Source: Sphingobacterium cavernae (lineage in GTDB: Bacteria > Bacteroidota > Bacteroidia > Sphingobacteriales > Sphingobacteriaceae). From it: a DNA stretch of 64,000 bases. Below the pieces are notes generated by a model. It did no database searches. It saw only the letters and a program-made list of their open reading frames with translations, and was not told the DNA's origin. The stretch covers positions 1 to 64,000 of the forward strand of contig NZ_VIQM01000012.1 in the NCBI RefSeq assembly GCF_008520265.1. Direction: 5' to 3'. The number at the start of each line of letters is the position of its first letter. Positions within the stretch are counted from its first letter, which is position 1. The position numbers and the translations under genes are program-made. Shown here one piece after another: positions 1 to 64,000 of this stretch.

Positions 1-111
1 ATCAACTTTATCGTAAATATCTTAGCTGGATTAGCAGCATACAGTTTCTTCCCTAAGAAACCTTCAATCAAATATCAAACGGTAAAAACTAACCAATTGT
101 ACGCTTTTTAA
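1..111 (+). mobile_element. IS982-family transposase, C-terminal fragment (cut by window edge)
   Basis: An open frame enters from the left edge and gives 36 residues before TAA at 109-111. It reads INFIVNILAGLAAYSFFPKK and ends in NQLYAF. From memory of the family, IS982-type DDE transposases of Bacteroidetes end in a similar way (a NF-VNL-GLIAYSF-PKKPS segment just before the stop). The rest of the gene lies outside the window. The stop is followed at once by the region leading to the reverse transcriptase gene, so the right end of the element probably falls within 112-130, perhaps at ATCGAATTCAGGTT; that end is inferred. Family assignment is moderately sure because only the tail is visible. 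Confidence 0.6.
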
Positions 112-182
112 TTATCGAATTCAGGTTGATAATTTTGTTGATAAAAACATTAAAAACAATTAAACTTCAGAAGAAGAATAGT

Positions 183-1766
183 ATGGAAGAGTCAATATTT
201 TTAAAATTAGGTTATTTTCCAAAAGAACTACCACCTCCTTTTAATACGACCAAGCTAGCCAAAAACATCGTAGAACTAAGATCAATATGGACCAGTACTT
301 TTAACAGACTTAATAAGACAGAACGACAGAAATACAGAGAAACAAACTCTTGTAAATATAATATTCCAAAAAATGGATACATAAGGAGGGTACTCCATAT
401 TCCAAATCCTTTTAGTCACATCCAACTTACAGAAGTTATTTCATCTAACTGGAATGATATCCAAACTAAGTTAAATAATTCAACAATATCTCACAGTAGG
501 CCTGTAGAAAATACTCTTTCTATCAGGTCATTAAAAACAAAAAGTAATTTTAGAGACTTCACTTTGGAGCGTTTGCTATTGTCAGCAGATATGCTATTCG
601 AAGTAAAAACTGATATTTCAAGGTTCTATAATAGTATTTACACGCACTCAATTCCTTGGGCGATCCACGGTAAAAGTGTAGCGAAAGAAAACAGAACAGA
701 TTTAGACCTATTGGGTAATAAGTTAGACAAAATTCTTCGGGAAGGAAATCATGGTCAGACAATGGGAATTCCTATTGGTCCTGACACCTCCCTAGTTATT
801 GCTGAGATTGTTCATAGCGAGATAGACAGGTCAATTCAAGAACAATTTCCGAGATTAAAATTTTTGAGATATATGGACGACCTATATGCATATTGCGACA
901 ACTTAGCAGAAGCTGAAAAGTTTATCAAAAATTACCAGATTTTGTTAAGTGAATATCAGCTTGAACTCAATGAGGAGAAAACAACCATCAGCCAAAAAAT
1001 ATTTGAATTCGAAAACAAATGGACATCACAACTATCTGCCTTCAAATTCAGAGGTACTATAGGACAGAAAACAGATATTGAGCGATTTGCCTCCATTACT
1101 TTTGATTTATATAAAAAATACCCGAATGACTCGATATTACTTTATGCCATCCAAATATTATCCAAGCAAGATATCATCGACAACTCTTGGGAAATATATC
1201 AGGCTATTCTTTTCAAAGTTTTGTTAGTAGAACCAAAGGCAATGGAAACTATCGCAAAAATTTTCATTAAAAATGAGAATAAGGTTGATAAAAAAATATT
1301 TAAAGGAATCTTAGACAAGATACTTGATGAAAATGCAGGTAAAAACCATCATTATGAACTATCGTGGGTACTCTGGTTAATGAAAGAGTTCTCTTTTAAA
1401 CTGACTAAAGCGCGAGCAGATATGATTGTAAAATCACAAGATAGCTTTTCTCTCTTATTATTATTGGATTTAAAATCTAATGGTATGATCTCAAGTCGTT
1501 TTGACACAGAAAAAATCAAAGATATGATTAGCCAAGATGCTTTATCTGGAGAGAAGTGGTTGCTAATCTATGAAGCTCTTCTAAAGGGTTGGATAGAATT
1601 AGATAATGACCTTTTATCAGACAATAAATTCTTTTCTATTATGAGAGAATTAAATATTTCTTTTTATGATGAGACATATACATCTCGACCAACGATCAAT
1701 GAGAATACAGTTCAAGAAAGATCAATTTATGATTTCTTAAATCCACCTATTTCCAGACCTTTTTAA
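183..1766 (+). CDS. Defence-type reverse transcriptase with helical C-terminal domain (Abi/DRT-like)
   Basis: RNA-directed DNA polymerase of 527 aa, first gene of a six-gene operon. The N-terminus carries a GYFPKELPPPFNT segment. Motif A is TDISRFYNS with Asp144, motif B is GIPIGPDTS, and motif C is RYMDD with Asp232 and Asp233, so the catalytic triad is present. After about residue 310 the protein is rich in predicted helices with no recognisable nuclease. This fits the alpha-repeat tails of abortive-infection and unknown-group defence RTs rather than retron or group II RTs. ATG 183 was chosen over the TTG at 126 because homologous-looking sequence starts at MEESIFLKLGYF. It lies 2 nt before the ATPase gene. 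Upstream space is too short for a retron msr-msd RNA. RT assignment is firm; the subclass is inference. Confidence 0.88.
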   Translation: MEESIFLKLGYFPKELPPPFNTTKLAKNIVELRSIWTSTFNRLNKTERQKYRETNSCKYNIPKNGYIRRVLHIPNPFSHIQLTEVISSNWNDIQTKLNNSTISHSRPVENTLSIRSLKTKSNFRDFTLERLLLSADMLFEVKTDISRFYNSIYTHSIPWAIHGKSVAKENRTDLDLLGNKLDKILREGNHGQTMGIPIGPDTSLVIAEIVHSEIDRSIQEQFPRLKFLRYMDDLYAYCDNLAEAEKFIKNYQILLSEYQLELNEEKTTISQKIFEFENKWTSQLSAFKFRGTIGQKTDIERFASITFDLYKKYPNDSILLYAIQILSKQDIIDNSWEIYQAILFKVLLVEPKAMETIAKIFIKNENKVDKKIFKGILDKILDENAGKNHHYELSWVLWLMKEFSFKLTKARADMIVKSQDSFSLLLLLDLKSNGMISSRFDTEKIKDMISQDALSGEKWLLIYEALLKGWIELDNDLLSDNKFFSIMRELNISFYDETYTSRPTINENTVQERSIYDFLNPPISRPF

Positions 1767-1768
1767 AC

Positions 1769-4225
1769 ATGAATGATTTTAAATTAATAGCAGTACGTCC
1801 CAGAAAAGGATGTTCGAAAGATATCTTGAAGAACCTAAAAGAAGATCACTACTACTTTTTTGACAATAATTACGAGCCCTCAGAAGACGATTTTATTAAA
1901 AAGAAAGACATATCCTACGGACATGTACCTCAAAATTTTTATTATGAAAGAAAAGAAGGCAACAGTACCTCGCTTAATCATGTAAACATACAAGCAGTTG
2001 TAGGCAAAAATGGTGAAGGTAAAAGTAGCCTTTTAGATTTTCTGATAAGAATTCTAAATAATTTTCATTTTTTAATTATCCCTGGTAGCTTTAACCAGCT
2101 ATTATTTATAAAAGACTTGTATGGGGAAATTTACTTCAGCTTAAACGAAAACATCTATAGAGTAAAATTCGTCAATGAAAACTCTCTATGTACCTTCGAT
2201 AGAAAAAAAGATGATAAGATAGAATCAACGAATATTTTAGATGAGCCAGAAGATGAATGGACATATAAAGAAATCTTGTTTTTTACTTTGGGGATAAATT
2301 ACTCATTATACTCATGGAACACAGAACATTACAAAAACGAAAAAGTTTCTTCCGCCCCCTCACTATACACAGACAATGGAATTTCTTTTGCAGAACAACA
2401 AAATTGGCTTAGGAGACTATTTCATAAAAACGATGGATATCTGACGCCAATCGCACTTCATCCATATAGAAACAAGGGAATTATTGATGTAAATAACGAA
2501 GAGTTTCTAACGAGACAAAGATTATTAAGCTTATGTATAAATCCAAAATTAAACTTTGATAAAATTAGCGAAGAGCAAAACTTCACGGATTTCGTAATCA
2601 GAGAGAAAGAAACAGATTATATCCTTAATATACTATCTTCTATATCATATGTTATTGATCCAAAAACGGCAACAGATATTTATAGTTTTGTAATCGACAA
2701 TATAGAGAAACACTATAGTTCATTAGTAAACGAGGACTTAATAAAAACAATTGATTACTTCAAGAACTTACCTCCTAATTTCCTTACAAACATTAATAAA
2801 ATCAATAGTGTTTTTAAAGACAAAACTCTAGGTGGCGAAAATCAAATTTCTAACTTCCCAAGAAGCAGAAGTGCTCTAGAAAATGATTTAAACCTAAGAG
2901 GTCTCACAGAAGAAAATCATAATACCATTATAGACTTCGTTGAAATATTCGAAGAGGACTTACCATATATTAATGATAGAATTCTTATTTTATCATTTTA
3001 TATAACTGAAATTTATGAAATCTGGAAACAGGTAATTTATAAAAATGGAATCAATGACATTGAAAAAGGTGAAATAGAAAAATGTTTAAATTATTTAACA
3101 TATAAAACGCTATCAATAACAAATAAGTATCCGAAATACAAAGAAAGACTACCTTTTGACGGTATATACATTTTCTCAAGTAAAACAGTGGAATACTATC
3201 AAAGTCTAAGGGAAGTATGTAACGGGTATATCACTTCTTTACTAAATGACCGAAGTCATATTACACTAAAATTATTTCAAACCCTAAATTACGTATGTAA
3301 TTTTAATAAGGTAAAATATCCTCATGATTATAGTAAACTATTTAGAGACTTAAAAAAAGATAATCTAACAAAAGAGAGTTTCGAAATAAAAATCGAAAAG
3401 TATACATCCGTAGTACACTCATTATATGAATCATATTCTAATAAAAAAGAAAATAATACAATTAGCATTGAAAGATTCTACTTAGAATTTTTACCCCCTC
3501 CTATTTTTTTTGTAGACTTAAATATCAAGAACGAAGAAGGACAAAAAACAACATTTGACTCTCTTAGCTCTGGAGAAAGGCAACTGATCAACGTTACAAG
3601 TTCTATTGTTTACCACTTAAAAAATATCGATTCAATAGATAATAGCAATGAGCACTATGAATTGTTTTCATATAATTACATTAATATTGTACTAGATGAA
3701 ATCGAGCTTTACTTTCATCCTGACTATCAGAGGCAATTTATTAGTCGATTATTATTCTTGTTAAACCACGTTCATTTTTCAAATGTAAAAGCATTAAATA
3801 TCTTAATGATTACCCACTCTCCTTTTATACTAAGTGATATACCGAAAAACAATGTATTATTCTTAGAAAAAGGCAAGCAGTCATACCCTATGTCCGAGAA
3901 CACATTCGGTGCTAATATACATACTTTGCTTCAGCATGGCTTCTTCTTGAACAGTGTGCCTATTGGCGAGTTTGCAAAGAATAAGATCAATGATCTTTTT
4001 GATACTCTTCACAATAAAGACCTTAATGACGAATCTTTCCATGATATTGAACAACGGATACTTCTAGTCAGCGAACCTTTCATAAAGTCTCAATTATTAA
4101 AGTTATATCATGAAAGAAAACCTCAAAAAAAAACACCTAGAGACGAAGTTTATATATCCTTAATGGAACGAATTAATTACTTAGAAAAACGTTTAGATGA
4201 TATCAATAATCAAAGATCAAAATAA
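1769..4225 (+). CDS. PtuA-like AAA/ABC-type ATPase of a Septu-like module
   Basis: Large P-loop ATPase of 818 aa. Walker A is GKNGEGKSS at about residues 79-87, an ABC-like signature LSSGERQLIN lies at about 599-608, and Walker B is IVLDEIELYFHP with Asp643-Glu644. It is followed by an H-loop-like ITHSPFILSDIP. Between the two halves sits a long, mostly helical insertion. The architecture matches the SMC/ABC-type ATPases (AAA_15/AAA_21, PtuA, OLD-like) found in Septu and in type I-A retrons. No TOPRIM domain is apparent. The start is 2 nt after the RT stop and the end overlaps the HNH gene by 29 nt, so expression is coupled. It probably forms the sensor or clamp partner of the following HNH nuclease. 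ATPase call is firm; PtuA identity is inferred from pairing and motifs. Confidence 0.85.
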   Translation: MNDFKLIAVRPRKGCSKDILKNLKEDHYYFFDNNYEPSEDDFIKKKDISYGHVPQNFYYERKEGNSTSLNHVNIQAVVGKNGEGKSSLLDFLIRILNNFHFLIIPGSFNQLLFIKDLYGEIYFSLNENIYRVKFVNENSLCTFDRKKDDKIESTNILDEPEDEWTYKEILFFTLGINYSLYSWNTEHYKNEKVSSAPSLYTDNGISFAEQQNWLRRLFHKNDGYLTPIALHPYRNKGIIDVNNEEFLTRQRLLSLCINPKLNFDKISEEQNFTDFVIREKETDYILNILSSISYVIDPKTATDIYSFVIDNIEKHYSSLVNEDLIKTIDYFKNLPPNFLTNINKINSVFKDKTLGGENQISNFPRSRSALENDLNLRGLTEENHNTIIDFVEIFEEDLPYINDRILILSFYITEIYEIWKQVIYKNGINDIEKGEIEKCLNYLTYKTLSITNKYPKYKERLPFDGIYIFSSKTVEYYQSLREVCNGYITSLLNDRSHITLKLFQTLNYVCNFNKVKYPHDYSKLFRDLKKDNLTKESFEIKIEKYTSVVHSLYESYSNKKENNTISIERFYLEFLPPPIFFVDLNIKNEEGQKTTFDSLSSGERQLINVTSSIVYHLKNIDSIDNSNEHYELFSYNYINIVLDEIELYFHPDYQRQFISRLLFLLNHVHFSNVKALNILMITHSPFILSDIPKNNVLFLEKGKQSYPMSENTFGANIHTLLQHGFFLNSVPIGEFAKNKINDLFDTLHNKDLNDESFHDIEQRILLVSEPFIKSQLLKLYHERKPQKKTPRDEVYISLMERINYLEKRLDDINNQRSK

Positions 4226-5210
4226 GCTAGATCAACTCGCACAAGAGTACCTTGCAGAGGTAAAATCGTATTTTAATATTCCCAAAAAAAACAGATTAGC
4301 AACTATTTCTAAAGGTAAAAGAAGACTGGAGTTCAGAATGATAAAATATTTAGATGAACACCTTGAGGAGATTATTCTTTGTACTCCATCTAACTTAAAA
4401 GCAAAGCACGCTGATTTTATCGATTCTTTTAAATTGAATCTCAACGGAAATAATCAGCATCGAAATCAATTCAAGGCATTTAAAGAAAGAATGGAGAACT
4501 ACTTTAAACGCATTTTATCAAAGAAAATCACGAAGAATCAGGAAGAAATATCGATTGGGCGATGGCTTACAAAAAAAATAGAGGTAAGTGTATGCCCATA
4601 TTGTAACCATAATTATACTCTAACAGTAAATGATTTTGAAAATGACGTAAATTTTAGACCAGAATTTGACCATTTTCTACCAAAGTCAATTTACCCAATA
4701 CTTGCTTTGAGTTTCTATAACTTAGTACCAAGCTGTTCTATATGTAACAAACTTAAAAGCAGTAAAGAAGTAAGGCATACACCTTATAACTTAACTGAAA
4801 ATACTCCTATAAAATTCGAGTTCTATGGCTACAACAAAGAGCAAATAGAAAACGATGACGAAGATCAGACAAAAAAACACTTACTAGGCTTAGGAAAAAA
4901 CTACGATTCAATATATATCAAAGCAATTTCAGAGCCCCCATCCACGAGCCCAAACTGCAATATTAAAGTATTAGGGATCGAGCAAGTCTACAATCATCAT
5001 ACAGATTATGTTCAAGAAATAATGGACAAAGCACAACAGTACAACATAAATAGCTACGAAGCAATGATAAATACCTATAAAGGCTTAGGAAAGACAGAAG
5101 CAGAAATCGATAGAATAATATGGAGCTCTTATCTGGATGATCATTCCAAACGGCCACTTTCTAAACTAACCCATGATCTTTTAATACAATTAGGGGTAAA
5201 AAATGGATAG
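4197..5210 (+). CDS. PtuB-like HNH endonuclease
   Basis: Putative DNA-cutting effector of 337 aa. A zinc-ribbon HNH fold is visible: CPYC at residues 133-136, then FDHFLPKS with Asp158-His159, then a second pair in SCSICNKLKSS at Cys180 and Cys183. The DH-PK and LVPSCSICN signature is that of PtuB-type nucleases, which act with a PtuA ATPase. The N-terminal 125 residues are helical and charged. The gene overlaps the ATPase by 29 nt and the next gene by 8 nt. PtuB proteins known from Septu and retron Ec78 systems recognise or cut nucleic acid after ATPase activation; the target here cannot be read from sequence. Confidence 0.85.
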   Translation: MISIIKDQNKLDQLAQEYLAEVKSYFNIPKKNRLATISKGKRRLEFRMIKYLDEHLEEIILCTPSNLKAKHADFIDSFKLNLNGNNQHRNQFKAFKERMENYFKRILSKKITKNQEEISIGRWLTKKIEVSVCPYCNHNYTLTVNDFENDVNFRPEFDHFLPKSIYPILALSFYNLVPSCSICNKLKSSKEVRHTPYNLTENTPIKFEFYGYNKEQIENDDEDQTKKHLLGLGKNYDSIYIKAISEPPSTSPNCNIKVLGIEQVYNHHTDYVQEIMDKAQQYNINSYEAMINTYKGLGKTEAEIDRIIWSSYLDDHSKRPLSKLTHDLLIQLGVKNG

Positions 5211-6078
5211 ATACACTATACTCGTTGGTAATGACATCAACAATATCTCACCCGGCGTAAGTTGGGGAGATTTATTAATGAATATAAAAGCAAAATATAA
5301 CGTTCCTCTTCTTGCTAATGGTAACAAACCATTCCCAATGCTATATGAGGAGATATTCCTTCATGCTATTAAAGAAAACAATATTGATGAAACACAACTA
5401 AAAATCTATATTGGAGAGGAAATTTCGCGGATATCTCAAAATAAAATACACAGTTTAATAAGAGAATTATCTACGGACAACATTCTTACGACAAATTATG
5501 AATTCAGTCTAGAGGGGGGAATTCCGAAAGTTAATACCAGTTTGGTAAAAGAGACCGCATACAGTGTATTTCGACAGTATGAGGTTAATAGCAAAAAGTA
5601 CTGGCATATCCATGGAGACTGTAATGTTCCCGCCTCTATAAATTTAGGATATGAGCATTATTGCGGTCAGTTGCAGAAAATGAGGGATTATGTTGTAAAT
5701 GGCCCTAATTACACATCAAAGAGAATACATAAAGAATCGCTCATCAGGAGGTTGAAAAAGCAAGAAAAACTTAATCTCCAATCTTGGATTGATTTATTCT
5801 TCACGAGCGATGTCCATATTTTTGGACTAGCTTTAGATTTTGTAGAAATAGATATTTGGTGGTTATTGACTTACCGAGCTCGATGTAAATATTACAAGAA
5901 AAATAGCTTTATTGAAAATAAACTATACTACTATATTCCTCATAAATATGTCGAAGACTCTACTGATAAGATTCAATTACTGGAAGCTAATGACGTTAAT
6001 ATTATTATCATCGAGATCGATGATATTGCGGAATATTATCAAGACGTAATACATAAAATACGGTCAAAGTATGATTGA
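5203..6078 (+). CDS. SIR2-like (NADase-type) protein
   Basis: Protein of 291 aa with the order of motifs of defence SIR2 domains: an N-terminal LVGNDIN loop, NILTTNYE at about residues 93-100 (the TTNYD motif of the family, here ending in Glu), YWHIHGD at about 133-139 holding the putative catalytic His, and HIFGLALDFVEID at about 205-217, the usual G-S-D segment. SIR2 domains in Thoeris, DSR and similar systems hydrolyse NAD+ to stop phage spread, so an NADase role is the natural inference. It overlaps the HNH gene by 8 nt and the next gene by 8 nt. No membrane or additional effector domain is seen. Family call is fairly firm; activity is not proven because the Asp of TTNYD is replaced. Confidence 0.78.
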   Translation: MDRYTILVGNDINNISPGVSWGDLLMNIKAKYNVPLLANGNKPFPMLYEEIFLHAIKENNIDETQLKIYIGEEISRISQNKIHSLIRELSTDNILTTNYEFSLEGGIPKVNTSLVKETAYSVFRQYEVNSKKYWHIHGDCNVPASINLGYEHYCGQLQKMRDYVVNGPNYTSKRIHKESLIRRLKKQEKLNLQSWIDLFFTSDVHIFGLALDFVEIDIWWLLTYRARCKYYKKNSFIENKLYYYIPHKYVEDSTDKIQLLEANDVNIIIIEIDDIAEYYQDVIHKIRSKYD

Positions 6079-7102
6079 TTTTGAAAAGCATGGCAGTCTA
6101 TTAGAAGAGTTCAAAATTGCCAACAAATTAATACGTTTAGGATTTGGTGAACTACAGAACATCGACGGAACAAATGATTTCTATTTTCTTCCATTTCAGC
6201 TGTTATCTCAGGGATTTGAGCGAATTATGAAGGCTTACATCTGTACTGTTTACTATCATCGTCAGGAAGAGTACCCTAATTATGAATACCTAAAGTCTCT
6301 AGGTCATGATTTAAGTAAGTTACTCAATGAGATTATTGAACATTATTATGAGAGAAGTGATCAACACCAGTTGTTGTTAGATCAGAAGCTGTTAGATGAC
6401 GATAAAGATTTTTGGAAGTTACTCTCCATTATCTCTGAGTTTGGCAAATTTGCACGTTATCACCATTTTGATATTATAACAGGGCACAAAAAACCAAGTA
6501 TCAACACGGTAAAATCTTGGACGGATTTTGAAAGCCGCCTAATTGAAAGATTGGAAATACCTACTAAAAAAATATTTGATCCAGATCCTAAATCCTTAAA
6601 TGAAGTATATGCTGAAGTAGCCCGATATATCATTGTAAAATTTGAAAGCTTTGTATCAACACTCGGGAGACAAATTATCTTTGAAATAGCGGGTATCTAC
6701 GGCAAGCAGGTTTCCTCAATTGGGCTTTATGATTTTGGATTACTTTATCAAGATGATTTTGGATTGACTAACTATAGAGTGAATACTTCGAATTATAACG
6801 AGAAACTAAAGCCCAAAACACCATTTACTTTAATCGATAGAATCAAAAGATTCTTGAATACTGACGTTAAATACAAGACTATAAAGAAAGAAGAGTATCA
6901 AGGAAGCTGGCCCTTCTATTCTGACAAGGTAACCGTACAGTGTGAGCGGAAAGTTTGGTGTACTATAATCATTGAAGGGAATCAGTATGCACTCAATGGC
7001 TCCGCAAAAAGTAAATACAAATTAGAGAATCCACACGACGCAGGCATGGCTATTCTTGGAATATCACTTGGTGATTTTATAATTATAGCTAGGAGTTTGT
7101 AA
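6071..7102 (+). CDS. Uncharacterised operon protein, possible HEPN-like N-terminal domain
   Basis: 343 aa, overlapping the SIR2-like gene by 8 nt. The N-terminal part is helical, with LSQGFERIMKAYIC at about residues 45-58 and LKSLGHDLSKLLNEI at about 76-90. A K-GHDL-LL pattern of this kind is common in HEPN or AbiU2-like helical bundles. The C-terminal third is predicted beta-rich (VTVQCERKVWCTIIIEGNQY) and ends at residue 343 with a hydrophobic strand. No catalytic RX4-6H motif can be pointed to. I do not recognise a named family for the full length. Its position between two recognisable defence proteins suggests a structural or regulatory subunit of the same system, which is inference. Confidence 0.7.
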   Translation: MIDFEKHGSLLEEFKIANKLIRLGFGELQNIDGTNDFYFLPFQLLSQGFERIMKAYICTVYYHRQEEYPNYEYLKSLGHDLSKLLNEIIEHYYERSDQHQLLLDQKLLDDDKDFWKLLSIISEFGKFARYHHFDIITGHKKPSINTVKSWTDFESRLIERLEIPTKKIFDPDPKSLNEVYAEVARYIIVKFESFVSTLGRQIIFEIAGIYGKQVSSIGLYDFGLLYQDDFGLTNYRVNTSNYNEKLKPKTPFTLIDRIKRFLNTDVKYKTIKKEEYQGSWPFYSDKVTVQCERKVWCTIIIEGNQYALNGSAKSKYKLENPHDAGMAILGISLGDFIIIARSL

Positions 7103-7112
7103 CTAATAATTT

Positions 7113-7667
7113 ATGATGAGTGATGAACTAATCAAGCATCGATCTCTAAATCCTTTATATGAATGGGCTGTATGGGGACACCTTTCGAACAAAAGGGAAT
7201 TAGAATTGATTCTTCTTAAAGGACATTTAATGATTGAGAGCACTTTAGAAGCTTGTTTGTCCGAGAAGATGGAAAATAGATTTAATGAATTGTCATTTTT
7301 CAAGAAAATAAAAATATTCGAAGAAATGACATTCGAAAATAAGACCAAACACAATTTCATAATAGAATGTTTAAATCAATTGAATGTGATTCGCAATGAA
7401 CTAGCTCACGATGCCCTCTTTGAGATGGACGAATCGAATATTATGGATTGGTCAGAAGAAATACATAAGGAATTGTTCGGGACGAAATATAGCAAATACA
7501 CAATACGCACAAAATTCATTCATGCCTTTTCTTTTTTAGCAATCAACATCCTAGAAATGGATAGTTTAAAATACAGAATGATATCTCAGATTAATGAGAC
7601 CACTACACCAACTCCACCGCTTGTAGCTCTGCTGCCAGACGATGAAGCCCCTCTTCTATCTTCTTAA
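7113..7667 (+). CDS. HEPN-type protein with RNxxxH motif, tail antisense to hicB
   Basis: 184 aa; ATG 7113 or 7116 follows the previous stop by 10 nt. Residues 20-110 are helical and contain IRNELAHDALFEM at about 92-104. The RNELAH hexamer fits the R-x4-6-H motif of HEPN ribonucleases and of MAE_28990/AbiV-like helical proteins. HEPN proteins are frequent RNase toxins, and AbiA-type RTs are often linked to HEPN domains. The last 25 residues (from about ETTTPTPPL) are low complexity and are encoded opposite the 3' end of hicB, with 65 nt of overlap. This suggests that the native C-terminus was replaced when the island joined the hicAB locus. HEPN call moderate; possible loss of function at the tail. 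Confidence 0.65.
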   Translation: MMSDELIKHRSLNPLYEWAVWGHLSNKRELELILLKGHLMIESTLEACLSEKMENRFNELSFFKKIKIFEEMTFENKTKHNFIIECLNQLNVIRNELAHDALFEMDESNIMDWSEEIHKELFGTKYSKYTIRTKFIHAFSFLAINILEMDSLKYRMISQINETTTPTPPLVALLPDDEAPLLSS

Positions 7668-8004
7668 GCTGAGGCTGGCGAGGTTTCTTTAGCCCCGAGG
7701 AGTAATGTTGTAGCTGACGCTGATTGATCCCAGTAATCTTTTCTAAAGCGGCATTGGTAAAGATCCCTTTGTAATAGCTGAGAAAACTCTCTGCATCAAA
7801 GTGGTACACGATCTCATACTTACCTTTGAGTATGGATGGTATATTGTCATCTGTAAACTCCTCGGTAATGATCGCTATGGCATCTAAGATAGATTGCTTG
7901 GCCTCTTCGACGGTATCACCACCACCATAGATGCCTGCGGCATTCTCTGCGTAGGCGCTGAACATGTCTTGGCTACGTTCGATAATGATCTTTAATGTTT
8001 TCAT
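7603..8004 (-). CDS. hicB: HicB-type antitoxin
   Basis: 133 aa. The N-terminal 60 residues form the HicB RNase H-like fold: IIIERSQDMFSAYAENAAGI, then YGGGDTVEEAKQSILDAI. The C-terminal half has a helix-turn-helix-like segment (ALEKITGINQRQLQHYSSG) that probably binds its own promoter. It neutralises the HicA mRNA interferase encoded just upstream in the same direction, 39 nt away. Bases 7603-7667 are also the end of the convergent HEPN gene. The locus looks richer in GC than the RT operon beside it, consistent with different origins. Operator-like repeats lie over the promoter at 8293-8343. Confidence 0.9.
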   Translation of the reverse strand: MKTLKIIIERSQDMFSAYAENAAGIYGGGDTVEEAKQSILDAIAIITEEFTDDNIPSILKGKYEIVYHFDAESFLSYYKGIFTNAALEKITGINQRQLQHYSSGLKKPRQPQLKKIEEGLHRLAAELQAVELV

Positions 8005-8043
8005 ATCTGTTTATTTTCTATTATCATGGGGATCGGGAGCTAA

Positions 8044-8220
8044 TTAAAGCCCCAGATCCTTCATGATTTTCTTGCGAAGGCCCTCTCCTATCTCTTTGCT
8101 ACCATGATAAGGAACTGGATAGGTCTTTCCATCCTTCTCATAAATGTAATGAGATCCTTTGGTACGGATATGGATCCAGCCATTGTTTCGCAATAATCTG
8201 TGGAACTCACTTGATTTCAT
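8044..8220 (-). CDS. hicA: HicA-type mRNA interferase toxin
   Basis: 58 aa. It has the compact HicA double-stranded-RNA-binding fold: MKSSEFHRLLRNNGWIHIR, then TKGSHYIYEK with the catalytic His in KGSHYIY, then YPVPYHGSKEIGEGLRKKI. HicA cleaves mRNA in a ribosome-independent manner and is held by HicB. Gene order (toxin first, antitoxin second) is the classical one. A promoter with TACCTTTG and an upstream TTTTG sits 70-105 nt before the ATG. The length is normal for the family and no lesion is seen. Confidence 0.92.
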   Translation of the reverse strand: MKSSEFHRLLRNNGWIHIRTKGSHYIYEKDGKTYPVPYHGSKEIGEGLRKKIMKDLGL

Positions 8221-8292
8221 AATGAAAAAGTTTTAAATGTGCCTGGATAATTTATGCCTTAAACCACCAATCACACCTCGAACTCCACAATA

Positions 8293-8343
8293 CAAAGGTA
8301 GTATATTCACTACTTTAATTCAAAATTATTTTGCACTACCTTT
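8293..8343 (-). promoter_or_regulatory. hicAB promoter with candidate HicB operator repeats
   Basis: Read on the minus strand, TTTTG (8321-8325) and TACCTTTG (8293-8300) are 20 nt apart, the Bacteroidetes -33/-7 pattern. Superimposed is an inverted repeat AAAGGTAGT (8294-8302) / ACTACTTT (8309-8316) that covers the -7 box, plus a third inverted copy CACTACCTTT at 8334-8343 upstream of the -33 box. Autoregulation by HicB is known for the family; that these repeats are its operators is inference. Confidence 0.6.
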
Positions 8344-8371
8344 AGCTAGTTGATAAACTTATTCTCTAAAA

Positions 8372-8659
8372 ATGAAAAAAGGAACAAAAATCACCAATAA
8401 ACCATACCCTTTCAATCCAGATGAAGATCATAACTTGGCTCCGAAAAATAGGATCGCCTATATTATGACTAAGGAAATTAGAATTTTATTTATCGCAGTT
8501 AGCATAAATCTGTTTATTGCATTTTTCCTGTTCTACCTTTTGCCGGGGAATGATCTTGCTGATGTCTTTGACTTTATCAATAATTTCGGTCTTAATCTTT
8601 TCGTAGGCATCACGGGTTTGTACGCCTTTGCATATTACTGTGGTTTACGATTAAACTGA
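8372..8659 (+). CDS. Small two-helix membrane protein, uncharacterised
   Basis: 95 aa. After a polar N-terminus of about 30 residues (DEDHNLAPKNRIAYIMTKE) come two hydrophobic segments, at about residues 37-58 (ILFIAVSINLFIAFFLFYLL) and 72-92. No family is recognised. Its TGA stop is followed directly by the ATG of the next small membrane protein, so the two are likely translated together and may form a complex. It starts 152 nt from hicA and is transcribed divergently from it. No signal of phage or toxin origin can be named; a holin-like or immunity role is possible but unsupported. Confidence 0.55.
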   Translation: MKKGTKITNKPYPFNPDEDHNLAPKNRIAYIMTKEIRILFIAVSINLFIAFFLFYLLPGNDLADVFDFINNFGLNLFVGITGLYAFAYYCGLRLN

Positions 8660-8908
8660 ATGCTTAGAATACGTACTTACTATGGGATTTTAGCCATTTT
8701 TATGATATTGTTTGTAGGCACATTAGCAGGCTCTACAGTGGGATATTTACAAGAAGGACTCCCATTAAAACACAATGAATCAATAGTTGAAGGGATAGTA
8801 GATTATTATGTTAAGCCATTTTTCTGGATATCCTTCATCGGATTTATCCCGACTATGATATCGGGTGTAGTGATCGGAAGTTTAATAAAAAGAAATTCTA
8901 AAAATTAA
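8660..8908 (+). CDS. Small two-helix membrane protein, uncharacterised
   Basis: 82 aa, ATG directly abutting the stop of the preceding gene. Two hydrophobic stretches are visible: residues about 6-28 (TYYGILAIFMILFVGTLAG) and about 54-76 (FFWISFIGFIPTMISGVVIG), with a short extracytoplasmic loop and a basic C-terminal tail KRNSKN that predicts a cytoplasmic end. I do not recognise the family. The tandem arrangement with another two-helix protein suggests a paired membrane complex. Confidence 0.5.
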   Translation: MLRIRTYYGILAIFMILFVGTLAGSTVGYLQEGLPLKHNESIVEGIVDYYVKPFFWISFIGFIPTMISGVVIGSLIKRNSKN

Positions 8909-8997
8909 TCGAGAATAGTATAAAAAGTCTCTACATTTAAGTTGCAATTCCACTTATAATTGACTCCTCAATTGAAACTGATTCAGAGAACTTACGT

Positions 8998-9159
8998 TTA
9001 TTTTATAAACTTATTTGTGCTGTCTGGCTTGGGAGAATATTGATGAACACGAAACGTATCTTGAATAGCGTCTTCTTTAAAATTATAATTGTTAAACCGT
9101 TCTGTTAATATAAACGTTGTATCGTTTAGAATCACACCACTCCTAATTACTGTTTTCAC
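8998..9159 (-). CDS. Possible 53-aa small protein with strong Shine-Dalgarno, GTG start
   Basis: A minus-strand frame opens at GTG 9157-9159 just after an in-frame TAA and reads 53 residues to a stop at 8998-9000. The start is preceded by AAGGAGGAGG, an unusually strong ribosome binding site for this phylum, ending about 5 nt before GTG. The peptide is soluble and mixed in composition (VKTVIRSGVILNDTTFIL at the start, HQYSPKPDSTNKFIK at the end). No family is recognised. It could be a real small gene, or a decayed remnant left between two island modules. Confidence 0.3.
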   Translation of the reverse strand: MKTVIRSGVILNDTTFILTERFNNYNFKEDAIQDTFRVHQYSPKPDSTNKFIK

Positions 9160-9259
9160 CCCACCTCCTCCTTAGCGTGACTAATACTTATTTCTCTTTC
9201 TAAAAAAATTGCTACCGATTAGGCCTAAAATTTGCTATATTGAACTAAGTAAACTTAAA

Positions 9260-9292
9260 TGTGCAAGCAAAGTAATACAATTCGTACCTTTG
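9260..9292 (+). promoter_or_regulatory. Promoter of the AAA ATPase gene
   Basis: TACCTTTG at 9285-9292 matches the Bacteroidetes -7 consensus TAnnTTTG. A near-consensus -33 element TGTG lies 21 nt upstream at 9260-9263. The ATPase ATG follows 30 nt later. Confidence 0.6.
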
Positions 9293-9321
9293 CAAAGACG
9301 AATGGCTAGCAATCGATCATC

Positions 9322-10347
9322 ATGGGACAACAAGACTATATAAAAGATATCGCTCGATTTGGGTTGGAAAACGACCAGGAGAAGCTATTGTCTACGTTGA
9401 ACGAATTTATCGAGCACAACAAAAGTAGCAAGAGGGTCAACTTTGCCCTGCAGCTACAATCTTTGCTCAAAGATAGCCTACGCAAACAGCAACATAGCGC
9501 ACTGCAAAAGGTCGGCTCGCCATCACACTATCAACAGTTACAAGACAGAGAAACAGATGAGTTGATCCTAGAGAAACTCACGTCCGACTATAGCTTGGAA
9601 AATCTGGTATGTACCGCATCTGCTAAAGATAATCTGGTCAACTATCTGGAAGAGCACCGCAACAGCGAACTGTTATCTAAATACCAACTACCGATATCCA
9701 ACAAGCTGCTGCTCTATGGCCCATCGGGATGTGGTAAGACATTGGCGTCCTATGTCATCGCGGGTGAGCTACAGAAGATGATGATCGTGGTCAATCTCGG
9801 TGCTATAGTATCTTCTAAACTGGGGGAGACAAGCAAAAACTTGGCAAAGATATTTCGTAAGGCGGCACAGGAAGACTGTATCATCTTTATCGATGAGTTT
9901 GACTCACTGGGCAAGGTGCGTGACTACAGCCAAGATCATGGTGAGATGAAGCGCGTGGTGAATACGATATTGCAACTCTTTGACTATCTACCGCATAGTA
10001 GTATGGTGATCTGTGCGACCAACCAAAAGGATATGTTGGATGAGGCTTTGCTCCGTAGATTTGATCTGGCGATATCGCTAGAACTACCAGATCAACAACA
10101 GATACAGCAATTAATACAATTGGTCTTAAAAGAAGGACAGTTTGGCTTTGACCGGAAGGTACCGATGAAGAGTCTGATAGAGGTAGCGCAAGGGCTCTCC
10201 TACTACAGTATACAGAAGACGCTGATCAATGCAATAAAACGAAGCTTATTTGCAATAAAAGATACAAAGGCACTAAAGCCCAAGATCAATACGCAGATCT
10301 GGTATGATCTGCTGATACAGGAAAAAGAAGCCTTGGCTATTGTATAA
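9322..10347 (+). CDS. AAA+ ATPase of a subtilase-ATPase (IetAS-like) pair
   Basis: 341 aa, a classical FtsH/katanin-like AAA domain. Walker A is GPSGCGKT (residues 133-140), Walker B is CIIFIDEFDSLG with Asp191-Glu192, sensor 1 is VICATNQ, and the arginine-finger region is LDEALLRRFD. The N-terminal 100 residues are helical and probably recruit a partner. Small AAA proteins of this form are encoded with a subtilisin-like protease in IetAS, a plasmid-stability and reported antiphage pair. The protease gene lies immediately downstream but convergent, ending 27 nt from this stop, which is unusual because the pair is normally co-directional. A terminator hairpin overlaps the stop codon. Confidence 0.85.
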   Translation: MGQQDYIKDIARFGLENDQEKLLSTLNEFIEHNKSSKRVNFALQLQSLLKDSLRKQQHSALQKVGSPSHYQQLQDRETDELILEKLTSDYSLENLVCTASAKDNLVNYLEEHRNSELLSKYQLPISNKLLLYGPSGCGKTLASYVIAGELQKMMIVVNLGAIVSSKLGETSKNLAKIFRKAAQEDCIIFIDEFDSLGKVRDYSQDHGEMKRVVNTILQLFDYLPHSSMVICATNQKDMLDEALLRRFDLAISLELPDQQQIQQLIQLVLKEGQFGFDRKVPMKSLIEVAQGLSYYSIQKTLINAIKRSLFAIKDTKALKPKINTQIWYDLLIQEKEALAIV

Positions 10348-10361
10348 GCCAAGGTTTTTTT
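10331..10361 (+). terminator. Rho-independent terminator of the AAA ATPase gene
   Basis: Perfect 8-bp stem CCTTGGCT (10331-10338) / AGCCAAGG (10347-10354) with an 8-nt loop, followed by seven T. The stem uses the last codons of the ATPase gene. It separates it from the convergent protease gene. Confidence 0.85.
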
Positions 10362-10374
10362 GTGTAAAAGCATT

Positions 10375-13074
10375 TTATGCTTCGGCTTCGAGATCTTGGT
10401 CGAGATCTATATTATTATTATTAATCACCTCCAAATTATTTATCGCCTGCAATTCGTCATATAGACTCTGATCTTGGCTTTTTGATTGATCCTGTATTCG
10501 GATCGCCAACGAGAATTCATGCTCCGGTGTTCGTTCTATCCACTCTCTCAAGTCGTAATCTAAATTATCCTTGACAGCGCAACGAATGACTAGAGCAAGC
10601 TTATTTTCTATCTTCTCGATATCATTTTTAGCTAGCATGATATTCATCTGCTGTCTGTTGGAGAGCGGTTTATTGACTAGTGGAAAAAAATCTTCTGACC
10701 ATGACTGAATATCCTTTTTTACACCAAGTACTTGATTTTTCACTTTTAGTTTTAACGCTGACAATTGCTTATTCTCATAATCGCTTAGTCCTGTACCTTC
10801 TTTTCTTTGCTCAAGCCCCCATATCTCGTCTGTCCAATAATCTCTATAGTACCCATGATTTCTATCAGATATGATATCTGCTAAATCATCTACAGAGTCT
10901 ACTACGCTATTTGCAAAATTAAATGATATGTGCAAAGGATTATAATCTACGTGATTTCCCCAAGCAGGATTAACCTTAAAACATAAGGTAGCCTGGATAT
11001 CAAGACACTTTGAAGTCGTGGTATCTAATAGATAATCAGGAATATTGACAAGAACAACTTTGTGATGATCTGTAGGGATAATATCTTCGATAAGCAAAGA
11101 AACTTCGTCATCGTTTGAATACAACAATCGCTCTCTATCTGGTTTCCCATATCCTACTAAATTACGATGTATATCTTCTGCTGATAAGAATTGTTTTGTG
11201 ACATTAGCTTTATCACCTCTTTTTAGATCATCAAAATTCGCTTTAAATTTTTCTCTAGAAAAAGTTCCTTTCCGCTTCGTGACTGAACCTTCTAGGTAAC
11301 TGTGAGAGAAACTATCGGCGCTATTTAGCATCAACGCTTTAACTGATTGTAAGGATATATTGGGATATTTATTAACCAATTTTACAGCCAAATTGAGTGC
11401 TAATGGTGTCGCTAGACTGGTCCCTGCATCGAAAGTGTAATAATCTGTCCCAACATCTCCAAATCCGAGTACCTGCATTCCTGAATCGCCGTCTAATAAA
11501 TCTCCTCCTGGCATCACAATGTCCGGCTTGAAAAGATTTTTATTCGCATAGCTATTGCTCAATAACACACCATTGATTTTTTGCTTAAAATCGTAATGAT
11601 TTTTTCGTGAATAATAGGCTGGTAAATCTCTATCAAGACTTAAATGTGTAGTAGTGTCCGAGCGATAATTGTCCGCCAATGCACCAACTGAAATATGATT
11701 CATGCTTTCGGCAGGCTGGCATATATTAGTAAATTCGCAAGAATGCCAATCGGACGATTCTCCTGGATTATAAAAGTGATTGGGATAGCTATGCAACTCA
11801 TGGTCATCTGCCTGCATAGCTACAAGATCATCGTAATTCATATTGCCTGCGGCTATAAATATCAAGATATCTTCTTCGTAAGCCAATTTATCTAATAAAT
11901 ATGCAAATAATGAAGGAGCTTCATTATAAGCTTTGCTAGGTCCACAAACAGAAAGATTAAATAGTCTAATTCCTTGGCTACGATGCACATCACGTATTGC
12001 TTCAACTATACCTATGATATCGAGGTAACTATTCATACTCTCTAGGATTTTGACAGAGAATATCCGTGCATCTGCGACAATATTCTCCTCAGCTGAAAAA
12101 TACCTCGCACCAACTGCTGCAAGACTCGCAACTACTGTCCCATGCTGATGAACTGCAAGTAGTGCATCGTTAGTAGCTGTAATATCATGCCCACCCACAA
12201 CAATTTCTTGAATGGGCTCTATTGGTCTTATTCCATTATCTAGAACTCCAACTACCGTATTGAAAATTAGATTATCCAGAATTCTAAAATCCCAAGTTAA
12301 TCGAGCCGCATTAAATTGATCTGGCTTTACTTTCACACCACGTAAAGAATGTGCTTGAACCAGAATATCAAAGTTTTTCGCGAGTTCGACTACAATCTCT
12401 CGACTTGCCCCTTTTAGCTGAACCATCTTATCATATGCATCTACAGTAAAAGAATCAATTGTTCCTGATGCTTCTAGTTCCTTGAGATGCTTCTCTAAAG
12501 TATGTCGCTGTGCTTGGTACGCAGCATCAATATAGGCGGTGTTATTTATGAATTGAAAAACAAGATCTGTAGCACAATTATTTCGGATATCGTCCGCTGT
12601 ATGATATTTAACATCATACAACGTCGTCATTATAGCATATGCTTTGCCTTGCGGAGAAATCTTATTACTACTTTCTACATATTGATTCAGTAATTCATCA
12701 AATCTTCTAAATTTTTCTTTGTCAGTAATGGCAAATAAAATAGTCCTATTGAAGTCTCGTTGCATCACGGCGCTAAGTCCAAATTCGTTCAAAAATCGCG
12801 ACCGCGTTTTGAATAAGGCTCCATCATTGAAGGGAATTAAAAACCTTATTTCTACAATCTCAATATTCACATTAACAAGTGTCTTGTGACTTAATCGGAC
12901 TGATCTATCTTGAGCTAATTGAACAAATGAATTGTAGAGTTTTTGCTTATGTAACCTATATGCTTCAGGATCTTTGGGTTCTATTTCTGTATCAGAAACA
13001 TATCGAGATTTATTAAATTTATTTACCTGTCCAAAAGGATTTTTTAAATATAGATGGGGTAGTTTTCGTTTCAT
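10375..13074 (-). CDS. Subtilisin-like serine protease (S8), IetS-like partner
   Basis: 899 aa from ATG 13074; the TTG nine bases upstream was rejected. The catalytic triad is intact: VVGVLDNGI (Asp about 279), HQHGTVVAS (His about 311) and DAGTSLATP (Ser about 553), with the oxyanion-side Asn in IAAGNMNYDD. The first 270 residues form a non-canonical N-terminal region containing an IVEIRFLIPFNDG segment, and the last 250 are mixed and charged. No signal peptide is visible, so it acts in the cytoplasm. Such long intracellular S8 proteases pair with a small AAA ATPase in IetAS and related systems, where uncontrolled protease is the likely toxin. The partner gene is convergent at 9322-10347. 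Confidence 0.85.
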   Translation of the reverse strand: MKRKLPHLYLKNPFGQVNKFNKSRYVSDTEIEPKDPEAYRLHKQKLYNSFVQLAQDRSVRLSHKTLVNVNIEIVEIRFLIPFNDGALFKTRSRFLNEFGLSAVMQRDFNRTILFAITDKEKFRRFDELLNQYVESSNKISPQGKAYAIMTTLYDVKYHTADDIRNNCATDLVFQFINNTAYIDAAYQAQRHTLEKHLKELEASGTIDSFTVDAYDKMVQLKGASREIVVELAKNFDILVQAHSLRGVKVKPDQFNAARLTWDFRILDNLIFNTVVGVLDNGIRPIEPIQEIVVGGHDITATNDALLAVHQHGTVVASLAAVGARYFSAEENIVADARIFSVKILESMNSYLDIIGIVEAIRDVHRSQGIRLFNLSVCGPSKAYNEAPSLFAYLLDKLAYEEDILIFIAAGNMNYDDLVAMQADDHELHSYPNHFYNPGESSDWHSCEFTNICQPAESMNHISVGALADNYRSDTTTHLSLDRDLPAYYSRKNHYDFKQKINGVLLSNSYANKNLFKPDIVMPGGDLLDGDSGMQVLGFGDVGTDYYTFDAGTSLATPLALNLAVKLVNKYPNISLQSVKALMLNSADSFSHSYLEGSVTKRKGTFSREKFKANFDDLKRGDKANVTKQFLSAEDIHRNLVGYGKPDRERLLYSNDDEVSLLIEDIIPTDHHKVVLVNIPDYLLDTTTSKCLDIQATLCFKVNPAWGNHVDYNPLHISFNFANSVVDSVDDLADIISDRNHGYYRDYWTDEIWGLEQRKEGTGLSDYENKQLSALKLKVKNQVLGVKKDIQSWSEDFFPLVNKPLSNRQQMNIMLAKNDIEKIENKLALVIRCAVKDNLDYDLREWIERTPEHEFSLAIRIQDQSKSQDQSLYDELQAINNLEVINNNNIDLDQDLEAEA

Positions 13075-13211
13075 AATTAGCAATTAACTGGATTCAAGAC
13101 CAATATATCAAATAACACACATTATTACAATATCACTGTTAATATAAGATACCCTTCAAATAGGCCTGTTGTCTGAAAATTTATAAAATATTAGTTTAAT
13201 TTATTGGGATT

Positions 13212-13982
13212 CTATGCTAGCTCATCAGCTTTAGCTGCTAGTCTTATAACGTGATGAACTAAGAAGGTGTCAATCAAAGAAAGCGCGTAGTTTCTGTCGA
13301 TGGGTAACATATCGGGTTTTAATAACTCTTCATCGATATAACGTTTCGCATTCCACAACGAACGGGTCAGTTCAGGATGTTCTGGTTCAATCCTTTTGAT
13401 GATACGATCGAATGAGCGATTTGCGGCCTTTATAAATTTTTTATGATCTTCCCCTGTTAAAGATAATGAGGAAATTTTTGCGGTAGATGTCTTTGAAATG
13501 GAATCTTCTTGTTCCCATTCCATGTCTATTTCTTCATCTTTGGACAGTCGATAACTTTCGTAATAGACGTCCTGCTCTCTTTCCAAGAAAACGTCTTTAA
13601 AGATTTGCAATTTGAAGTCATCATCAAGCTTTAGGTTATTTTCGTTTTCTATACCCGATACATATGCATCCCAATCCCGCACTTCAACTCTATCCATATT
13701 AGTATACAATAGTCTGGATAGCTCAATTTTGGCCGAAGATGCTTTTGATAGGTCACTCCATTTTTCCAGTCCGCATAACTTCGCAATCACATGCTGGGCA
13801 TTTCCTAACTTGAAGTTTTCTTCATTAATATTGAAGTCATTTACTAGCAGGTCGATTTGGAAAAATTTTGGATCGTAATCATAAACCTTACGGTCCAGTT
13901 TTGAATCAAATGAAGAACTTTGGGTTTTGAAATCTTTTAGAAGATTTTTTGCTTGGAGTTTGAAGTAATCAATAGTTGTCAT
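13212..13982 (-). CDS. Uncharacterised soluble protein
   Basis: 256 aa, acidic, with no signal peptide or membrane segment. The N-terminus reads TTIDYFKLQAKNLLKDFKTQ, followed by a segment ending AKLCGLEKWSDLSKASSAKI. I have a general memory of such starts in hypothetical Proteobacteria and Bacteroidetes proteins of defence or stress loci, but I cannot name a family. The C-terminal half is helical (RYIDEELLKP and ALSLIDTFLVHHVIRLAAKA). It lies upstream of and parallel to the subtilase, 138 nt away, so it could be transcribed with it. Confidence 0.6.
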   Translation of the reverse strand: MTTIDYFKLQAKNLLKDFKTQSSSFDSKLDRKVYDYDPKFFQIDLLVNDFNINEENFKLGNAQHVIAKLCGLEKWSDLSKASSAKIELSRLLYTNMDRVEVRDWDAYVSGIENENNLKLDDDFKLQIFKDVFLEREQDVYYESYRLSKDEEIDMEWEQEDSISKTSTAKISSLSLTGEDHKKFIKAANRSFDRIIKRIEPEHPELTRSLWNAKRYIDEELLKPDMLPIDRNYALSLIDTFLVHHVIRLAAKADELA

Positions 13983-14215
13983 AATACATTCCTGTTTAGA
14001 CCTACTTTACTATCCTGGGTATTGATGCGTTCGTAATCTTGTTTGGATAATAAGCAGGAAAAAAGTTTGCATTATTAAACCATTGGCTGAATAGATCTTT
14101 GCACGAACGAGCAGGCTTGCCAACAAGCACATACAATGATAAAAAATAATTTTGTTGAAACAAAATTATTTTCAAAGTTAGATCTGCGTATATTGTAAGC
14201 TAAATCTTAATCAAT

Positions 14216-14638
14216 ATGTCTCCTGAAGAAATTATAGACAGTATTATAGAAGGGCTTACTCAATATCCTGACATTAAGATGGAGAGAAACAAACCGAACG
14301 AATTAAAGCTATACGAAACTAATGTTAACGGCCTAGGGATAGAGCTGTACGCTGACTTTCGTGAACATACGGTCTATATAGCCAATTTTCACTGGCATTT
14401 TCGTAACGATGAAAAAGAAAATATGGAGATGTATGATCTAATCATCAATGTCCTCCTGGGAAACAAGCGTCTGAAGATATGGTCTTATAATGAAGTAGAA
14501 CATAAATGGGTTCTCCAACAACTGAATGAAGATGGAAACTGGATAGATGAAATGAGTACAGGCAAACTCAAAAAAACGCTTATTGAATCTGCTACTATCT
14601 ATTATCGTCAGAACCAAAAAATCACGATGTCCAAATAA
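14216..14638 (+). CDS. Hypothetical protein
   Basis: 140 aa, soluble, acidic, alpha/beta pattern: IIDSIIEGLTQYP, GIELYADFREHTVYIANFHW, then a helical end. No signal peptide. The family is not recognised; the size and fold pattern are like immunity proteins or SMI1-type accessory proteins, but no diagnostic motif is seen. Its stop codon shares one base with the start of the next gene, so the two form an operon. Confidence 0.55.
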   Translation: MSPEEIIDSIIEGLTQYPDIKMERNKPNELKLYETNVNGLGIELYADFREHTVYIANFHWHFRNDEKENMEMYDLIINVLLGNKRLKIWSYNEVEHKWVLQQLNEDGNWIDEMSTGKLKKTLIESATIYYRQNQKITMSK

Positions 14639-15291
14639 TGAATAACCTCCTGTCATATAGACCCTTAATCAAGCATATAATTAAGATCGGAATCCTAGTA
14701 CTCCTCTTGAACGCTGTGGAATCCTGTTCGTATCAAAATGGCAACCTCGCGGAAAATAAGGATACAAAATATTCTTTAACGGATTCACTTTATATAGATA
14801 CATTGACTAGCGTGTACAACGACATCTTGGAAACAATACTGGAGACAGATACTAACACTGTTGAATTTAAAAATGAAAGGGGACAGCTAGCCTATCTCAA
14901 GAACTATTTTGAACAGAATAATATTTCGGACACAATTAACCATCATACCCCTGAAATACTACACCAAATATACTATGAGAATCTCAAAACTTTGTTTGAC
15001 GATTGGGCTAAAGACTCTCTAGCTATCGTCAAACAGGCCAAAATACCGGATACTATTTTTATCAATCAAACGCTAAGGGATCGATACTATGGCAATCCTA
15101 ATATCCTGAATATCCAGGCTCAATTGGCCCATTATTCATTTAGCCGCCCCTTACTTTCTGCCGATGGCAAACTCGCCGTCGTATATATGAATTTTGAATG
15201 TCCTTTTTGTGGTCACGGCATCATGTACTTCCTAAAGAAAATAGATGCAAGATGGAGAATTATCCTTAAGACAGACACATGGATTTCATAG
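14638..15291 (+). CDS. Hypothetical exported, possibly lipid-anchored protein
   Basis: 217 aa overlapping the previous stop by one base. A hydrophobic N-terminal segment (HIIKIGILVLLLNAVESCSY) could be a lipoprotein signal with Cys at about residue 30, although the lipobox is poor. The mature part is charged and contains FECPFCGHGIMYFLKK at about 183-198, a CPFC pair in a tail predicted to be strand-rich. The family is not recognised. The stop at 15289-15291 lies within about 10 nt of the point where the truncated efflux gene begins, so this gene borders a recombination junction. Confidence 0.55.
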   Translation: MNNLLSYRPLIKHIIKIGILVLLLNAVESCSYQNGNLAENKDTKYSLTDSLYIDTLTSVYNDILETILETDTNTVEFKNERGQLAYLKNYFEQNNISDTINHHTPEILHQIYYENLKTLFDDWAKDSLAIVKQAKIPDTIFINQTLRDRYYGNPNILNIQAQLAHYSFSRPLLSADGKLAVVYMNFECPFCGHGIMYFLKKIDARWRIILKTDTWIS

Positions 15292-15292
15292 T

Positions 15293-17320
15293 GTAAAAGG
15301 AGATATGGTCGTACGCTTGGATAACGATAAACGAAAAAACATTGAAGACATTAAAAATATTCTTGTACCTACTCCTCAAGGCATACAGATACCGTTAAGC
15401 CAGATTGCCAGGATTGAACTAAAGAACAGTCCTAACCAGATTCAGCGGGAGGATACCAAACGAAGAATCGTGGTCGGCTTCAATGTTCGCGGCAGAGATG
15501 TACAAACCATTGTAGAAGAGGTTCAGCAGAAAATAAATGCGAAAGTTAAACTACCAACAGGTTATCGAATTACCTACGGCGGATCATTTGAAAACCTCAA
15601 TCAAGCAAAAGCCCGTTTGGGTATAGCCGTACCGGTTTCACTGGCCCTGATATTTCTACTGCTATTTTTTGCCTTCAAATCTGTCAAACACAGTCTGCTT
15701 ATTTATACAGCCATTCCGTTGTCAGCCATCGGCGGTATTTATTTTCTTGCTTTGCGTGGCATGCCATTCAGCATCAGTGCCGGTGTAGGCTTTATCGCCC
15801 TGTTTGGTGTAGCCGTACTCAATGGTATTGTATTGATTGCCGAATTCAACCGCCTAAAAGCAAACGGCATAGCCAATACTACGCGTATTGTCTTGAACGG
15901 TACCCGTATACGTTTACGCCCCGTATTGATGACCGCATTCGTTGCCTCGCTCGATTTCCTGCCTATGGCTATCAGTACCGGTTCAGGAGCAGAAGTACAA
16001 CGGCCTTTAGCGACTGTAGTCATTGGCGGATTGATGCTCGCTACCTTTCTGACACTATTTGTACTGCCTATTTTGTACATTCTCTTCGATAAAATTCAAA
16101 AACCGAAAAAACGATTTAGAAAAAACAAGAAACTGGTAACAACCGTCCTCCTACTCTTGCTGTTCTCATCCGTTTATGCACAGCAGCCTATCCAACTGGA
16201 GCAAGCCATAGATATTGCACATAAAAATAGCAGAATTGCCAAGAACAGTGCTTTGGTGACTTCGTATCAGGAACAGCTGAAAAACAGTTATTTGGATATA
16301 CCTCAAACGGCTTTAACAGGTGAGTACGGCCGTATCAATACGCAGCACAATGACTATAAGATCGGGGTTTCGCAAAGTATCGCTTTCCCAACAGTATATA
16401 ACCGAAGAAAGGACTGGCTGCAGGAACAATGGAAAGAAGCGGTTATCCAAGAAGATCTGACTAAAGCACAATTGGAAAAGAGTGTATCCGAAGTATTTTA
16501 CCAGCTATTGATTTTGCAGGAGAAAGAAAAACTCTTACTAAAAGCCGATAGTTCTTTCGCTCAATTTCTGGAAAAAGCGGCCAACAGATTGCATCTTGGT
16601 GAAGCTAATGTTTTGGAGAAATCATCTGCAGAAGTACAACGTGCCCAGATTGCTATTCAATTAAAAGAGCTTCGTAGCACTTATACTATTGCCTTGTTGC
16701 AGTTTCAGCTATTGCTCAATACAGAGCAGCAGTACATGCCTGTTGGCAACATTGCCGAACCTGTTGTTGACCTTTCTCTAGCCGAAAACACGATTGATCA
16801 ACATCCGGAAGTTGCCGTATACCAACAGCGGATTGCAAACGTAACAGCAGAAACCCAATGGGAAAAATCCAAATTACTGCCTGACCTTTCTGTTGGATAT
16901 TATAAGCAAACGATGAACGACATTAACAAGAGCATGTTCAATTCTGTTCAGGTCGGAGTTGGCATTCCCATTTTCACCAGGGGGCAGCGAGCTTTTGTGA
17001 AAGCAGGTCAACAGAAAATTGCGATTGCAGAAAATGAATACCAACATCAAGCGGCCCTACTGCAAAACAAATTCAGGCAAACAATCTTACAATACCAAAA
17101 TCATGTGGAAGTAGTCAAGAACTATCAGGAAGTCCAGATACCTAATGCCAATTTAATAATCGGCACATCGGAAAAACAGTTTGCCAACGGTGAAATAGAT
17201 TATCTGCAATGGTCTGTGTTGAACAATCAGGCCATCAACATACAAATCAATTACATAGAAGCTTTGCGATTGTTTAACGAAACTATCATTGAGCTGAATT
17301 ACATTTTATACGCTAAATAA
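15293..17320 (+). pseudogene. 5'-truncated CzcA/CusA RND pump fused to TolC-like outer-membrane domain
   Basis: The frame runs back to 15245, but similarity to the full CzcA-type protein at 61208-64000 begins only at DMVVRLDND (about 15302). What remains is the second half of the RND pump (RDVQTIVEEVQQKI, YGGSFENL, FSISAGVGFIALFGVAVLNG, RLRPVLMTAFVASL) with the C-terminal transmembrane helices, then a signal-like segment (VTTVLLLLLFSSVYAQQPI) and a complete TolC-type helical domain (about residues 310-691). The first half, including the N-terminal helix, the first porter region and TM2-6, is missing. The conserved ASLGFLPMA appears here as ASLDFLPMA, a sign of decay. The outer-membrane half might still be made if translation restarts internally. 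The adaptor gene follows 8 nt later. Confidence 0.8.
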
Positions 17321-17327
17321 ATAAGAT

Positions 17328-18467
17328 ATGAAATATATATCGTTTCTATTATTTTCTTTCCTGACATTTTCGTGCAATCAGGAAAAAACAAATGAACAAT
17401 CAACAGAGCCCAAAGTCGAGTTGGCTGAAAATGAATTAGTGCTTTCCCCCGGCCAGTTGAAGACCATTGGCATCAATATTGGCACGATAGAGAAAAAACA
17501 ATTGGCCGGTCTGTTACAGTTAAATGGCAAGGTAGATGTAAACCCGGATTATAAAGTTTCGATATCCAGTACTCTGGGGGGTCACATCACTTCCATCAAT
17601 GCCCTACCTGGAAAGGCAGTGAAAAAAGGAGAAGTAATCCTGAACTTGGAAGATCAGCAGTTTATCCCGATTCAGCAGGATTACCTGACCACACAAGCCG
17701 CATTATTGAGTGTGCAGCCCAATTATGAACGTCAAAAAGAACTGAACAACAGCAAATCGACCAGTGATAAAGTCATGCAGCAGGCAGAAACGGAATACAA
17801 ATCGCTACTCGCTATCAAAAGAGGACTGGAAGAAAAACTAAGACTGATCAATATCAACCCTTTCAATCTAACTTCAGATAACATCAAAAGAAGCGTCCCT
17901 GTATTGGCTCCATTCAACGGTGTCATAAGCAAAGTGTTCGTTAATAAAGGCAGGTATGTTTCTTCTACCGATGTGTTGGTCGAGCTGATCAATCCACAAG
18001 GTTTTTTACTTAATATTACGGTGTTTGAAAAAGATCTACCTAAAATTGAAACAGGACAAATTATTGATGCATACACCAATGAGAATCCGGATACGAAATT
18101 TCGGGCTAGAATAATCACCAAAGGAACCAGTATCAACGATAACGGTAGCAGTGAGATCATTGCCCAGCTTACGGAAAGTACTCCGGCAAAATTGGTGGAT
18201 GGTCTTTATATCAATGCGAAGGTAGCTCTTGACAATATCGATGCCTATACCGTCCCAAATGATGCAGTGGTGACTTTTGAAGGTAAAAGTTATATATTTG
18301 AATCAAAAGAAAACAATAAATATATACTGCAAGAAGTTGAAGCAGGAGAAAGCAACAATGGTTTTATCGAAGTAAAAAACTATGCGGATTTATTGAACAA
18401 AAAAATCGTATCAAAAGGTGCCTATGATCTTTTGATGGCGTTGAAAAATAAAGCTGAAGAATCATGA
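17328..18467 (+). CDS. RND efflux periplasmic adaptor (CusB/CzcB-like) lipoprotein
   Basis: 379 aa. Lipoprotein signal MKYISFLLFSFLTFSC with Cys16. Adaptor features in order: LSPGQLKTIGINIGTIEKKQ, barrel-sandwich half GGHITSINALPGKAVKKGE, a coiled-coil hairpin (about residues 110-180), second lipoyl half APFNGVISKVFVNKGRYV, beta-barrel VFEKDLPKIETGQ, and a membrane-proximal end. It links the inner-membrane RND pump with the outer-membrane channel for divalent cation export. It resembles the adaptor at 59946-61199 but lacks that protein's His-rich termini. It looks intact although the pump gene upstream is truncated. It overlaps the next gene by 4 nt. Confidence 0.85.
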   Translation: MKYISFLLFSFLTFSCNQEKTNEQSTEPKVELAENELVLSPGQLKTIGINIGTIEKKQLAGLLQLNGKVDVNPDYKVSISSTLGGHITSINALPGKAVKKGEVILNLEDQQFIPIQQDYLTTQAALLSVQPNYERQKELNNSKSTSDKVMQQAETEYKSLLAIKRGLEEKLRLININPFNLTSDNIKRSVPVLAPFNGVISKVFVNKGRYVSSTDVLVELINPQGFLLNITVFEKDLPKIETGQIIDAYTNENPDTKFRARIITKGTSINDNGSSEIIAQLTESTPAKLVDGLYINAKVALDNIDAYTVPNDAVVTFEGKSYIFESKENNKYILQEVEAGESNNGFIEVKNYADLLNKKIVSKGAYDLLMALKNKAEES

Positions 18468-18967
18468 TAGAACAAACCCCAGAACAAAAAGCTATCAAGA
18501 CCACTTATTTTAGTATAGCCGGTAATTTTTTACTGGCTGTACTGAAATGGTTGGCAGGATATTTTGGTAATTCCTATGCATTGATTGCCGACGCGATAGA
18601 ATCTACGGCCGATATTTTTTCTTCCTTCCTCGTATTGTTTGGATTGAAATACGCACAACGCCCTGCAGATAAAAACCGTCCATACGGTCATGGAAGGATT
18701 GAACCTTTGGTCACTTTTGCTGTAGTAGGTTTTTTAATTATTTCAGCTACCATCATTGCTTACGAAAGTATTCAGAATATCCAAACACCTCACGAATTGC
18801 ATAAACCTTGGACATTATTTGTTCTTGCGTGCATCATTATCTGGAAAGAAGCATCGTATAGAATTGTTATCAAGAAAAGCAAAGAGACAGGCATGTACGT
18901 CATCAAAGTAAATTGGAATTGTAACTTAAAAGTGGGGATTTCTTATTTTACCAAAACTGATTACTGA
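18464..18967 (+). pseudogene. 3'-truncated cation diffusion facilitator (CDF) transporter
   Basis: The first 140 residues are a normal CDF start: TTYFSIAGNFLLAVLKWLAG, the metal-site helix SYALIADAIESTADIFSSF (SxxxxxDAxExxxD), and KNRPYGHGRIEPL. Family members are about 300 aa with six helices and a cytoplasmic dimer domain. Here recognisable CDF sequence ends at IVIKKSKETG, where helix 5 should follow, and the frame runs 25 unrelated residues to a stop. Half of the metal site is therefore missing and the protein is very likely inactive. The break at about 18890 marks a recombination or deletion junction. It follows the adaptor with 4 nt overlap, as in intact cation-efflux operons. Confidence 0.8.
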
Positions 18968-19226
18968 CCCAACATATAAATTATTTTTAGTATTATACCA
19001 GATTATTCACTACAAGAATTATTTACAGTAAAAAAAAGCTAAACAATTCTGTAGTGCCTAAATTCTAAATATGATAAACTGATTGATAAAACTAACTCTT
19101 AATTTGAAATATTTTAATACTTAAAGTATCAAATACACTGTCATTTTCATCATCGATTATTAGATTAAATCCTCCGAATACATAATATCTTCATAGTCAT
19201 CTACGAAGGTCGACATATTTAAACTC

Positions 19227-19236
19227 CCCTAGGTAC
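19227..19236 (+). repeat. Possible att remnant matching tRNA-Leu 3' end
   Basis: CCCTAGGTAC is identical to 52084-52093, the end of the acceptor arm of tRNA-Leu plus one base. It lies exactly between accessory and core-like genes. Ten bases could match by chance, so this is only a candidate. Confidence 0.25.
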
Positions 19237-19264
19237 AAAGGCTTATCATATGATAAGCCTTTTT
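19237..19264 (+). terminator. Hairpin terminator
   Basis: Perfect 12-bp stem AAAGGCTTATCA (19237-19248) / TGATAAGCCTTT (19251-19262) with T-rich 3' flank. Being nearly symmetric it may work in both directions. Confidence 0.75.
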
Positions 19265-19414
19265 GCGTTTATAGCTATGCCCATAACCACATTTATACAA
19301 ACATCCTTTGCAACACGTTGAATAAGTTATATTCAATATGTTACTTTTTATTCCGCTAATCCTTCGAACAATTCAGTATCTTTAAATCTATCAACACATC
19401 AATCTATAGATTTT

Positions 19415-20368
19415 ATGAGAAAAACATTTTTATTTAGCATACTCTTTGCTATATCGCTAAATGCATTTAGTCAACAAAACCCAGTATTTCCGGGAAATTA
19501 TGCAGACCCTGAAGCAATTATTTATGATAATACATATTGGATTTTCCCTACCTACTCTGCTCCTTATGATGAACAAGTTAAATTTGACGCATTCTCCTCT
19601 AAGGATATGGTATCTTGGAAAAAACACAGCAACATAATTGATAATATTGAGGTTAAATGGGCAAAACGTGCAATGTGGGCTCCTTCTGTAATAGAAAATA
19701 AAGGCAAATACTATTTTTTCTTCGCAGCAAATGATGTACATCAAGGGCAAATAGGAGGAATTGGTGTAGCTGTAGCCGATAAACCAGAAGGACCTTATAA
19801 AGATTTATTAGGAAAACCATTAATTAGCGATATTATAAACGGAGCTCAGCCAATTGATCAATACGTATTTAAGGATAAAGACGGTACATTTTACATGTAC
19901 TATGGAGGCTGGAAACACTGTAATGTGGTTAAGCTAAGTTCTGATTTCACAAAACTGCTACCCTTTGAAGACGGAAGTTATTATAAAGAAGTCACACCGA
20001 AGGATTACGTAGAGGGACCAACGATGTTTATTAAAGACAATAAATACTATTTCATGTGGTCTGAAGGCGGCTGGACAGGTCCAGATTATAAAGTCGCGTA
20101 CGCTATTGCGGACAACCCTTTAGGGCCCTTTGAAAGAATAAATACTATCCTTGAACAAGATCCTGCCGTCGCTACTGGCGCTGGACACCATTCTATAATT
20201 AAGATTCCAAACGAAGAAAAATATTATATCGTGTATCACAGAAGACCTCTTGGTAAGACAAGTGCTCACGACCGTGTAACCTGTATTGATGAGATGAAAT
20301 TCGATAAAGAAGGTAAAATTTTGCCCGTTAAGATGACATTTACTGGGGTGAAACATCCTTTAAAATAA
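19415..20368 (+). CDS. Secreted glycoside hydrolase family 43 protein
   Basis: 317 aa with signal peptide MRKTFLFSILFAISLNAFSQ. Five-bladed beta-propeller motifs of GH43 follow: NYADPEAIIYDNTYWIF with the base Asp, WAPSVIENKGKYYFFF, QPIDQYVFKDKDGTFYMYYG with the pKa-modulating Asp, and DYVEGPTMFIKDNKYYFMWS with the acid Glu. These are all three catalytic positions of arabinanase or xylosidase-type enzymes. Length fits a single-domain member. It would cut arabinose- or xylose-containing side chains in the periplasm or outside the cell. It is convergent with a Gfo/Idh/MocA pair, a common sugar-processing neighbourhood; substrate cannot be fixed. Confidence 0.88.
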   Translation: MRKTFLFSILFAISLNAFSQQNPVFPGNYADPEAIIYDNTYWIFPTYSAPYDEQVKFDAFSSKDMVSWKKHSNIIDNIEVKWAKRAMWAPSVIENKGKYYFFFAANDVHQGQIGGIGVAVADKPEGPYKDLLGKPLISDIINGAQPIDQYVFKDKDGTFYMYYGGWKHCNVVKLSSDFTKLLPFEDGSYYKEVTPKDYVEGPTMFIKDNKYYFMWSEGGWTGPDYKVAYAIADNPLGPFERINTILEQDPAVATGAGHHSIIKIPNEEKYYIVYHRRPLGKTSAHDRVTCIDEMKFDKEGKILPVKMTFTGVKHPLK

Positions 20369-20376
20369 TTGCAAAA

Positions 20377-20415
20377 ACAAAGCCGTCTCAAATTTATTAA
20401 TCCAGACGGCTTTGT
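20377..20415. terminator. Bidirectional terminator between GH43 and oxidoreductase genes
   Basis: Perfect stem ACAAAGCCGTCT (20377-20388) / AGACGGCTTTGT (20404-20415), flanked by A-rich and T-rich sequence, between two convergent genes. Confidence 0.85.
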
Positions 20416-20432
20416 TTCTATTTGCATTCCGC

Positions 20433-21503
20433 TTATAATCTTACAATCTCTCCTGTTTTTACACTTTCATCACAGGCTAAAGCAATTTTCAGACTATTTA
20501 AAGCATCGTCCATTGATTTGGAAAGATCCCAATCGTTTTTGATTGCATCACAAAAAAAACGCTGCTCACGATTGCATAATTCTTGGTGATCTGGTTCATC
20601 TGCAAGATTAATCCATTCGTCTTCTTTTACAAACTTATTATTTTCATCAATTAAAGCATGATGCACACGAATGGACTCTGTCTTAGTGTGCGCTTCTACA
20701 GAATCCGACTGACCGTCTTTTGAAGCTGCATTCGCAACGATAGAAACAGCACCCTTAGGGCCGATGACATCTTTTACAAAGAAAGCTGTTTGGCTAACCA
20801 TAGGCCCCCAGCCTGCCTCGTACCACCCTACAGAGCCGTCATCAAAACGAATTTGTAACTGTCCATAATTGTAATTATCCGCAGGAATATCATCCGTCAA
20901 TCGTGCGCCAATAGCAGATACAGATACTGGCTTAGCAATGGTCATCTGACACATGACATCTATATAATGAACACCACAATCCACTATTGGGCTTAAGGTT
21001 TTCATTAAGTTACGATGAACATCCCACATATAACCTTGACTTTGTTGATTTAGGTTCATTCGAAATACCAAAGGCGAACCTAACTTTTTCCCCTCTTCTA
21101 TGAATCGCATCCAAGAAGGATGATGTCTTAGGATGTAACCAACTACTAATTTCTTCTTGGCTTTATTGGCTGCATCAATCACACGCTGAGCACCAACAAC
21201 CGTGTCTGCAAGAGGCTTTTCAATAAACACATGGGCACCATTTTCAAATGCTTTAACTGCATAATCTTCATGTGTATCAGGATATGTAGAAATACACACA
21301 GCATCAGGATTTGTCGCTAATAATGCATCTTCGTAATCATCGAAAAGCGCATAATCAACACCCAATTGCTTTTGCAATTCAACATTACTATTTCCGCGAG
21401 ACACTAAGCCTACAATTTCAAATTCTGAAAAGTTATGGTAAGCTTTGGCATGTGAAGCCCCCATATTTCCACAGCCTACAACTAATATTTTAATTTTATT
21501 CAT
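20433..21503 (-). CDS. Gfo/Idh/MocA family NAD(P)-dependent oxidoreductase
   Basis: 356 aa cytosolic protein. Rossmann motif at the very start (ILVVGCGNMGASHAKAY), the family EKPLADT signature at about residues 94-100 with the catalytic-region Lys, and a C-terminal alpha/beta substrate domain with DCGVHYIDVMCQM. Members oxidise or reduce sugar or inositol derivatives. It overlaps the upstream oxidoreductase gene by one base (TAATG), so both are one transcription unit, probably acting on the same sugar. Substrate unknown. Confidence 0.85.
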   Translation of the reverse strand: MNKIKILVVGCGNMGASHAKAYHNFSEFEIVGLVSRGNSNVELQKQLGVDYALFDDYEDALLATNPDAVCISTYPDTHEDYAVKAFENGAHVFIEKPLADTVVGAQRVIDAANKAKKKLVVGYILRHHPSWMRFIEEGKKLGSPLVFRMNLNQQSQGYMWDVHRNLMKTLSPIVDCGVHYIDVMCQMTIAKPVSVSAIGARLTDDIPADNYNYGQLQIRFDDGSVGWYEAGWGPMVSQTAFFVKDVIGPKGAVSIVANAASKDGQSDSVEAHTKTESIRVHHALIDENNKFVKEDEWINLADEPDHQELCNREQRFFCDAIKNDWDLSKSMDDALNSLKIALACDESVKTGEIVRL

Positions 21504-22774
21504 TATACAAATGATTTCATCCCTGGCCTAGCTATTTCAAAAGTATCCTCTGGCATATCCCACGAATAGGCATTTGAATTCGGACTTAAAACCTCTTGTG
21601 AGGATAATATTTGTTCTAATGTTATACGTTTACCGGTGTATGCGGATACTTTCCCCCAAATGGCGAGCAAAGTTGAGTTTACCATATGGTCACCATCATT
21701 GATTGTTTTTCCACTACGTAAAGCTGCTACCAATTCATCATGTTGCGTTTGATACATATTATTCGAAGCACCTGAATATTCATATGGTTTATCACCGTGA
21801 ATTTTGTAAGAACTCATTAAATTTACATCAACATTCCCTTTGGTTCCTAATACTTCAACAGAATTACGGCTGTCAGTTCCACTTTGTTGTCTACCAAAAT
21901 GTATACCTTTTACCCCATCACCATAATCGTACTCTACGGCAAAATGATCGTACCCATTACCTAGCGCATCCCATTTCCATGTTTGTCTACCCCCTGTAGC
22001 GAATACGGATTTAGGCAATCTGTTTTGCATAATCCAGTTCATATAATCTAAACTATGCACAGTCTGTTCAATAATTAAATCCCCGGCATAACGCTGGAAG
22101 TAATACCAATTTTTTAATTGATACTGCATTTCATTATACTGCGCTAATCTCGGTTTAACCGTATTTTCACCACCACATCTAAAAGTTGTGACCGAACGAA
22201 CCTCCCCAATATCTCCTCCTAAAACACGTTTCATGATTTCGCGATTTGGCACGAGGTAGCGAAAGCAAAAACCAGACACTATATTTAAATTCTGTTCTTT
22301 AGCAGCTTTTACACTCTCCATAACTCGCTTTAAGCCTGGAATATCAATAGCTACAGGCTTCTCGCAAAAGATATGTTTACCTTTTGAAACTGCATATTCC
22401 ATGTGGTCAGGTCTGAAGTTTGGCGGACTACACAACAACACAATATCAACATCCGTATCAATCAATTGCTTGTAACTTTCAAAACCCAAGAATTGTCTTT
22501 CTTTAGGCACGTCAACTCTAGCGTTATCCTTTCTTTGTGCAAGCTTTAAAGCTTGATCCAACTGCTCAGAAAAGACATCAGCTAAAGCTGTAACAATTAC
22601 ATCTCGGTCTGCAGTCATTGCTTGCACTAGAGCTCCTACACCTCTTCCTCCACACCCCACTAAGCCGACTTTGATTTTTCGATTCATAGGTATATAATTA
22701 GCCATGGAAGCAAATGGTAAGCTACCAATTACTAGACCACTTGTTTTGATAAAATTTCGTCTAGAGTATTTCAT
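21503..22774 (-). CDS. Gfo/Idh/MocA family oxidoreductase with Tat-type leader
   Basis: 423 aa from ATG 22774; the longer frame to 22792 needs a TTG. The N-terminus MKYSRRNFIKTSGLVIGSLP is a twin-arginine signal, so the folded enzyme with its cofactor would be exported. Rossmann loop VGLVGCGGRGVGAL and EKPVAIDIPG follow, then the C-terminal domain with EQTVHSLDYMNW. Tat-exported members of this family are frequent in Bacteroidetes sugar loci and include glycosidase-like enzymes. It is upstream partner of the shorter, cytosolic oxidoreductase. Confidence 0.85.
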   Translation of the reverse strand: MKYSRRNFIKTSGLVIGSLPFASMANYIPMNRKIKVGLVGCGGRGVGALVQAMTADRDVIVTALADVFSEQLDQALKLAQRKDNARVDVPKERQFLGFESYKQLIDTDVDIVLLCSPPNFRPDHMEYAVSKGKHIFCEKPVAIDIPGLKRVMESVKAAKEQNLNIVSGFCFRYLVPNREIMKRVLGGDIGEVRSVTTFRCGGENTVKPRLAQYNEMQYQLKNWYYFQRYAGDLIIEQTVHSLDYMNWIMQNRLPKSVFATGGRQTWKWDALGNGYDHFAVEYDYGDGVKGIHFGRQQSGTDSRNSVEVLGTKGNVDVNLMSSYKIHGDKPYEYSGASNNMYQTQHDELVAALRSGKTINDGDHMVNSTLLAIWGKVSAYTGKRITLEQILSSQEVLSPNSNAYSWDMPEDTFEIARPGMKSFV

Positions 22775-22889
22775 GCTATAAATATGCAACATTTAAAAAT
22801 TTTTAGAAAGTTGAAAGTCATTAGTTTCCATTTTTATAACTGAAAACATCAAAAATATTACATATTTTCACGCAGCAATGGTATAAACT

Positions 22890-24152
22890 ATGGAAAGCAC
22901 ACAAAATTTAGAACCACTTATTACCAATAACACCGTGATTGTCGGAATCTTAATGGCAATTTTAGGTTTAGTATTTTACACATCAAATATTAACAACAAA
23001 TTTGTAAAAGGATTTTACGATATAATCCCTCCTTTGTTGCTCTGCTACTTTTTACCAGGATTATTAAATTCGTTTAATGTTTTCGATGGTGCTAATTCGC
23101 CACTAACAACGATTGGAAGTCGCTATTTTCTTCCAGCCTGCTTGATTTTATTTATACTCAACTTAGATATTAAAGAAATGTGGGCATTGCGCAAACGCGC
23201 AGGATTGATGTTTATAACAGGTACAATCGGTGTTTTATTGGGCGGACCTCTGGCTGTTTGGTTGACTGCATTAGTAGCTCCTCAGGTTGTGGGTGGTATA
23301 GGCCCAGATGAAGTATGGCGAGGATTGGGGACTTTAGCGGGATCTTGGATCGGAGGCAGCGCGAATCAAGTGGCATTGAAGGAAATTCTTCAGCCCTCAC
23401 CGACACTATTTTCTTCTATTATAGCTGTTGATGTTTTTGTAGCCTACACGTGGATGGCTCTCTTGTTGTATGGCGCTGGCAAAAGCAAAATGATGGACAG
23501 ATTTTTCAAAGCTGATTCGCGAGATGTGGATGAATTGATGGTAAAACTGGAAAAGAAAGCCCAAGAAAATGCTAAAATGCCACAAACGAAAGACATTATT
23601 TTGATGTTGTCCATTGCCTTTGCAGGCACAGGGCTTGCAACTTTTTTAGCTGAACCTGTTGCTGCGTACATAACTGAAAATCATTCGCAATTGGAAACAT
23701 TTTCATTGACAAACACCTTCTTTTGGATTATTCTATTTGCCACAATTATTAGTATAATATTATCCTTTACGCCAGCACGTAAGTTGGAAAACGTTGGTGC
23801 TTCCAAAATGGGTACCGCTCTATTATATATGCTGATTGTAACCATCGGTATGCAGATGGACATTTTAGCCATTCTAGACAATCCAGGACTTTTTATAGTA
23901 GGTATTTTATGGATTTCCTTCCATGCTTTATTACTTATATTAGTAGCTAAGATTTTTAAAATTCCTTTTTTCTATTTTGCCGTCGGAAGTATGGCTAATG
24001 TGGGAGGTGTAGCATCAGCTTCAGTAATGTCAGCTGCATTCCATCCTTCATTGATTTCTGTTGGTGTTATTTTATCTGTATTTAGCTATGCTATTGGAAC
24101 ATACGCTGGCTGGCTAACAGCTATACTTATGCAATTGGCTTCGCCAATTTAG
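22890..24152 (+). CDS. DUF819 family membrane protein
   Basis: 420 aa with about ten hydrophobic segments. Signature stretches of the DUF819/YjcL family are visible: FYDIIPPLLLCYFLPGLLNS, GLGTLAGSWIGGSANQVALK (the GSWIGGSAN re-entrant motif), and SMANVGGVASASVMSAAFHP near the end. The fold is related to sodium-dependent secondary transporters; the substrate is unknown. It is divergent from the Gfo/Idh/MocA pair and separated by about 115 nt that must hold both promoters. Confidence 0.85.
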   Translation: MESTQNLEPLITNNTVIVGILMAILGLVFYTSNINNKFVKGFYDIIPPLLLCYFLPGLLNSFNVFDGANSPLTTIGSRYFLPACLILFILNLDIKEMWALRKRAGLMFITGTIGVLLGGPLAVWLTALVAPQVVGGIGPDEVWRGLGTLAGSWIGGSANQVALKEILQPSPTLFSSIIAVDVFVAYTWMALLLYGAGKSKMMDRFFKADSRDVDELMVKLEKKAQENAKMPQTKDIILMLSIAFAGTGLATFLAEPVAAYITENHSQLETFSLTNTFFWIILFATIISIILSFTPARKLENVGASKMGTALLYMLIVTIGMQMDILAILDNPGLFIVGILWISFHALLLILVAKIFKIPFFYFAVGSMANVGGVASASVMSAAFHPSLISVGVILSVFSYAIGTYAGWLTAILMQLASPI

Positions 24153-24172
24153 AAATATTTAGCATTTAAAAT

Positions 24173-24210
24173 AAGAGCGATAAAATTTACATTTATCGCT
24201 CTTTCTTTTT
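24173..24210 (+). terminator. Rho-independent terminator after DUF819 gene
   Basis: Stem AAGAGCGATAAA (24173-24184) / TTTATCGCTCTT (24192-24203) followed by a T-rich run. Confidence 0.85.
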
Positions 24211-24263
24211 TCATAAATGCCCGTTTAAATAATAATCACTATTTTAGAAGACACTTAATCATT

Positions 24264-24707
24264 ATGGACGAAAATATTTTTTACGAAGGGCAGGTATTAT
24301 GGTCTCAAATAGACGCAAATCGTCATTTAAGGCATTCTGCATACGCTGATTTTTGTGCGCAAGCACGAAGCAATATGCTCACTAAGGCAGGATTATCATT
24401 AGAGGAATTTGCTAAGCAAAAAATTGGTCCTATTTTATTTAGAGAAGAACTAATCTACCAACGTGAAGTGAAACTTGATGAATACATTAAGGTTAGTACC
24501 GAATTAAGTAAATATAACACTTCGAATGGTCGATTTTCTTTTGTACACAAAATCTTAAAATCTAATGGAGAAATAGCTGCTACAGTAAACGTCGATGGTG
24601 CATGGCTCGATTTGGTCGCTAGAAAACTAACCTCACTTCCTGAAAATTGGAAGCCTATAATACAAAACATTCCTAAATCACCTCACTATATAGAAGTAAA
24701 TGAATAA
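24264..24707 (+). CDS. Acyl-CoA thioesterase, 4HBT hotdog fold
   Basis: 147 aa, the standard size of a single hotdog domain. YEGQVLWSQIDANRHLRHSAYADF places an Asp and His in the region of the 4-hydroxybenzoyl-CoA thioesterase active site (D-x-x-x-H-x-x-x-x-Y). The rest follows the family pattern (IGPILFREELIYQREVKLDEYI, then a beta-rich end). It would hydrolyse an acyl-CoA in the cytosol. It overlaps the peptidase gene by 8 nt, but no functional link is evident. Confidence 0.85.
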   Translation: MDENIFYEGQVLWSQIDANRHLRHSAYADFCAQARSNMLTKAGLSLEEFAKQKIGPILFREELIYQREVKLDEYIKVSTELSKYNTSNGRFSFVHKILKSNGEIAATVNVDGAWLDLVARKLTSLPENWKPIIQNIPKSPHYIEVNE

Positions 24708-26367
24708 AATATATCTTCCATCTGCACTTTTGTGTGCATGTTGCCTAATTGCATCTCCATCAAAAGCACAATTGATGCGTGCTAAAGACTTGTACACAAA
24801 AGCTGACTCCCTAAGAGGGCAATTGACACCTTTACGAACTTGTTACGATGTACAATATTACCATTTGGATGTCAAGGTTGATCTTGAAAACAAGTTTATA
24901 TCAGGCTCTAACCTATTTAAATTTAAAGCTGTAAATGATTTTAAAAAATTACAGTTTGACCTTTTTGATAACTTATCTGTTGATAAAATTGAATACAAAG
25001 GCAAAGAGTTGAAGTTTACCCGCGAATTTAACGCTGTTTTTGTGACGTTTCCAGAACACATCAAAAAAGACCAAATAGAATCTTTCAAAGTGTATTATTC
25101 GGGCAATCCTATTCAGGCTACAAGAGCACCTTGGGATGGTGGATTTGACTGGAAAAAAGACAGCAACGGAAAACATTTTGTAGCTACTGCAGTGCAAGGA
25201 CTTGGTGCAAGCGCTTGGTGGCCGAACAAAGATCATCTTTCCGATGAGCCAGATAGTATGTTGATTTCGGTCGCAGTACCCAAAGGTTTGATGAATGTTT
25301 CAAACGGTAGGTTGGTCAGAACTGAAGTATTAGACAATAATTATATAAAATACCATTGGCGGGTAACAAAGCCTATCAATAACTATAACATATCACTAAA
25401 TATTGGTGATTATGTACGTATCCATGATAAGCTGAAAACCGAAGACGGGTTGATGGATGTAGATTATTATGTGCTAAATGAAAATGCAACAGCAGAAAAA
25501 ATCAACCATTTGAAAAAGAATGTAGCTGAGACATTAGAAGCATTAGAATATTGGTTTGGTCCATATCCATTCTTTGAAGACAGTTACAAAATTGTGGAAA
25601 CAGCACATCTGGGCATGGAGCACCAATCTGCTATTGCCTATGGTAATAAATACCAAAATGGTTATTTGGGACGTGATGGATCAAACACGGGCTGGGGCAA
25701 AAAATGGGATTTCATCGTAGTGCATGAGTCGGGACACGAATGGTTTGGAAATAACATAACAGCTAAAGATCTAGCAGATATGTGGATTCACGAAAGCTTC
25801 ACCAACTATTCCGAAGCGTTATTCATTGACTATCATTACGGCAAAGAAGCTGGTCAAGCATATGTCTATGGAAATCGCTCGGGGATAAGAAACGACACAC
25901 CTTTACAAGGTCCTTATCACGTAAATAAAGAAGGTTCGGGGGATATGTATGTCAAAGGCGGCGTACTATGGAATATGGTTCGCACAATAATCAGCGACGA
26001 TGCTAAATGGAGATTTATTCTAAGAAGCTTGAACAGAGATTTCAAGCACAAGCAGGTAGATTATAATGATATTTTGAATTATGTTTCTCAAAATGCAAAT
26101 TATGATTTTAGTAAAGTTTTTGAGCAATATATTCAAAACACTACCATTCCTACACTCGAAGTTAAGTTTCAACCGAACGGCGATGTATTTGCAAGATGGA
26201 AAACAAATGTAAAAAATTTTAAAATGCCAATTCACTTGGGATTGGATAAGACTACTTCGCGTGTAAATTTAACAGATGAATTTTCTAAAATTGATATTAA
26301 AGGTTTGACAAAAGATAATTTAAAAATAGACACACATAACTATTATATCAAAGTTCAATTACAATAA
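24700..26367 (+). CDS. M1 family zinc metallopeptidase (aminopeptidase), secreted
   Basis: 555 aa with signal peptide MNKIYLPSALLCACCLIAS cleaved before KAQ. Zinc site: VVHESGHEWFGNN with His342, Glu343 and His346, and the third ligand Glu about 19 residues later in WIHESFTNYSEALF. The exopeptidase recognition loop GMEHQS (family G-x-M-E-N) is present with His in place of Asn. Length is short for M1, lacking the ERAP-like C-terminal helical domain, as in the leukotriene A4 hydrolase-like Bacteroidetes members. Probably degrades peptides in the periplasm. A hairpin terminator follows at 26441-26463. Confidence 0.88.
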   Translation: MNKIYLPSALLCACCLIASPSKAQLMRAKDLYTKADSLRGQLTPLRTCYDVQYYHLDVKVDLENKFISGSNLFKFKAVNDFKKLQFDLFDNLSVDKIEYKGKELKFTREFNAVFVTFPEHIKKDQIESFKVYYSGNPIQATRAPWDGGFDWKKDSNGKHFVATAVQGLGASAWWPNKDHLSDEPDSMLISVAVPKGLMNVSNGRLVRTEVLDNNYIKYHWRVTKPINNYNISLNIGDYVRIHDKLKTEDGLMDVDYYVLNENATAEKINHLKKNVAETLEALEYWFGPYPFFEDSYKIVETAHLGMEHQSAIAYGNKYQNGYLGRDGSNTGWGKKWDFIVVHESGHEWFGNNITAKDLADMWIHESFTNYSEALFIDYHYGKEAGQAYVYGNRSGIRNDTPLQGPYHVNKEGSGDMYVKGGVLWNMVRTIISDDAKWRFILRSLNRDFKHKQVDYNDILNYVSQNANYDFSKVFEQYIQNTTIPTLEVKFQPNGDVFARWKTNVKNFKMPIHLGLDKTTSRVNLTDEFSKIDIKGLTKDNLKIDTHNYYIKVQLQ

Positions 26368-26440
26368 AAACACTTCAAAAGTCGTTAAATACGCATTGAG
26401 GAATAGAATATCTATTTCAATATAAAAAAGATAACTAATT

Positions 26441-26463
26441 GTAGGATTTTATGGTAATCCTAC
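26441..26463 (+). terminator. Hairpin terminator after M1 peptidase
   Basis: Stem GTAGGATT (26441-26448) / AATCCTAC (26456-26463); a T8 run comes about 15 nt later, so it is a weak form. Confidence 0.55.
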
Positions 26464-26528
26464 TATCATTATCAGTTTTTTTTAATTAATTTTGTTCAAA
26501 TTTTACACAAAGAATCAGGACTTTTTAA

Positions 26529-27551
26529 ATGGGTTTATTCAATTGGTTTACGCAAGAAGTTGCGATTGACTTGGGGACGGCAAACACCCTAATTATACAT
26601 AACGATAAAGTAGTAGTGGATGAACCTTCAATAGTGGCATTTGACCGCACTACCAATAAAGTAATAGCTATTGGTAGACAAGCGATGCAAATGGAGGGTA
26701 AAACACATGACAATATAAAAACAGTTAGACCTTTACGTGATGGTGTTATTGCAGATTTTACTGCTGCTGAAGCACTTATACGCGGTATGGTTAAGCTCGT
26801 TAACAATGGTAAATCTTGGTTCTTCCCTTCTTTACGAATGGTAGTATGTATTCCTTCAGGAATTACAGAAGTAGAAAAACGTGCTGTGCGTGACTCTGCA
26901 GAAATTGCTGGAGCGAAAGAAGTATATCTTATCCATGAACCAATGGCTGCTGCTGTGGGTATTGGTATCGATGTAGAGGAGCCTGTAGGAAATATGATTA
27001 TTGATATCGGTGGTGGTACTACCGAAATCGCAGTAATTGCATTATCAGGTATCGTATGTGACCAATCCATTCGTGTCGCCGGTGACAATTTTGACTCAGA
27101 TATCGTACAATATATTCGCCGTCAACACAATATTATGATCGGTGATCGTACGGCTGAAAAAATCAAAATCGAAGTTGGTGCTGCTCTTCCAGAGCTTTCA
27201 GATCCACCAGCGGATTTTGCAGTTCAAGGTCGTGATTTGATGACGGGTATCCCAAAACAAATCACAGTTTCATATACAGAAATTGCGCACTGTTTGGACA
27301 AATCGATTTCGAAAATCGAAGAAGCAATTTTAAAAGCTTTAGAAATTACTCCTCCAGAATTGTCAGCTGACATTTATCAAACTGGTATTTATTTGACTGG
27401 TGGTGGAGCTTTATTAAGAGGTTTAGACAAACGTATCCAAGCAAAAACGAAATTGCCTGTCCATGTCGCTGAAGATCCTCTTCGCGCGGTTGTTCGTGGT
27501 ACCGGTATTGCATTGAAAAACATTGGAAGATTCAAATTCTTAATGCAATAA
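26529..27551 (+). CDS. mreB: Rod shape-determining protein MreB
   Basis: 340 aa bacterial actin. N-terminal amphipathic start MGLFNWFTQEVAIDLGTANT with phosphate-1 loop DLGTANT, connect-1 and phosphate-2 region IIDIGGGTTEIAVI, adenosine motif YLTGGGALLRGLD. It polymerises under the inner membrane and directs the elongation machinery. It is the first gene of a conserved mre-rod cluster on the plus strand, with mreC 103 nt downstream behind a hairpin that may reduce read-through. Confidence 0.97.
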   Translation: MGLFNWFTQEVAIDLGTANTLIIHNDKVVVDEPSIVAFDRTTNKVIAIGRQAMQMEGKTHDNIKTVRPLRDGVIADFTAAEALIRGMVKLVNNGKSWFFPSLRMVVCIPSGITEVEKRAVRDSAEIAGAKEVYLIHEPMAAAVGIGIDVEEPVGNMIIDIGGGTTEIAVIALSGIVCDQSIRVAGDNFDSDIVQYIRRQHNIMIGDRTAEKIKIEVGAALPELSDPPADFAVQGRDLMTGIPKQITVSYTEIAHCLDKSISKIEEAILKALEITPPELSADIYQTGIYLTGGGALLRGLDKRIQAKTKLPVHVAEDPLRAVVRGTGIALKNIGRFKFLMQ

Positions 27552-27575
27552 TCATTTCGATATAAGATATTTAAG

Positions 27576-27611
27576 CGCGATATAGAAAAGTAAAACTTCT
27601 TCTATATCGCG
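27576..27611 (+). terminator. Hairpin between mreB and mreC
   Basis: Stem CGCGATATAGAA (27576-27587) / TTCTATATCGCG (27600-27611) with a 12-nt loop. No T-run follows directly, so it may act as attenuator or mRNA-stability element, giving more mreB than mreCD transcript. Confidence 0.6.
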
Positions 27612-27653
27612 TATTTGTTAATAGTAAATTAAACTTTTAGTCAACAACAATAC

Positions 27654-28499
27654 ATGAAAAATCTGTGGCTTTTCTTGGTCCGATATAATGCCTTTTTTTG
27701 GTTTATACTATTTTTCGTGTCAGCTTTAGCTTTGGTTGTTAACAATAACAATTACCAGCGTTCCTCTTTCATCAACTCCTCAAATTTAATTGTTGGATCT
27801 TTTTTTACAAAATTCAATTCTTGGAAAGAATATATGCATTTGGCAGAATCTAATAAAGATCTTTTGGATGAAAATGCACTTCTTAGACATCAACTGCAAG
27901 AATTAAGAAGTAGAGATACCCTTTTTGAAGCTTTGAATACCGACTCACTTGACAATCCTAGTCGTTATGAATTCATAGTTGCTTCTGTTGTAAATAATAG
28001 TGTACACCAGAAAAACAATTATATTACTATTAACAAAGGATCACGTGATGGAATTCAAAAAGATATGGGCGTTATCTCATCTACTGGCGTGGTAGGAACG
28101 GTTTTGAATGTCTCACCTAATTTTAGTACAATTAAATCGTTGCTGCACAAAACTGAGAAAATTTCAGTTTCGATAGACTCTACGTCGTCAGCATTTGGTT
28201 CATTGGTGTGGGGTGACAATACCGAATCAAGATTTGCTATGGTTAGAGATATTCCTAATCATGTAAAATTATATGTTGGACAGCCAATTTATACATCTGG
28301 TTTTTCATCGAAATTTCCTAAAGGCATAAAGGTGGGTTATATTGTGCAAACAGATATTGTATCTGGAGGATCATTCAAGGATGTACGAATATTACTGACA
28401 ACTAAATTTGAAAAACTGACACATGTATATATTGTCAAAGACAAATTGGCTAAAGAAAAGGTAGAATTAGAAACATTAAGCGAGCAAAACGATGGCTAA
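27654..28499 (+). CDS. mreC: Rod shape-determining protein MreC
   Basis: 281 aa. One transmembrane helix at about residues 10-32, a short coiled coil (LAESNKDLLDENALLRHQLQ), then the beta-rich periplasmic core with VVNNSVHQKNNYITINKGSR, GVISSTGVVGTVLNVSPNFS and GQPIYTSGFSSKFPKGIKVG. These are hallmarks of MreC. It bridges MreB, MreD and PBP2 in the elongasome. It overlaps mreD by 8 nt. Confidence 0.95.
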   Translation: MKNLWLFLVRYNAFFWFILFFVSALALVVNNNNYQRSSFINSSNLIVGSFFTKFNSWKEYMHLAESNKDLLDENALLRHQLQELRSRDTLFEALNTDSLDNPSRYEFIVASVVNNSVHQKNNYITINKGSRDGIQKDMGVISSTGVVGTVLNVSPNFSTIKSLLHKTEKISVSIDSTSSAFGSLVWGDNTESRFAMVRDIPNHVKLYVGQPIYTSGFSSKFPKGIKVGYIVQTDIVSGGSFKDVRILLTTKFEKLTHVYIVKDKLAKEKVELETLSEQNDG

Positions 28500-29016
28500 A
28501 ATTGTACTTTTCAATATAATTCGATTTTTAGTGTTGATCCTTATTCAGGTTGCGGTATTAAAGAATATAGGCTATTACAATCTAGCAGTAGCATTCCCTT
28601 ATATTTTAATCGTTCTGCTACTACCCATCGGAATTCCGAATATTCTGCTTTACGTATTGGCATTTTTGACGGGATTAAGCATTGATGCATTTTACGATAG
28701 TATAGGAATTCATGCAGCAGCCTGTGTTGCACTTGCTTTTTTTAGAATATTCTTTCACAAAATTACCATAGAATTAGACGAGCAAGAATCCTTTAATACA
28801 CCGTCGTGGGGAAACATGGGCTTTAAATGGTATTTAACATATATTTCGCTTTCTATTCTCATTCATCACGTTATATTGTTTTTTGTGGAAGCCTTTTCAT
28901 TCCATAACTTTATACAGACAATGCTAAGTATTGCATTTAGCTCCATATTCACATTAGTCCTTATTTTTGTTATAAGTCTATTGACTTATCATAAGAAATC
29001 ACGTGTAATAAATTAA
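28492..29016 (+). CDS. mreD: Rod shape-determining protein MreD
   Basis: 174 aa, five or so transmembrane helices and little else, overlapping mreC by 8 nt. The stretch FLTGLSIDAFYDSIGIHAAACVALAF is the recognisable MreD signature (G-x-x-x-D-x-x). It scaffolds the elongasome in the inner membrane. Sequence conservation in this family is low; assignment leans on position between mreC and the PBP2 gene. Confidence 0.92.
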   Translation: MAKIVLFNIIRFLVLILIQVAVLKNIGYYNLAVAFPYILIVLLLPIGIPNILLYVLAFLTGLSIDAFYDSIGIHAAACVALAFFRIFFHKITIELDEQESFNTPSWGNMGFKWYLTYISLSILIHHVILFFVEAFSFHNFIQTMLSIAFSSIFTLVLIFVISLLTYHKKSRVIN

Positions 29017-29029
29017 ACTTCGATGAATC

Positions 29030-31009
29030 ATGAATAGTTTTTTTGAGAGAAAATATGTTATTCAGGGAATCATCCTTATTATAGCAATTACAATAGTAGC
29101 ACGATTATTTTATTTACAAATAATCGATGATTCCTACTTATTATCAGCCAATAACAATGTCTTACGTAAAGTAATAGAATACCCAGCTCGAGGAGTTATT
29201 TTGGATCGTAATGGTGAAATTTTAGTTCAAAATGAACCTGTCTATGACCTTATGGTTACACCAAGGGAGGCAAAAAATATTGATACGGCATTGCTTTGCC
29301 AACTTATAGGAATTGATAAAGAGGGATTTGATAAACGCATGAAAAAAGCGCGAGATCATTCGCCATATCGTGCTTCTCTTTTCGAAAAATTAATTCCCAA
29401 GGAAACTTTTGCTATACTCCAAGAGCATATGGACAAGTTTCATGGATTTTACACAGTAGATCGTAATATTCGTACTTATCCAGATAGTGTAGCAGCACAG
29501 TTTTTAGGTTACATTCAAGAAGTAAACGATAAAGATATAGAGCGTTCAAATGGATTTTACCGATCGGGGGATTATATTGGTGCATCGGGTGTGGAACGTT
29601 CTTATGAAGAATTGTTACGTGGCACGCGCGGTGTAAAAAACCAAATGGTGGATGCTTTGAATCGTCCGCAAGGTGCATTTATGGACGGGAAATACGATAC
29701 ATTAGCTATTTCGGGAGAAGGATTAATCTCTTCATTGGATAAAGAAGTACAACTTCTTGCTGAAAAATTGATGCGGAATAAATTGGGATCAGTTGTTGCC
29801 ATTGAGCCTTCGACAGGTGAGATTTTAACTTACGTAAGTAGCCCAAGCTACAATCCAAATCTAATGGTAGGTCGTGAAAGAGGTAACAATTACATGAAAA
29901 TGCTTCATGATCCTTATAAGCCTATGTTCAATCGCCCCATACAGGCTTCCTACCCTCCTGGATCAATTTTCAAAGTAGTAGCCGCACTTACTGCACAACA
30001 GGCAGGACTTATTACGCCCCAAACAATTTTTAATTGCCCTGGAGGATATCGCTATGGTCGAAATGCGATTATGCGATGTACACACGTTGACGGTCCCACC
30101 GATCTAGTCAAATCTATCCAAAAGTCTTGTAATACATACTATGGTTATGTATATGCGCATATGTTGGACAAACGTGGGATGCCAACATATCAGGCATATG
30201 ATTTATGGCGCGATGGATTATTACAATTTGGCCTTGGACAACCATTAGGCATTGATTTACCAGGTGAAAAAGGTGGAAACGTATATTCCGCAGAATATTA
30301 TACGAAGAATTTCGGTAGCAATAAATGGACTTCGAGTTACAATATATCACAATCGATTGGTCAGGGGCAATTAGGTATTACTCCGTTGCAAATGGCGAAT
30401 GTCACGGCGATTGTTGCCAATCGAGGATATTATTATAGACCTCATCTTATAAAAGGCATAGGTGAAAAAAAGATTATTAAAAAAGAATTTACGGAGAAGA
30501 TTTGGGCTGGTGTAGATTCGAAGCATTATGAACCAGTAATCGAAGGAATGAGTCGAGCGGTTTCCTCGGGTACAGCTGCTGCTTCAAAAATTCCGGGAAT
30601 AGAGATGTGTGGTAAAACAGGAACTGTACAGAATCCACACGGTGAAAATCATGCTGTTTATTTTGCTTTTGCACCAAGAGATAATCCGAAAATTGCGATA
30701 GCTGTATTCGTTGAAAATGCTGGTTATGGCGGTACTTGGGCGGCTCCAATTGCAAGTATGATTATTGAAAAATATATTCGCGATACCATAAGCTTGCCAA
30801 AACATATTCAAGATCGTGTAATGAATGCCGTTATTTTACCTAAAGTAAAAACTAAAGAAGTAAAACCACAGGTTAAGCAAAAACAAGATAGCACAAAAAA
30901 TAGTAAAGGTTCAACGGGAGCAATTAAACAAGCTGCTTTACAATCGACAAACAGCGGAAATATATTGGTTCATCACAGTCAAGTGAGAAGAAATTATGAA
31001 CAACGATAA
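29030..31009 (+). CDS. mrdA: Penicillin-binding protein 2 (elongation transpeptidase)
   Basis: 659 aa class B PBP. One N-terminal transmembrane helix, pedestal domain with RGVILDRNGEILVQNEPVYD, and a transpeptidase domain with SIFK (active Ser312 in YPPGSIFK), SCN (SCNTYYGY) and KTG (CGKTGTVQNPHG). It crosslinks peptidoglycan in lateral wall growth together with RodA. The C-terminal about 60 residues are a Lys/Gln/Ser-rich linker typical of Bacteroidetes members. It overlaps rodA by 14 nt. Confidence 0.96.
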   Translation: MNSFFERKYVIQGIILIIAITIVARLFYLQIIDDSYLLSANNNVLRKVIEYPARGVILDRNGEILVQNEPVYDLMVTPREAKNIDTALLCQLIGIDKEGFDKRMKKARDHSPYRASLFEKLIPKETFAILQEHMDKFHGFYTVDRNIRTYPDSVAAQFLGYIQEVNDKDIERSNGFYRSGDYIGASGVERSYEELLRGTRGVKNQMVDALNRPQGAFMDGKYDTLAISGEGLISSLDKEVQLLAEKLMRNKLGSVVAIEPSTGEILTYVSSPSYNPNLMVGRERGNNYMKMLHDPYKPMFNRPIQASYPPGSIFKVVAALTAQQAGLITPQTIFNCPGGYRYGRNAIMRCTHVDGPTDLVKSIQKSCNTYYGYVYAHMLDKRGMPTYQAYDLWRDGLLQFGLGQPLGIDLPGEKGGNVYSAEYYTKNFGSNKWTSSYNISQSIGQGQLGITPLQMANVTAIVANRGYYYRPHLIKGIGEKKIIKKEFTEKIWAGVDSKHYEPVIEGMSRAVSSGTAAASKIPGIEMCGKTGTVQNPHGENHAVYFAFAPRDNPKIAIAVFVENAGYGGTWAAPIASMIIEKYIRDTISLPKHIQDRVMNAVILPKVKTKEVKPQVKQKQDSTKNSKGSTGAIKQAALQSTNSGNILVHHSQVRRNYEQR

Positions 31010-32267
31010 GAAAGGATTTTTGGGTAGAATTGATTGGATTACCATTTTAATATGGTTGGTTTTGTGTCTTATTGGCTGGTTCAATATACATGCTGCTGTT
31101 TATGACCCCGAAAACCCGGGATTATTTAGCATGGCTACGAATTATGGGAAGCAATCGATCTATATTTTCACAGCTTTAATCATTGGATTTAGTATACTAA
31201 TAATCGACCAAAGATTCTTTATTTCAGCCACACCTTTTGTTTATATCGTAGTTGTGCTGTTATTAGTTGCTGTATTGGTCGTTGGTCGAAATGTTGGAGG
31301 AAATCAGGCTTGGATTCCAATAGGAAGCTTTCGTTTACAACCTTCCGAATTTGGAAAATTAGCAACCTGTCTACTTCTAGCATACTTTTTAAATACCCAG
31401 ACTAACAAAAACCCTACATTAAAAGGCTTAGTAGTTGGTGCTTGTATTGTACTATTTCCGGTTTTTTTGGTTATGCTACAACCAGATACAGGCTCTGCGT
31501 TGGCATTCTTTTCGTTAATTTTCGTTTTCTATAGAGAAGGCTATGTGAGTACCAAACTACTTATTTTTGGTGGATTAGCTATTTTACTCTTCATTATGGC
31601 ATTGTTGATCAATCAATGGATACTCATTGGAATTATAGCTGCCGTGTGTGTAATATTTATATTTCTTCTTGGCAAAAAACGAAAGTATTTGATTGATATA
31701 GGTGTTATTTTCGCTGTTGCAAGTATATATGTACTTAGTGTGGATTTTGCCTATGAAAATGTATTGCAATCTCATCAGCGAAATCGTATTGATATTATTT
31801 TAGGTAAAATGGATGACCCCAAAGGTCAGGGTTATAACCTAAATCAATCTAAGATTGCTATTGGCTCTGGTAAATTATTTGGAAAAGGCTATCTTCAGGG
31901 TACACAAACCAAGTACAATTTTGTCCCAGAACAAAGTACAGATTTTATTTTTTGTACGGTAGGTGAAGAATGGGGATTCGTAGGTTCAGTGACTGTAATA
32001 GCAATTTACATCTTCTTACTCATGCGAATCATTCATATCGCCGAACGGCAACGAACTACGTTTGCTCGGGTATATGCCTACGGAGTCGCTTCTATCCTAT
32101 TTTTCCACTTCTTTATTAATATTGGGATGACAATTGGGATTGTACCAGTAATTGGGATTCCATTGCCTTTTATTAGCTACGGTGGGTCATCTTTGTGGAG
32201 CTTTACGATATTATTGTTTATTCTTTTAAAGTTTGATTCGACAAGAAAAGGACTTTCACCGAATTAA
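30996..32267 (+). CDS. rodA: RodA, SEDS-family peptidoglycan glycosyltransferase
   Basis: 423 aa, about ten transmembrane segments. SEDS signatures: FRLQPSEFGKLATCLLLAYF, LQPDTGSALAFFSLIF, then the loop GKLFGKGYLQGTQTKYNFVPEQSTDFIF (given here only as reference, residues about 290-317), and IPLPFISYGGSSLWS at the end. It polymerises glycan strands for cell elongation with PBP2. It closes the mreBCD-mrdA-rodA cluster, facing the IMPACT gene, whose 3' end is 4 nt away. Confidence 0.96.
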   Translation: MNNDKKGFLGRIDWITILIWLVLCLIGWFNIHAAVYDPENPGLFSMATNYGKQSIYIFTALIIGFSILIIDQRFFISATPFVYIVVVLLLVAVLVVGRNVGGNQAWIPIGSFRLQPSEFGKLATCLLLAYFLNTQTNKNPTLKGLVVGACIVLFPVFLVMLQPDTGSALAFFSLIFVFYREGYVSTKLLIFGGLAILLFIMALLINQWILIGIIAAVCVIFIFLLGKKRKYLIDIGVIFAVASIYVLSVDFAYENVLQSHQRNRIDIILGKMDDPKGQGYNLNQSKIAIGSGKLFGKGYLQGTQTKYNFVPEQSTDFIFCTVGEEWGFVGSVTVIAIYIFLLMRIIHIAERQRTTFARVYAYGVASILFFHFFINIGMTIGIVPVIGIPLPFISYGGSSLWSFTILLFILLKFDSTRKGLSPN

Positions 32268-32271
32268 ATTA

Positions 32272-32889
32272 CTATAAAGTTCGCAAGTAATTAAATTTAG
32301 CCCCTTCGACTTTTTCCATTTTGGTCACAAATGAATTTACTTGCATTTTGCGCATTTCAACTGTCATGGTGCACGCATTATCAAATTGTTGGTCTAATAC
32401 AGTGATATTTTCATCCTTGACGATGCGCATTACATCATTCATAACCAAATATTCAAAATCTATTTGATAAACATCATTTACAGTCTTCTGAACAATTACT
32501 GCATTTGCCAAAGCTTCTTGTGCAGCAGTTTTGTAGGCGTTAATTAGGCCAGGTACGCCCAATAATGTTCCCCCGAAATAACGAACTATGACTACGAGAA
32601 TATTTGTAACGTCTTTGGATAATAAGACATTTAGTATTGGTCTACCTGCAGTTCCAGATGGTTCACCATCATCATTGAGACGAAAAACCGTCCGATCTGG
32701 AGACAAGCGATACGCCCAACAATGGTGTCTAGCCTTTGGATGCAAAGATTTTAGTTCAGCAATAATTTCTTTGAGCTTATTTTCATCCTTAAAAGGATAA
32801 GCATAAGCTATAAATTTACTTCCCTTGTCACGGAAAATTCCTTCCGCAGTTTCCTCAATTGTAAAATACGTATCTTCAAATATACTCAC
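32272..32889 (-). CDS. IMPACT/YigZ family protein
   Basis: 205 aa. The UPF0029 N-terminal domain is clear: GSKFIAYAYPFKDENKLKEI, KARHHCWAYRL, NDDGEPSGTAGRPIL, VIVRYFGGTLLGVPGL. The C-terminal domain (DUF1949, ferredoxin-like) ends the protein. YigZ binds ribosomes or nucleic acids; its exact role is unsettled. It overlaps the upstream transporter gene by 4 nt. Confidence 0.93.
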   Translation of the reverse strand: MSIFEDTYFTIEETAEGIFRDKGSKFIAYAYPFKDENKLKEIIAELKSLHPKARHHCWAYRLSPDRTVFRLNDDGEPSGTAGRPILNVLLSKDVTNILVVIVRYFGGTLLGVPGLINAYKTAAQEALANAVIVQKTVNDVYQIDFEYLVMNDVMRIVKDENITVLDQQFDNACTMTVEMRKMQVNSFVTKMEKVEGAKFNYLRTL

Positions 32890-33743
32890 AGGTATGCAAT
32901 TAATAAAATAGAAATTACAGCCAATACCAAACCTATTTTGTTGGTCAAGCTCAACTTTTCATTAAACATAAAAACTCCCACTAAACTTCCCAAAACGATA
33001 ACCCCTACATTCATAGCTGTAAAAACTATGGATGGATTCTCCGAAATTGCTCGGTGTGCCTTCATGTAATAATAAATATTTGCAAAGTTAAACAAACCCA
33101 AAATCAATCCCCAAACAATTGCCGATTTATCCAACGAATCCTTTTTCCAACCAACTTTATATCCTAAGATCAGCGCAGCAAACAGCATAGCTCCAATAAA
33201 AACAACAAACATCGATGCGGTATATGGGATTTCCTTGTATTGCGCTATTTGTTTGAATAATATATCTATAAATCCCATACCCACGAAAACTATTATTGGA
33301 TATATGGAGTTAGTTGATGTATTGGTGTATGATTTCTTTGTCCAGCCGACTGAACAGCCTACCGCGACCAAACCTATCACAATACCTACAATTTTATTAA
33401 GATGTATTACCTCCTTAAAAATAACAAAGGATGCAATTAATGGAACAAACAAAGACATGCGCTGCGCAACATCTGTCTTCACAATACCACTGTATTTTAC
33501 AGCCAGTGCGATAAAAATAAACAAGGTGGGTAAAAGTATGCTTAATGGAATATAGAATTGATAAGGTAATTTTGTCCAACTCAAACCGGCTAACGATGGA
33601 TCAAACAGGAAATAAGTCAGTAATACCGTTGTAGGATAATTCCATAGTACCAACTGTTGTACATCGACTTGCCTTTGCCTAGCTATCTTTATAAGTACAC
33701 CTACGATTACACTACAACAGACACTTATCAAAACATATATCAT
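32886..33743 (-). CDS. EamA/DMT-superfamily transporter
   Basis: About 285 aa from the ATG at 33743 (MIYVLISVCCSVIVGVLI); a start at 33797 would add 18 residues that do not look like part of the first helix. Ten hydrophobic segments in two repeats of five, with small-residue-rich ends such as VIVLGSLVGVFMFNEKLS, the usual EamA motif. It would export or import a metabolite; substrate unknown. Translation is coupled to the YigZ-like gene. Confidence 0.82.
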   Translation of the reverse strand: MIYVLISVCCSVIVGVLIKIARQRQVDVQQLVLWNYPTTVLLTYFLFDPSLAGLSWTKLPYQFYIPLSILLPTLFIFIALAVKYSGIVKTDVAQRMSLFVPLIASFVIFKEVIHLNKIVGIVIGLVAVGCSVGWTKKSYTNTSTNSIYPIIVFVGMGFIDILFKQIAQYKEIPYTASMFVVFIGAMLFAALILGYKVGWKKDSLDKSAIVWGLILGLFNFANIYYYMKAHRAISENPSIVFTAMNVGVIVLGSLVGVFMFNEKLSLTNKIGLVLAVISILLIAYL

Positions 33744-33797
33744 ATAACAACTTTTTTTTACGATTACAATTATATCAAATAAAATTGAATTAGACAT

Positions 33798-34094
33798 ATC
33801 GTAAAAATCAACTATATAATCGACAAACTATCATTCAATTTACGACATTTTTCAACCAAAAAAATGATTAAAAATTAATCAAAAAATAAGCCTATTTTTT
33901 ATATAAAAATTAGACAAATAAAATTCATTAAAAAAATCTATAAAATCAATTAAAACCACAATTAAGGCACATTTTAAAATTAAATGAATAAATTTATACA
34001 TTATTTTCAATAAAAATATAGCGATTTTTATGTTTAAAAAACGTCAATTTTTACTCTAATAAATGATATGAAAAAACATTTTTTAATAAAAAAT
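33798..34094. other. AT-rich intergenic region upstream of the aromatic leader
   Basis: About 300 bp of very AT-rich DNA between the divergent transporter gene and the promoter of the aromatic operon. No ORF, hairpin or repeat stands out. Confidence 0.6.
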
Positions 34095-34125
34095 TTTGCA
34101 TTTATAAATTATTAGTCTACCTTTG
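34095..34125 (+). promoter_or_regulatory. Promoter of the aromatic amino acid operon
   Basis: TTTG (34095-34098), 19-nt spacer, TACCTTTG (34118-34125): a perfect Bacteroidetes -33/-7 arrangement. It lies 18 nt before the leader peptide ATG. Confidence 0.85.
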
Positions 34126-34143
34126 GAATATCAAAACGAGAAC

Positions 34144-34209
34144 ATGAAAAACTTTAACACATATTATTTTAACTTCTTTTATTTTAGCAATAAGAGCTGG
34201 GACAACTAA
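34144..34209 (+). CDS. Phe/Tyr-rich leader peptide of the pheA attenuator
   Basis: 21-codon ORF, ATG 34144 to TAA 34207-34209. It begins MKNFNTYYFNFFYFSNK and ends in SWDN: five Phe, three Tyr and one Trp, eight of them within residues 4-14. It starts right after a consensus promoter and ends 27 nt before an intrinsic terminator that precedes pheA. This is the layout of an amino-acid leader such as PheL, where ribosome stalling at Phe/Tyr codons decides terminator formation. The peptide itself needs no function. Confidence 0.85.
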   Translation: MKNFNTYYFNFFYFSNKSWDN

Positions 34210-34268
34210 TTGTGTAATTGTTAAAACATAACTACTAAGTCCCGGTTTGAAAACTGGGACTTTTTTTT
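34193..34268 (+). promoter_or_regulatory. Transcription attenuator (antiterminator/terminator) before pheA
   Basis: Terminator: AAGTCCCGGTTT (34237-34248) / AAACTGGGACTT (34251-34262) with one G-U pair, then eight T (34261-34268). Competing strand: GCTGGGAC (34196-34203), inside the last codons of the leader ORF, can pair with GTCCCGG (34239-34245). A ribosome stalled at the upstream Phe/Tyr codons would leave this strand free and block the terminator; a ribosome reaching the stop would cover it. Mechanism inferred from classical attenuators. Confidence 0.8.
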
Positions 34269-34285
34269 GTGAACATAAAAACAAC

Positions 34286-35110
34286 ATGAGTATAAAAATT
34301 GCAATTCAAGGTGTTAAAGCATCATTCCACGAAGAAGCTGCTTACAAATATTTCGGTCAAGATATCGAAACAATTGAGTGTGGTTCTTTCAAACAAACCT
34401 GCGAAATGCTTAAACAAGGTAAAGCAGATTATGTGGTAATGGCAATCGAAAATTCCATTGCAGGAAGTATCCTACCGAATTACAATCTGTTGAGAGATTA
34501 CAGATTCCACATTATCGGTGAAGTACATCTGAATATTCAACAAAATCTTTTGGCTTTGCCAGGCGTGAAGTTGAGTGACATTCAAACTGTGGAGTCCCAC
34601 CCTATTGCAATCCGTCAATGCGATGAGTTTTTGGGAGAACACCCAGAATGGACAATTAAAGAAGGAATGGATACTGCGGGCTGTGCTAAGAAAATTGCAG
34701 AAGATAAATTGACTTCAACAGCAGCTATCGCAAGTGAATATGCAGCTAAAATCTATGGTCTTAATATTTTAGAAAAGAGAATTGAAACACATAAAAAAAA
34801 TGCAACGCGTTTTCTTATTCTAGCAAACGAAGTAGTAGAACAGAAAAATGCGAATAAAGCTTCTTTATCATTTCAAACAGGTAATGCAGTTGGTTCATTA
34901 GCTGCTGTATTACAATGTTTCGCAGAACAAAATGTAAATCTGAGCAAAATCCAATCGATGCCAGTAGTCGGTCGTCGCAATGAATATGATTTCTATGTCG
35001 ATGTAGAATGGAAAAAACAATCAGACTTCGATGCAGCCATTCGCAAAGTACTGAAGCATACGGTGAATTTTAGTATCATGGGCGAATACATTAAAAACGA
35101 AAAAGTATAA
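34286..35110 (+). CDS. pheA: Prephenate dehydratase
   Basis: 274 aa from ATG 34286; the frame extends upstream to 34247 but that part lies within the terminator hairpin. PDT domain at residues 1-180: KIAIQGVKASFHEEAAYKYF, VMAIENSIAGSILPNYNLL, VESHPIAIRQCDEFL, KKNATRFLIL with the TRF motif. The C-terminal ACT domain (LSFQTGNAVGSLAAVLQCFA, LSKIQSMPV) binds phenylalanine for feedback control. It converts prephenate to phenylpyruvate. It is the first structural gene after the attenuator. Confidence 0.94.
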   Translation: MSIKIAIQGVKASFHEEAAYKYFGQDIETIECGSFKQTCEMLKQGKADYVVMAIENSIAGSILPNYNLLRDYRFHIIGEVHLNIQQNLLALPGVKLSDIQTVESHPIAIRQCDEFLGEHPEWTIKEGMDTAGCAKKIAEDKLTSTAAIASEYAAKIYGLNILEKRIETHKKNATRFLILANEVVEQKNANKASLSFQTGNAVGSLAAVLQCFAEQNVNLSKIQSMPVVGRRNEYDFYVDVEWKKQSDFDAAIRKVLKHTVNFSIMGEYIKNEKV

Positions 35111-35164
35111 CACAAACATATCAGCGTAACTAATCAAATTGTAAATAAAAAAATTGAAATAAAA

Positions 35165-36277
35165 ATGAAACATTCATTAGAAATCCAACCATTAAATTCT
35201 TGGATAAATACAGACGGTAAACCATTAATTATATCAGGTCCATGTAGTGCAGAGACTGAAGAGCAATTATTATCTACAGCACACTTACTAGCAAATACAG
35301 GTAAAGTTCATGTATTACGTGCAGGTATTTGGAAACCACGTACACGTCCAGGAGAATTTGAAGGTATCGGAAGTATTGGATTAGAATGGTTGAAACGTGC
35401 AAAAGAAGAAACTGGTCTATTAACTGCGACTGAGGTTGCAACAGCTCAACACGTAAAAGAAGCTCTAGATTCTGGCGTTGATATCTTATGGATTGGTGCG
35501 CGTTCGACAGCAAACCCATTCACTGTTCAAGAAATTGCTGATGCGATCAAAGCATACGGTAAAGATGTTCCAGTTATTGTTAAAAACCCTGTCAACCCAG
35601 ATTTGTCGCTATGGATTGGTGCATTAGAGCGTGTTAATGGTGCTGGAATCAAGAAAATTGCTGCTATCCACCGCGGTTTCTCATCATACGAAAAAACTGC
35701 TTTCCGTAATGAACCAATGTGGGATTTAGCGATTCAATTGAAAACAATCGCTCCAGAATTACCTATTATCAATGATCCTAGCCACATCTGTGGTAACCGT
35801 GAATTGATTCCTTACGTTGCGCAAAAAGCAATGGATATGGATATGCAAGGTTTCATCATCGAATCACACATCGATCCTTCAGTAGCTTGGACAGATGCAA
35901 AACAACAAGTTACGCCTGCTGCTTTAGCAGAATTGTTAGATAATCTATCATACCGTCAACCTGAATCTGCAGACCCTGCTTTCTCTGATAAATTAGCAGA
36001 ATTACGTTCACAAATTGACAAATTGGATGACCAAATCTTAAAGTTAATTGGTGATCGTATGAAAGTAGCGGAGAAAATCGGCGAATACAAACGTGATAAC
36101 AATGTTACTATTTTACAAGTTTCTCGTTGGGATGAAATTATTCAAAAACGTGTTCAATTAGCTAAAGCATTAAATTTGGGTGAAGATTTCTCAGTGAAAT
36201 ACTTAGAGTTATTGCACAATGAGTCAATCCGCAAGCAAAATGAGATTATGAACGTTAATACAGCTACGGAGGCATAA
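35165..36277 (+). CDS. Bifunctional DAHP synthase / chorismate mutase
   Basis: 370 aa. Residues 1-260 are a type I-beta (KDPS-like) DAHP synthase: IISGPCSAETEEQLL, LRAGIWKPRTRPGEFEG, IGARSTANPFTVQEI, INDPSHICGNRELI. Residues about 275-360 form an AroQ-class chorismate mutase: LRSQIDKLDDQILKLIGDR, KIGEYKRDNNVTILQ. The fusion, with DAHPS first, is common in Bacteroidetes and couples entry of the shikimate pathway with the prephenate branch. It shares one base with aroA and is 54 nt after pheA, so it is under the same attenuator. Confidence 0.93.
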   Translation: MKHSLEIQPLNSWINTDGKPLIISGPCSAETEEQLLSTAHLLANTGKVHVLRAGIWKPRTRPGEFEGIGSIGLEWLKRAKEETGLLTATEVATAQHVKEALDSGVDILWIGARSTANPFTVQEIADAIKAYGKDVPVIVKNPVNPDLSLWIGALERVNGAGIKKIAAIHRGFSSYEKTAFRNEPMWDLAIQLKTIAPELPIINDPSHICGNRELIPYVAQKAMDMDMQGFIIESHIDPSVAWTDAKQQVTPAALAELLDNLSYRQPESADPAFSDKLAELRSQIDKLDDQILKLIGDRMKVAEKIGEYKRDNNVTILQVSRWDEIIQKRVQLAKALNLGEDFSVKYLELLHNESIRKQNEIMNVNTATEA

Positions 36278-37527
36278 TGAGTCAAACAAGCATTAAGCTA
36301 TCTCATTCAACAAAAAAATTAAGTGGCACGGTACAACTTACTGGCTCTAAGTCAGAGAGCAACCGTGCTCTTATTATACAAGCATTAAGTAAAGGCAAAG
36401 TTTCTATTGAAAATCTTTCGGAAGCTGATGATACTGTTTTATTGACAAGAGCCATAAAAGATGCAAACGCAGAAGGCGAAGGTCAAAAAACAATTGACAT
36501 TGGTCCAGCTGGAACTGCGATGCGTTTTATGACGTCCTATTTGAATCTGATTCCGGGTGATTTTATACTGACTGGTTCAGAACGTATGCAACAACGTCCG
36601 ATTGGTATTTTAGTGGATGCATTGAAGACTATTGGTGCGGATGTGCATTATGTCAAGAAAACAGGCTATCCTCCTTTACATATTGAAGGCAAATTATTTC
36701 AAGGGAAAGATAAAGTAAGCATCAAAGGCGATGTAAGTAGTCAATACATCTCTTCGCTCCTATTGATAGCGTCATCTTTGAAAAAAGGTTTGACTATTGA
36801 AATTGAAGGGGAATTGACATCGCGTCCTTATGTAACAATGACCTTAAATATGCTTGCTGAAGCGGGTATTCAACACACTTGGGAAGGCAATAATATTCAA
36901 ATTCTTCCACAAGAGGCGAAAGAAGCAACGATTTACGTAGAACCAGACTGGAGCGCAGCTTCATACTGGTATGCTATGGTTGCCTTGGCTGAAGAAGCTG
37001 AAGTCAGACTTCCAGGATTAAAGAAAAACAGTCTGCAAGGTGATATCGCGATCTCTGAAATCATGGAACATTTTGGCGTGAAAACGACTTTCGAAGAAAA
37101 AGGAATTTTGCTCCAGAAAACAGCTTTACAATCGGATAAAACGTTATTTGATTTGAAAGAATGTCCTGATTTAGCGCAAACTGTAGTTGTTGTTGCCGCT
37201 GTTTTGAAACGCAATGTATCTTTTACAGGTTTAGAAACCTTGAAAATTAAAGAAACAGACCGTATCGCTGCATTGCAAAATGAAATCGGAAAATTTGGAG
37301 CTACATTTACAGAAGATAATGAAGTTTATCATTTGAATACCGATAATGTACAAGAGCCTGAAGCAATTTCGATAGCGACGTACGAAGACCATAGAATGGC
37401 AATGGCATTTGCACCTTTGGCTTTAGTTTTCAAAGAAATCCAAATAGAAGAACCACACGTGGTTGAAAAATCATATCCAATGTATTGGGATGATTTAACA
37501 GCACAAGGTTTTTCCATAGCAGATTAA
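36277..37527 (+). CDS. aroA: 3-phosphoshikimate 1-carboxyvinyltransferase (EPSP synthase)
   Basis: 416 aa. KLSGTVQLTGSKSESNRALI holds the shikimate-binding SKSESNR; PAGTAMRFMTSYL is the form taken here of the GNAGTAMR loop; SSQYISSLLL and ETDRIAALQNEIGKFGA are further family motifs, as is YEDHRMAMAFAPL at the end. It condenses shikimate-3-phosphate and PEP. Start overlaps the previous stop by one base. Glycine in the PEP loop is part of a divergent DIGPAGT version, as in other Bacteroidetes enzymes. Confidence 0.94.
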   Translation: MSQTSIKLSHSTKKLSGTVQLTGSKSESNRALIIQALSKGKVSIENLSEADDTVLLTRAIKDANAEGEGQKTIDIGPAGTAMRFMTSYLNLIPGDFILTGSERMQQRPIGILVDALKTIGADVHYVKKTGYPPLHIEGKLFQGKDKVSIKGDVSSQYISSLLLIASSLKKGLTIEIEGELTSRPYVTMTLNMLAEAGIQHTWEGNNIQILPQEAKEATIYVEPDWSAASYWYAMVALAEEAEVRLPGLKKNSLQGDIAISEIMEHFGVKTTFEEKGILLQKTALQSDKTLFDLKECPDLAQTVVVVAAVLKRNVSFTGLETLKIKETDRIAALQNEIGKFGATFTEDNEVYHLNTDNVQEPEAISIATYEDHRMAMAFAPLALVFKEIQIEEPHVVEKSYPMYWDDLTAQGFSIAD

Positions 37528-37539
37528 AATAACGCTGAT

Positions 37540-37629
37540 TGTCATTTTGAACGAGCTTCAAAGTAATGAGAAATCTATCAGAAAGGATAACTGTTAATTG
37601 CAAAGATTTCTTCTAACGTCGGAATGACA
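37540..37629 (+). repeat. Imperfect palindromic intergenic repeat between aroA and aroC
   Basis: Outer arms TGTCATTTTGAACG (37540-37553) and CGTCGGAATGACA (37617-37629), inner arms GAGAAATCT and AGATTTCTTC. This is the shape of the dispersed hairpin-forming repeats seen in many Bacteroidetes genomes (terminal TGTCATTCCGACG is typical). Only this one full copy was noticed in the window. It may be a MITE-like or REP-like element and could separate aroC expression from aroA. Confidence 0.55.
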
Positions 37630-37683
37630 GGATGTAAAATTATTAGTCGGCAAATAGTATATTTACGCTACTAAAATCAAATT

Positions 37684-38775
37684 ATGGCAGGAAATTCATT
37701 CGGCGATTTATTTAGAATAACCACATTTGGTGAGTCCCATGGCAAAGCAATTGGGGTTATTGTAGATGGTTGCCCCTCAAATATTGAAATTGACGAAGCA
37801 TTTATTCAATCTGAATTGGATAAACGCAAGCCTGGTCAATCAAAAATCACAACACAACGCAAAGAAAGCGATACCGCGCAAATTTTATCAGGAGTTTTCG
37901 AAGGAAAATCTACAGGTACACCAATTTCGATTGTGATTCCCAACGAAGACCAACGTTCTAAAGATTACTCTCATATCTCAGATAAATTCCGTCCTTCGCA
38001 TGCCGATTACACATATCAAATGAAATATGGAATTCGTGATTACAGAGGTGGAGGTCGTTCTTCAGCACGAGAAACAGCAGCTCGTGTAGCGGCAGGTGCT
38101 ATCGCCAAGTTATTTTTAAAACAACAGGGTATTGAGATTTTTGCGCACGTCTCTGGAGTAGGTCAAATTGAAGCACCAAATGTGGATTCTTCGGATTTGA
38201 ACGCTTTGTTAGAAACACGTGAATCGAATATCGCTCGTTGTGCTGATCCCGCAACTGCCAATGAAATGATTGATTTCATTGATAATATCCGCAAAAATGG
38301 CGATACTGTTGGTGGACGTATTTCTACTATTATTAGAGGTGTGCCTGCAGGATTGGGCGAACCTGTATTTGACAGATTACATGCGGAATTAGGCAAAGCT
38401 ATGTTGAGCATTAATGCCGTTCATGGATTTGAATACGGTTCTGGATTTGAAGGTTCGAGAATGCAAGGTTCTGAACACAATGATATTTTCATTACTGAAA
38501 ACGACAAGGTAGTGACCAAAACTAACTTTTCAGGAGGTATACAGGGAGGTATTTCTAATGGTATGGATATCACATTCAAAGTAGCTTTCAAAGCTGTAGC
38601 AACTATTATGCGTGATCAAAATACCTTGAACCAAGCAGGCGAAGAAACAACCATTTCGGGCAAAGGAAGACACGACCCATGTGTAGTTCCTCGTGCGGTA
38701 ATAATTGTTGAAGCAATGGCAGCTTTAGTTATTGCAGACCAATTGTTGAAGCAAAGAGCTTATACAAATATTTAA
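37684..38775 (+). CDS. aroC: Chorismate synthase
   Basis: 363 aa. [20 protein letters not shown] opens the protein (FGESHG signature 1), then [20 protein letters not shown] (signature 2) and [16 protein letters not shown] (signature 3). It makes chorismate from EPSP with reduced FMN. It lies downstream of aroA but is separated by the palindromic repeat, and a strong terminator follows. Together with pheA, the DAHP synthase fusion and aroA it gives entry, two late steps and the Phe branch; the middle shikimate genes are elsewhere. Confidence 0.96.
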
Positions 38776-38806
38776 AATAGTTTCCGTATTTTCACGGAAA
38801 CTATTT
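38775..38806 (+). terminator. Rho-independent terminator after aroC
   Basis: Perfect 13-bp stem AAATAGTTTCCGT (38775-38787) / ACGGAAACTATTT (38794-38806) with a 6-nt loop, overlapping the aroC stop codon. Confidence 0.8.
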
Positions 38807-38821
38807 AACCTTTTATTACCT

Positions 38822-39124
38822 ATGAAATCTTTATTCATCACCTTCCTTAGCTTTATGCTATTTTTCGTTGTGCAAGCTCAAGAGCAATATGCCACAACGA
38901 AAGATGGAAAGAAAGTATTACTTCGATCCAATGGCACTTGGGAATACGTGAATAGTAAATCAATTTCGAGTAATCCCTCTTCTTCCAATAATAATATTCA
39001 AACTGTTAGAAGTAATTCAACGAATAATTCAGGCAGAACCTATATACGTGGTCCTCGAGGAGGCTGCTATTATATAAATAGAAACGGTGGTAAAACCTAC
39101 GTGGATCGCAGCCTATGTAATTAA
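38822..39124 (+). CDS. Small secreted protein with PBCV-type basic adaptor motif
   Basis: 100 aa. Signal peptide MKSLFITFLSFMLFFVVQAQ. Residues 22-42 read EQYATTKDGKKVLLRSNGTW, a stretch common at the start of small Bacteroidetes exported proteins. A Ser/Asn-rich linker follows (about 47-72). The C-terminus is GPRGGCYYINRNGGKTYVDR, matching the PBCV-specific basic adaptor repeat (GPRGGxYxxxxxGxKxYV) known from chloroviruses and from bacterial endonuclease-like proteins. Two Cys residues near the end could form a disulfide. Function unknown. Confidence 0.75.
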   Translation: MKSLFITFLSFMLFFVVQAQEQYATTKDGKKVLLRSNGTWEYVNSKSISSNPSSSNNNIQTVRSNSTNNSGRTYIRGPRGGCYYINRNGGKTYVDRSLCN

Positions 39125-39171
39125 AATTTAACTTATTAAAAATTTTATATTCAAAATTTAATAAGAAAACA

Positions 39172-39179
39172 TATCTTTG
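39172..39179 (+). promoter_or_regulatory. -7 promoter box of the ROK gene
   Basis: TATCTTTG matches TAnnTTTG and lies 30 nt before the ATG at 39210. No clear TTTG element is found at the usual distance upstream, so the promoter is only partly supported. Confidence 0.45.
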
Positions 39180-39209
39180 GATCATAACTAAGTTAATCTA
39201 ATTGCAATT

Positions 39210-40076
39210 ATGTCAGAAGCCCCTTCTTTTATTTTAGCGTGCGACATTGGTGGAACTCATATTACTTCTGCAATTGTTAATACCCAAAATTGGGAAATTT
39301 TATCATATACACTAACTCGCGCGCATATTAATTCGTCGTCAGATGCTAAATCGATTTTTCAAGGATGGTCGAACAATATAAAATCTTCTCTAGATAAATT
39401 TGATGGAAAAATTGAGCATATTGGAATAGCGATGCCTGGACCTTTTGATTATGAGGGTGGTATTTCCTTAATGAAAAATCAGGACAAGTATGATGCTATT
39501 TATAAACTTAATACGACTGAAGGCATTTTGACTGAATTGCAACTTCAAAATCTGGAAATTAAATACATCAATGATGCAGCAGCGTTTTTACAAGGCGAAA
39601 TATATGCGCAGCATCTTTCATCGGAAAATAAAGTTTTAGGAATTACATTAGGCACTGGTTTGGGATCAGCTGTATGGTCAAAAGGAAAAACAGCATTTGA
39701 TGCGGATCTATGGAAAGAAAAATACAAAGAATCCATCTTCGAAGAACATCTTGTGACCCGATGGTTTACACGACGTTTTAAAGAATTAACAGGGAATCAA
39801 GAGAAAGGTCTAAAAGAGATTATAGAAAATCATAAAGATACAATCGCATTTGAGCAATTGATGCAAGAATATAGAAATCACTTAAAAGATTTTTTAGCTT
39901 ATTTTAGTGAAGTACATTCATGCAATCACTTCATTTTTGGAGGAAATATTACCAAAGCTTGGGATTACATTGCTACAAATGATGAGTTCTCTGCATATAA
40001 AATTACAAAAGCACAATATGCTGAAAAAGCAGCACTAATCGGTGCTGCTTCTATATTTTCAAATCAAAATACGTAG
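39210..40076 (+). CDS. ROK family sugar kinase or regulator (glucokinase-like)
   Basis: 288 aa. Phosphate-1 loop FILACDIGGTHITSAIV, then HIGIAMPGPFDYEGGISLMK, YINDAAAFLQGE with the catalytic Asp, and phosphate-2 VLGITLGTGLGSAVW. The ROK zinc signature CxCGxxGCxE is absent, which places it with the divergent cytosolic ROK kinases rather than the NagC-type regulators; no HTH is present. It probably phosphorylates a hexose. It converges with the E1 gene. Confidence 0.85.
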   Translation: MSEAPSFILACDIGGTHITSAIVNTQNWEILSYTLTRAHINSSSDAKSIFQGWSNNIKSSLDKFDGKIEHIGIAMPGPFDYEGGISLMKNQDKYDAIYKLNTTEGILTELQLQNLEIKYINDAAAFLQGEIYAQHLSSENKVLGITLGTGLGSAVWSKGKTAFDADLWKEKYKESIFEEHLVTRWFTRRFKELTGNQEKGLKEIIENHKDTIAFEQLMQEYRNHLKDFLAYFSEVHSCNHFIFGGNITKAWDYIATNDEFSAYKITKAQYAEKAALIGAASIFSNQNT

Positions 40077-40080
40077 TCTT

Positions 40081-42501
40081 CTAGGCTAAGTACTTTGGAA
40101 ACTGTTGTGGATTTACATCATTCATAATTTCATACACCGCTTCAATAATATCATCAACAGATGGTTTAGTGAAATAATCGCCATCCGATCCGTAAGGTGG
40201 ACGATGTGCTTTAGCCGATAAAGTTCTCGGTTTGCTATCCAAATGGTAATACCCGTTTTGAGCTTCTATAATTTGTTGCAAAATAAATGCGGAAGCACCA
40301 CCAGGCATATCCTCATCGACAACCAAAATTCTATTTGTTTTGCGCAATGAAGCCAAACATACTTGCGTACGATCAAATGGTTGAAGACATTGTACATCCA
40401 CTATTTCCATCGAGATACCAATTTTATCCAATTCCATTGCCGCCTCTTGTACCAGACGTAATGTAGAACCATAAGAAACTACCGTAATATCTGCTCCCTC
40501 ACGAATAACCTCTGCAACACCAATAGGAACCGTAAATTCCCCAACATTTGATGGCATTTTTTCTTTCAAACGGTAACCGTTTAAACATTCAACTACTACC
40601 GCAGGATCATCTCCGCGTAATAGCGTATTATACATGCCAGCAGCTTGCGTCATGTTGCGTGGCACACAAATATGCAAGCCGCGCAAAGCTCCCAATAAAA
40701 CAGTCATTGGAGAACCAGAATGCCAAATCCCTTCCAAACGATGTCCACGTGTGCGAATAATCACAGGCGCTTTTTGTTGACCTTTAGTTCTGTAGCTCAA
40801 AGATGCTAAATCATCGCTCAAAACAGGTAATGCGTAAATTAGATAGTCTAAATATTGAATTTCGGCAATTGGACGAAGACCTCTTACAGCCAAACCAATT
40901 CCTTTTCCAATGATAGCTGATTCGCGTATCCCAGTGTCGAAGATGCGTAAATCGCCAAATTTATCTTGTAAGCCTGCAAATCCTTGATTAACATCACCAA
41001 TTTTTCCGACATCCTCACCGAATGCAACTAGGCGATCGTCATTTTTGAAATTAGCTTCAAAACAAGCGTTGAGCACCTCTCTCCCATCCAAAATAGGAGA
41101 ATCTGCAGAATATGAAGGTTCTATAATTTCTACTTCAAGGGGAGAAAACGAATTTTCTACATGCAATTTGCTGTTGTAGCGGTCTTCGTTTAATTTTAGT
41201 TTTTCCTGATACCAAGTATTTAAGGCTGCTTTCTCAGTAGAATCCTCAAAACGCAGATCTCGCAAAACCTGACGCACTGTTGAATAAATTTCTTTTAAAG
41301 AAGGCTCTGTAGTACTTTTTAAAATATTCAATGGAAGCTCAACGATTTCATTATCAAGCTCAGAAAGATAATGAATAGCTTCATCCAACTCAGTTTGTAT
41401 TACTTTTCGATAATCTGTCCATGCACGCTTTTGTTCTTTACGAACATATTCTTTGGCCAATGACTCAATCTGCTTCAACTCATCATCCACAGCAATCCCT
41501 GCATCTATAATCCATTTACGCAATTTGACATTACAATCAAATTCTTGCTCCCATTGCAATCTCTCTTGGGATTTATAGCGTTCATGCGAACCTGAAGAGC
41601 TATGACCTTGTGGTTGCGTCATTTCAGTGACATGCACCAAACATGGAATATGTTTTTCGCGCGCTACTTTAGCTGCTCTTTCATATGTCTCACACAATCC
41701 GGCATAATCCCAACCCTTTACTTTAAAAATTTCGAAACCAAAATGGCTATTATCGCGTTGAAAACCACGAAGTACTTCTGAAATATCGGACTTCGTAGTT
41801 TGTATTTCATTAGGAACAGAAATACCATAACCATCATCCCAAATCGAGATGACAGCAGGAATTTGTTTTACTCCAGCCGCATTAACAGTTTCCCAAAACA
41901 CACCTTCTGATGTCGATGCATTACCAACCGTACAGAACACGACCTCATTTCCACTGTATGAAAAATAGCGTAAGTAATCTAATGCTTTATTATTTCTATA
42001 TAATTTAGAAGCTAATCCCAACCCAAGTGTACGTGACATTTGCCCACCGGTAGTTGAAATATCCGAAAATGAATTTTTTTGTTTGGTCTGATCTTTCCAA
42101 CTTCCATTATCTTCTGTCAGATTCGTTGAAAAATGGGCAACCATCTGTCTTCCTGCCGAAGATATATCCGCTTTTATATCAGGATTGGCATACAACTGAG
42201 AGAAAAAATGATATGGCGTACTAATGCCAGACACAAAAGCTAATGTCTGATCTCTGTAATAACCAGACCGCCAGTCACCTTCTTTGAAAACTTTTGCCAA
42301 AGCAATCTGTGCTACTTCTTTGCCATCACCAAAAATCCCAAACTTAGCTTTGCCCGTAAGAACTTCTTTTCTACCTAGTAAACTTACATACCGACTTTGA
42401 ACTGCAGCTTCATAGTCTTTTAATATGATCTCACGAAAATCATCATAACTTAACTTTGAAGCAGCGATATCCATTGGTGTATTCAGTTTCGTATCTATCA
42501 T
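40081..42501 (-). CDS. Alpha-ketoacid dehydrogenase E1, fused alpha and beta subunits
   Basis: 806 aa. The first 400 residues are the thiamine-diphosphate alpha subunit: GRKEVLTGKAKFGIFGDGKE, HFSTNLTEDNGSWKDQT, CTVGNASTSEGVFWETVNAA with the GDG-like ThDP motif degenerate, and PQGHSSSGSHERYKS. Residues about 470-806 are the transketolase-like beta subunit: ILDGREVLNACFEANFKNDD, FGEDVGKIGDVNQGF, YLDYLIYALPVLSDDLAS. Such fused E1 proteins are widespread in Bacteroidetes and are usually annotated as branched-chain 2-oxoacid (2-oxoisovalerate) dehydrogenase; substrate not provable here. E2/E3 are not in the window. A gap of only 4 nt separates it from the convergent ROK gene. Confidence 0.88.
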   Translation of the reverse strand: MIDTKLNTPMDIAASKLSYDDFREIILKDYEAAVQSRYVSLLGRKEVLTGKAKFGIFGDGKEVAQIALAKVFKEGDWRSGYYRDQTLAFVSGISTPYHFFSQLYANPDIKADISSAGRQMVAHFSTNLTEDNGSWKDQTKQKNSFSDISTTGGQMSRTLGLGLASKLYRNNKALDYLRYFSYSGNEVVFCTVGNASTSEGVFWETVNAAGVKQIPAVISIWDDGYGISVPNEIQTTKSDISEVLRGFQRDNSHFGFEIFKVKGWDYAGLCETYERAAKVAREKHIPCLVHVTEMTQPQGHSSSGSHERYKSQERLQWEQEFDCNVKLRKWIIDAGIAVDDELKQIESLAKEYVRKEQKRAWTDYRKVIQTELDEAIHYLSELDNEIVELPLNILKSTTEPSLKEIYSTVRQVLRDLRFEDSTEKAALNTWYQEKLKLNEDRYNSKLHVENSFSPLEVEIIEPSYSADSPILDGREVLNACFEANFKNDDRLVAFGEDVGKIGDVNQGFAGLQDKFGDLRIFDTGIRESAIIGKGIGLAVRGLRPIAEIQYLDYLIYALPVLSDDLASLSYRTKGQQKAPVIIRTRGHRLEGIWHSGSPMTVLLGALRGLHICVPRNMTQAAGMYNTLLRGDDPAVVVECLNGYRLKEKMPSNVGEFTVPIGVAEVIREGADITVVSYGSTLRLVQEAAMELDKIGISMEIVDVQCLQPFDRTQVCLASLRKTNRILVVDEDMPGGASAFILQQIIEAQNGYYHLDSKPRTLSAKAHRPPYGSDGDYFTKPSVDDIIEAVYEIMNDVNPQQFPKYLA

Positions 42502-42632
42502 TAACTTATATTCTTGTTCAACAAAAGTAGCAAAATAACTCTTTACAATATAGCCAATAATTTAATATTACATCTAAAATATAGATAAGAATTATGTACT
42601 TTTAAGCACAACTTAAAGAATTAAATTAGAAT

Positions 42633-43364
42633 ATGAGTGTAACGAATAATGAGAATAATCCAGAAGTTGGATTAGGCGATTTAGAGAAGACGGTGATATT
42701 GAATTCATTATTAGAAGTACCTTTTGAAGAACGCAACGAAAAATGGGTAGAAAGATTTCTTCAATCTATCGATCAAGCCAACCTAAAATTAGGAAGTCCA
42801 GAAGTGGTAATTGCGAGCGATGGATTCCCATATATACAACTTCAAAATGTAAAAACAGACGAAAGCTTCCAAGCATTTGTAATTAATAAACAGCTTCCCG
42901 CTATACTTACTCAGGGATTTGGAATTGTGATTAATGCGCAAAATGAGAGACCAGACTGGATTTTTACTTATGGTGATATTGTAAATTATGAACTGAATGA
43001 TACTTTTTATTCGGATGAAAGCATTTTCTCCAATAATAAAGAACAAATTGTTATACAACCCGACGAACAAATCTTAGTTGGTGCACCTTCGGATTCAATT
43101 TTACCAAAATATGTTAAGAATCAACTACGTGAATTTTTAAAGCATGCCGGAATTGAAACGCCTAAAGCAATGATGATTGCACGTAATTATGAGAATGAGC
43201 AAGATGTAAAGCAAGATTTGGTTTTTAATTTTACACCTCCACAAATTGCTGACGAGAAAAAATTTGAAATTATTTCGAATACTATAGGATGGCTTTTGCC
43301 AAGACATTATTCAGTATTATTCGTAGACGAAAATGCTGTTGAAAAAGGATTTATAGAAATTTAG
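42633..43364 (+). CDS. Hypothetical cytosolic protein
   Basis: 243 aa with no signal peptide or membrane helix. Alternating strands and helices; segments include SPEVVIASDGFPYIQLQNVK, GFGIVINAQNERPDWIFTYG and LPRHYSVLFVDENAVEKGF. The pattern resembles large uncharacterised Bacteroidetes proteins seen next to metabolic genes, but I do not recognise a family. It starts 132 nt from the divergent E1 gene and ends 4 nt before the DUF1080 gene, so it may be co-transcribed with it. Confidence 0.65.
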   Translation: MSVTNNENNPEVGLGDLEKTVILNSLLEVPFEERNEKWVERFLQSIDQANLKLGSPEVVIASDGFPYIQLQNVKTDESFQAFVINKQLPAILTQGFGIVINAQNERPDWIFTYGDIVNYELNDTFYSDESIFSNNKEQIVIQPDEQILVGAPSDSILPKYVKNQLREFLKHAGIETPKAMMIARNYENEQDVKQDLVFNFTPPQIADEKKFEIISNTIGWLLPRHYSVLFVDENAVEKGFIEI

Positions 43365-43368
43365 ACTT

Positions 43369-44163
43369 ATGACCTTTAAATATTTTGCTTCTGCTTTATT
43401 ATGCGCTTCACTAATAGGATGTTCTGCAAGAAAAGAACATAAGGAAGAATGGAAACCATTATTTAATGGCAAAGATTTAACTGGTTGGACGGCAAAGATT
43501 TATCCTTATGATGTAGGTGAAAACTACGCTAACACGTTTCGTGTCAAAGATAATGTGATACAAGTGAATTATGATGGCTACGGTGACAAATTTCAGGATC
43601 GCTTCGGTCACTTATATTACGATATGCCTTATTCACATTACCATTTGAAATTAGAATATAGATTTTATGGGGATTTGTATCCTGAAGCACCAAGTTATAC
43701 GTTGCGAAATAGTGGAATCATGTTTCATTCCCAAGATCCACGCACTATGCCTGCAAATCAAGATTGGCCAATATCAGTTGAAATGCAATTTTTAGGAGGA
43801 TTGTCTGATGGAAAATCCAGAACGACAGGAAATATGTGTTCACCAGGTACACATATATACCTCAATGGAGAATTGAATACTACACATTGTATCAATTCGA
43901 ATTCCAAAACCTACGATGGCGATCAATGGGTTAAAGCTGAACTTATTGTTTTGGGCGATTCGTTAATTCAACATATCATAGAGGGCGATACAGTATTAAC
44001 GTATTCCAAACCGCATATAGGTGGTCCTGTAGTAAATAACTTCGATCCTCGTATCAAAGTAGATGGCTCAGCTCTCAAAGAAGGTTTTATTGCATTACAA
44101 AGTGAAGGTCAGCCTGTAGAGTTCAGAAATATATATTTAAAAGATTTATCTAAGAAAAACTAA
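43369..44163 (+). CDS. DUF1080 (3-keto-disaccharide hydrolase-like) lipoprotein
   Basis: 264 aa with lipoprotein signal MTFKYFASALLCASLIGCSA (Cys at about residue 18). The DUF1080 jelly-roll fold is recognised from EEWKPLFNGKDLTGWTAKIY, HLKLEYRFYGD, NSGIMFHSQDPRTMPANQDW, VEMQFLGG and the end LQSEGQPVEFRNIYLKDL. Family members bind or cleave 3-keto-glycosides in sugar use, working with Gfo/Idh/MocA oxidoreductases like the pair at 20433-22774, though that pair is far away here. Confidence 0.88.
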   Translation: MTFKYFASALLCASLIGCSARKEHKEEWKPLFNGKDLTGWTAKIYPYDVGENYANTFRVKDNVIQVNYDGYGDKFQDRFGHLYYDMPYSHYHLKLEYRFYGDLYPEAPSYTLRNSGIMFHSQDPRTMPANQDWPISVEMQFLGGLSDGKSRTTGNMCSPGTHIYLNGELNTTHCINSNSKTYDGDQWVKAELIVLGDSLIQHIIEGDTVLTYSKPHIGGPVVNNFDPRIKVDGSALKEGFIALQSEGQPVEFRNIYLKDLSKKN

Positions 44164-44170
44164 AAAATCA

Positions 44171-44623
44171 ATGTTTCCATTTAACGTTAGAGTATACGGA
44201 ATACTTAGAACAGAAAACGATGATGTGCTGATCACGGATGAAAGAACTCAAAGCGTATCTTTCACTAAGTTTCCAGGAGGAGGATTAGAATATGGAGAAG
44301 GATTAATAGATGCACTCAAAAGAGAATTTATCGAAGAGTGCAATTTAAAAGTCGACATAGTGAGGCATATATATACTACTGATTTTTACGAGAAATCAAG
44401 TTTTAATAATAGTCAAATAATTAGCGTATATTATGAGGTTAAGGCTTTAGAAGATTTAAATATCGATCTAAAGAATTCACCATTCGAATTTGATAACAAT
44501 ATTATTGCAGATAAACTAGAAGTATTTAGATTAATAAATCTAAAAGATTTCACGATAGATGAATTAACATTTAAAACGGACAAAAAAGCTTTAGAAATAT
44601 TTAAATTATTAACCAATAGTTAA
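44171..44623 (+). CDS. NUDIX hydrolase
   Basis: 150 aa. Nudix box GGGLEYGEGLIDALKREFIE followed by EECN, that is G-x5-E-x7-REFIEEC, close to GX5EX7REUXEEXGU with the last Gly replaced by Asn. N-terminus NVRVYGILRTENDDVLITDE is the usual beta-strand start. It would hydrolyse a nucleoside diphosphate derivative; substrate unknown. It follows the DUF1080 gene by 7 nt. Its codon use is more AT-rich towards the end. Confidence 0.85.
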   Translation: MFPFNVRVYGILRTENDDVLITDERTQSVSFTKFPGGGLEYGEGLIDALKREFIEECNLKVDIVRHIYTTDFYEKSSFNNSQIISVYYEVKALEDLNIDLKNSPFEFDNNIIADKLEVFRLINLKDFTIDELTFKTDKKALEIFKLLTNS

Positions 44624-44771
44624 TAATTAAACTAATTAATATTTTTTTCTATAAAATTTTGAAATATTAAAACTTAATTTACTAAATTTATATCATCGAT
44701 GATTCCTTGAAAATTTCAAAGCATCGATGCCCTATTCTCTTTTCATAAGAGATAAATAGTTAGTGTGATTT

Positions 44772-44804
44772 TAAGGCGATACTCCCAATATCGCCTTATT
44801 TTTT
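44772..44804 (+). terminator. Terminator hairpin after the NUDIX gene
   Basis: AAGGCGAT and ATCGCCTT (ends about 44772 and 44797) form an 8-bp stem, followed by ATTTTTT. It lies 150 nt after the NUDIX stop and just past the end of the small minus-strand ORF. The stretch 44624-44771 before it is AT-rich and empty. Confidence 0.65.
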
Positions 44805-44925
44805 AGTTCAAAAAATAAGCTAATATCGCAATAATTATTCCGCCTAGAATAATCATCCATTTGAAACTTTTATCACCTTCTCTACTTCTATATTTGAAGT
44901 CTCTTTTATATTTATCTAAATCCAT
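44803..44925 (-). CDS. 40-aa single-helix membrane microprotein
   Basis: ATG 44923-44925, stop 44803-44805. The N-terminal half is charged and basic (MDLDKYKRDFKYRSREGDK), the rest is one hydrophobic helix (WMIILGGIIIAILAYFL) ending in Asn. AAAAGGAGG lies 7 nt before the start, a strong ribosome binding site. The charge-then-helix design predicts an N-in inner-membrane peptide. No family recognised. The terminator hairpin of the opposite strand is just beyond its stop. Confidence 0.55.
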   Translation of the reverse strand: MDLDKYKRDFKYRSREGDKSFKWMIILGGIIIAILAYFLN

Positions 44926-44974
44926 AGCGTCCTCCTTTTAGTATATGATGCAAATAGTCACTTTATTACATAAT

Positions 44975-45448
44975 CTATTCGTGATGATAGGGTTCACCTT
45001 TCATAATCGTATAAGCGCGATATATTTGTTCAACGAAAAACAAGCGAACCATTTGGTGAGAAAAAGTCATCTTCGATAATGAAACAAGTGAATTGGCGCG
45101 TTGTTTTATTTCTTCAGAAAATCCATACGGTCCACCGACCAAAAACACGATATGCTGAACACTAGCAATCATTTTTTTCTCTAAAAAACATGAAAATTCT
45201 ATAGAACTGTATTCTTTCCCACGCTCATCCAATAAAACTACATAATCCGTGTTTTGAATATGTTTATTAAATAATTCAGCTTCCTTTTCCTTTTGTTGTG
45301 ATTGAGAAAGATTTTTCACATTCTTGACATCAGGGAGTACTACGATATTGAAAGTAATATAATGTTTTAATCGCTTATTATATTTATCAATTCCCTCTTG
45401 AATGTATTTGTCATCCGTTTTTCCTATGCACACTAGCGTTATCTTCAT
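44975..45448 (-). CDS. rlmH: 23S rRNA pseudouridine-1915 N3-methyltransferase RlmH
   Basis: 157 aa, the normal length of this SPOUT methyltransferase. KITLVCIGKTDDKYIQEGID at the start, YVVLLDERGKEYSSIEF in the middle, the knot VFLVGGPYGFSEEIKQRANS and the C-terminal SKMTFSHQMVRLFFVEQIYR ending in GEPYHHE. It methylates helix 69 of 23S rRNA using SAM. Confidence 0.96.
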   Translation of the reverse strand: MKITLVCIGKTDDKYIQEGIDKYNKRLKHYITFNIVVLPDVKNVKNLSQSQQKEKEAELFNKHIQNTDYVVLLDERGKEYSSIEFSCFLEKKMIASVQHIVFLVGGPYGFSEEIKQRANSLVSLSKMTFSHQMVRLFFVEQIYRAYTIMKGEPYHHE

Positions 45449-45551
45449 AACGTAAAATTCAGATAAATATTTGCATTAAAAAAATAAATAGTGATTACTA
45501 TCACTATTTAAAATAAATATAGAAAATTATTTATTGTTTTTCAACAATAAA

Positions 45552-46181
45552 TTAAACTAAAAATCGTATTTCGTTGCGTAACAACACAATCTTCTCATCG
45601 GATTCCAATTTATTCAAAATGCGGGAGATAACAACACGTGAAGAATTCAGATCCTTTGCAATTTCTGCATGCGTTATTGTTAATATTCGGTTTTCCTCAA
45701 GTTTGACTTTTTGATTTAAATAAGACATTACTCTTTCTTCCATATTGGAAAATGCTAAACTGTCAACGGCTTTTATCATTTCATCTAAACGAGTAGAATA
45801 ACTTGATAGAATAAAGTTTCTCCAAGATTCATTTTCTGCTAACCATATGCTGAAATAATTATTTGGAACAAAAGCTATGTCAACCTTGGAATCAGCGATA
45901 ACACGAATTGCACTTATCCGATTTTGGGTGCAACAGGTAGCTGTCATCGTACAAGTATCCCCACCGCTTAAATAATACAATAACAACTCACCTTTTTCAG
46001 CATCTTCGCGCATGACTTTGACAGCTCCGCTTAAAACAAGAGGTATAAAATGAATGGATTGACCTATTTCTAAAATTACTTCCGCTCTTTCAAAGCTTCT
46101 GAACTTAGCAACAGTCTCGATCTCACTTAGAATATTATTATCCAAAACGCCTGCATAGCGCGTTTTCAGCAAATCGTTCAT
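45552..46181 (-). CDS. Crp/Fnr-family transcriptional regulator of the sulfur operon
   Basis: 209 aa. Cyclic-nucleotide-binding-type beta roll at residues 15-115 (LEIGQSIHFIPLVLSGAVKV), dimer helix about 118-140, and a Crp-type winged HTH at 145-205 with LTITHAEIAKDLNSSRVVIS as recognition region. Cys77, Cys83 and Cys84 (DTCTMTATCC) form a cluster that could sense persulfide or redox state. It lies 11 nt downstream of the persulfide dioxygenase gene as last member of the operon. The perfect palindrome at 49382-49395 before the first gene is its likely target. Confidence 0.85.
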   Translation of the reverse strand: MNDLLKTRYAGVLDNNILSEIETVAKFRSFERAEVILEIGQSIHFIPLVLSGAVKVMREDAEKGELLLYYLSGGDTCTMTATCCTQNRISAIRVIADSKVDIAFVPNNYFSIWLAENESWRNFILSSYSTRLDEMIKAVDSLAFSNMEERVMSYLNQKVKLEENRILTITHAEIAKDLNSSRVVISRILNKLESDEKIVLLRNEIRFLV

Positions 46182-46192
46182 ATTTATATTAT

Positions 46193-47557
46193 TTATACCA
46201 AAGGATTTCCCTTAGCTATCCAATCTTGCATACTTCCTGGATAATTTTTTACATTCGTGTATCCTTCTTTCTCAAGGAAAGATGTTGCTATTGTTGCCCT
46301 ATCACCAGATTGACATTGAATAATTAGCGATTGATCCATATCAAAAGTAGGTAAATTCTTGGCCATATGCCCTACAAAATGATGCTTAGCTCCCTCAATG
46401 TGTCCTTTTCTAAACTCCACGGCACTTCGTACATCTAATAAAATTGACTTGTCCTTTGCTAATTCTTGTTTGACGAATTCCGCATCTACGATTGTAGTTT
46501 TAGTCAAATCACCTCTAATATCGGTTATAAAACCTTTAATATTATCTAATCCAATACGCATCAGTTTTCGGGTGATATCTTCCTTATCCACTTCTTCCCC
46601 AATTAATACCAAAGGTTTTTCATAAGGTAACATCCATCCTGCCCAAGTCGCCAAACTATTGTTGTTTTGAATATTTATAGATTTTGGCAAGTGACCATTC
46701 GCAAACTCCACTTTATTCCGCGTATCCACAAGAATTGCATCAGTAGCTATTTCATTAAGTGTTATTGTTGGATGCTTCGGAACCTCAGTTAATAACGCTC
46801 TATCTACTTTGTTCAATTTTTTCATCTTAGCAAAGTAGTATGGAGCTTCAGGCTGATCACGTAACAACTCCTCTTTAAAAGATTCAAAATCGTCATATTG
46901 CAATGCCCAATTTCTAATCTTTTCATACCCTACTGTGGTACTTGCTACCGCTCCCAAAGATTTACCACATGCAGAACCAGCTCCATGTCCAGGCCATACT
47001 TGAATATAATCGGGTAAAGATTTAAACAATTTTAACGACTCAAATAATTGCTGTGCACCAATATCTTTAGAACCTTCAACACCTGCAGCTTCTTCCAGTA
47101 AATCAGGTCTTCCTACATCACCCACAAATACAAAATCACCCGTAAATAGCATCACTGGTTGTTCTGTAGCTGGATGATCGGTCAGTAAGAAAGAAATACT
47201 CTCAGGCGTATGGCCAGGCGTATGAATCGTCTCCAAAGTCAAGTTACCAATGGAGATAACATCAGCATGCTTCAAGCCGATATGTGGAAACTCATACTGC
47301 CAATCAGCTCCTCCTTCATCAGATAAGTACAATTTTGCACCTGTCAAAGCAACAAGTTCTCTACTACCGCACAAGAAATCTGCATGAATGTGTGTTTCAG
47401 CCACATGCGTTATTGTTAAATTGTTGGCTTTAGCGATTTCCAAGTACGTATCCACATCGCGCTTAGGGTCAATAATTATTGCTTCTTTTGACACCTGACA
47501 ACCAATCATATAACTCGCTTGAGCTAAAGTTTTATCATATATTTGTTCGAAAAACAT
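46193..47557 (-). CDS. MBL-fold persulfide dioxygenase fused to two rhodanese domains
   Basis: 454 aa. Residues 1-250 are an ETHE1/PDO-like metallo-beta-lactamase domain: THVAETHIHADFLCGSRELV, TIHTPGHTPESISFLL, LFTGDFVFVGDVGRPDL and WPGHGAGSACGKSLG. Two rhodanese domains follow: about 265-350 (ILVDTRNKVEFANGHLPKS), which lacks an active Cys, and about 365-454 (SILLDVRSAVEFRKGHIEGA), with IIQCQSGDRA carrying Cys. The protein would oxidise glutathione or low-molecular persulfide to sulfite and move sulfane sulfur. It sits with a TauE-type exporter and two YeeE-type halves, which fits sulfide detoxification. Confidence 0.9.
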   Translation of the reverse strand: MFFEQIYDKTLAQASYMIGCQVSKEAIIIDPKRDVDTYLEIAKANNLTITHVAETHIHADFLCGSRELVALTGAKLYLSDEGGADWQYEFPHIGLKHADVISIGNLTLETIHTPGHTPESISFLLTDHPATEQPVMLFTGDFVFVGDVGRPDLLEEAAGVEGSKDIGAQQLFESLKLFKSLPDYIQVWPGHGAGSACGKSLGAVASTTVGYEKIRNWALQYDDFESFKEELLRDQPEAPYYFAKMKKLNKVDRALLTEVPKHPTITLNEIATDAILVDTRNKVEFANGHLPKSINIQNNNSLATWAGWMLPYEKPLVLIGEEVDKEDITRKLMRIGLDNIKGFITDIRGDLTKTTIVDAEFVKQELAKDKSILLDVRSAVEFRKGHIEGAKHHFVGHMAKNLPTFDMDQSLIIQCQSGDRATIATSFLEKEGYTNVKNYPGSMQDWIAKGNPLV

Positions 47558-47573
47558 TTCTAATAATTTTTAA

Positions 47574-48353
47574 TTAAATAACACCAAATTCAGTAAGTAA
47601 CACAAAAATTGCTACTGCCATAATTCCCATTGAAAAGATACGCTTCAACTTCATTCCATCTATTTTATTACTGATAAAAAAACCAATAAAAATCCCTACA
47701 ATAGTCAAAAGCGTATATAGCAGCAATAAATTCCAATCAAATAATTCGATCCTTCTCCAATCACCTAACAATCCTAAAATAGAATTGATAGCGATCAACA
47801 CTAATGATGTTGCTACAGCCTTTTTCATACTCAGATTGAAGAAATTAGTAAGCGCAGGAATAATTAGAAATCCGCCTCCAGCACCTACAATTCCTGTTAC
47901 ACTCCCCACAAATACACCCTTTAGTACAATAGTTATAAAGGGGAAATTTGTTTGTGGAATATTAATTTCTTGAAACATAGCATAAGCCGCAAATAGCATC
48001 AGGATTGCAAATAGAACCATCAATACAACTTCTTGCGCAACAGTATGGCCAAATAAATTTAGATGATCAGGGATTAATGGAACAATAAATTTCCGTGTCA
48101 AGAAAACTGATATCATTGACGGAATACCAAATTTCAAAAGCTTATCAAAATCAACATCTTTATGTATAAAGCCCTTTACACCACCTATAATTGATGTTGC
48201 TCCGATAGCAAAAAGCGAATATGCCGTTGCTAACACAGGATCAACCCCAAATACATAAACAAAAATTGGTACGGTGAGTATGGATCCTCCACTACCAACT
48301 AATCCTAACGTTACACCAACGAAAACCGCTAATATTAATCCAAATACAAACAT
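47574..48353 (-). CDS. TauE/SafE family sulfite exporter
   Basis: 259 aa, about eight hydrophobic segments in two repeats. Family motifs: GVTLGLVGSGGSILTVPIFV near the start, and GSVTGIVGAGGGFLIIPAL at about residues 148-166, the inverted-repeat partner. It is predicted to move sulfite or another sulfur oxyanion across the inner membrane. Downstream comes the persulfide dioxygenase (16 nt), so it probably exports the sulfite made by that enzyme. Confidence 0.9.
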   Translation of the reverse strand: MFVFGLILAVFVGVTLGLVGSGGSILTVPIFVYVFGVDPVLATAYSLFAIGATSIIGGVKGFIHKDVDFDKLLKFGIPSMISVFLTRKFIVPLIPDHLNLFGHTVAQEVVLMVLFAILMLFAAYAMFQEINIPQTNFPFITIVLKGVFVGSVTGIVGAGGGFLIIPALTNFFNLSMKKAVATSLVLIAINSILGLLGDWRRIELFDWNLLLLYTLLTIVGIFIGFFISNKIDGMKLKRIFSMGIMAVAIFVLLTEFGVI

Positions 48354-48364
48354 TTAGTATCCAA

Positions 48365-48781
48365 TTAGTGAGGCAAATATTTACGAATCAAACCGTAAAA
48401 ATATGTTCCTGCCAATGCGCCGATGATAACGATGATGATTGAAAACACACCAGATCCCAAAAGTGCGAATATCGGTCCTGGACATGCCCCAACTAATGCC
48501 CAACCTAATCCAAAAAAAATACCACCAATAAGATATCTGGGAATTGATTTTGATTTTGGTTGAATAACTATATCCTCCCCATCAACATCCTTCGATTGAC
48601 TTCTTTTAAAATATTGTACTCCGATTACGCCAACTGCTAGTGCAGACCCAATAAATCCATACATATGAAAAGATTGGAAATTAAACATCTCAAATATTCT
48701 AAACCAAGATGCTGCTTCAGCTTTATACATTACTATACCGAATGCTATTCCTAATAGCACGAAAATTAACTTTCTCATCAT
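48365..48781 (-). CDS. YeeE/YedE-type sulfur transporter, shorter half
   Basis: 138 aa, four or so helices, with GGIFFGLGWALVGACPGPIF holding the conserved Cys of the DUF6691/YeeE_YedE family. Such short proteins work as a pair with the longer YeeE/YedE partner immediately upstream, the gap being one base. YeeE takes up thiosulfate by relay over Cys residues. Here the pair probably imports or exports a sulfane-sulfur compound. Confidence 0.88.
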   Translation of the reverse strand: MMRKLIFVLLGIAFGIVMYKAEAASWFRIFEMFNFQSFHMYGFIGSALAVGVIGVQYFKRSQSKDVDGEDIVIQPKSKSIPRYLIGGIFFGLGWALVGACPGPIFALLGSGVFSIIIVIIGALAGTYFYGLIRKYLPH

Positions 48782-48782
48782 T

Positions 48783-49331
48783 CTAAAAAATTAAAGGGAA
48801 CAAAACATGAACCATCAGAAGTCCACCAATAAAGAATCCAACGACAGCGACTAATGAAGGCCATTGCAGATCACTCAAACCCGAAATCGCATGTCCGGAC
48901 GTGCAGCCACCTGCATAACGTGTTCCAAAGCCAATAAATAATCCACCTACCAATAGAATGATTATATTCTTCGGGCTTAAATCAAAAAATAATTCTGTAG
49001 GTAAATATGCTTTACCCGCACTTTCAAATCCATACGCTTGTAATGCAGAGATTGATTCTTCCGAAATAGGTGCTACTTGATTATTTGCTAAAAGATTTGC
49101 TGCTACGAATCCACCGATTATAGTTCCGAGTAAGAATAACAAATTCCAACGTTGAGATTTCCAGTTGAAATCAAAAAAATCACAACTCTTACCTGCCCCC
49201 ATTGCGGCGCACATCGTTCTGAAATTGGATGAAAATCCAAAAGATTTCCCCAATTTTATTAGAATCAACATGATGATTGCGACTATTGGTCCTCCAATGT
49301 ACCAAGGCCATGTTCCAAATATCATTTCCAT
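48783..49331 (-). CDS. YeeE/YedE-type sulfur transporter, longer half
   Basis: 182 aa, first gene of the sulfur operon. Helices about 10-26, 58-78, 120-140 and 158-180. GFGTRYAGGCTSGHAISGLS at about residues 134-153 is the typical YeeE_YedE Cys motif. FGFSSNFRTMCAAMGAGKSC adds two more Cys on a loop. It is separated from a palindromic regulator site and a promoter by about 20-60 nt. Confidence 0.9.
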   Translation of the reverse strand: MEMIFGTWPWYIGGPIVAIIMLILIKLGKSFGFSSNFRTMCAAMGAGKSCDFFDFNWKSQRWNLLFLLGTIIGGFVAANLLANNQVAPISEESISALQAYGFESAGKAYLPTELFFDLSPKNIIILLVGGLFIGFGTRYAGGCTSGHAISGLSDLQWPSLVAVVGFFIGGLLMVHVLFPLIF

Positions 49332-49351
49332 ATTTATTTCATTTTATACTA

Positions 49352-49395
49352 CAAAAGTAATTGCTCTAATTCATTATGTTGGTAACTTAAGTTAC
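49352..49395 (-). promoter_or_regulatory. Promoter and Crp-type palindromic operator of the sulfur operon
   Basis: Minus-strand -7 box TACTTTTG (49352-49359) lies 20 nt before the first ATG. A perfect 14-bp palindrome GTAACTTAAGTTAC (49382-49395) is centred about 33 nt upstream of the -7 centre, or near -41 from the expected start, the class II Crp/Fnr position. No TTTG -33 box is seen at its usual place, as expected for an activator-dependent promoter. Confidence 0.65.
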
Positions 49396-49691
49396 TTAAA
49401 GATCATAATTACCAAAACAAAACTTTCAAGTCTTATCTAATTTACATAAAACAAAATCAATTATAGCTTAATAACTCATTATCCGAAAATTATTCATTTT
49501 TAATTTATTATTACCATAAAATCAACAGAATTAAGACTAAATAGCCTTAAAATAATATCTACTAAGAATATGGATTTAAGAGAAAAAATATACTATTTAA
49601 ATCCAAAATCAACTCAGACATATCAGCAAAAGCAACTAGACTTGACGCTATATTGATTTAATAATTCCTAAAATATTTATAGCTTTAGCAC
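49396..49691. other. AT-rich intergenic region before the M3 peptidase
   Basis: About 300 bp, strongly AT-rich, between the divergent sulfur operon and the M3 gene. No ORF, terminator or clear TAnnTTTG promoter was found apart from the sulfur promoter described separately. Confidence 0.5.
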
Positions 49692-51722
49692 ATGGCAATT
49701 TTAACAGAAAAATTTAATACCGTAAACGATACAGCTCCTTTCTCGGCAATAGCGGAAAAGGATTATATCCCGGCCTTTGAAGAAGGCATTACATTGACTT
49801 TAAAAGAGATTGAAGATATTGTAAGCAACCCCGAGCCTCCAACATTTGCAAATACGATTGAAGCATTAGCGTATTCAGGATTAACATTGGATCGAATTAG
49901 TAATCTATTTTTTAATCTGCATTCCGCAGAAACAAATGATGAATTAGAAAAAATTGCACAAGAAGTCGCACCAAAACTTTCTGCACTTGGCAATGATATC
50001 ACACTTAATATTGATTTGTTCTCTCGAGTGAAAGCGGTATACGATCAGAAAAGCACTTTAAACCTGACTCCTGAACAAGAAACTTTACTGGAAAAATCAT
50101 TTAAAGATTTTGCTCGTAATGGCGCTCTATTAAATGATGAGCAGAAACAAAAATTACGCGAGATAGATTCCAAACTAGCTGTATTAAAATTAAAATACGG
50201 TGAAAATGTTTTAGCAGATTCTAATGCCTACCAATTGCATATAACGAATGAAAAAGATTTAGCTGGTCTGCCTGAAGGTGTTATAGAAGCAGCCGCATCA
50301 CTTGCAAAATCAGAAAGCAAAGAAGGTTGGATATTTACGTTGGATTACCCCAGTTATATCCCTCTTGTGACTTATGCTGATAATCGCGAATTACGCAAAG
50401 AGATTACTTTAGCTGCAGGACGTAAAGGTTTTCAACAAAATGATAACAACAATGAAAGTAATGTCTTAGAAATAGCTAAGCTTCGTCATCAACGCGCACA
50501 ACTGCTAGGCTATAAAACACATGCTGATTTTGTGTTAGCAGAGCGAATGGCAGAGTCACCTACCAAAGTACTTGCTTTTCTAAATAACTTGTTAGAAAAA
50601 GCTAAACCAGCAGCGCAACACGAATTCGAAGAACTTACAGCATTTGCTAAACAAAAAAATGGCATTGAGCAATTGGAAAAATGGGATGGATCTTACTATT
50701 CTGAAAAACTAAAACAAGAGAAATTCCAGTTGGATGATGAACTTTTAAAACCATATTTCAAATTAGAAAATGTATTGCAAGGTGCATTTGAGATCGCCAA
50801 TAGATTATTTGATTTAAATTTTACCGAAGTACAAACCATTGACAAATATCATCCAGATGTACAGACTTATGAGGTGACAGATGGAAATAATAATTTTGTT
50901 GCTGTTTTCTATGCCGATTTCTTTCCACGCAAAGGCAAACGTCAAGGTGCTTGGATGACTTCTTTCAAACCGCAATATATTAAAGATGGCACTAATGAAA
51001 GACCACATGTTTCTATTGTCTGTAATTTCACACCTCCTACAGAAACTAAACCAGCTTTATTGACATTCAATGAAGTAACGACTCTATTTCATGAATTTGG
51101 TCATGCATTGCATGGCATGTTGGCAAATACACAGTATCCCAACCTATCGGGTACTTCCGTTTATTGGGATTTTGTGGAATTACCAAGTCAAATTATGGAA
51201 AACTGGTGTTATGAAAAAGAACCTTTAAACTTATTTGCTAAACATTACCAGACAGGTGAGATTATTCCAATGGAATTAGTTGAAAAAATCAGAGAATCTG
51301 CTGCATTCCTTGAGGGTATGGCAACAGTGCGTCAATTGAGCTTTGGTTTACTCGACATGGGCTGGCATGGTAAAGATCCTTCATCCATTTTGAATGTTAA
51401 AGAATTTGAAAAAGAGCAATTCGCTTCTACGCAATTCTACCCCGATGTAGAGGATAATGCGATGAGCACATCATTCTCCCATATATTTAATGGCGGATAT
51501 TCATCTGGCTATTACAGTTACAAGTGGGCGGAAGTATTGGATGCTGATGCTTTCGAATATTTCAAAGAGAATGGAATTTTTAATAAGGAAATTGCAGACC
51601 AATTTAAAGATAATATCCTTTCGCAAGGTGGCACGGTTCATCCCATGAAGCTTTATAAGCAATTTAGGGGGCAAGAACCGCAAGTTGATCCGTTGTTAAG
51701 AAGAGCAGGATTGCTAAAATAA
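49692..51722 (+). CDS. M3 family metallopeptidase (oligopeptidase A / Dcp-like)
   Basis: 676 aa, no signal peptide, so cytosolic. Zinc motif LFHEFGHALHGML with His467, Glu468 and His471, and the downstream third ligand in YWDFVELPSQIMENW. N-terminal helical region (FNTVNDTAPFSAIAEKDYIP) and VYWDFVE-ELP are typical of the thimet oligopeptidase family. It degrades short peptides. A hairpin terminator follows about 70 nt later. Confidence 0.93.
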   Translation: MAILTEKFNTVNDTAPFSAIAEKDYIPAFEEGITLTLKEIEDIVSNPEPPTFANTIEALAYSGLTLDRISNLFFNLHSAETNDELEKIAQEVAPKLSALGNDITLNIDLFSRVKAVYDQKSTLNLTPEQETLLEKSFKDFARNGALLNDEQKQKLREIDSKLAVLKLKYGENVLADSNAYQLHITNEKDLAGLPEGVIEAAASLAKSESKEGWIFTLDYPSYIPLVTYADNRELRKEITLAAGRKGFQQNDNNNESNVLEIAKLRHQRAQLLGYKTHADFVLAERMAESPTKVLAFLNNLLEKAKPAAQHEFEELTAFAKQKNGIEQLEKWDGSYYSEKLKQEKFQLDDELLKPYFKLENVLQGAFEIANRLFDLNFTEVQTIDKYHPDVQTYEVTDGNNNFVAVFYADFFPRKGKRQGAWMTSFKPQYIKDGTNERPHVSIVCNFTPPTETKPALLTFNEVTTLFHEFGHALHGMLANTQYPNLSGTSVYWDFVELPSQIMENWCYEKEPLNLFAKHYQTGEIIPMELVEKIRESAAFLEGMATVRQLSFGLLDMGWHGKDPSSILNVKEFEKEQFASTQFYPDVEDNAMSTSFSHIFNGGYSSGYYSYKWAEVLDADAFEYFKENGIFNKEIADQFKDNILSQGGTVHPMKLYKQFRGQEPQVDPLLRRAGLLK

Positions 51723-51792
51723 TTAAATTAAACATACTTCTATACAGTATTTAGTATAATTTAATAAAAATTATTGCCACTGATTATCAAAC

Positions 51793-51830
51793 AAATGCCT
51801 TTTTACATCGGTAAAAAGGCATTTTATTTT
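51793..51830 (+). terminator. Rho-independent terminator after M3 peptidase
   Basis: Perfect stem AAATGCCTTTTTAC (51793-51806) / GTAAAAAGGCATTT (51811-51824) with a 4-nt loop and T-rich tail. Confidence 0.88.
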
Positions 51831-51839
51831 AAAAAACAT

Positions 51840-51870
51840 TTTGCAGAAATGGATTATAGCTCTATATTTG
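51840..51870 (+). promoter_or_regulatory. Promoter of the tRNA-Gly/tRNA-Leu operon
   Basis: TTTG (51840-51843), 19-nt spacer, TATATTTG (51863-51870): a consensus Bacteroidetes promoter about 56 nt before tRNA-Gly. Confidence 0.8.
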
Positions 51871-51926
51871 CATCATCAAATCGGGACGGACGCGATGTTC
51901 GAAACAAAATTGAAAGACTTAAAAAA

Positions 51927-51999
51927 GCGAAAATAGCTCAGCTGGTAGAGCACAACCTTGCCAAGGTTGGGGTCGCGAGTTCGAATCTCGTTTTTCGCT
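51927..51999 (+). tRNA. tRNA-Gly (GCC)
   Basis: Cloverleaf: acceptor GCGAAAA / TTTTCGC, D-arm AGCTCAGCTGGTAGAGC, anticodon stem CAACC / GGTTG with loop TTGCCAA (anticodon GCC), T-arm with GTTCGAATC. Discriminator T at 51999 is followed by CCA (52000-52002), apparently encoded. Confidence 0.95.
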
Positions 52000-52007
52000 C
52001 CAGAGTT

Positions 52008-52092
52008 GCCTAGGTGGTGGAACTGGTAGACACGCAGGACTTAAAATCCTGTTCCTGTTAAAGGAGTGCGGGTTCGATTCCCGCCCTAGGTA
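52008..52092 (+). tRNA. tRNA-Leu (UAA)
   Basis: Class II tRNA of 85 nt. Acceptor GCCTAGG / CCTAGGT, D-arm with GGTGGAACTGGTAGACAC, anticodon stem CAGGA / TCCTG with loop CTTAAAA (anticodon TAA), long variable arm, T-arm GTTCGATTC. CCA is not encoded. Its 3' end borders the second accessory region, making it a likely integration site. Confidence 0.95.
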
Positions 52093-52096
52093 CTTC

Positions 52097-52136
52097 AAAC
52101 CCTTGATAACACATTGTTTATCAAGGGTTTTTCTTT
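52097..52136 (+). terminator. Terminator after tRNA-Leu
   Basis: Perfect 13-bp stem AAACCCTTGATAA (52097-52109) / TTATCAAGGGTTT (52118-52130) followed by TTCTTTTT. Confidence 0.88.
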
Positions 52137-52290
52137 TTATAGGGTGTAAAAAAAGGTGTAAAAGTTCGCCAGAAATTATTTAAAAAAACTGTATTATAGA
52201 TTGGTATTTTGTGTAAATCGTCAGCAAAAAGTGGACACGTTATTTTAAAATCATAAGGAGTGTTTTCATCAAAAAGCATTAGATTTAATT

Positions 52291-52644
52291 ATGGGAACAC
52301 CAAAGAAAAAGAGTACTGAATCATTTGTAAAAGACATTCGTAAGAATGCGCGCAGGATCTTTACAGCCGAACAGAAGATTTTGATCGTTATGGAGGGTCT
52401 TAGAGCCGAGACCTCTGTGGCAGAATTATGCAGAAAGCACAGCATCGCCCAGTCCCAGTTCTACGCTTGGAACAAAGAGTTTATGGAAGCTGGCAAAAAA
52501 CTTCTCAATGGAGATGTTGTACGTGAAGCTACCAGCGATGAAGTTTCAGATTTAAAGAAAGAAAATGCCCAGTTGAAAGAGATGGTAGCCGATCTGGTAT
52601 TGCGTTACGATATTATAAAAAAAAGTTTGGACATGCTGGATTAA
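52291..52644 (+). CDS. IS3-family transposase OrfA (HTH)
   Basis: 117 aa. Helix-turn-helix in RIFTAEQKILIVMEGLRAET and SVAELCRKHSIAQSQFYAWN, followed by a leucine-zipper-like region (VSDLKKENAQLKEMVADLVL). This is the DNA-binding half of the transposase. Near the end lies a run of eight A (52617-52624), a slippery site at which a -1 shift leads into the OrfB frame, skipping its own stop at 52642-52644. Confidence 0.92.
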   Translation: MGTPKKKSTESFVKDIRKNARRIFTAEQKILIVMEGLRAETSVAELCRKHSIAQSQFYAWNKEFMEAGKKLLNGDVVREATSDEVSDLKKENAQLKEMVADLVLRYDIIKKSLDMLD

Positions 52645-52664
52645 TCCATAAATATCGGAAATAT

Positions 52665-53648
52665 ATGAGATTATCAGCAGGTGAGAAATACGAAATCATT
52701 CAGACCGTTACCACGAGTGAAATCGGTGTGAAACGCACCTTAGCAAGCTTCGGGATCGCTAGAAGTAAATTCTATAGATGGTATCAGAAGTATCTTGAAA
52801 ACGGTTATGATGGCTTGAAACAAGGCCATAGAACTTATAAAAGACAATGGAACAGCATTCCCGAAGACCAAAAAGACCTAGTGGTTGAATTAGCTCTGGA
52901 ACACTCCGAATTATCCTCCCGGGAACTGGCGTACAAGATCACCGATGAACATGGTATTTTTATCTCAGAATCCAGCGTTTACCGGATTCTGAAGCAAAGA
53001 AATCTGATCCCGGCGCCGAATCATTTCCTTCTTTCAGCAGCAAATGAGTTCAAGGATAAAACCAGCTTTGTGCACCAGATGTGGCAGACCGACTTTACCT
53101 ATTTTAAGATTGTCGGTTGGGGATGGTACTATCTGAGCACGGTTCTGGACGATTACAGCCGCTACATTATCCATTGGGAGCTGTGCGATTCAATGAATGC
53201 AGAAGATGTGAAAAGAACGGTAAATACAGCCATTGAGAAAGCAAGACTAAAATCGAAAGCCAAACCAAAGTTGCTGTCAGATAACGGCCCTTGTTATGTT
53301 TCAAACGAGCTAAAAACATATCTCAAAGAGGATATGAAGATGAAGCAGGTTCACGGCAGACCGATGCATCCGCAGACACAGGGGAAAATTGAACGGTATC
53401 ACAGAACGATGAAAAACGTAGTGAAATTAAACCACTTTTACCATCCAGAAGAACTTATCGAAGCCCTGGGAAACTTTGTGGACAACTATAACAATAGACG
53501 TTATCACGAATCGCTGCAAAACTTAACACCTGCAGATGTCTACTGTGGACGATCTGAAAGAATTTTGGAAAAAAGACAACAGGTAAAAATCGATTCTCTG
53601 AATAAAAGAAGACAATTGTATAATCAACAAAAATTAATAAATTTATAA
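52665..53648 (+). CDS. IS3-family transposase OrfB (DDE catalytic domain)
   Basis: 327 aa from its first ATG, but the frame is open back to the A8 run at about 52617, so the real product is probably an OrfAB fusion made by -1 frameshifting. HTH_21-like start (IIQTVTTSEIGVKRTLASFG), then an rve integrase core with QTDFTYF (first Asp), LLSDNGPCYVSN (second Asp) and TQGKIERYHRTMKN (Glu). The D-D-35-E layout is complete, so the element may be active. Confidence 0.93.
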   Translation: MRLSAGEKYEIIQTVTTSEIGVKRTLASFGIARSKFYRWYQKYLENGYDGLKQGHRTYKRQWNSIPEDQKDLVVELALEHSELSSRELAYKITDEHGIFISESSVYRILKQRNLIPAPNHFLLSAANEFKDKTSFVHQMWQTDFTYFKIVGWGWYYLSTVLDDYSRYIIHWELCDSMNAEDVKRTVNTAIEKARLKSKAKPKLLSDNGPCYVSNELKTYLKEDMKMKQVHGRPMHPQTQGKIERYHRTMKNVVKLNHFYHPEELIEALGNFVDNYNNRRYHESLQNLTPADVYCGRSERILEKRQQVKIDSLNKRRQLYNQQKLINL

Positions 53649-53738
53649 CTCGAAAGTCTCCTTAAGGTTCCATCCTAATGTGTCTAATTTAGTTTGAAGA
53701 CGTACATTCAATAGGTATGCTTTTTACTTAATAGGGTT

Positions 53739-53790
53739 AAAAGAGTATTCAGAAATTGTTCTAATAAACATTCCTGAACACTCTTTTTTA
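53739..53790. terminator. Hairpin between IS3 and the CDF gene
   Basis: AAAAGAGTATTCAG (53739-53752) pairs with CTGAACACTCTTTT (53774-53787), one mismatch, loop of 21 nt, T-run after. It may end read-through from the IS as well as the minus-strand operon. Confidence 0.6.
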
Positions 53791-53838
53791 TTCCTCCTAC
53801 TACCACTCTAAGACAAAGGCAACTATAGATACAGGGAT

Positions 53839-54633
53839 TTACTTTGACAATTTCAATATCCTATACGCTCCCCTTGCTACAATTACAAATACAATAGCCC
53901 CAATAATCAAATCTGGATAACTTGAATTGAGCCAATTAACTAAAAGACCAGCAACAATAACTCCCGAATTGATAATGACATCATTTGATGTGAATATCAT
54001 CGAAGCCTGCATATGCGCTTCTTTACTTTTGTTCTTTTGTAAAAGATAAAGGCAAAATACGTTTGCAATCAACGCTAAAACTGAAACGACAATCATTGTC
54101 TTGAAATCAGGCATAGCTTCAATTCCCATAAAACGTCTGATAACTTCAACGAAACCTACAATAGCCAGTAGGACTTGGAAGTATCCAGCAAATCTGGCGA
54201 TGTTGTTTTTTAGAGCGATTGTTCCACCCACGGCGATTAATGCCAATGCGTAAACGACACTGTCTGCAAGCATATCCAAGCTATCGGCTATCAATCCCAT
54301 TGAACCTGAAAAAACTCCGAATAACATTTCCAATCCAAAGAACAGGAAGTTGATAATCAACACGATCCAAAGTAATTTCCGTTGCTTGTTGCTTGTATCT
54401 GTTTCAACAACAAAATTGCTTTTTTCAGTTGAAACCAATGTAGTATTTAGGTTCAGTGTTCCCAAGGCCAAAAAAATTGGCTCTGGGTTTCCATTGTGAT
54501 AAACGTCCAATTTTCTATTGGCTATATCAAATTCCAATCCTTTTACCGTATCAAAGTCTTGCAGTTTCATACGGATTAATTGCTCCTCGCTTGGGCAATC
54601 CATTTTAGTTATATTGAATATGGTTTTTTCCAT
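53839..54633 (-). CDS. CDF-type cation transporter with degenerate HMA-like N-terminus
   Basis: 264 aa. Residues 1-80 resemble a heavy-metal-associated domain (FNITKMDCPSEEQLIRMKLQ), but with CPSEE in place of the CxxC metal site. Residues 88-264 hold about five helices of a CDF transporter with SMGLIADSLDMLADSVVYAL (SxxLxxDxxDMxxD metal site) and FTSNDVIINSGVIVAGLL (the second half, N-D pair). No cytoplasmic C-terminal dimer domain is present. It exports divalent cations or only carries the fold; last gene of the metal cluster, 5 nt after the TonB receptor. Confidence 0.85.
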   Translation of the reverse strand: MEKTIFNITKMDCPSEEQLIRMKLQDFDTVKGLEFDIANRKLDVYHNGNPEPIFLALGTLNLNTTLVSTEKSNFVVETDTSNKQRKLLWIVLIINFLFFGLEMLFGVFSGSMGLIADSLDMLADSVVYALALIAVGGTIALKNNIARFAGYFQVLLAIVGFVEVIRRFMGIEAMPDFKTMIVVSVLALIANVFCLYLLQKNKSKEAHMQASMIFTSNDVIINSGVIVAGLLVNWLNSSYPDLIIGAIVFVIVARGAYRILKLSK

Positions 54634-54638
54634 TTGTT

Positions 54639-56810
54639 TTAAAGCTTGAATTTTATTCCTCCGTTAATCACAAATCCGTCCAAAGGTGCATAAATGTCTT
54701 TAAAAACCGGATTGGTTATTGTCCCTGTATAAATGCTATCAAAGCGTGTTTGTCGGGTGTCAAGGAAGTTTTCAAAGTTGATATACAGAGAAAATCTTTC
54801 CCAAATCTTTTCAGCCATAAATCCAGTAATAAAGTAATCTTTGCCCGTAGTTCCATTATTCAGCTTTTGGCGACTGAAATAATAGGCTTCCAGACCAATT
54901 TTCCATTTGTCTTCTATTTCATACATCAGGATGGAATTAATGCGGTGTTTTGGTGTTAAAGGGCTTTCTACAGTCGTTCCATTTTGGTGTAATCGGGCAT
55001 CTGTATAGGTATAACCCAAAAACAATTTCAGGTCATCATAACCAATTTTAATATTGGTTTCTGTTCCTTTGGTATGGATGTAGCCAGGAGAATTAACAAA
55101 CTGATACAGATTTGTCGACGGATTTTCAAGTAACAAGGGATTATCCAAATAGGTGTAAAAGAACAATTGATTTATGCTAAATGACCAATCTTCCCCAATG
55201 TAGGTGCGGTAATTGATGTCTGCATTTGCTCCATAACTTTTTTCCAATTTATTGGTCTTGTCGTCAATGGGCATTACATTTTGATATTGTAGGCGTTCGC
55301 TTTCTTCCGTAAAAATGGTAGGTGTTTTATAGCCAAATCCACCACCAACTCGTGAAGTTAAGCCCTCGGCAATGTGGAATAGAGCCGAAACTCTCGGTAA
55401 GAATACCACCCCATAATCCACAACATAATCCGTTCTAAAACCTGTTTCCAATTGAAACCAATCCGTAGCATTAAAAGAATTTTGTACAAAAGCACCGAAT
55501 GTGGTCTGATTATAATCTCTCAACGGAGATGCCATAATCTGCTTTTCTTTGAAATTATCCGTCCAAATATTAATACCTGTGACCCATTCCGATTTTTCAG
55601 TACTGTTGGTGTAGTTGGCTTCGGTAAAACTTGCTGTTTGTGTTCCCTCAAACTGATAGTTTGGAATGGTAGTATTTCGGTTAAAATAACTTACACTATT
55701 TTTGACTTGAACAGTACTGTTTTCATTGATGATATGGTCGAAAACAAATTGTGTGGAATAGCGTTGTGTTTTATTTTCCTCAAAATATTGGTTTGTATTA
55801 TCTCCATTTCCTTTGATGTAAAGCATATCACCTCCCAAACGGCTCTCGATCGTTGTGTTGATACCGAAGTTCAGTTTCGTCTTTTCATTGAAATAAATGA
55901 AGAGCTTCGGATTCAGTACATAGCGTTCGAATTGTGGAATAGCGGATAGTCCGTTCTTAGCAGGATCATAAGCTGCGTTACGGTTATGGGAAGCAAATAT
56001 AGTTGTTCCAATTTTATTAAACCTTTGCCCATAAAAACCGTTTATATCTAAACCTCTACCGGATGTTCCGTTAAGGTGAAAACGTAAATCTCTTTCTTCC
56101 GTTGGTGTCTTGGAAATTAAATTTACCAAACCTGCTATTGCTCCACCACCATATAACGTAGATGTAGAACCTTTGATGACTTCTACTTGTTTGAGGTCAA
56201 GTGGTGGTATCTGTAACAAGCCCAATCCACTTGAAGCACCTGAATAAATGGGAAAACCGTCTTTCAGGATTTGTGTATATCTTCCGTCAAGTCCTTGAAT
56301 ACGGATACTTGCATTGGCGCTAGTAGGCGAAGTGGTTTGTACGTGAATACCTGTACTTTCCGCCAAAAGCATACGAATATCTCCTGGTTTCATATTACCT
56401 TTTTCACCCAATTCCTCACTTCCAATAAATTCGATACGGGTAGGAATATTCTGTATGCTTCTTGTACTCCTTGTAGAAGATATAACCACTTCTTCTAATT
56501 CCTCTGAATTTTCTTTGAGTAAGATTTCAATAACGCTGATGTTCTTTAATGGGAATTCCAATGTATCAATATGGTCGTTAAAACCGATATAGCTGAAATG
56601 TATTTCCTGTATCCCGTCAGGAATATTTTCTATTATGATGAGACCTTTTTCGTTTGATGTAGCGGCAAGCGAGGTTCCTTTTATAGATGCTGTCACTCCA
56701 ATCAAAAGATTTTTGTTTTCACTGTCTTTAACAACAGCATTTAAAGTGTTTTGCGCGAAAACACAGAGATTTAGTGTCATAAAAAATGACATAAAGAGTA
56801 TTTTTTTCAT
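54639..56810 (-). CDS. TonB-dependent outer-membrane receptor
   Basis: 723 aa. Signal peptide MKKILFMSFFMTLNLCVFAQ, CarboxypepD_reg-like domain (NLLIGVTASIKGTSLAATSN), a TonB-box-like EEVVISSTRST, plug domain (SIRIQGLDGRYTQILKDGFP, LKQVEVIKGSTSTLYGGGAI), and a beta-barrel ending in a C-terminal aromatic-poor strand FVINGGIKFKL. In this operon with Zn/Cd and Cu-type exporters it may take up a metal or metallophore, or may help in efflux; the ligand cannot be read. It is transcribed with the CDF gene. Confidence 0.9.
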   Translation of the reverse strand: MKKILFMSFFMTLNLCVFAQNTLNAVVKDSENKNLLIGVTASIKGTSLAATSNEKGLIIIENIPDGIQEIHFSYIGFNDHIDTLEFPLKNISVIEILLKENSEELEEVVISSTRSTRSIQNIPTRIEFIGSEELGEKGNMKPGDIRMLLAESTGIHVQTTSPTSANASIRIQGLDGRYTQILKDGFPIYSGASSGLGLLQIPPLDLKQVEVIKGSTSTLYGGGAIAGLVNLISKTPTEERDLRFHLNGTSGRGLDINGFYGQRFNKIGTTIFASHNRNAAYDPAKNGLSAIPQFERYVLNPKLFIYFNEKTKLNFGINTTIESRLGGDMLYIKGNGDNTNQYFEENKTQRYSTQFVFDHIINENSTVQVKNSVSYFNRNTTIPNYQFEGTQTASFTEANYTNSTEKSEWVTGINIWTDNFKEKQIMASPLRDYNQTTFGAFVQNSFNATDWFQLETGFRTDYVVDYGVVFLPRVSALFHIAEGLTSRVGGGFGYKTPTIFTEESERLQYQNVMPIDDKTNKLEKSYGANADINYRTYIGEDWSFSINQLFFYTYLDNPLLLENPSTNLYQFVNSPGYIHTKGTETNIKIGYDDLKLFLGYTYTDARLHQNGTTVESPLTPKHRINSILMYEIEDKWKIGLEAYYFSRQKLNNGTTGKDYFITGFMAEKIWERFSLYINFENFLDTRQTRFDSIYTGTITNPVFKDIYAPLDGFVINGGIKFKL

Positions 56811-56897
56811 TGTCTGAAAAATTATTAATGTTTGAAAAATAAGAATTGACGGTTTGTAGCACCGTAATCTGTTATTGTGCCGAAGACACTAAAAACA

Positions 56898-57209
56898 TTA
56901 ATTAATTTTAGGGGGTTGCCAAATGGAAGAGAGTAAGTCTGAAACAGCTGACGCTGTTATTACACCTAATTTCTTTTTAGGTTGTTGGACATAATTGGTT
57001 GTTAAAGCATAAAAGGAAGTAATTACAAATCCAGTACAGGTATTGCATTTAGAAAAAGGAGAGCAACATTCCATACCGCAATCGTCGCTATCTTGTTCTT
57101 GACTATTTGTTGTTTGATGTATGACGTCAAAGCATTTATCTTCCATAAAGCCTGGCAAAGTCGATAAGACCAAGACCATTAATGCTAATATGAATGATAA
57201 ATGCTTCAT
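56898..57209 (-). CDS. DUF6660-like small Cys-rich exported protein
   Basis: 103 aa. Signal peptide MKHLSFILALMVLVLSTLPG, then a short acidic Cys-rich segment (CFDVIHQT, DDCGMECCSPFSKCNTCTGF) with seven Cys in about 50 residues, and a basic tail. The same kind of small protein is recurrent next to TonB receptors and CadA/CzcA genes in Bacteroidetes. Cys content suggests periplasmic metal binding, but this is inference. It lies between the P-type ATPase and the receptor gene. Confidence 0.75.
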   Translation of the reverse strand: MKHLSFILALMVLVLSTLPGFMEDKCFDVIHQTTNSQEQDSDDCGMECCSPFSKCNTCTGFVITSFYALTTNYVQQPKKKLGVITASAVSDLLSSIWQPPKIN

Positions 57210-57297
57210 TTTACAAATATATTAAAAACTACGTTACACCTTCTCCCGAGGGAGTAAATTAAAATTACTCCCTATTTTTCATAAATTGACTTGTCCA

Positions 57298-59334
57298 TTA
57301 AAATTTCATGCGTTGTATGCGTACAGCGTTTAAAATTGCCAATAATGCAACACCCACATCAGCGAAAACGGCTTCCCACATTGTAGCCAAACCACCTGCT
57401 CCCAGAACTAGTACAATTCCTTTTACTACAAATGCCATTGTGATATTCTGCCAAACAATTTTCTTAGTTTGCTTACCGATATTGATTGCCATCGGTATTT
57501 TACTCGGTTTATCATCCTGAATGACTACATCAGCTGTTTCAATTGTAGCATCGCTACCTAAACCGCCCATTGCAATACCAACATCGCTCAAAGCCACTAC
57601 AGGCGCATCGTTCACTCCATCGCCTACAAAAGCTACGGTTTCGTTTTGGGATTTGATTTCTTTTACTTTATTTACTTTGTCTTCGGGTAATAAATCGCCA
57701 AAGGCATTATTAATTCCTAATTTATCGGCAACAAACTTTACTACGGTGCTTTTATCTCCGCTTAACATTGTAGTCTTTATGCCTAATACTTTCAGTTTGT
57801 CAATGGTTAGCTGTGCATCTTCCTTTATACTGTCGGCAATGGTAATGTAACCTACAAATTTTCCGCCGTAAGCAATGGCAATTAAAGTGTAAACAATTGT
57901 AGTGGGGTCTAAATCATAACTGATATTGAATTTATCCATCAACTTAAAATTTCCTACCAATAATTCTTTTCCATTTACATTGGCTTTCAAACCATGACCG
58001 GCGATTTCTTCTGTATTTTCTAACTTTATAGAACTGTCAATTTCACCTACATATTGATGGATAGCGGTAGCAACAGGATGGGTACTTTGGCTCTCTAAAG
58101 CATTTACCATTTTTAAGATTTCGTCTTTATCAAATTTAGATTGCAATACGACTTCTTGTACATTGAAAACGCCCTCCGTCATTGTACCCGTCTTATCCAT
58201 TACAACGTTTTGGATATTGGCAAGTGCATCTAAGAAGTTACTTCCTTTAAATAAAATTCCATTTTTTGAAGCAGCACCAATTCCGCCAAAATAACCCAAA
58301 GGAATACTAATGACCAAAGCACAAGGACAAGAAATAACCAAAAACACCAATGCTCTGTACAACCATTGACTAAATACGTAATCGCTCACAAAAAAATAAG
58401 GTATGATGGTAATTAGCACTGCCAACAACACAACAATCGGAGTATAGATTTTTGCAAATTTGCGGATGAATAATTCTGTTGGTGCTTTTTGTGCGGTAGC
58501 ATTTTGCACCATTTCTAAAATTTTAGAAAGCTTGCTATCAGTATAAGCAGTTGTTACTTTTACCTGTGCAACGGTCGTTAAATTTATCATTCCTGCCAAT
58601 ACAGTTTCGCCCTTGGTTTTAGTGTCGGGTTTACTTTCTCCTGTAAGTGCAGCGGTGTTGAATGAAGCAGTTTCGGATAATAATTGGCCATCTAATCCTA
58701 ATTTCTCTCCTGGTTTTAGTTGGATAATATTGCCAATGTTTACACTTTCTGCTTTTACTGTTTTTGCTTGATTGTTTTCTAAAACAGTTACTTCATCGGG
58801 ACGTTGGTCGAGCAAGGTTTTAATATTTGCTTTAGCTCTTGTCACTGCCAATGTTTGGAATACTTCGCCAACGGCATAAAACAACATTACGGCAACACCT
58901 TCCGGATATTCGCCAATGGCGAAAGCTCCGATGGTGGCAATGCTCATCAATAAAAATTCTGAAAACACATCGCCTTTTCTGATGCTTTCAAATGCTTCTT
59001 TAATTACGGGTAATCCAACAGGTGCATACGCTACCACATACCAAACAATTTTTATCCAACCAGTAAACCAAGATTGAGGAAGCCAATTATCGAAAACAAT
59101 GGCAATCATCAATAATACAAAACTGATGATAGCAGGTAAAAACATTTGAAAGGTAGATTTATCGGTACTTCCATGATTATGAACGTCATCGTCGGTATGT
59201 TCGTGGTTGTGTCCATCGTCGTCGTGATGTTTTTCCAATAGCTTTTTAGCATCGGCATCGGTATATATTTTTTCTTCTTGAGGTGTACAACAAAGCTGTT
59301 TACCTTGTGGATCATACTTATGTTTGTGTTCCAT
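57298..59334 (-). CDS. cadA: Zn/Cd/Pb-type P1B ATPase (CadA/ZntA-like)
   Basis: 678 aa. N-terminus of about 60 residues is His/Asp-rich (HDDDGHNHEHTDDDVHNHGS) and replaces the usual HMA domain; CCTPQ near residue 15 may add metal ligands. Eight helices; metal motif SCPCALVISIPLGYFGG in TM6, phosphorylation loop DKTGTMTEGV, TGES in ALTGESKPD, HP motif STHPVATAI, and GDGVNDAPV. The CPC motif with an SIPL continuation fits the Zn2+/Cd2+/Pb2+ group. It pumps metal into the periplasm for the RND system. It shares one base with the ICMT gene. Confidence 0.93.
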   Translation of the reverse strand: MEHKHKYDPQGKQLCCTPQEEKIYTDADAKKLLEKHHDDDGHNHEHTDDDVHNHGSTDKSTFQMFLPAIISFVLLMIAIVFDNWLPQSWFTGWIKIVWYVVAYAPVGLPVIKEAFESIRKGDVFSEFLLMSIATIGAFAIGEYPEGVAVMLFYAVGEVFQTLAVTRAKANIKTLLDQRPDEVTVLENNQAKTVKAESVNIGNIIQLKPGEKLGLDGQLLSETASFNTAALTGESKPDTKTKGETVLAGMINLTTVAQVKVTTAYTDSKLSKILEMVQNATAQKAPTELFIRKFAKIYTPIVVLLAVLITIIPYFFVSDYVFSQWLYRALVFLVISCPCALVISIPLGYFGGIGAASKNGILFKGSNFLDALANIQNVVMDKTGTMTEGVFNVQEVVLQSKFDKDEILKMVNALESQSTHPVATAIHQYVGEIDSSIKLENTEEIAGHGLKANVNGKELLVGNFKLMDKFNISYDLDPTTIVYTLIAIAYGGKFVGYITIADSIKEDAQLTIDKLKVLGIKTTMLSGDKSTVVKFVADKLGINNAFGDLLPEDKVNKVKEIKSQNETVAFVGDGVNDAPVVALSDVGIAMGGLGSDATIETADVVIQDDKPSKIPMAINIGKQTKKIVWQNITMAFVVKGIVLVLGAGGLATMWEAVFADVGVALLAILNAVRIQRMKF

Positions 59335-59933
59335 TATAGTAATCTTTTAGTAGTTTGTTTATAGGATAAATATTCTTGTCCGTGTTGTTTTTCTAAAAAT
59401 TGTTCTTCCAATCTTATCTGAATTTGGATAACGATATAAGTGGATAGCATCACGAAAAATGTAAGCACATTGGGTACTATGAAAAATATTCCTGTAACGC
59501 TGATTATCATTCCTAAAAAAATCGGGTTTCGGCTATAAGAAAATAAGCCTTTTGTTATTAATTCGGTTTTATTATTTTCGTCTATACCAATTCGCCAACT
59601 GTTGCTCATTTGATATTGAGCAACCGAAATCCAGAGTAGTGAAAGATGTATCAGCGTTAATCCAATTATCAAAAACACGTCTTTCATTAGATAAGAAATC
59701 GGCACTACATATTGATATGCTTTATCGCTGAATGAATAAATGAATATAGCTACGAAAAGTAAGACTATCAATACTTTCATCACAAAACCGATGTAATCGT
59801 GTGCATTATCCGTTTTGCCAAATGTTATAGGATTGATGCCTGTTTGCTTAAAGGTGCGGTATGACGGTAGCACAAAAGCTACCATCATATACAACACCAA
59901 ATACAAAGGCAAATAATATTTTAACCAAATCAT
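59334..59933 (-). CDS. Isoprenylcysteine carboxyl methyltransferase-like membrane protein
   Basis: 199 aa, four or five helices. The C-terminal half carries ELITKGLFSYSRNPIFLGMI, the ICMT/PEMT signature (G-x-Y-x-x-x-R-N-P-x-Y/F-x-G), and IQIQIRLEEQFLEKQHGQEY, the E-x-x-L-x-x-x-F-G-x-x-Y end. These proteins bind SAM and methylate small or lipid substrates; bacterial relatives occur repeatedly in metal-resistance loci without a known role. It lies between the RND adaptor (12 nt) and the ATPase gene (1-bp overlap). Confidence 0.87.
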   Translation of the reverse strand: MIWLKYYLPLYLVLYMMVAFVLPSYRTFKQTGINPITFGKTDNAHDYIGFVMKVLIVLLFVAIFIYSFSDKAYQYVVPISYLMKDVFLIIGLTLIHLSLLWISVAQYQMSNSWRIGIDENNKTELITKGLFSYSRNPIFLGMIISVTGIFFIVPNVLTFFVMLSTYIVIQIQIRLEEQFLEKQHGQEYLSYKQTTKRLL

Positions 59934-59945
59934 AGTTTCTAATTT

Positions 59946-61199
59946 TTAATGCTCATGTCCGCCTGTATTAGATAATTTGGCATTTACAAAAAATGCTCCT
60001 TTTACAACGATATGTGTACCATCAGAAATGTCATTAACAGGTGTAATAGCCGTATAACCTAATTCCGTAGCACCTTTCATCACTTCTATCTTTTCAAAAT
60101 GTATGCCTTTTTCCGAACTGTGGTCGTGACTTTCGCCTTCTATATGTTCATGAGGTTCTTCTTCCTGTTCTTTGACCAAAAAGATATAATACTTACCATC
60201 GGCATTGACAATTGCATCATTTGGCACAGATGGATTTAAAACACCATCTAGATTTACTATACCTGTTATGTTCATCCCGTCTATAAGTCCTGTTTTATCC
60301 CCAATAACCTTACTGTGCACAGCAATAGTCTTGCTATTACTATTGAAAGAAGAACCTATATTATATACTTCCGCAGTATATGTTTTGTTCGGGCTATTTG
60401 TTACAACAAAATCTATTTTCTGACCAACTTTGATTCCAGGGAGGTCTTTTTCAAATACCTGTAAATCTAAATGCAAAGCACTGTTTTCCACCAATTCTGC
60501 AATAGGCGAAGAGACATCCACATAGCTTCCAATCTTGGCAAAAACATTACTAACAACTCCATTTATGGGACTTGTAACTGTCAATGATGATTTAAGGGTG
60601 GAATTTGATAGGGAAGCCGGATTGATACCCATCAGCTGTATTTGCTGTTGCAATGATGCTTTTCGGGTTCTTAAAGTATTCAATTCGGTTGTAGCACTTT
60701 GCAAATTCTTTTTTGCACCTACATTCCCCTCGTTCAGGTCTCTTTGTCTTGTGAGCTCCTGTTCTGCAAATTCTATCCCGCTATTGATAGTTAGATATTC
60801 CTCCTGTAGCTGTATAAATTGCGGATTGGAAATGGTGGCAATCGCTTGTCCTTTCTTTACATAATCTCCTATTTCTACATTAAGCGTTTTTATGATTCCC
60901 CCGAACAGGGACGTAGCATTAGCCTTGTTTGTATTGGGAACTCTTAAGAACCCATTGGCTTTCATCGTGGCAGATAATTGTTTCTGTTCAATTGAACCGA
61001 TTTCAATACCTACTGTTTTTATTTGTTCCTCAGTAAGTGTTACAGAGCTTTCTTCTTCGTGTTCATCTGATGATGTTTCCGACGGTGTACCATGATTATG
61101 TCCATCCCCTTCTTTATGATTGTTTGTACAGGCATAAAAAGAAATTAAAGCTCCAGCGATTAAAACGCCCAAAAACAACTTATTTATATTACGTTTCAT
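59946..61199 (-). CDS. RND efflux periplasmic adaptor (CusB/CzcB-like), His-rich
   Basis: 417 aa. Lipoprotein-type start (LFLGVLIAGALISFYAC, Cys at about residue 24), His/Glu-rich metal-binding N-terminal segment (HKEGDGHNHGTPSE), then adaptor features: GGIIKTLNVEIGDYVKKGQA, long hairpin about residues 125-200, SPINGVVSNVFAKIGSYVDV, LQVFEKDLPGIKVGQKIDF, and a second His-rich insert near the end (EEPHEHIEGESHDHSS) before a His tail (GGHEH). The two His clusters suggest Zn, Co or Ni handling in the periplasm. It is 8 nt from the CzcA-type gene. Confidence 0.9.
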   Translation of the reverse strand: MKRNINKLFLGVLIAGALISFYACTNNHKEGDGHNHGTPSETSSDEHEEESSVTLTEEQIKTVGIEIGSIEQKQLSATMKANGFLRVPNTNKANATSLFGGIIKTLNVEIGDYVKKGQAIATISNPQFIQLQEEYLTINSGIEFAEQELTRQRDLNEGNVGAKKNLQSATTELNTLRTRKASLQQQIQLMGINPASLSNSTLKSSLTVTSPINGVVSNVFAKIGSYVDVSSPIAELVENSALHLDLQVFEKDLPGIKVGQKIDFVVTNSPNKTYTAEVYNIGSSFNSNSKTIAVHSKVIGDKTGLIDGMNITGIVNLDGVLNPSVPNDAIVNADGKYYIFLVKEQEEEPHEHIEGESHDHSSEKGIHFEKIEVMKGATELGYTAITPVNDISDGTHIVVKGAFFVNAKLSNTGGHEH

Positions 61200-61207
61200 A
61201 GAATGTT

Positions 61208-64000
61208 TTATTTGCTAATTAGTGAATTGATAAGCGTTACAGTTTCATTGATTTGCTGTATGCTTTTTAGATAATTAAGTTGGATATCTGCTGTTGTCTG
61301 CAAAGCAAAAAGATATTCAACATATGATATTTCGCCAGTCCCATACCCGAGCTTTGCCGCTTGGATGATTTCATTAGCGTTTGGAAGTGCCTGCTGCTTG
61401 AAATAGTTAAACTGTATTAAATGTTGCTCATATTGATTTATAGCATTTGTCAACTCTGTTTTTAACTGTTGTTCCTGCCATTTTGCATTCAATTCCAATG
61501 ATTGTTTTTGATAATCAAGAGAACGTATTTTAGCTTTGGTAGCTCCAAAAGTTAACGGGATAGAGATACCCACATCAACAAAACTAAACCTTTGGTCTCT
61601 TCCGTAAAACCGCTCTACGCCATTCCTACTGTGCATTCCTATTAACGAGACATTATTATATCCTATGGTAAAATCCGGCAGCCCATTTGCTCGTTCTACT
61701 TTTTTACTTTGTTCAGCAATTTTGGCATCCTGATATAACATTTGAATGCGAGGATGATTTTCAATGGCAGAACTGTCAATAAAAGAACTCAAAAGCAACG
61801 GGTCATACTCCGGTTTAGTTTCAATAACAAAATCATCCTGTATCTGCATTAAGGTTTTAAGATATTTATAGGCATTTTGTCTGAAAATCTCATTTTGTTG
61901 GAATAACAAGTTTATTTCGCCTTTCTTGGTAACTGCCGTATTTACATCAAGTTTGCCTATATCTCCGGTTTTATATCGTAATTCTGCAACTCTGATAAAA
62001 TCTGCATAAATACTATCTAAGTAATTCAAGACCGAAGCATTATGCTCTAAATATTCCAACTGATAATAATAGTTTCTAACCTGTCTTTTCAGTTCGTTTT
62101 CTGTCAATACTTTTATCCACTGCTGGCCTTTAACCTGCTCTTTGACCAAATTTTTCTTTGCACCGAAGAGTGTAGGAAATGGTATGTTCTGGGAAATCTG
62201 AATACCATCATTATATTCAAAGCCATCATTATTTCCGTACTGAAAGTTTAAAGCTGTTTTGGGTAATTCAAAAGCTGTCTTGCTTAGGCTTTGAACTGAT
62301 TTAATTTCCAGATTTTTTGCCTGTATTTCAGGGTTATTCTGTAAAGCAATTTCAATAGCCTGATTTACATCTATGATTTGCGCATTACTGTTTTGAGAAA
62401 AACCTAAGAAAACCAACAGTAATAGTACCGGAGTTACAGTTTTAAATTTGCTATTTCTCGTTGGTTTATTGCTTTTCATAAATAGAAGGTATAATAGTGG
62501 TAGTACAAAGAGGGTTAATGCCGTTGCTGTAATTAATCCGCCAATAACCACGGTTGCCAAAGGTTTCTGAACTTCTGCCCCTGCGCTGGTACTCAATGCC
62601 ATAGGTAAAAATCCCAAACTGGCTACTGCTGCTGTCATCAATACAGGTCTTAACCTTGTTTTAGTTCCTTCAATAATTCTCGGTATAATCTCATTCCAAC
62701 CCTCTTTTTCTAATCTGTTAAAGGTTGAAATCAGAACTATTCCATTTAAAACAGCTACGCCAAATAATGCAATAAATCCAACGCCTGCTGAAATACTGAA
62801 AGGCATATCCCGTATTAACAGCGCAAACACACCACCAATGGCACTCATCGGAATAGCCGTAAATACTAAAATGGCTTCTTTCAAAGAATGGAAGGTGAAA
62901 TACAATAGTGTGAAAATTAAAAGTAATGCGATTGGAACAGCAATCAATAATCTGTCGGTCGCTTTTTGAAGATTTTCAAACTGACCACCATAGGTAAAAT
63001 AATAACCTGTCGGTAGCTTAACCTGTTCAGCCAATTTTTCTTGAATTTCATTGACTATACTTGCTACATCTCTTCCCTGAACGTTGAAGCCTACATATAT
63101 TCTGCGTTTACCTCCTTCACGGCTGATTTGTGCAGGACCCAATTTATAGTCAATCTCGGCAATCTGCGACAGCGGTATCTGGTCTCCATTTGGTATTGGA
63201 ATAAATAGATTAGCCACATCTTCGATAGAAGCTCTATGGGCTTCATCCAGCCGTACAACCAAGTCAAACTTGCGCTCATTTTCATAAACCACTCCGGCAG
63301 CTTTACCTGCGAACGCTGTGCTGACAATATCATTTATTTGCTCTACATTCAATCCATAATTAGCAATCCGTGTACGGTCATACTCAATATTGATTTGCGG
63401 AAGACCAGCTACCCGTTCTACTTGTGGGGCTGTTACTCCTTCGACTGATTGTATGATATTATTAACCTTATTCGCATAAAACTCTAAAGAGTCCAAGTCT
63501 TCTCCAAATATTTTCACAGCTACATCCTGCCTGATACCTGTCATCAGTTCATTGAAACGCATCTGTATTGGCTGATTGGCTTCAAAAAATACACCGGGAA
63601 TACTTTCCAGTTTCTCCATCATTTCGTTTGAAAGCTCGTCATACGATTTTTTAGTTTTCCACTCTTTTTGAGGTTTAAGGATAATCATTAAGTCGGTAGC
63701 TTCTGGTGGCATAGGGTCTGTTGGCACTTCGGCTGCGCCGGTTTTACCGACTACCATTTTTACTTCATCAAAGTCCTTAATAATTCTTGAAGCCTGCATC
63801 GAAGTTTCAAGACTTTGGCTCAATGAAGTCCCTTGCGGTAAGATACAGTGAAAAGCAAAATCGCCTTCTCCTAATTTTGGTAAAAACTCTCCACCCATAT
63901 TTGAAAAAATTAAAATGCTGATTGTGAAAATTCCTGCCGAAATGGTAATAACGACATATTTTATCCTTATCGCTTTCTCCAATAAAGGTTGATATATACC
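61208..64000 (-). CDS. CzcA-type RND pump fused to TolC-like outer-membrane domain (N-terminus outside window)
   Basis: At least 930 aa visible. The frame is open through 64000 and reads IYQPLLEKAIRIKYVVI in front, as in a normal CzcA, so the start lies beyond the edge. The RND part contains GGEFLPKLGEGDFAFHCILP, VGKTGAAEVPTDPMPPEATD, the second porter region YGGQFENLQKATDRL and SISAGVGFIALFGVAVLNGI, with TM helices to about residue 520. A signal-like stretch (TVTPVLLLLVFLGFSQNSNA) then leads into a full TolC-type helical domain of about 400 residues (VNQAIEIALQNNPEIQAKN). One protein would thus supply inner-membrane pump and outer-membrane channel. Family: heavy-metal efflux. Confidence 0.92.
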   Translation of the reverse strand, partial: GIYQPLLEKAIRIKYVVITISAGIFTISILIFSNMGGEFLPKLGEGDFAFHCILPQGTSLSQSLETSMQASRIIKDFDEVKMVVGKTGAAEVPTDPMPPEATDLMIILKPQKEWKTKKSYDELSNEMMEKLESIPGVFFEANQPIQMRFNELMTGIRQDVAVKIFGEDLDSLEFYANKVNNIIQSVEGVTAPQVERVAGLPQINIEYDRTRIANYGLNVEQINDIVSTAFAGKAAGVVYENERKFDLVVRLDEAHRASIEDVANLFIPIPNGDQIPLSQIAEIDYKLGPAQISREGGKRRIYVGFNVQGRDVASIVNEIQEKLAEQVKLPTGYYFTYGGQFENLQKATDRLLIAVPIALLLIFTLLYFTFHSLKEAILVFTAIPMSAIGGVFALLIRDMPFSISAGVGFIALFGVAVLNGIVLISTFNRLEKEGWNEIIPRIIEGTKTRLRPVLMTAAVASLGFLPMALSTSAGAEVQKPLATVVIGGLITATALTLFVLPLLYLLFMKSNKPTRNSKFKTVTPVLLLLVFLGFSQNSNAQIIDVNQAIEIALQNNPEIQAKNLEIKSVQSLSKTAFELPKTALNFQYGNNDGFEYNDGIQISQNIPFPTLFGAKKNLVKEQVKGQQWIKVLTENELKRQVRNYYYQLEYLEHNASVLNYLDSIYADFIRVAELRYKTGDIGKLDVNTAVTKKGEINLLFQQNEIFRQNAYKYLKTLMQIQDDFVIETKPEYDPLLLSSFIDSSAIENHPRIQMLYQDAKIAEQSKKVERANGLPDFTIGYNNVSLIGMHSRNGVERFYGRDQRFSFVDVGISIPLTFGATKAKIRSLDYQKQSLELNAKWQEQQLKTELTNAINQYEQHLIQFNYFKQQALPNANEIIQAAKLGYGTGEISYVEYLFALQTTADIQLNYLKSIQQINETVTLINSLISK

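Follow-up and report, generated by a model that had tools for sequence, protein, structure and literature searches.

A DRT6-type reverse transcriptase in front of a Septu-like gene pair in Sphingobacterium cavernae, probably a stand-alone system without a non-coding RNA

The stretch of DNA analysed here, referred to as the window, comprises the first 64 kb (64,000 nucleotides) of contig C11 (NZ_VIQM01000012.1) of Sphingobacterium cavernae. As base 1 of the window is the end of the contig, the DNA further upstream is missing from the assembly. A reverse transcriptase (RT) gene is located close to this end, between the remainder of an insertion sequence (IS) and a row of genes in the same orientation, and the following features can be distinguished:

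1..127, + strand: 3' end of the IS (the transposase frame stops at 111, the sequence shared by the 12 genomic copies at 127)
128..182, + strand: non-IS leader of 55 nt before the RT gene (Rfam, folding, comparison of IS copies)
183..1766, + strand: DRT6-type reverse transcriptase, 527 aa (frame, profiles, tree, predicted structure)
612-614, + strand: codon of D144, the third Asp (59-row alignment)
636..659, + strand: motif IYTHSIPW, RT residues 152-159 (59-row alignment)
870..881, + strand: YMDD catalytic motif, RT residues 230-233 (sequence, alignment)
1017..1649, + strand: C-terminal helical domain of the RT, residues 279-489 (AlphaFold model)
1769..4225, + strand: PDC-M62A, PtuA-like ATPase, 818 aa, starting 2 nt past the RT stop
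4197..5210, + strand: PDC-M62B, HNH nuclease, 337 aa, overlapping the ATPase gene by 29 nt
5203..6078, + strand: SIR2-like protein, 291 aa (PF13289 match of 22.2 bits, below the cut-off of 24.5), overlapping, outside the RT unit
6071..7102, + strand: 343-aa protein with no family match, outside the RT unit
7113..7667, + strand: 184-aa protein with no family match, outside the RT unit

The transposase frame is open at base 1 and ends with a TAA at 109-111, which leaves 71 nt to the RT frame. The latter, as read from the sequence, is complete and extends from an ATG at 183 to a stop codon at 1764-1766. An in-frame TTG at 126 precedes this ATG; nonetheless, the alignment of the relatives begins at the ATG (M...LGYFPKELPPPF). 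The catalytic residues D144, D232 and D233 are intact, the last two as part of the YMDD motif, and D144 corresponds to the aligned third Asp that is conserved in all 59 rows. The motif IYTHSIPW is also unchanged in 59 of 59 rows, but this invariance is partly due to construction, because most rows were retrieved using the motif as a pattern. The transposase stop, the RT start, the 71 nt between them and the 527-aa protein with YMDD had been noticed by the earlier note and are confirmed on the sequence. The long helical C-terminus that it had described is borne out by the AlphaFold model (59 rows, pLDDT 93.5), in which residues 279-489 are predicted as nearly all helix with block-mean pLDDT values of at least 92.

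The assignment of the RT as Abi/DRT-like and not retron-like, also put forward by the earlier note, is consistently found by profiles, a tree of 45 RT domains and the predicted fold. Among the PADLOC profiles matching over the full length of the protein, two Drt4-named models are on top (5.8e-188 and 3.7e-173), and the Drt6 profile PDLC03748, which covers residues 5-512 of 527, is third (1.5e-168). Further Drt4, UG30, UG14 and AbiK models rank lower, with values of 4.9e-52 for AbiK and 1.1e-42 for Abi-P2, and the score for the retron St85 model is 41.8 bits at a cut-off of 235 bits. A profile built from the window RT and 58 relatives matched the DRT6 structure 9wy8 in the PDB at 8e-179, followed by UG15/DRT4 at about 2e-77, AbiK at 4e-43, Abi-P2 at 4.9e-41 and the retron Ec78 RTs at 4.5e-8. 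In the tree the window RT belongs to a starred set of six rows (97/94) together with RTs from Maribacter, Runella, a Chitinophagaceae MAG, Patiriisocius and Flavobacterium. This set is nested in a larger, unstarred clade (24 rows, 93/90) which contains the PADLOC-Drt6 row. The placement among the DRT/Abi rows, as expected by the earlier note, is separated from six retron-type RTs with 100/98, a split that carries a long-branch warning.

The nearest solved structure to the model is the hexameric DRT6 9wy8 (TM 0.88/0.94, Z 43.2, 1.9 A over 487 residues). DRT6, which we take to be UG12, shares the fold over residues 1-499 of the window RT with 31% identity across the 487 aligned residues and consists of a single RT gene, as in the window, whereas the window RT stands 2 nt ahead of a Septu-like pair. 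DRT4/UG15 (9vdo, 9l9s) also have the class-1 fold with the helical domain in common with the window RT (Z 35.2 for DRT4 and 32.2 for UG15), but the RT reaches only 271.6 of the 450 bits required by the NCBIfam Drt4 equivalog NF041749, and the PADLOC-Drt4 row (L013) is located outside its 24-row clade. AbiK and Abi-P2 share both the RT domain and the helical domain (Z 27.4 and 23.7) and are more distant by profile and tree. Lower Z scores were obtained for DGR and group II RTs (up to 15.7), DRT2 (15.5), DRT9 (14.7), AbiA (14.3) and retron RTs (at most 14.0). Taken together, the sequence comparisons and the model support a class-1 UG/Abi polymerase, and profiles, tree and fold rule out the identity of a retron RT. 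We call the enzyme DRT6-type on the basis of the tree and the predicted fold, although the two top-ranking PADLOC models carry the name Drt4; as the highest-scoring model of all is one of these, the DRT number is less certain than the class.

Both genes behind the RT find their best PADLOC matches in PDC-M62A and PDC-M62B, at full length and with 1.3e-51 for the ATPase and 1.2e-55 for the HNH protein, ahead of the PtuA and PtuB models (7.1e-19 and 1.5e-8). Curated cut-offs are not reached, neither for PtuA (52.4 of 500 bits) nor for the retron HNH family TIGR02646 (20.9 of 52.15 bits). The solved PtuA of a retron type I-A is matched weakly by M62A (2.2e-5), and a comparison of the HNH protein with solved structures gave no retron I-A match. 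We regard the two genes as the Septu-like PADLOC candidate pair PDC-M62. The order RT-ATPase-HNH is shared with retrons of type I-A (Ec78/Eco7, consisting of RT, msr-msd, PtuA and PtuB), but the window has an RT of another class, no ncRNA was found and the ATPase and HNH proteins stay below the curated cut-offs. With its adjacent full-length M62A and M62B matches the window resembles PDC-M62 loci elsewhere, from which it differs as the only one with an RT directly upstream. As for the genes further downstream, the 343-aa protein is present in 7 of the 399 family genomes, and at three of these loci (L327-L329) it is found beside genes for 1233-1248 aa and without M62.

The earlier note had proposed the combination of this RT with PtuA-PtuB as a new functional association. 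This proposal was not supported: the best fit of the pair is PDC-M62A/B, and the combination was not encountered at any other locus. On the side of the RT we examined 103 loci, namely 84 from the best 80 of 261 confirmed stretches plus four plasmid loci, 66 of these 84 with at least 3 kb of downstream sequence, and 19 loci on viral contigs, some of them with distant RTs. M62A or M62B was present at none of them, and the two loci L029 and L030 from the family search showed no RT-M62 association. A regular-expression search near the 84 loci for an ABC-type ATPase with an HNH-like neighbour returned one ATPase and no HNH. Homologues of the ATPase itself occur at 1e-10 in 77 of 399 family genomes. 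On the side of the pair, 60 M62A-like genes at 59 loci were read, the window included; about a quarter of them (L208-L221) are distant members matching the M62A profile at 1e-45 to 1e-55. An HNH gene lies next to the M62A-like gene in 59 of the 60 cases, again including the window. Neither a DRT-type nor a retron-type RT was detected in the stretches fetched around the 59 other genes, so that the window is the sole case, and this also applies to M62A on a plasmid (L078) and on viral contigs (L356, L357). At the level of the class, M62A matches were obtained in 10 of 395 genomes at 1e-40, and re-reading of 13 loci with about 1.5 kb of flank revealed no recurrence of the RT-M62 row. Phages yielded only partial, distant RTs in nine records, and scanning viral contigs with the window RT alone returned nothing useful. 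Among the papers listed by literature searches, no pairing of a DRT with PtuAB is described, as far as titles and abstract openings tell. As the row was not seen at 103 RT loci or around 59 other M62A-like genes, in samples that were capped and had flanks of limited length, we read the succession of RT, ATPase and HNH as most likely a one-off stack of two systems.

The genes upstream of M62A are varied. A NACHT gene (L053) precedes it by 11 nt and a TmtA gene (L058) by 41 nt; among ten other upstream genes compared with PADLOC, five were matched (HerA, LmuB twice, a type I specificity subunit and HEC-06) and five gave no match. Three loci (L057, L217 and L221) have a common upstream gene of about 270-290 aa with 56-66% identity. 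M62A-like genes are common in the family (L184-L221 and others) and often follow closely behind defence genes, which looks like a favoured spot for stacking. The genome of the window itself harbours a second M62A-M62B pair (C42:2639-5691, L072), with no RT in the 12 kb read. RTs similar to that of the window in turn stand tightly behind other genes, such as HerA in Daejeonella (10 nt) or an AAA ATPase-helicase pair on rhizobial plasmids (15 nt). In marine gammaproteobacterial loci (L106, L109, L126) a gene of about 208-231 aa is kept directly upstream of the DRT6-type RT and possibly represents a real partner there.

The locus with the NACHT gene (L053, genome G340) allows a closer comparison. 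It shares the SIR2-like, 343-aa and 184-aa genes with the window at 86-88% identity, and in an alignment with window positions 1769-8325 a DNA identity of 87% starts inside the HNH gene at window position 4981. Before this point the ATPase shows 37% and the whole HNH protein 48% protein identity, and the NACHT gene takes the place of the RT. Because identity jumps at 4981, the partner, the ATPase and most of the HNH gene differ as a unit between the two loci. Such a block difference is compatible with complete modules being swapped within a defence island, and an M62AB pair specific for its partner would fit as well. The exchange point possibly lies inside the HNH gene.

This difference also bears on an alternative in which the row would be a retron-like hybrid without ncRNA. 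Random DNA attached by the DRT to itself, instead of msDNA, would restrain the PtuAB-like pair and release it upon infection. The gene order and the 2-nt gap are those of an operon unit, the block-wise difference from L053 would follow from such a dependence, and the weak similarity of M62A to the solved retron I-A PtuA points in the same direction. According to passages of PMC11555353, retron Eco7 indeed requires msr-msd together with the RT to neutralise PtuAB. However, no other RT-M62 pair was met among the 103 RT loci and the 59 other M62A-like genes, and most M62 pairs do without an RT, including that on C42 of the same genome. If true, a DRT6-type RT in the role of a retron RT would be a retron analogue free of a guide RNA, but the comparative data do not favour this and we consider it improbable.

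The upstream end of the RT gene was analysed with respect to a hidden ncRNA. Together with the copy in the window, the IS is present 12 times in the genome. In the aligned stretch the copies are identical up to window base 127 and diverge thereafter, and as seven of them start exactly at the first base of their contig, the element breaks the assembly. Therefore, 16 of the 71 nt ahead of the RT belong to the IS and 55 nt (128-182) do not. No Rfam match was obtained in 1-8500 at E values up to 1, and folding of 112-182 is no better than that of shuffled sequences (z -0.27). The leader contains a sigma-70-like site (138-166, 9 of 12 positions), but such sites occur at chance level, with 48 found against 37.6 +/- 7.2 expected.

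If an ncRNA gene were part of the system, close RTs would be expected to share DNA beyond the RT gene. Among the 84 RT loci (80 genome, 4 plasmid), 60 pairs from 41 loci aligned over at least 900 nt. The median upstream homology of these pairs is 0 nt, and more than 60 nt are shared by seven of them, namely the near-identical pairs L073/L074 and L101/L114, the pair L080/L081, three pairs with a common upstream gene (L106, L109, L126) and L094/L097 (110 nt). On the downstream side the pairs share a median of -0.5 nt, and eight of the 60 have more than 100 nt in common; negative values arise because the first start codon following a stop was automatically taken as the gene start. The picture is different for retron-type RTs, which served as control: in 49 pairs the median upstream homology is 302 nt and at least 100 nt are shared in 42. 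This control comprises 42 of 80 loci on viral contigs, mainly the better-scoring ones, with pairs aligned over more than 550 nt instead of 900 nt and two of 51 pairs dropped as upstream DNA was lacking; the RTs were retrieved with the PADLOC RT_I-A profile, a match to which does not prove type I-A. Six of these retron-type neighbourhoods were read and contain no M62-like ATPase in the fetched stretch. In five of the six pairs formed by the nearest relatives of the window RT (L079-L082, from Maribacter, a Bacteroidia MAG, Nonlabens and Labilibaculum), 22-28 nt directly upstream of the RT are shared. Since homology ends at both ends of the gene in most pairs, this type of RT travels mostly as a single gene. 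In L080 and L081 the RT is flanked by repeats of about 130-200 nt, which are found again elsewhere at the same locus and resemble a cassette array; an integron reading of L079-L082 was not borne out, as the attC consensus fits poorly.

The tests run thus support that this RT has no retron-type ncRNA, as far as sequence homology can tell; an RNA that diverges fast would escape a comparison based on DNA homology. This is in line with the earlier note, which had seen no room for such an RNA in front of the RT and had named a conserved upstream RNA in homologues, removed here by the IS, as the finding that would speak against it: the leader outside the IS is short, and no conserved upstream DNA was detected in the relatives. 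An ncRNA dedicated to this DRT, as in DRT2 and DRT9, but sited elsewhere or too diverged for DNA homology, is very unlikely. The review PMC13213688 describes ncRNAs for several DRT families, and the flanks of the relatives were compared at the level of DNA homology. On the other hand, the predicted fold is far closer to the ncRNA-free DRT6 and DRT4 (Z 43.2 and 35.2) than to DRT2 and DRT9, and in most pairs (upstream >60 nt in 7/60, downstream >100 nt in 8/60) homology does not continue beyond the gene. A type I-A-like retron in which the IS removed or displaced the msr-msd, with RT, PtuA and PtuB left behind, is hardly credible: although only 55 nt separate the RT from the IS, the far side of which is missing from the contig, the class of the RT by profile, tree and fold, conserved upstream DNA of at most a few tens of nt in the relatives, unlike in the retron-type controls, the Rfam result for 1-8500 and the folding of 112-182 all stand against the deletion of an ncRNA.

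Therefore, we consider it highly probable that the locus contains a stand-alone DRT6-type DRT without ncRNA and, behind it, an independent Septu-like PDC-M62A/B pair, so that the row consists of separate defence modules and is not a retron with a replaced RT. The unusually tight gap of 2 nt between RT and ATPase and the block difference from L053 count against an independent stack. By analogy with its relatives, the RT would form a homo-oligomer, serve as its own primer for DNA synthesis and produce single-stranded DNA without a template; kinship with the studied enzymes is the reason for assuming self-priming and template-free synthesis here. According to the reviews PMC13213688 and PMC13314766, DRT4 makes random single-stranded DNA in a template-free reaction primed on a tyrosine, and the phage DNA-binding protein ORF55 allows toxic DRT4 DNA to build up and activates DRT6 too. 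The product of DRT6 itself is described as less resolved in PMC13213688, and AbiK and Abi-P2 are presented as self-primed, template-independent polymerases in parts of PMC9508834. The single-stranded product of the window RT may likewise turn toxic once it is stabilised by a phage factor. The tyrosines in the N-terminal part of the window RT are conserved as Tyr in 48 (Y11), 21 (Y59) and 8 (Y51) of the 59 aligned rows, and none of them is conserved strongly enough to mark the priming residue. M62A and M62B are probably located on the transcript of the RT, as an independent two-gene system with the SIR2-like and other genes next to it, and their kinship with PtuAB suggests an ATPase-gated nuclease. 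The targets of PtuAB vary by system, with tRNA-Tyr in Eco7 and nicked DNA for a Septu, as stated in passages of PMC11555353.

For the DRT6-type clade, the extension test points to RTs that work without a flanking ncRNA, and in combination with a retron-type control it offers a simple probe, based on sequence only, for hidden flanking ncRNAs in a DRT family. Furthermore, not every RT ahead of a PtuAB-like pair belongs to a retron, and calling the order RT-ATPase-HNH a retron I-A would mislabel loci like the one described here.
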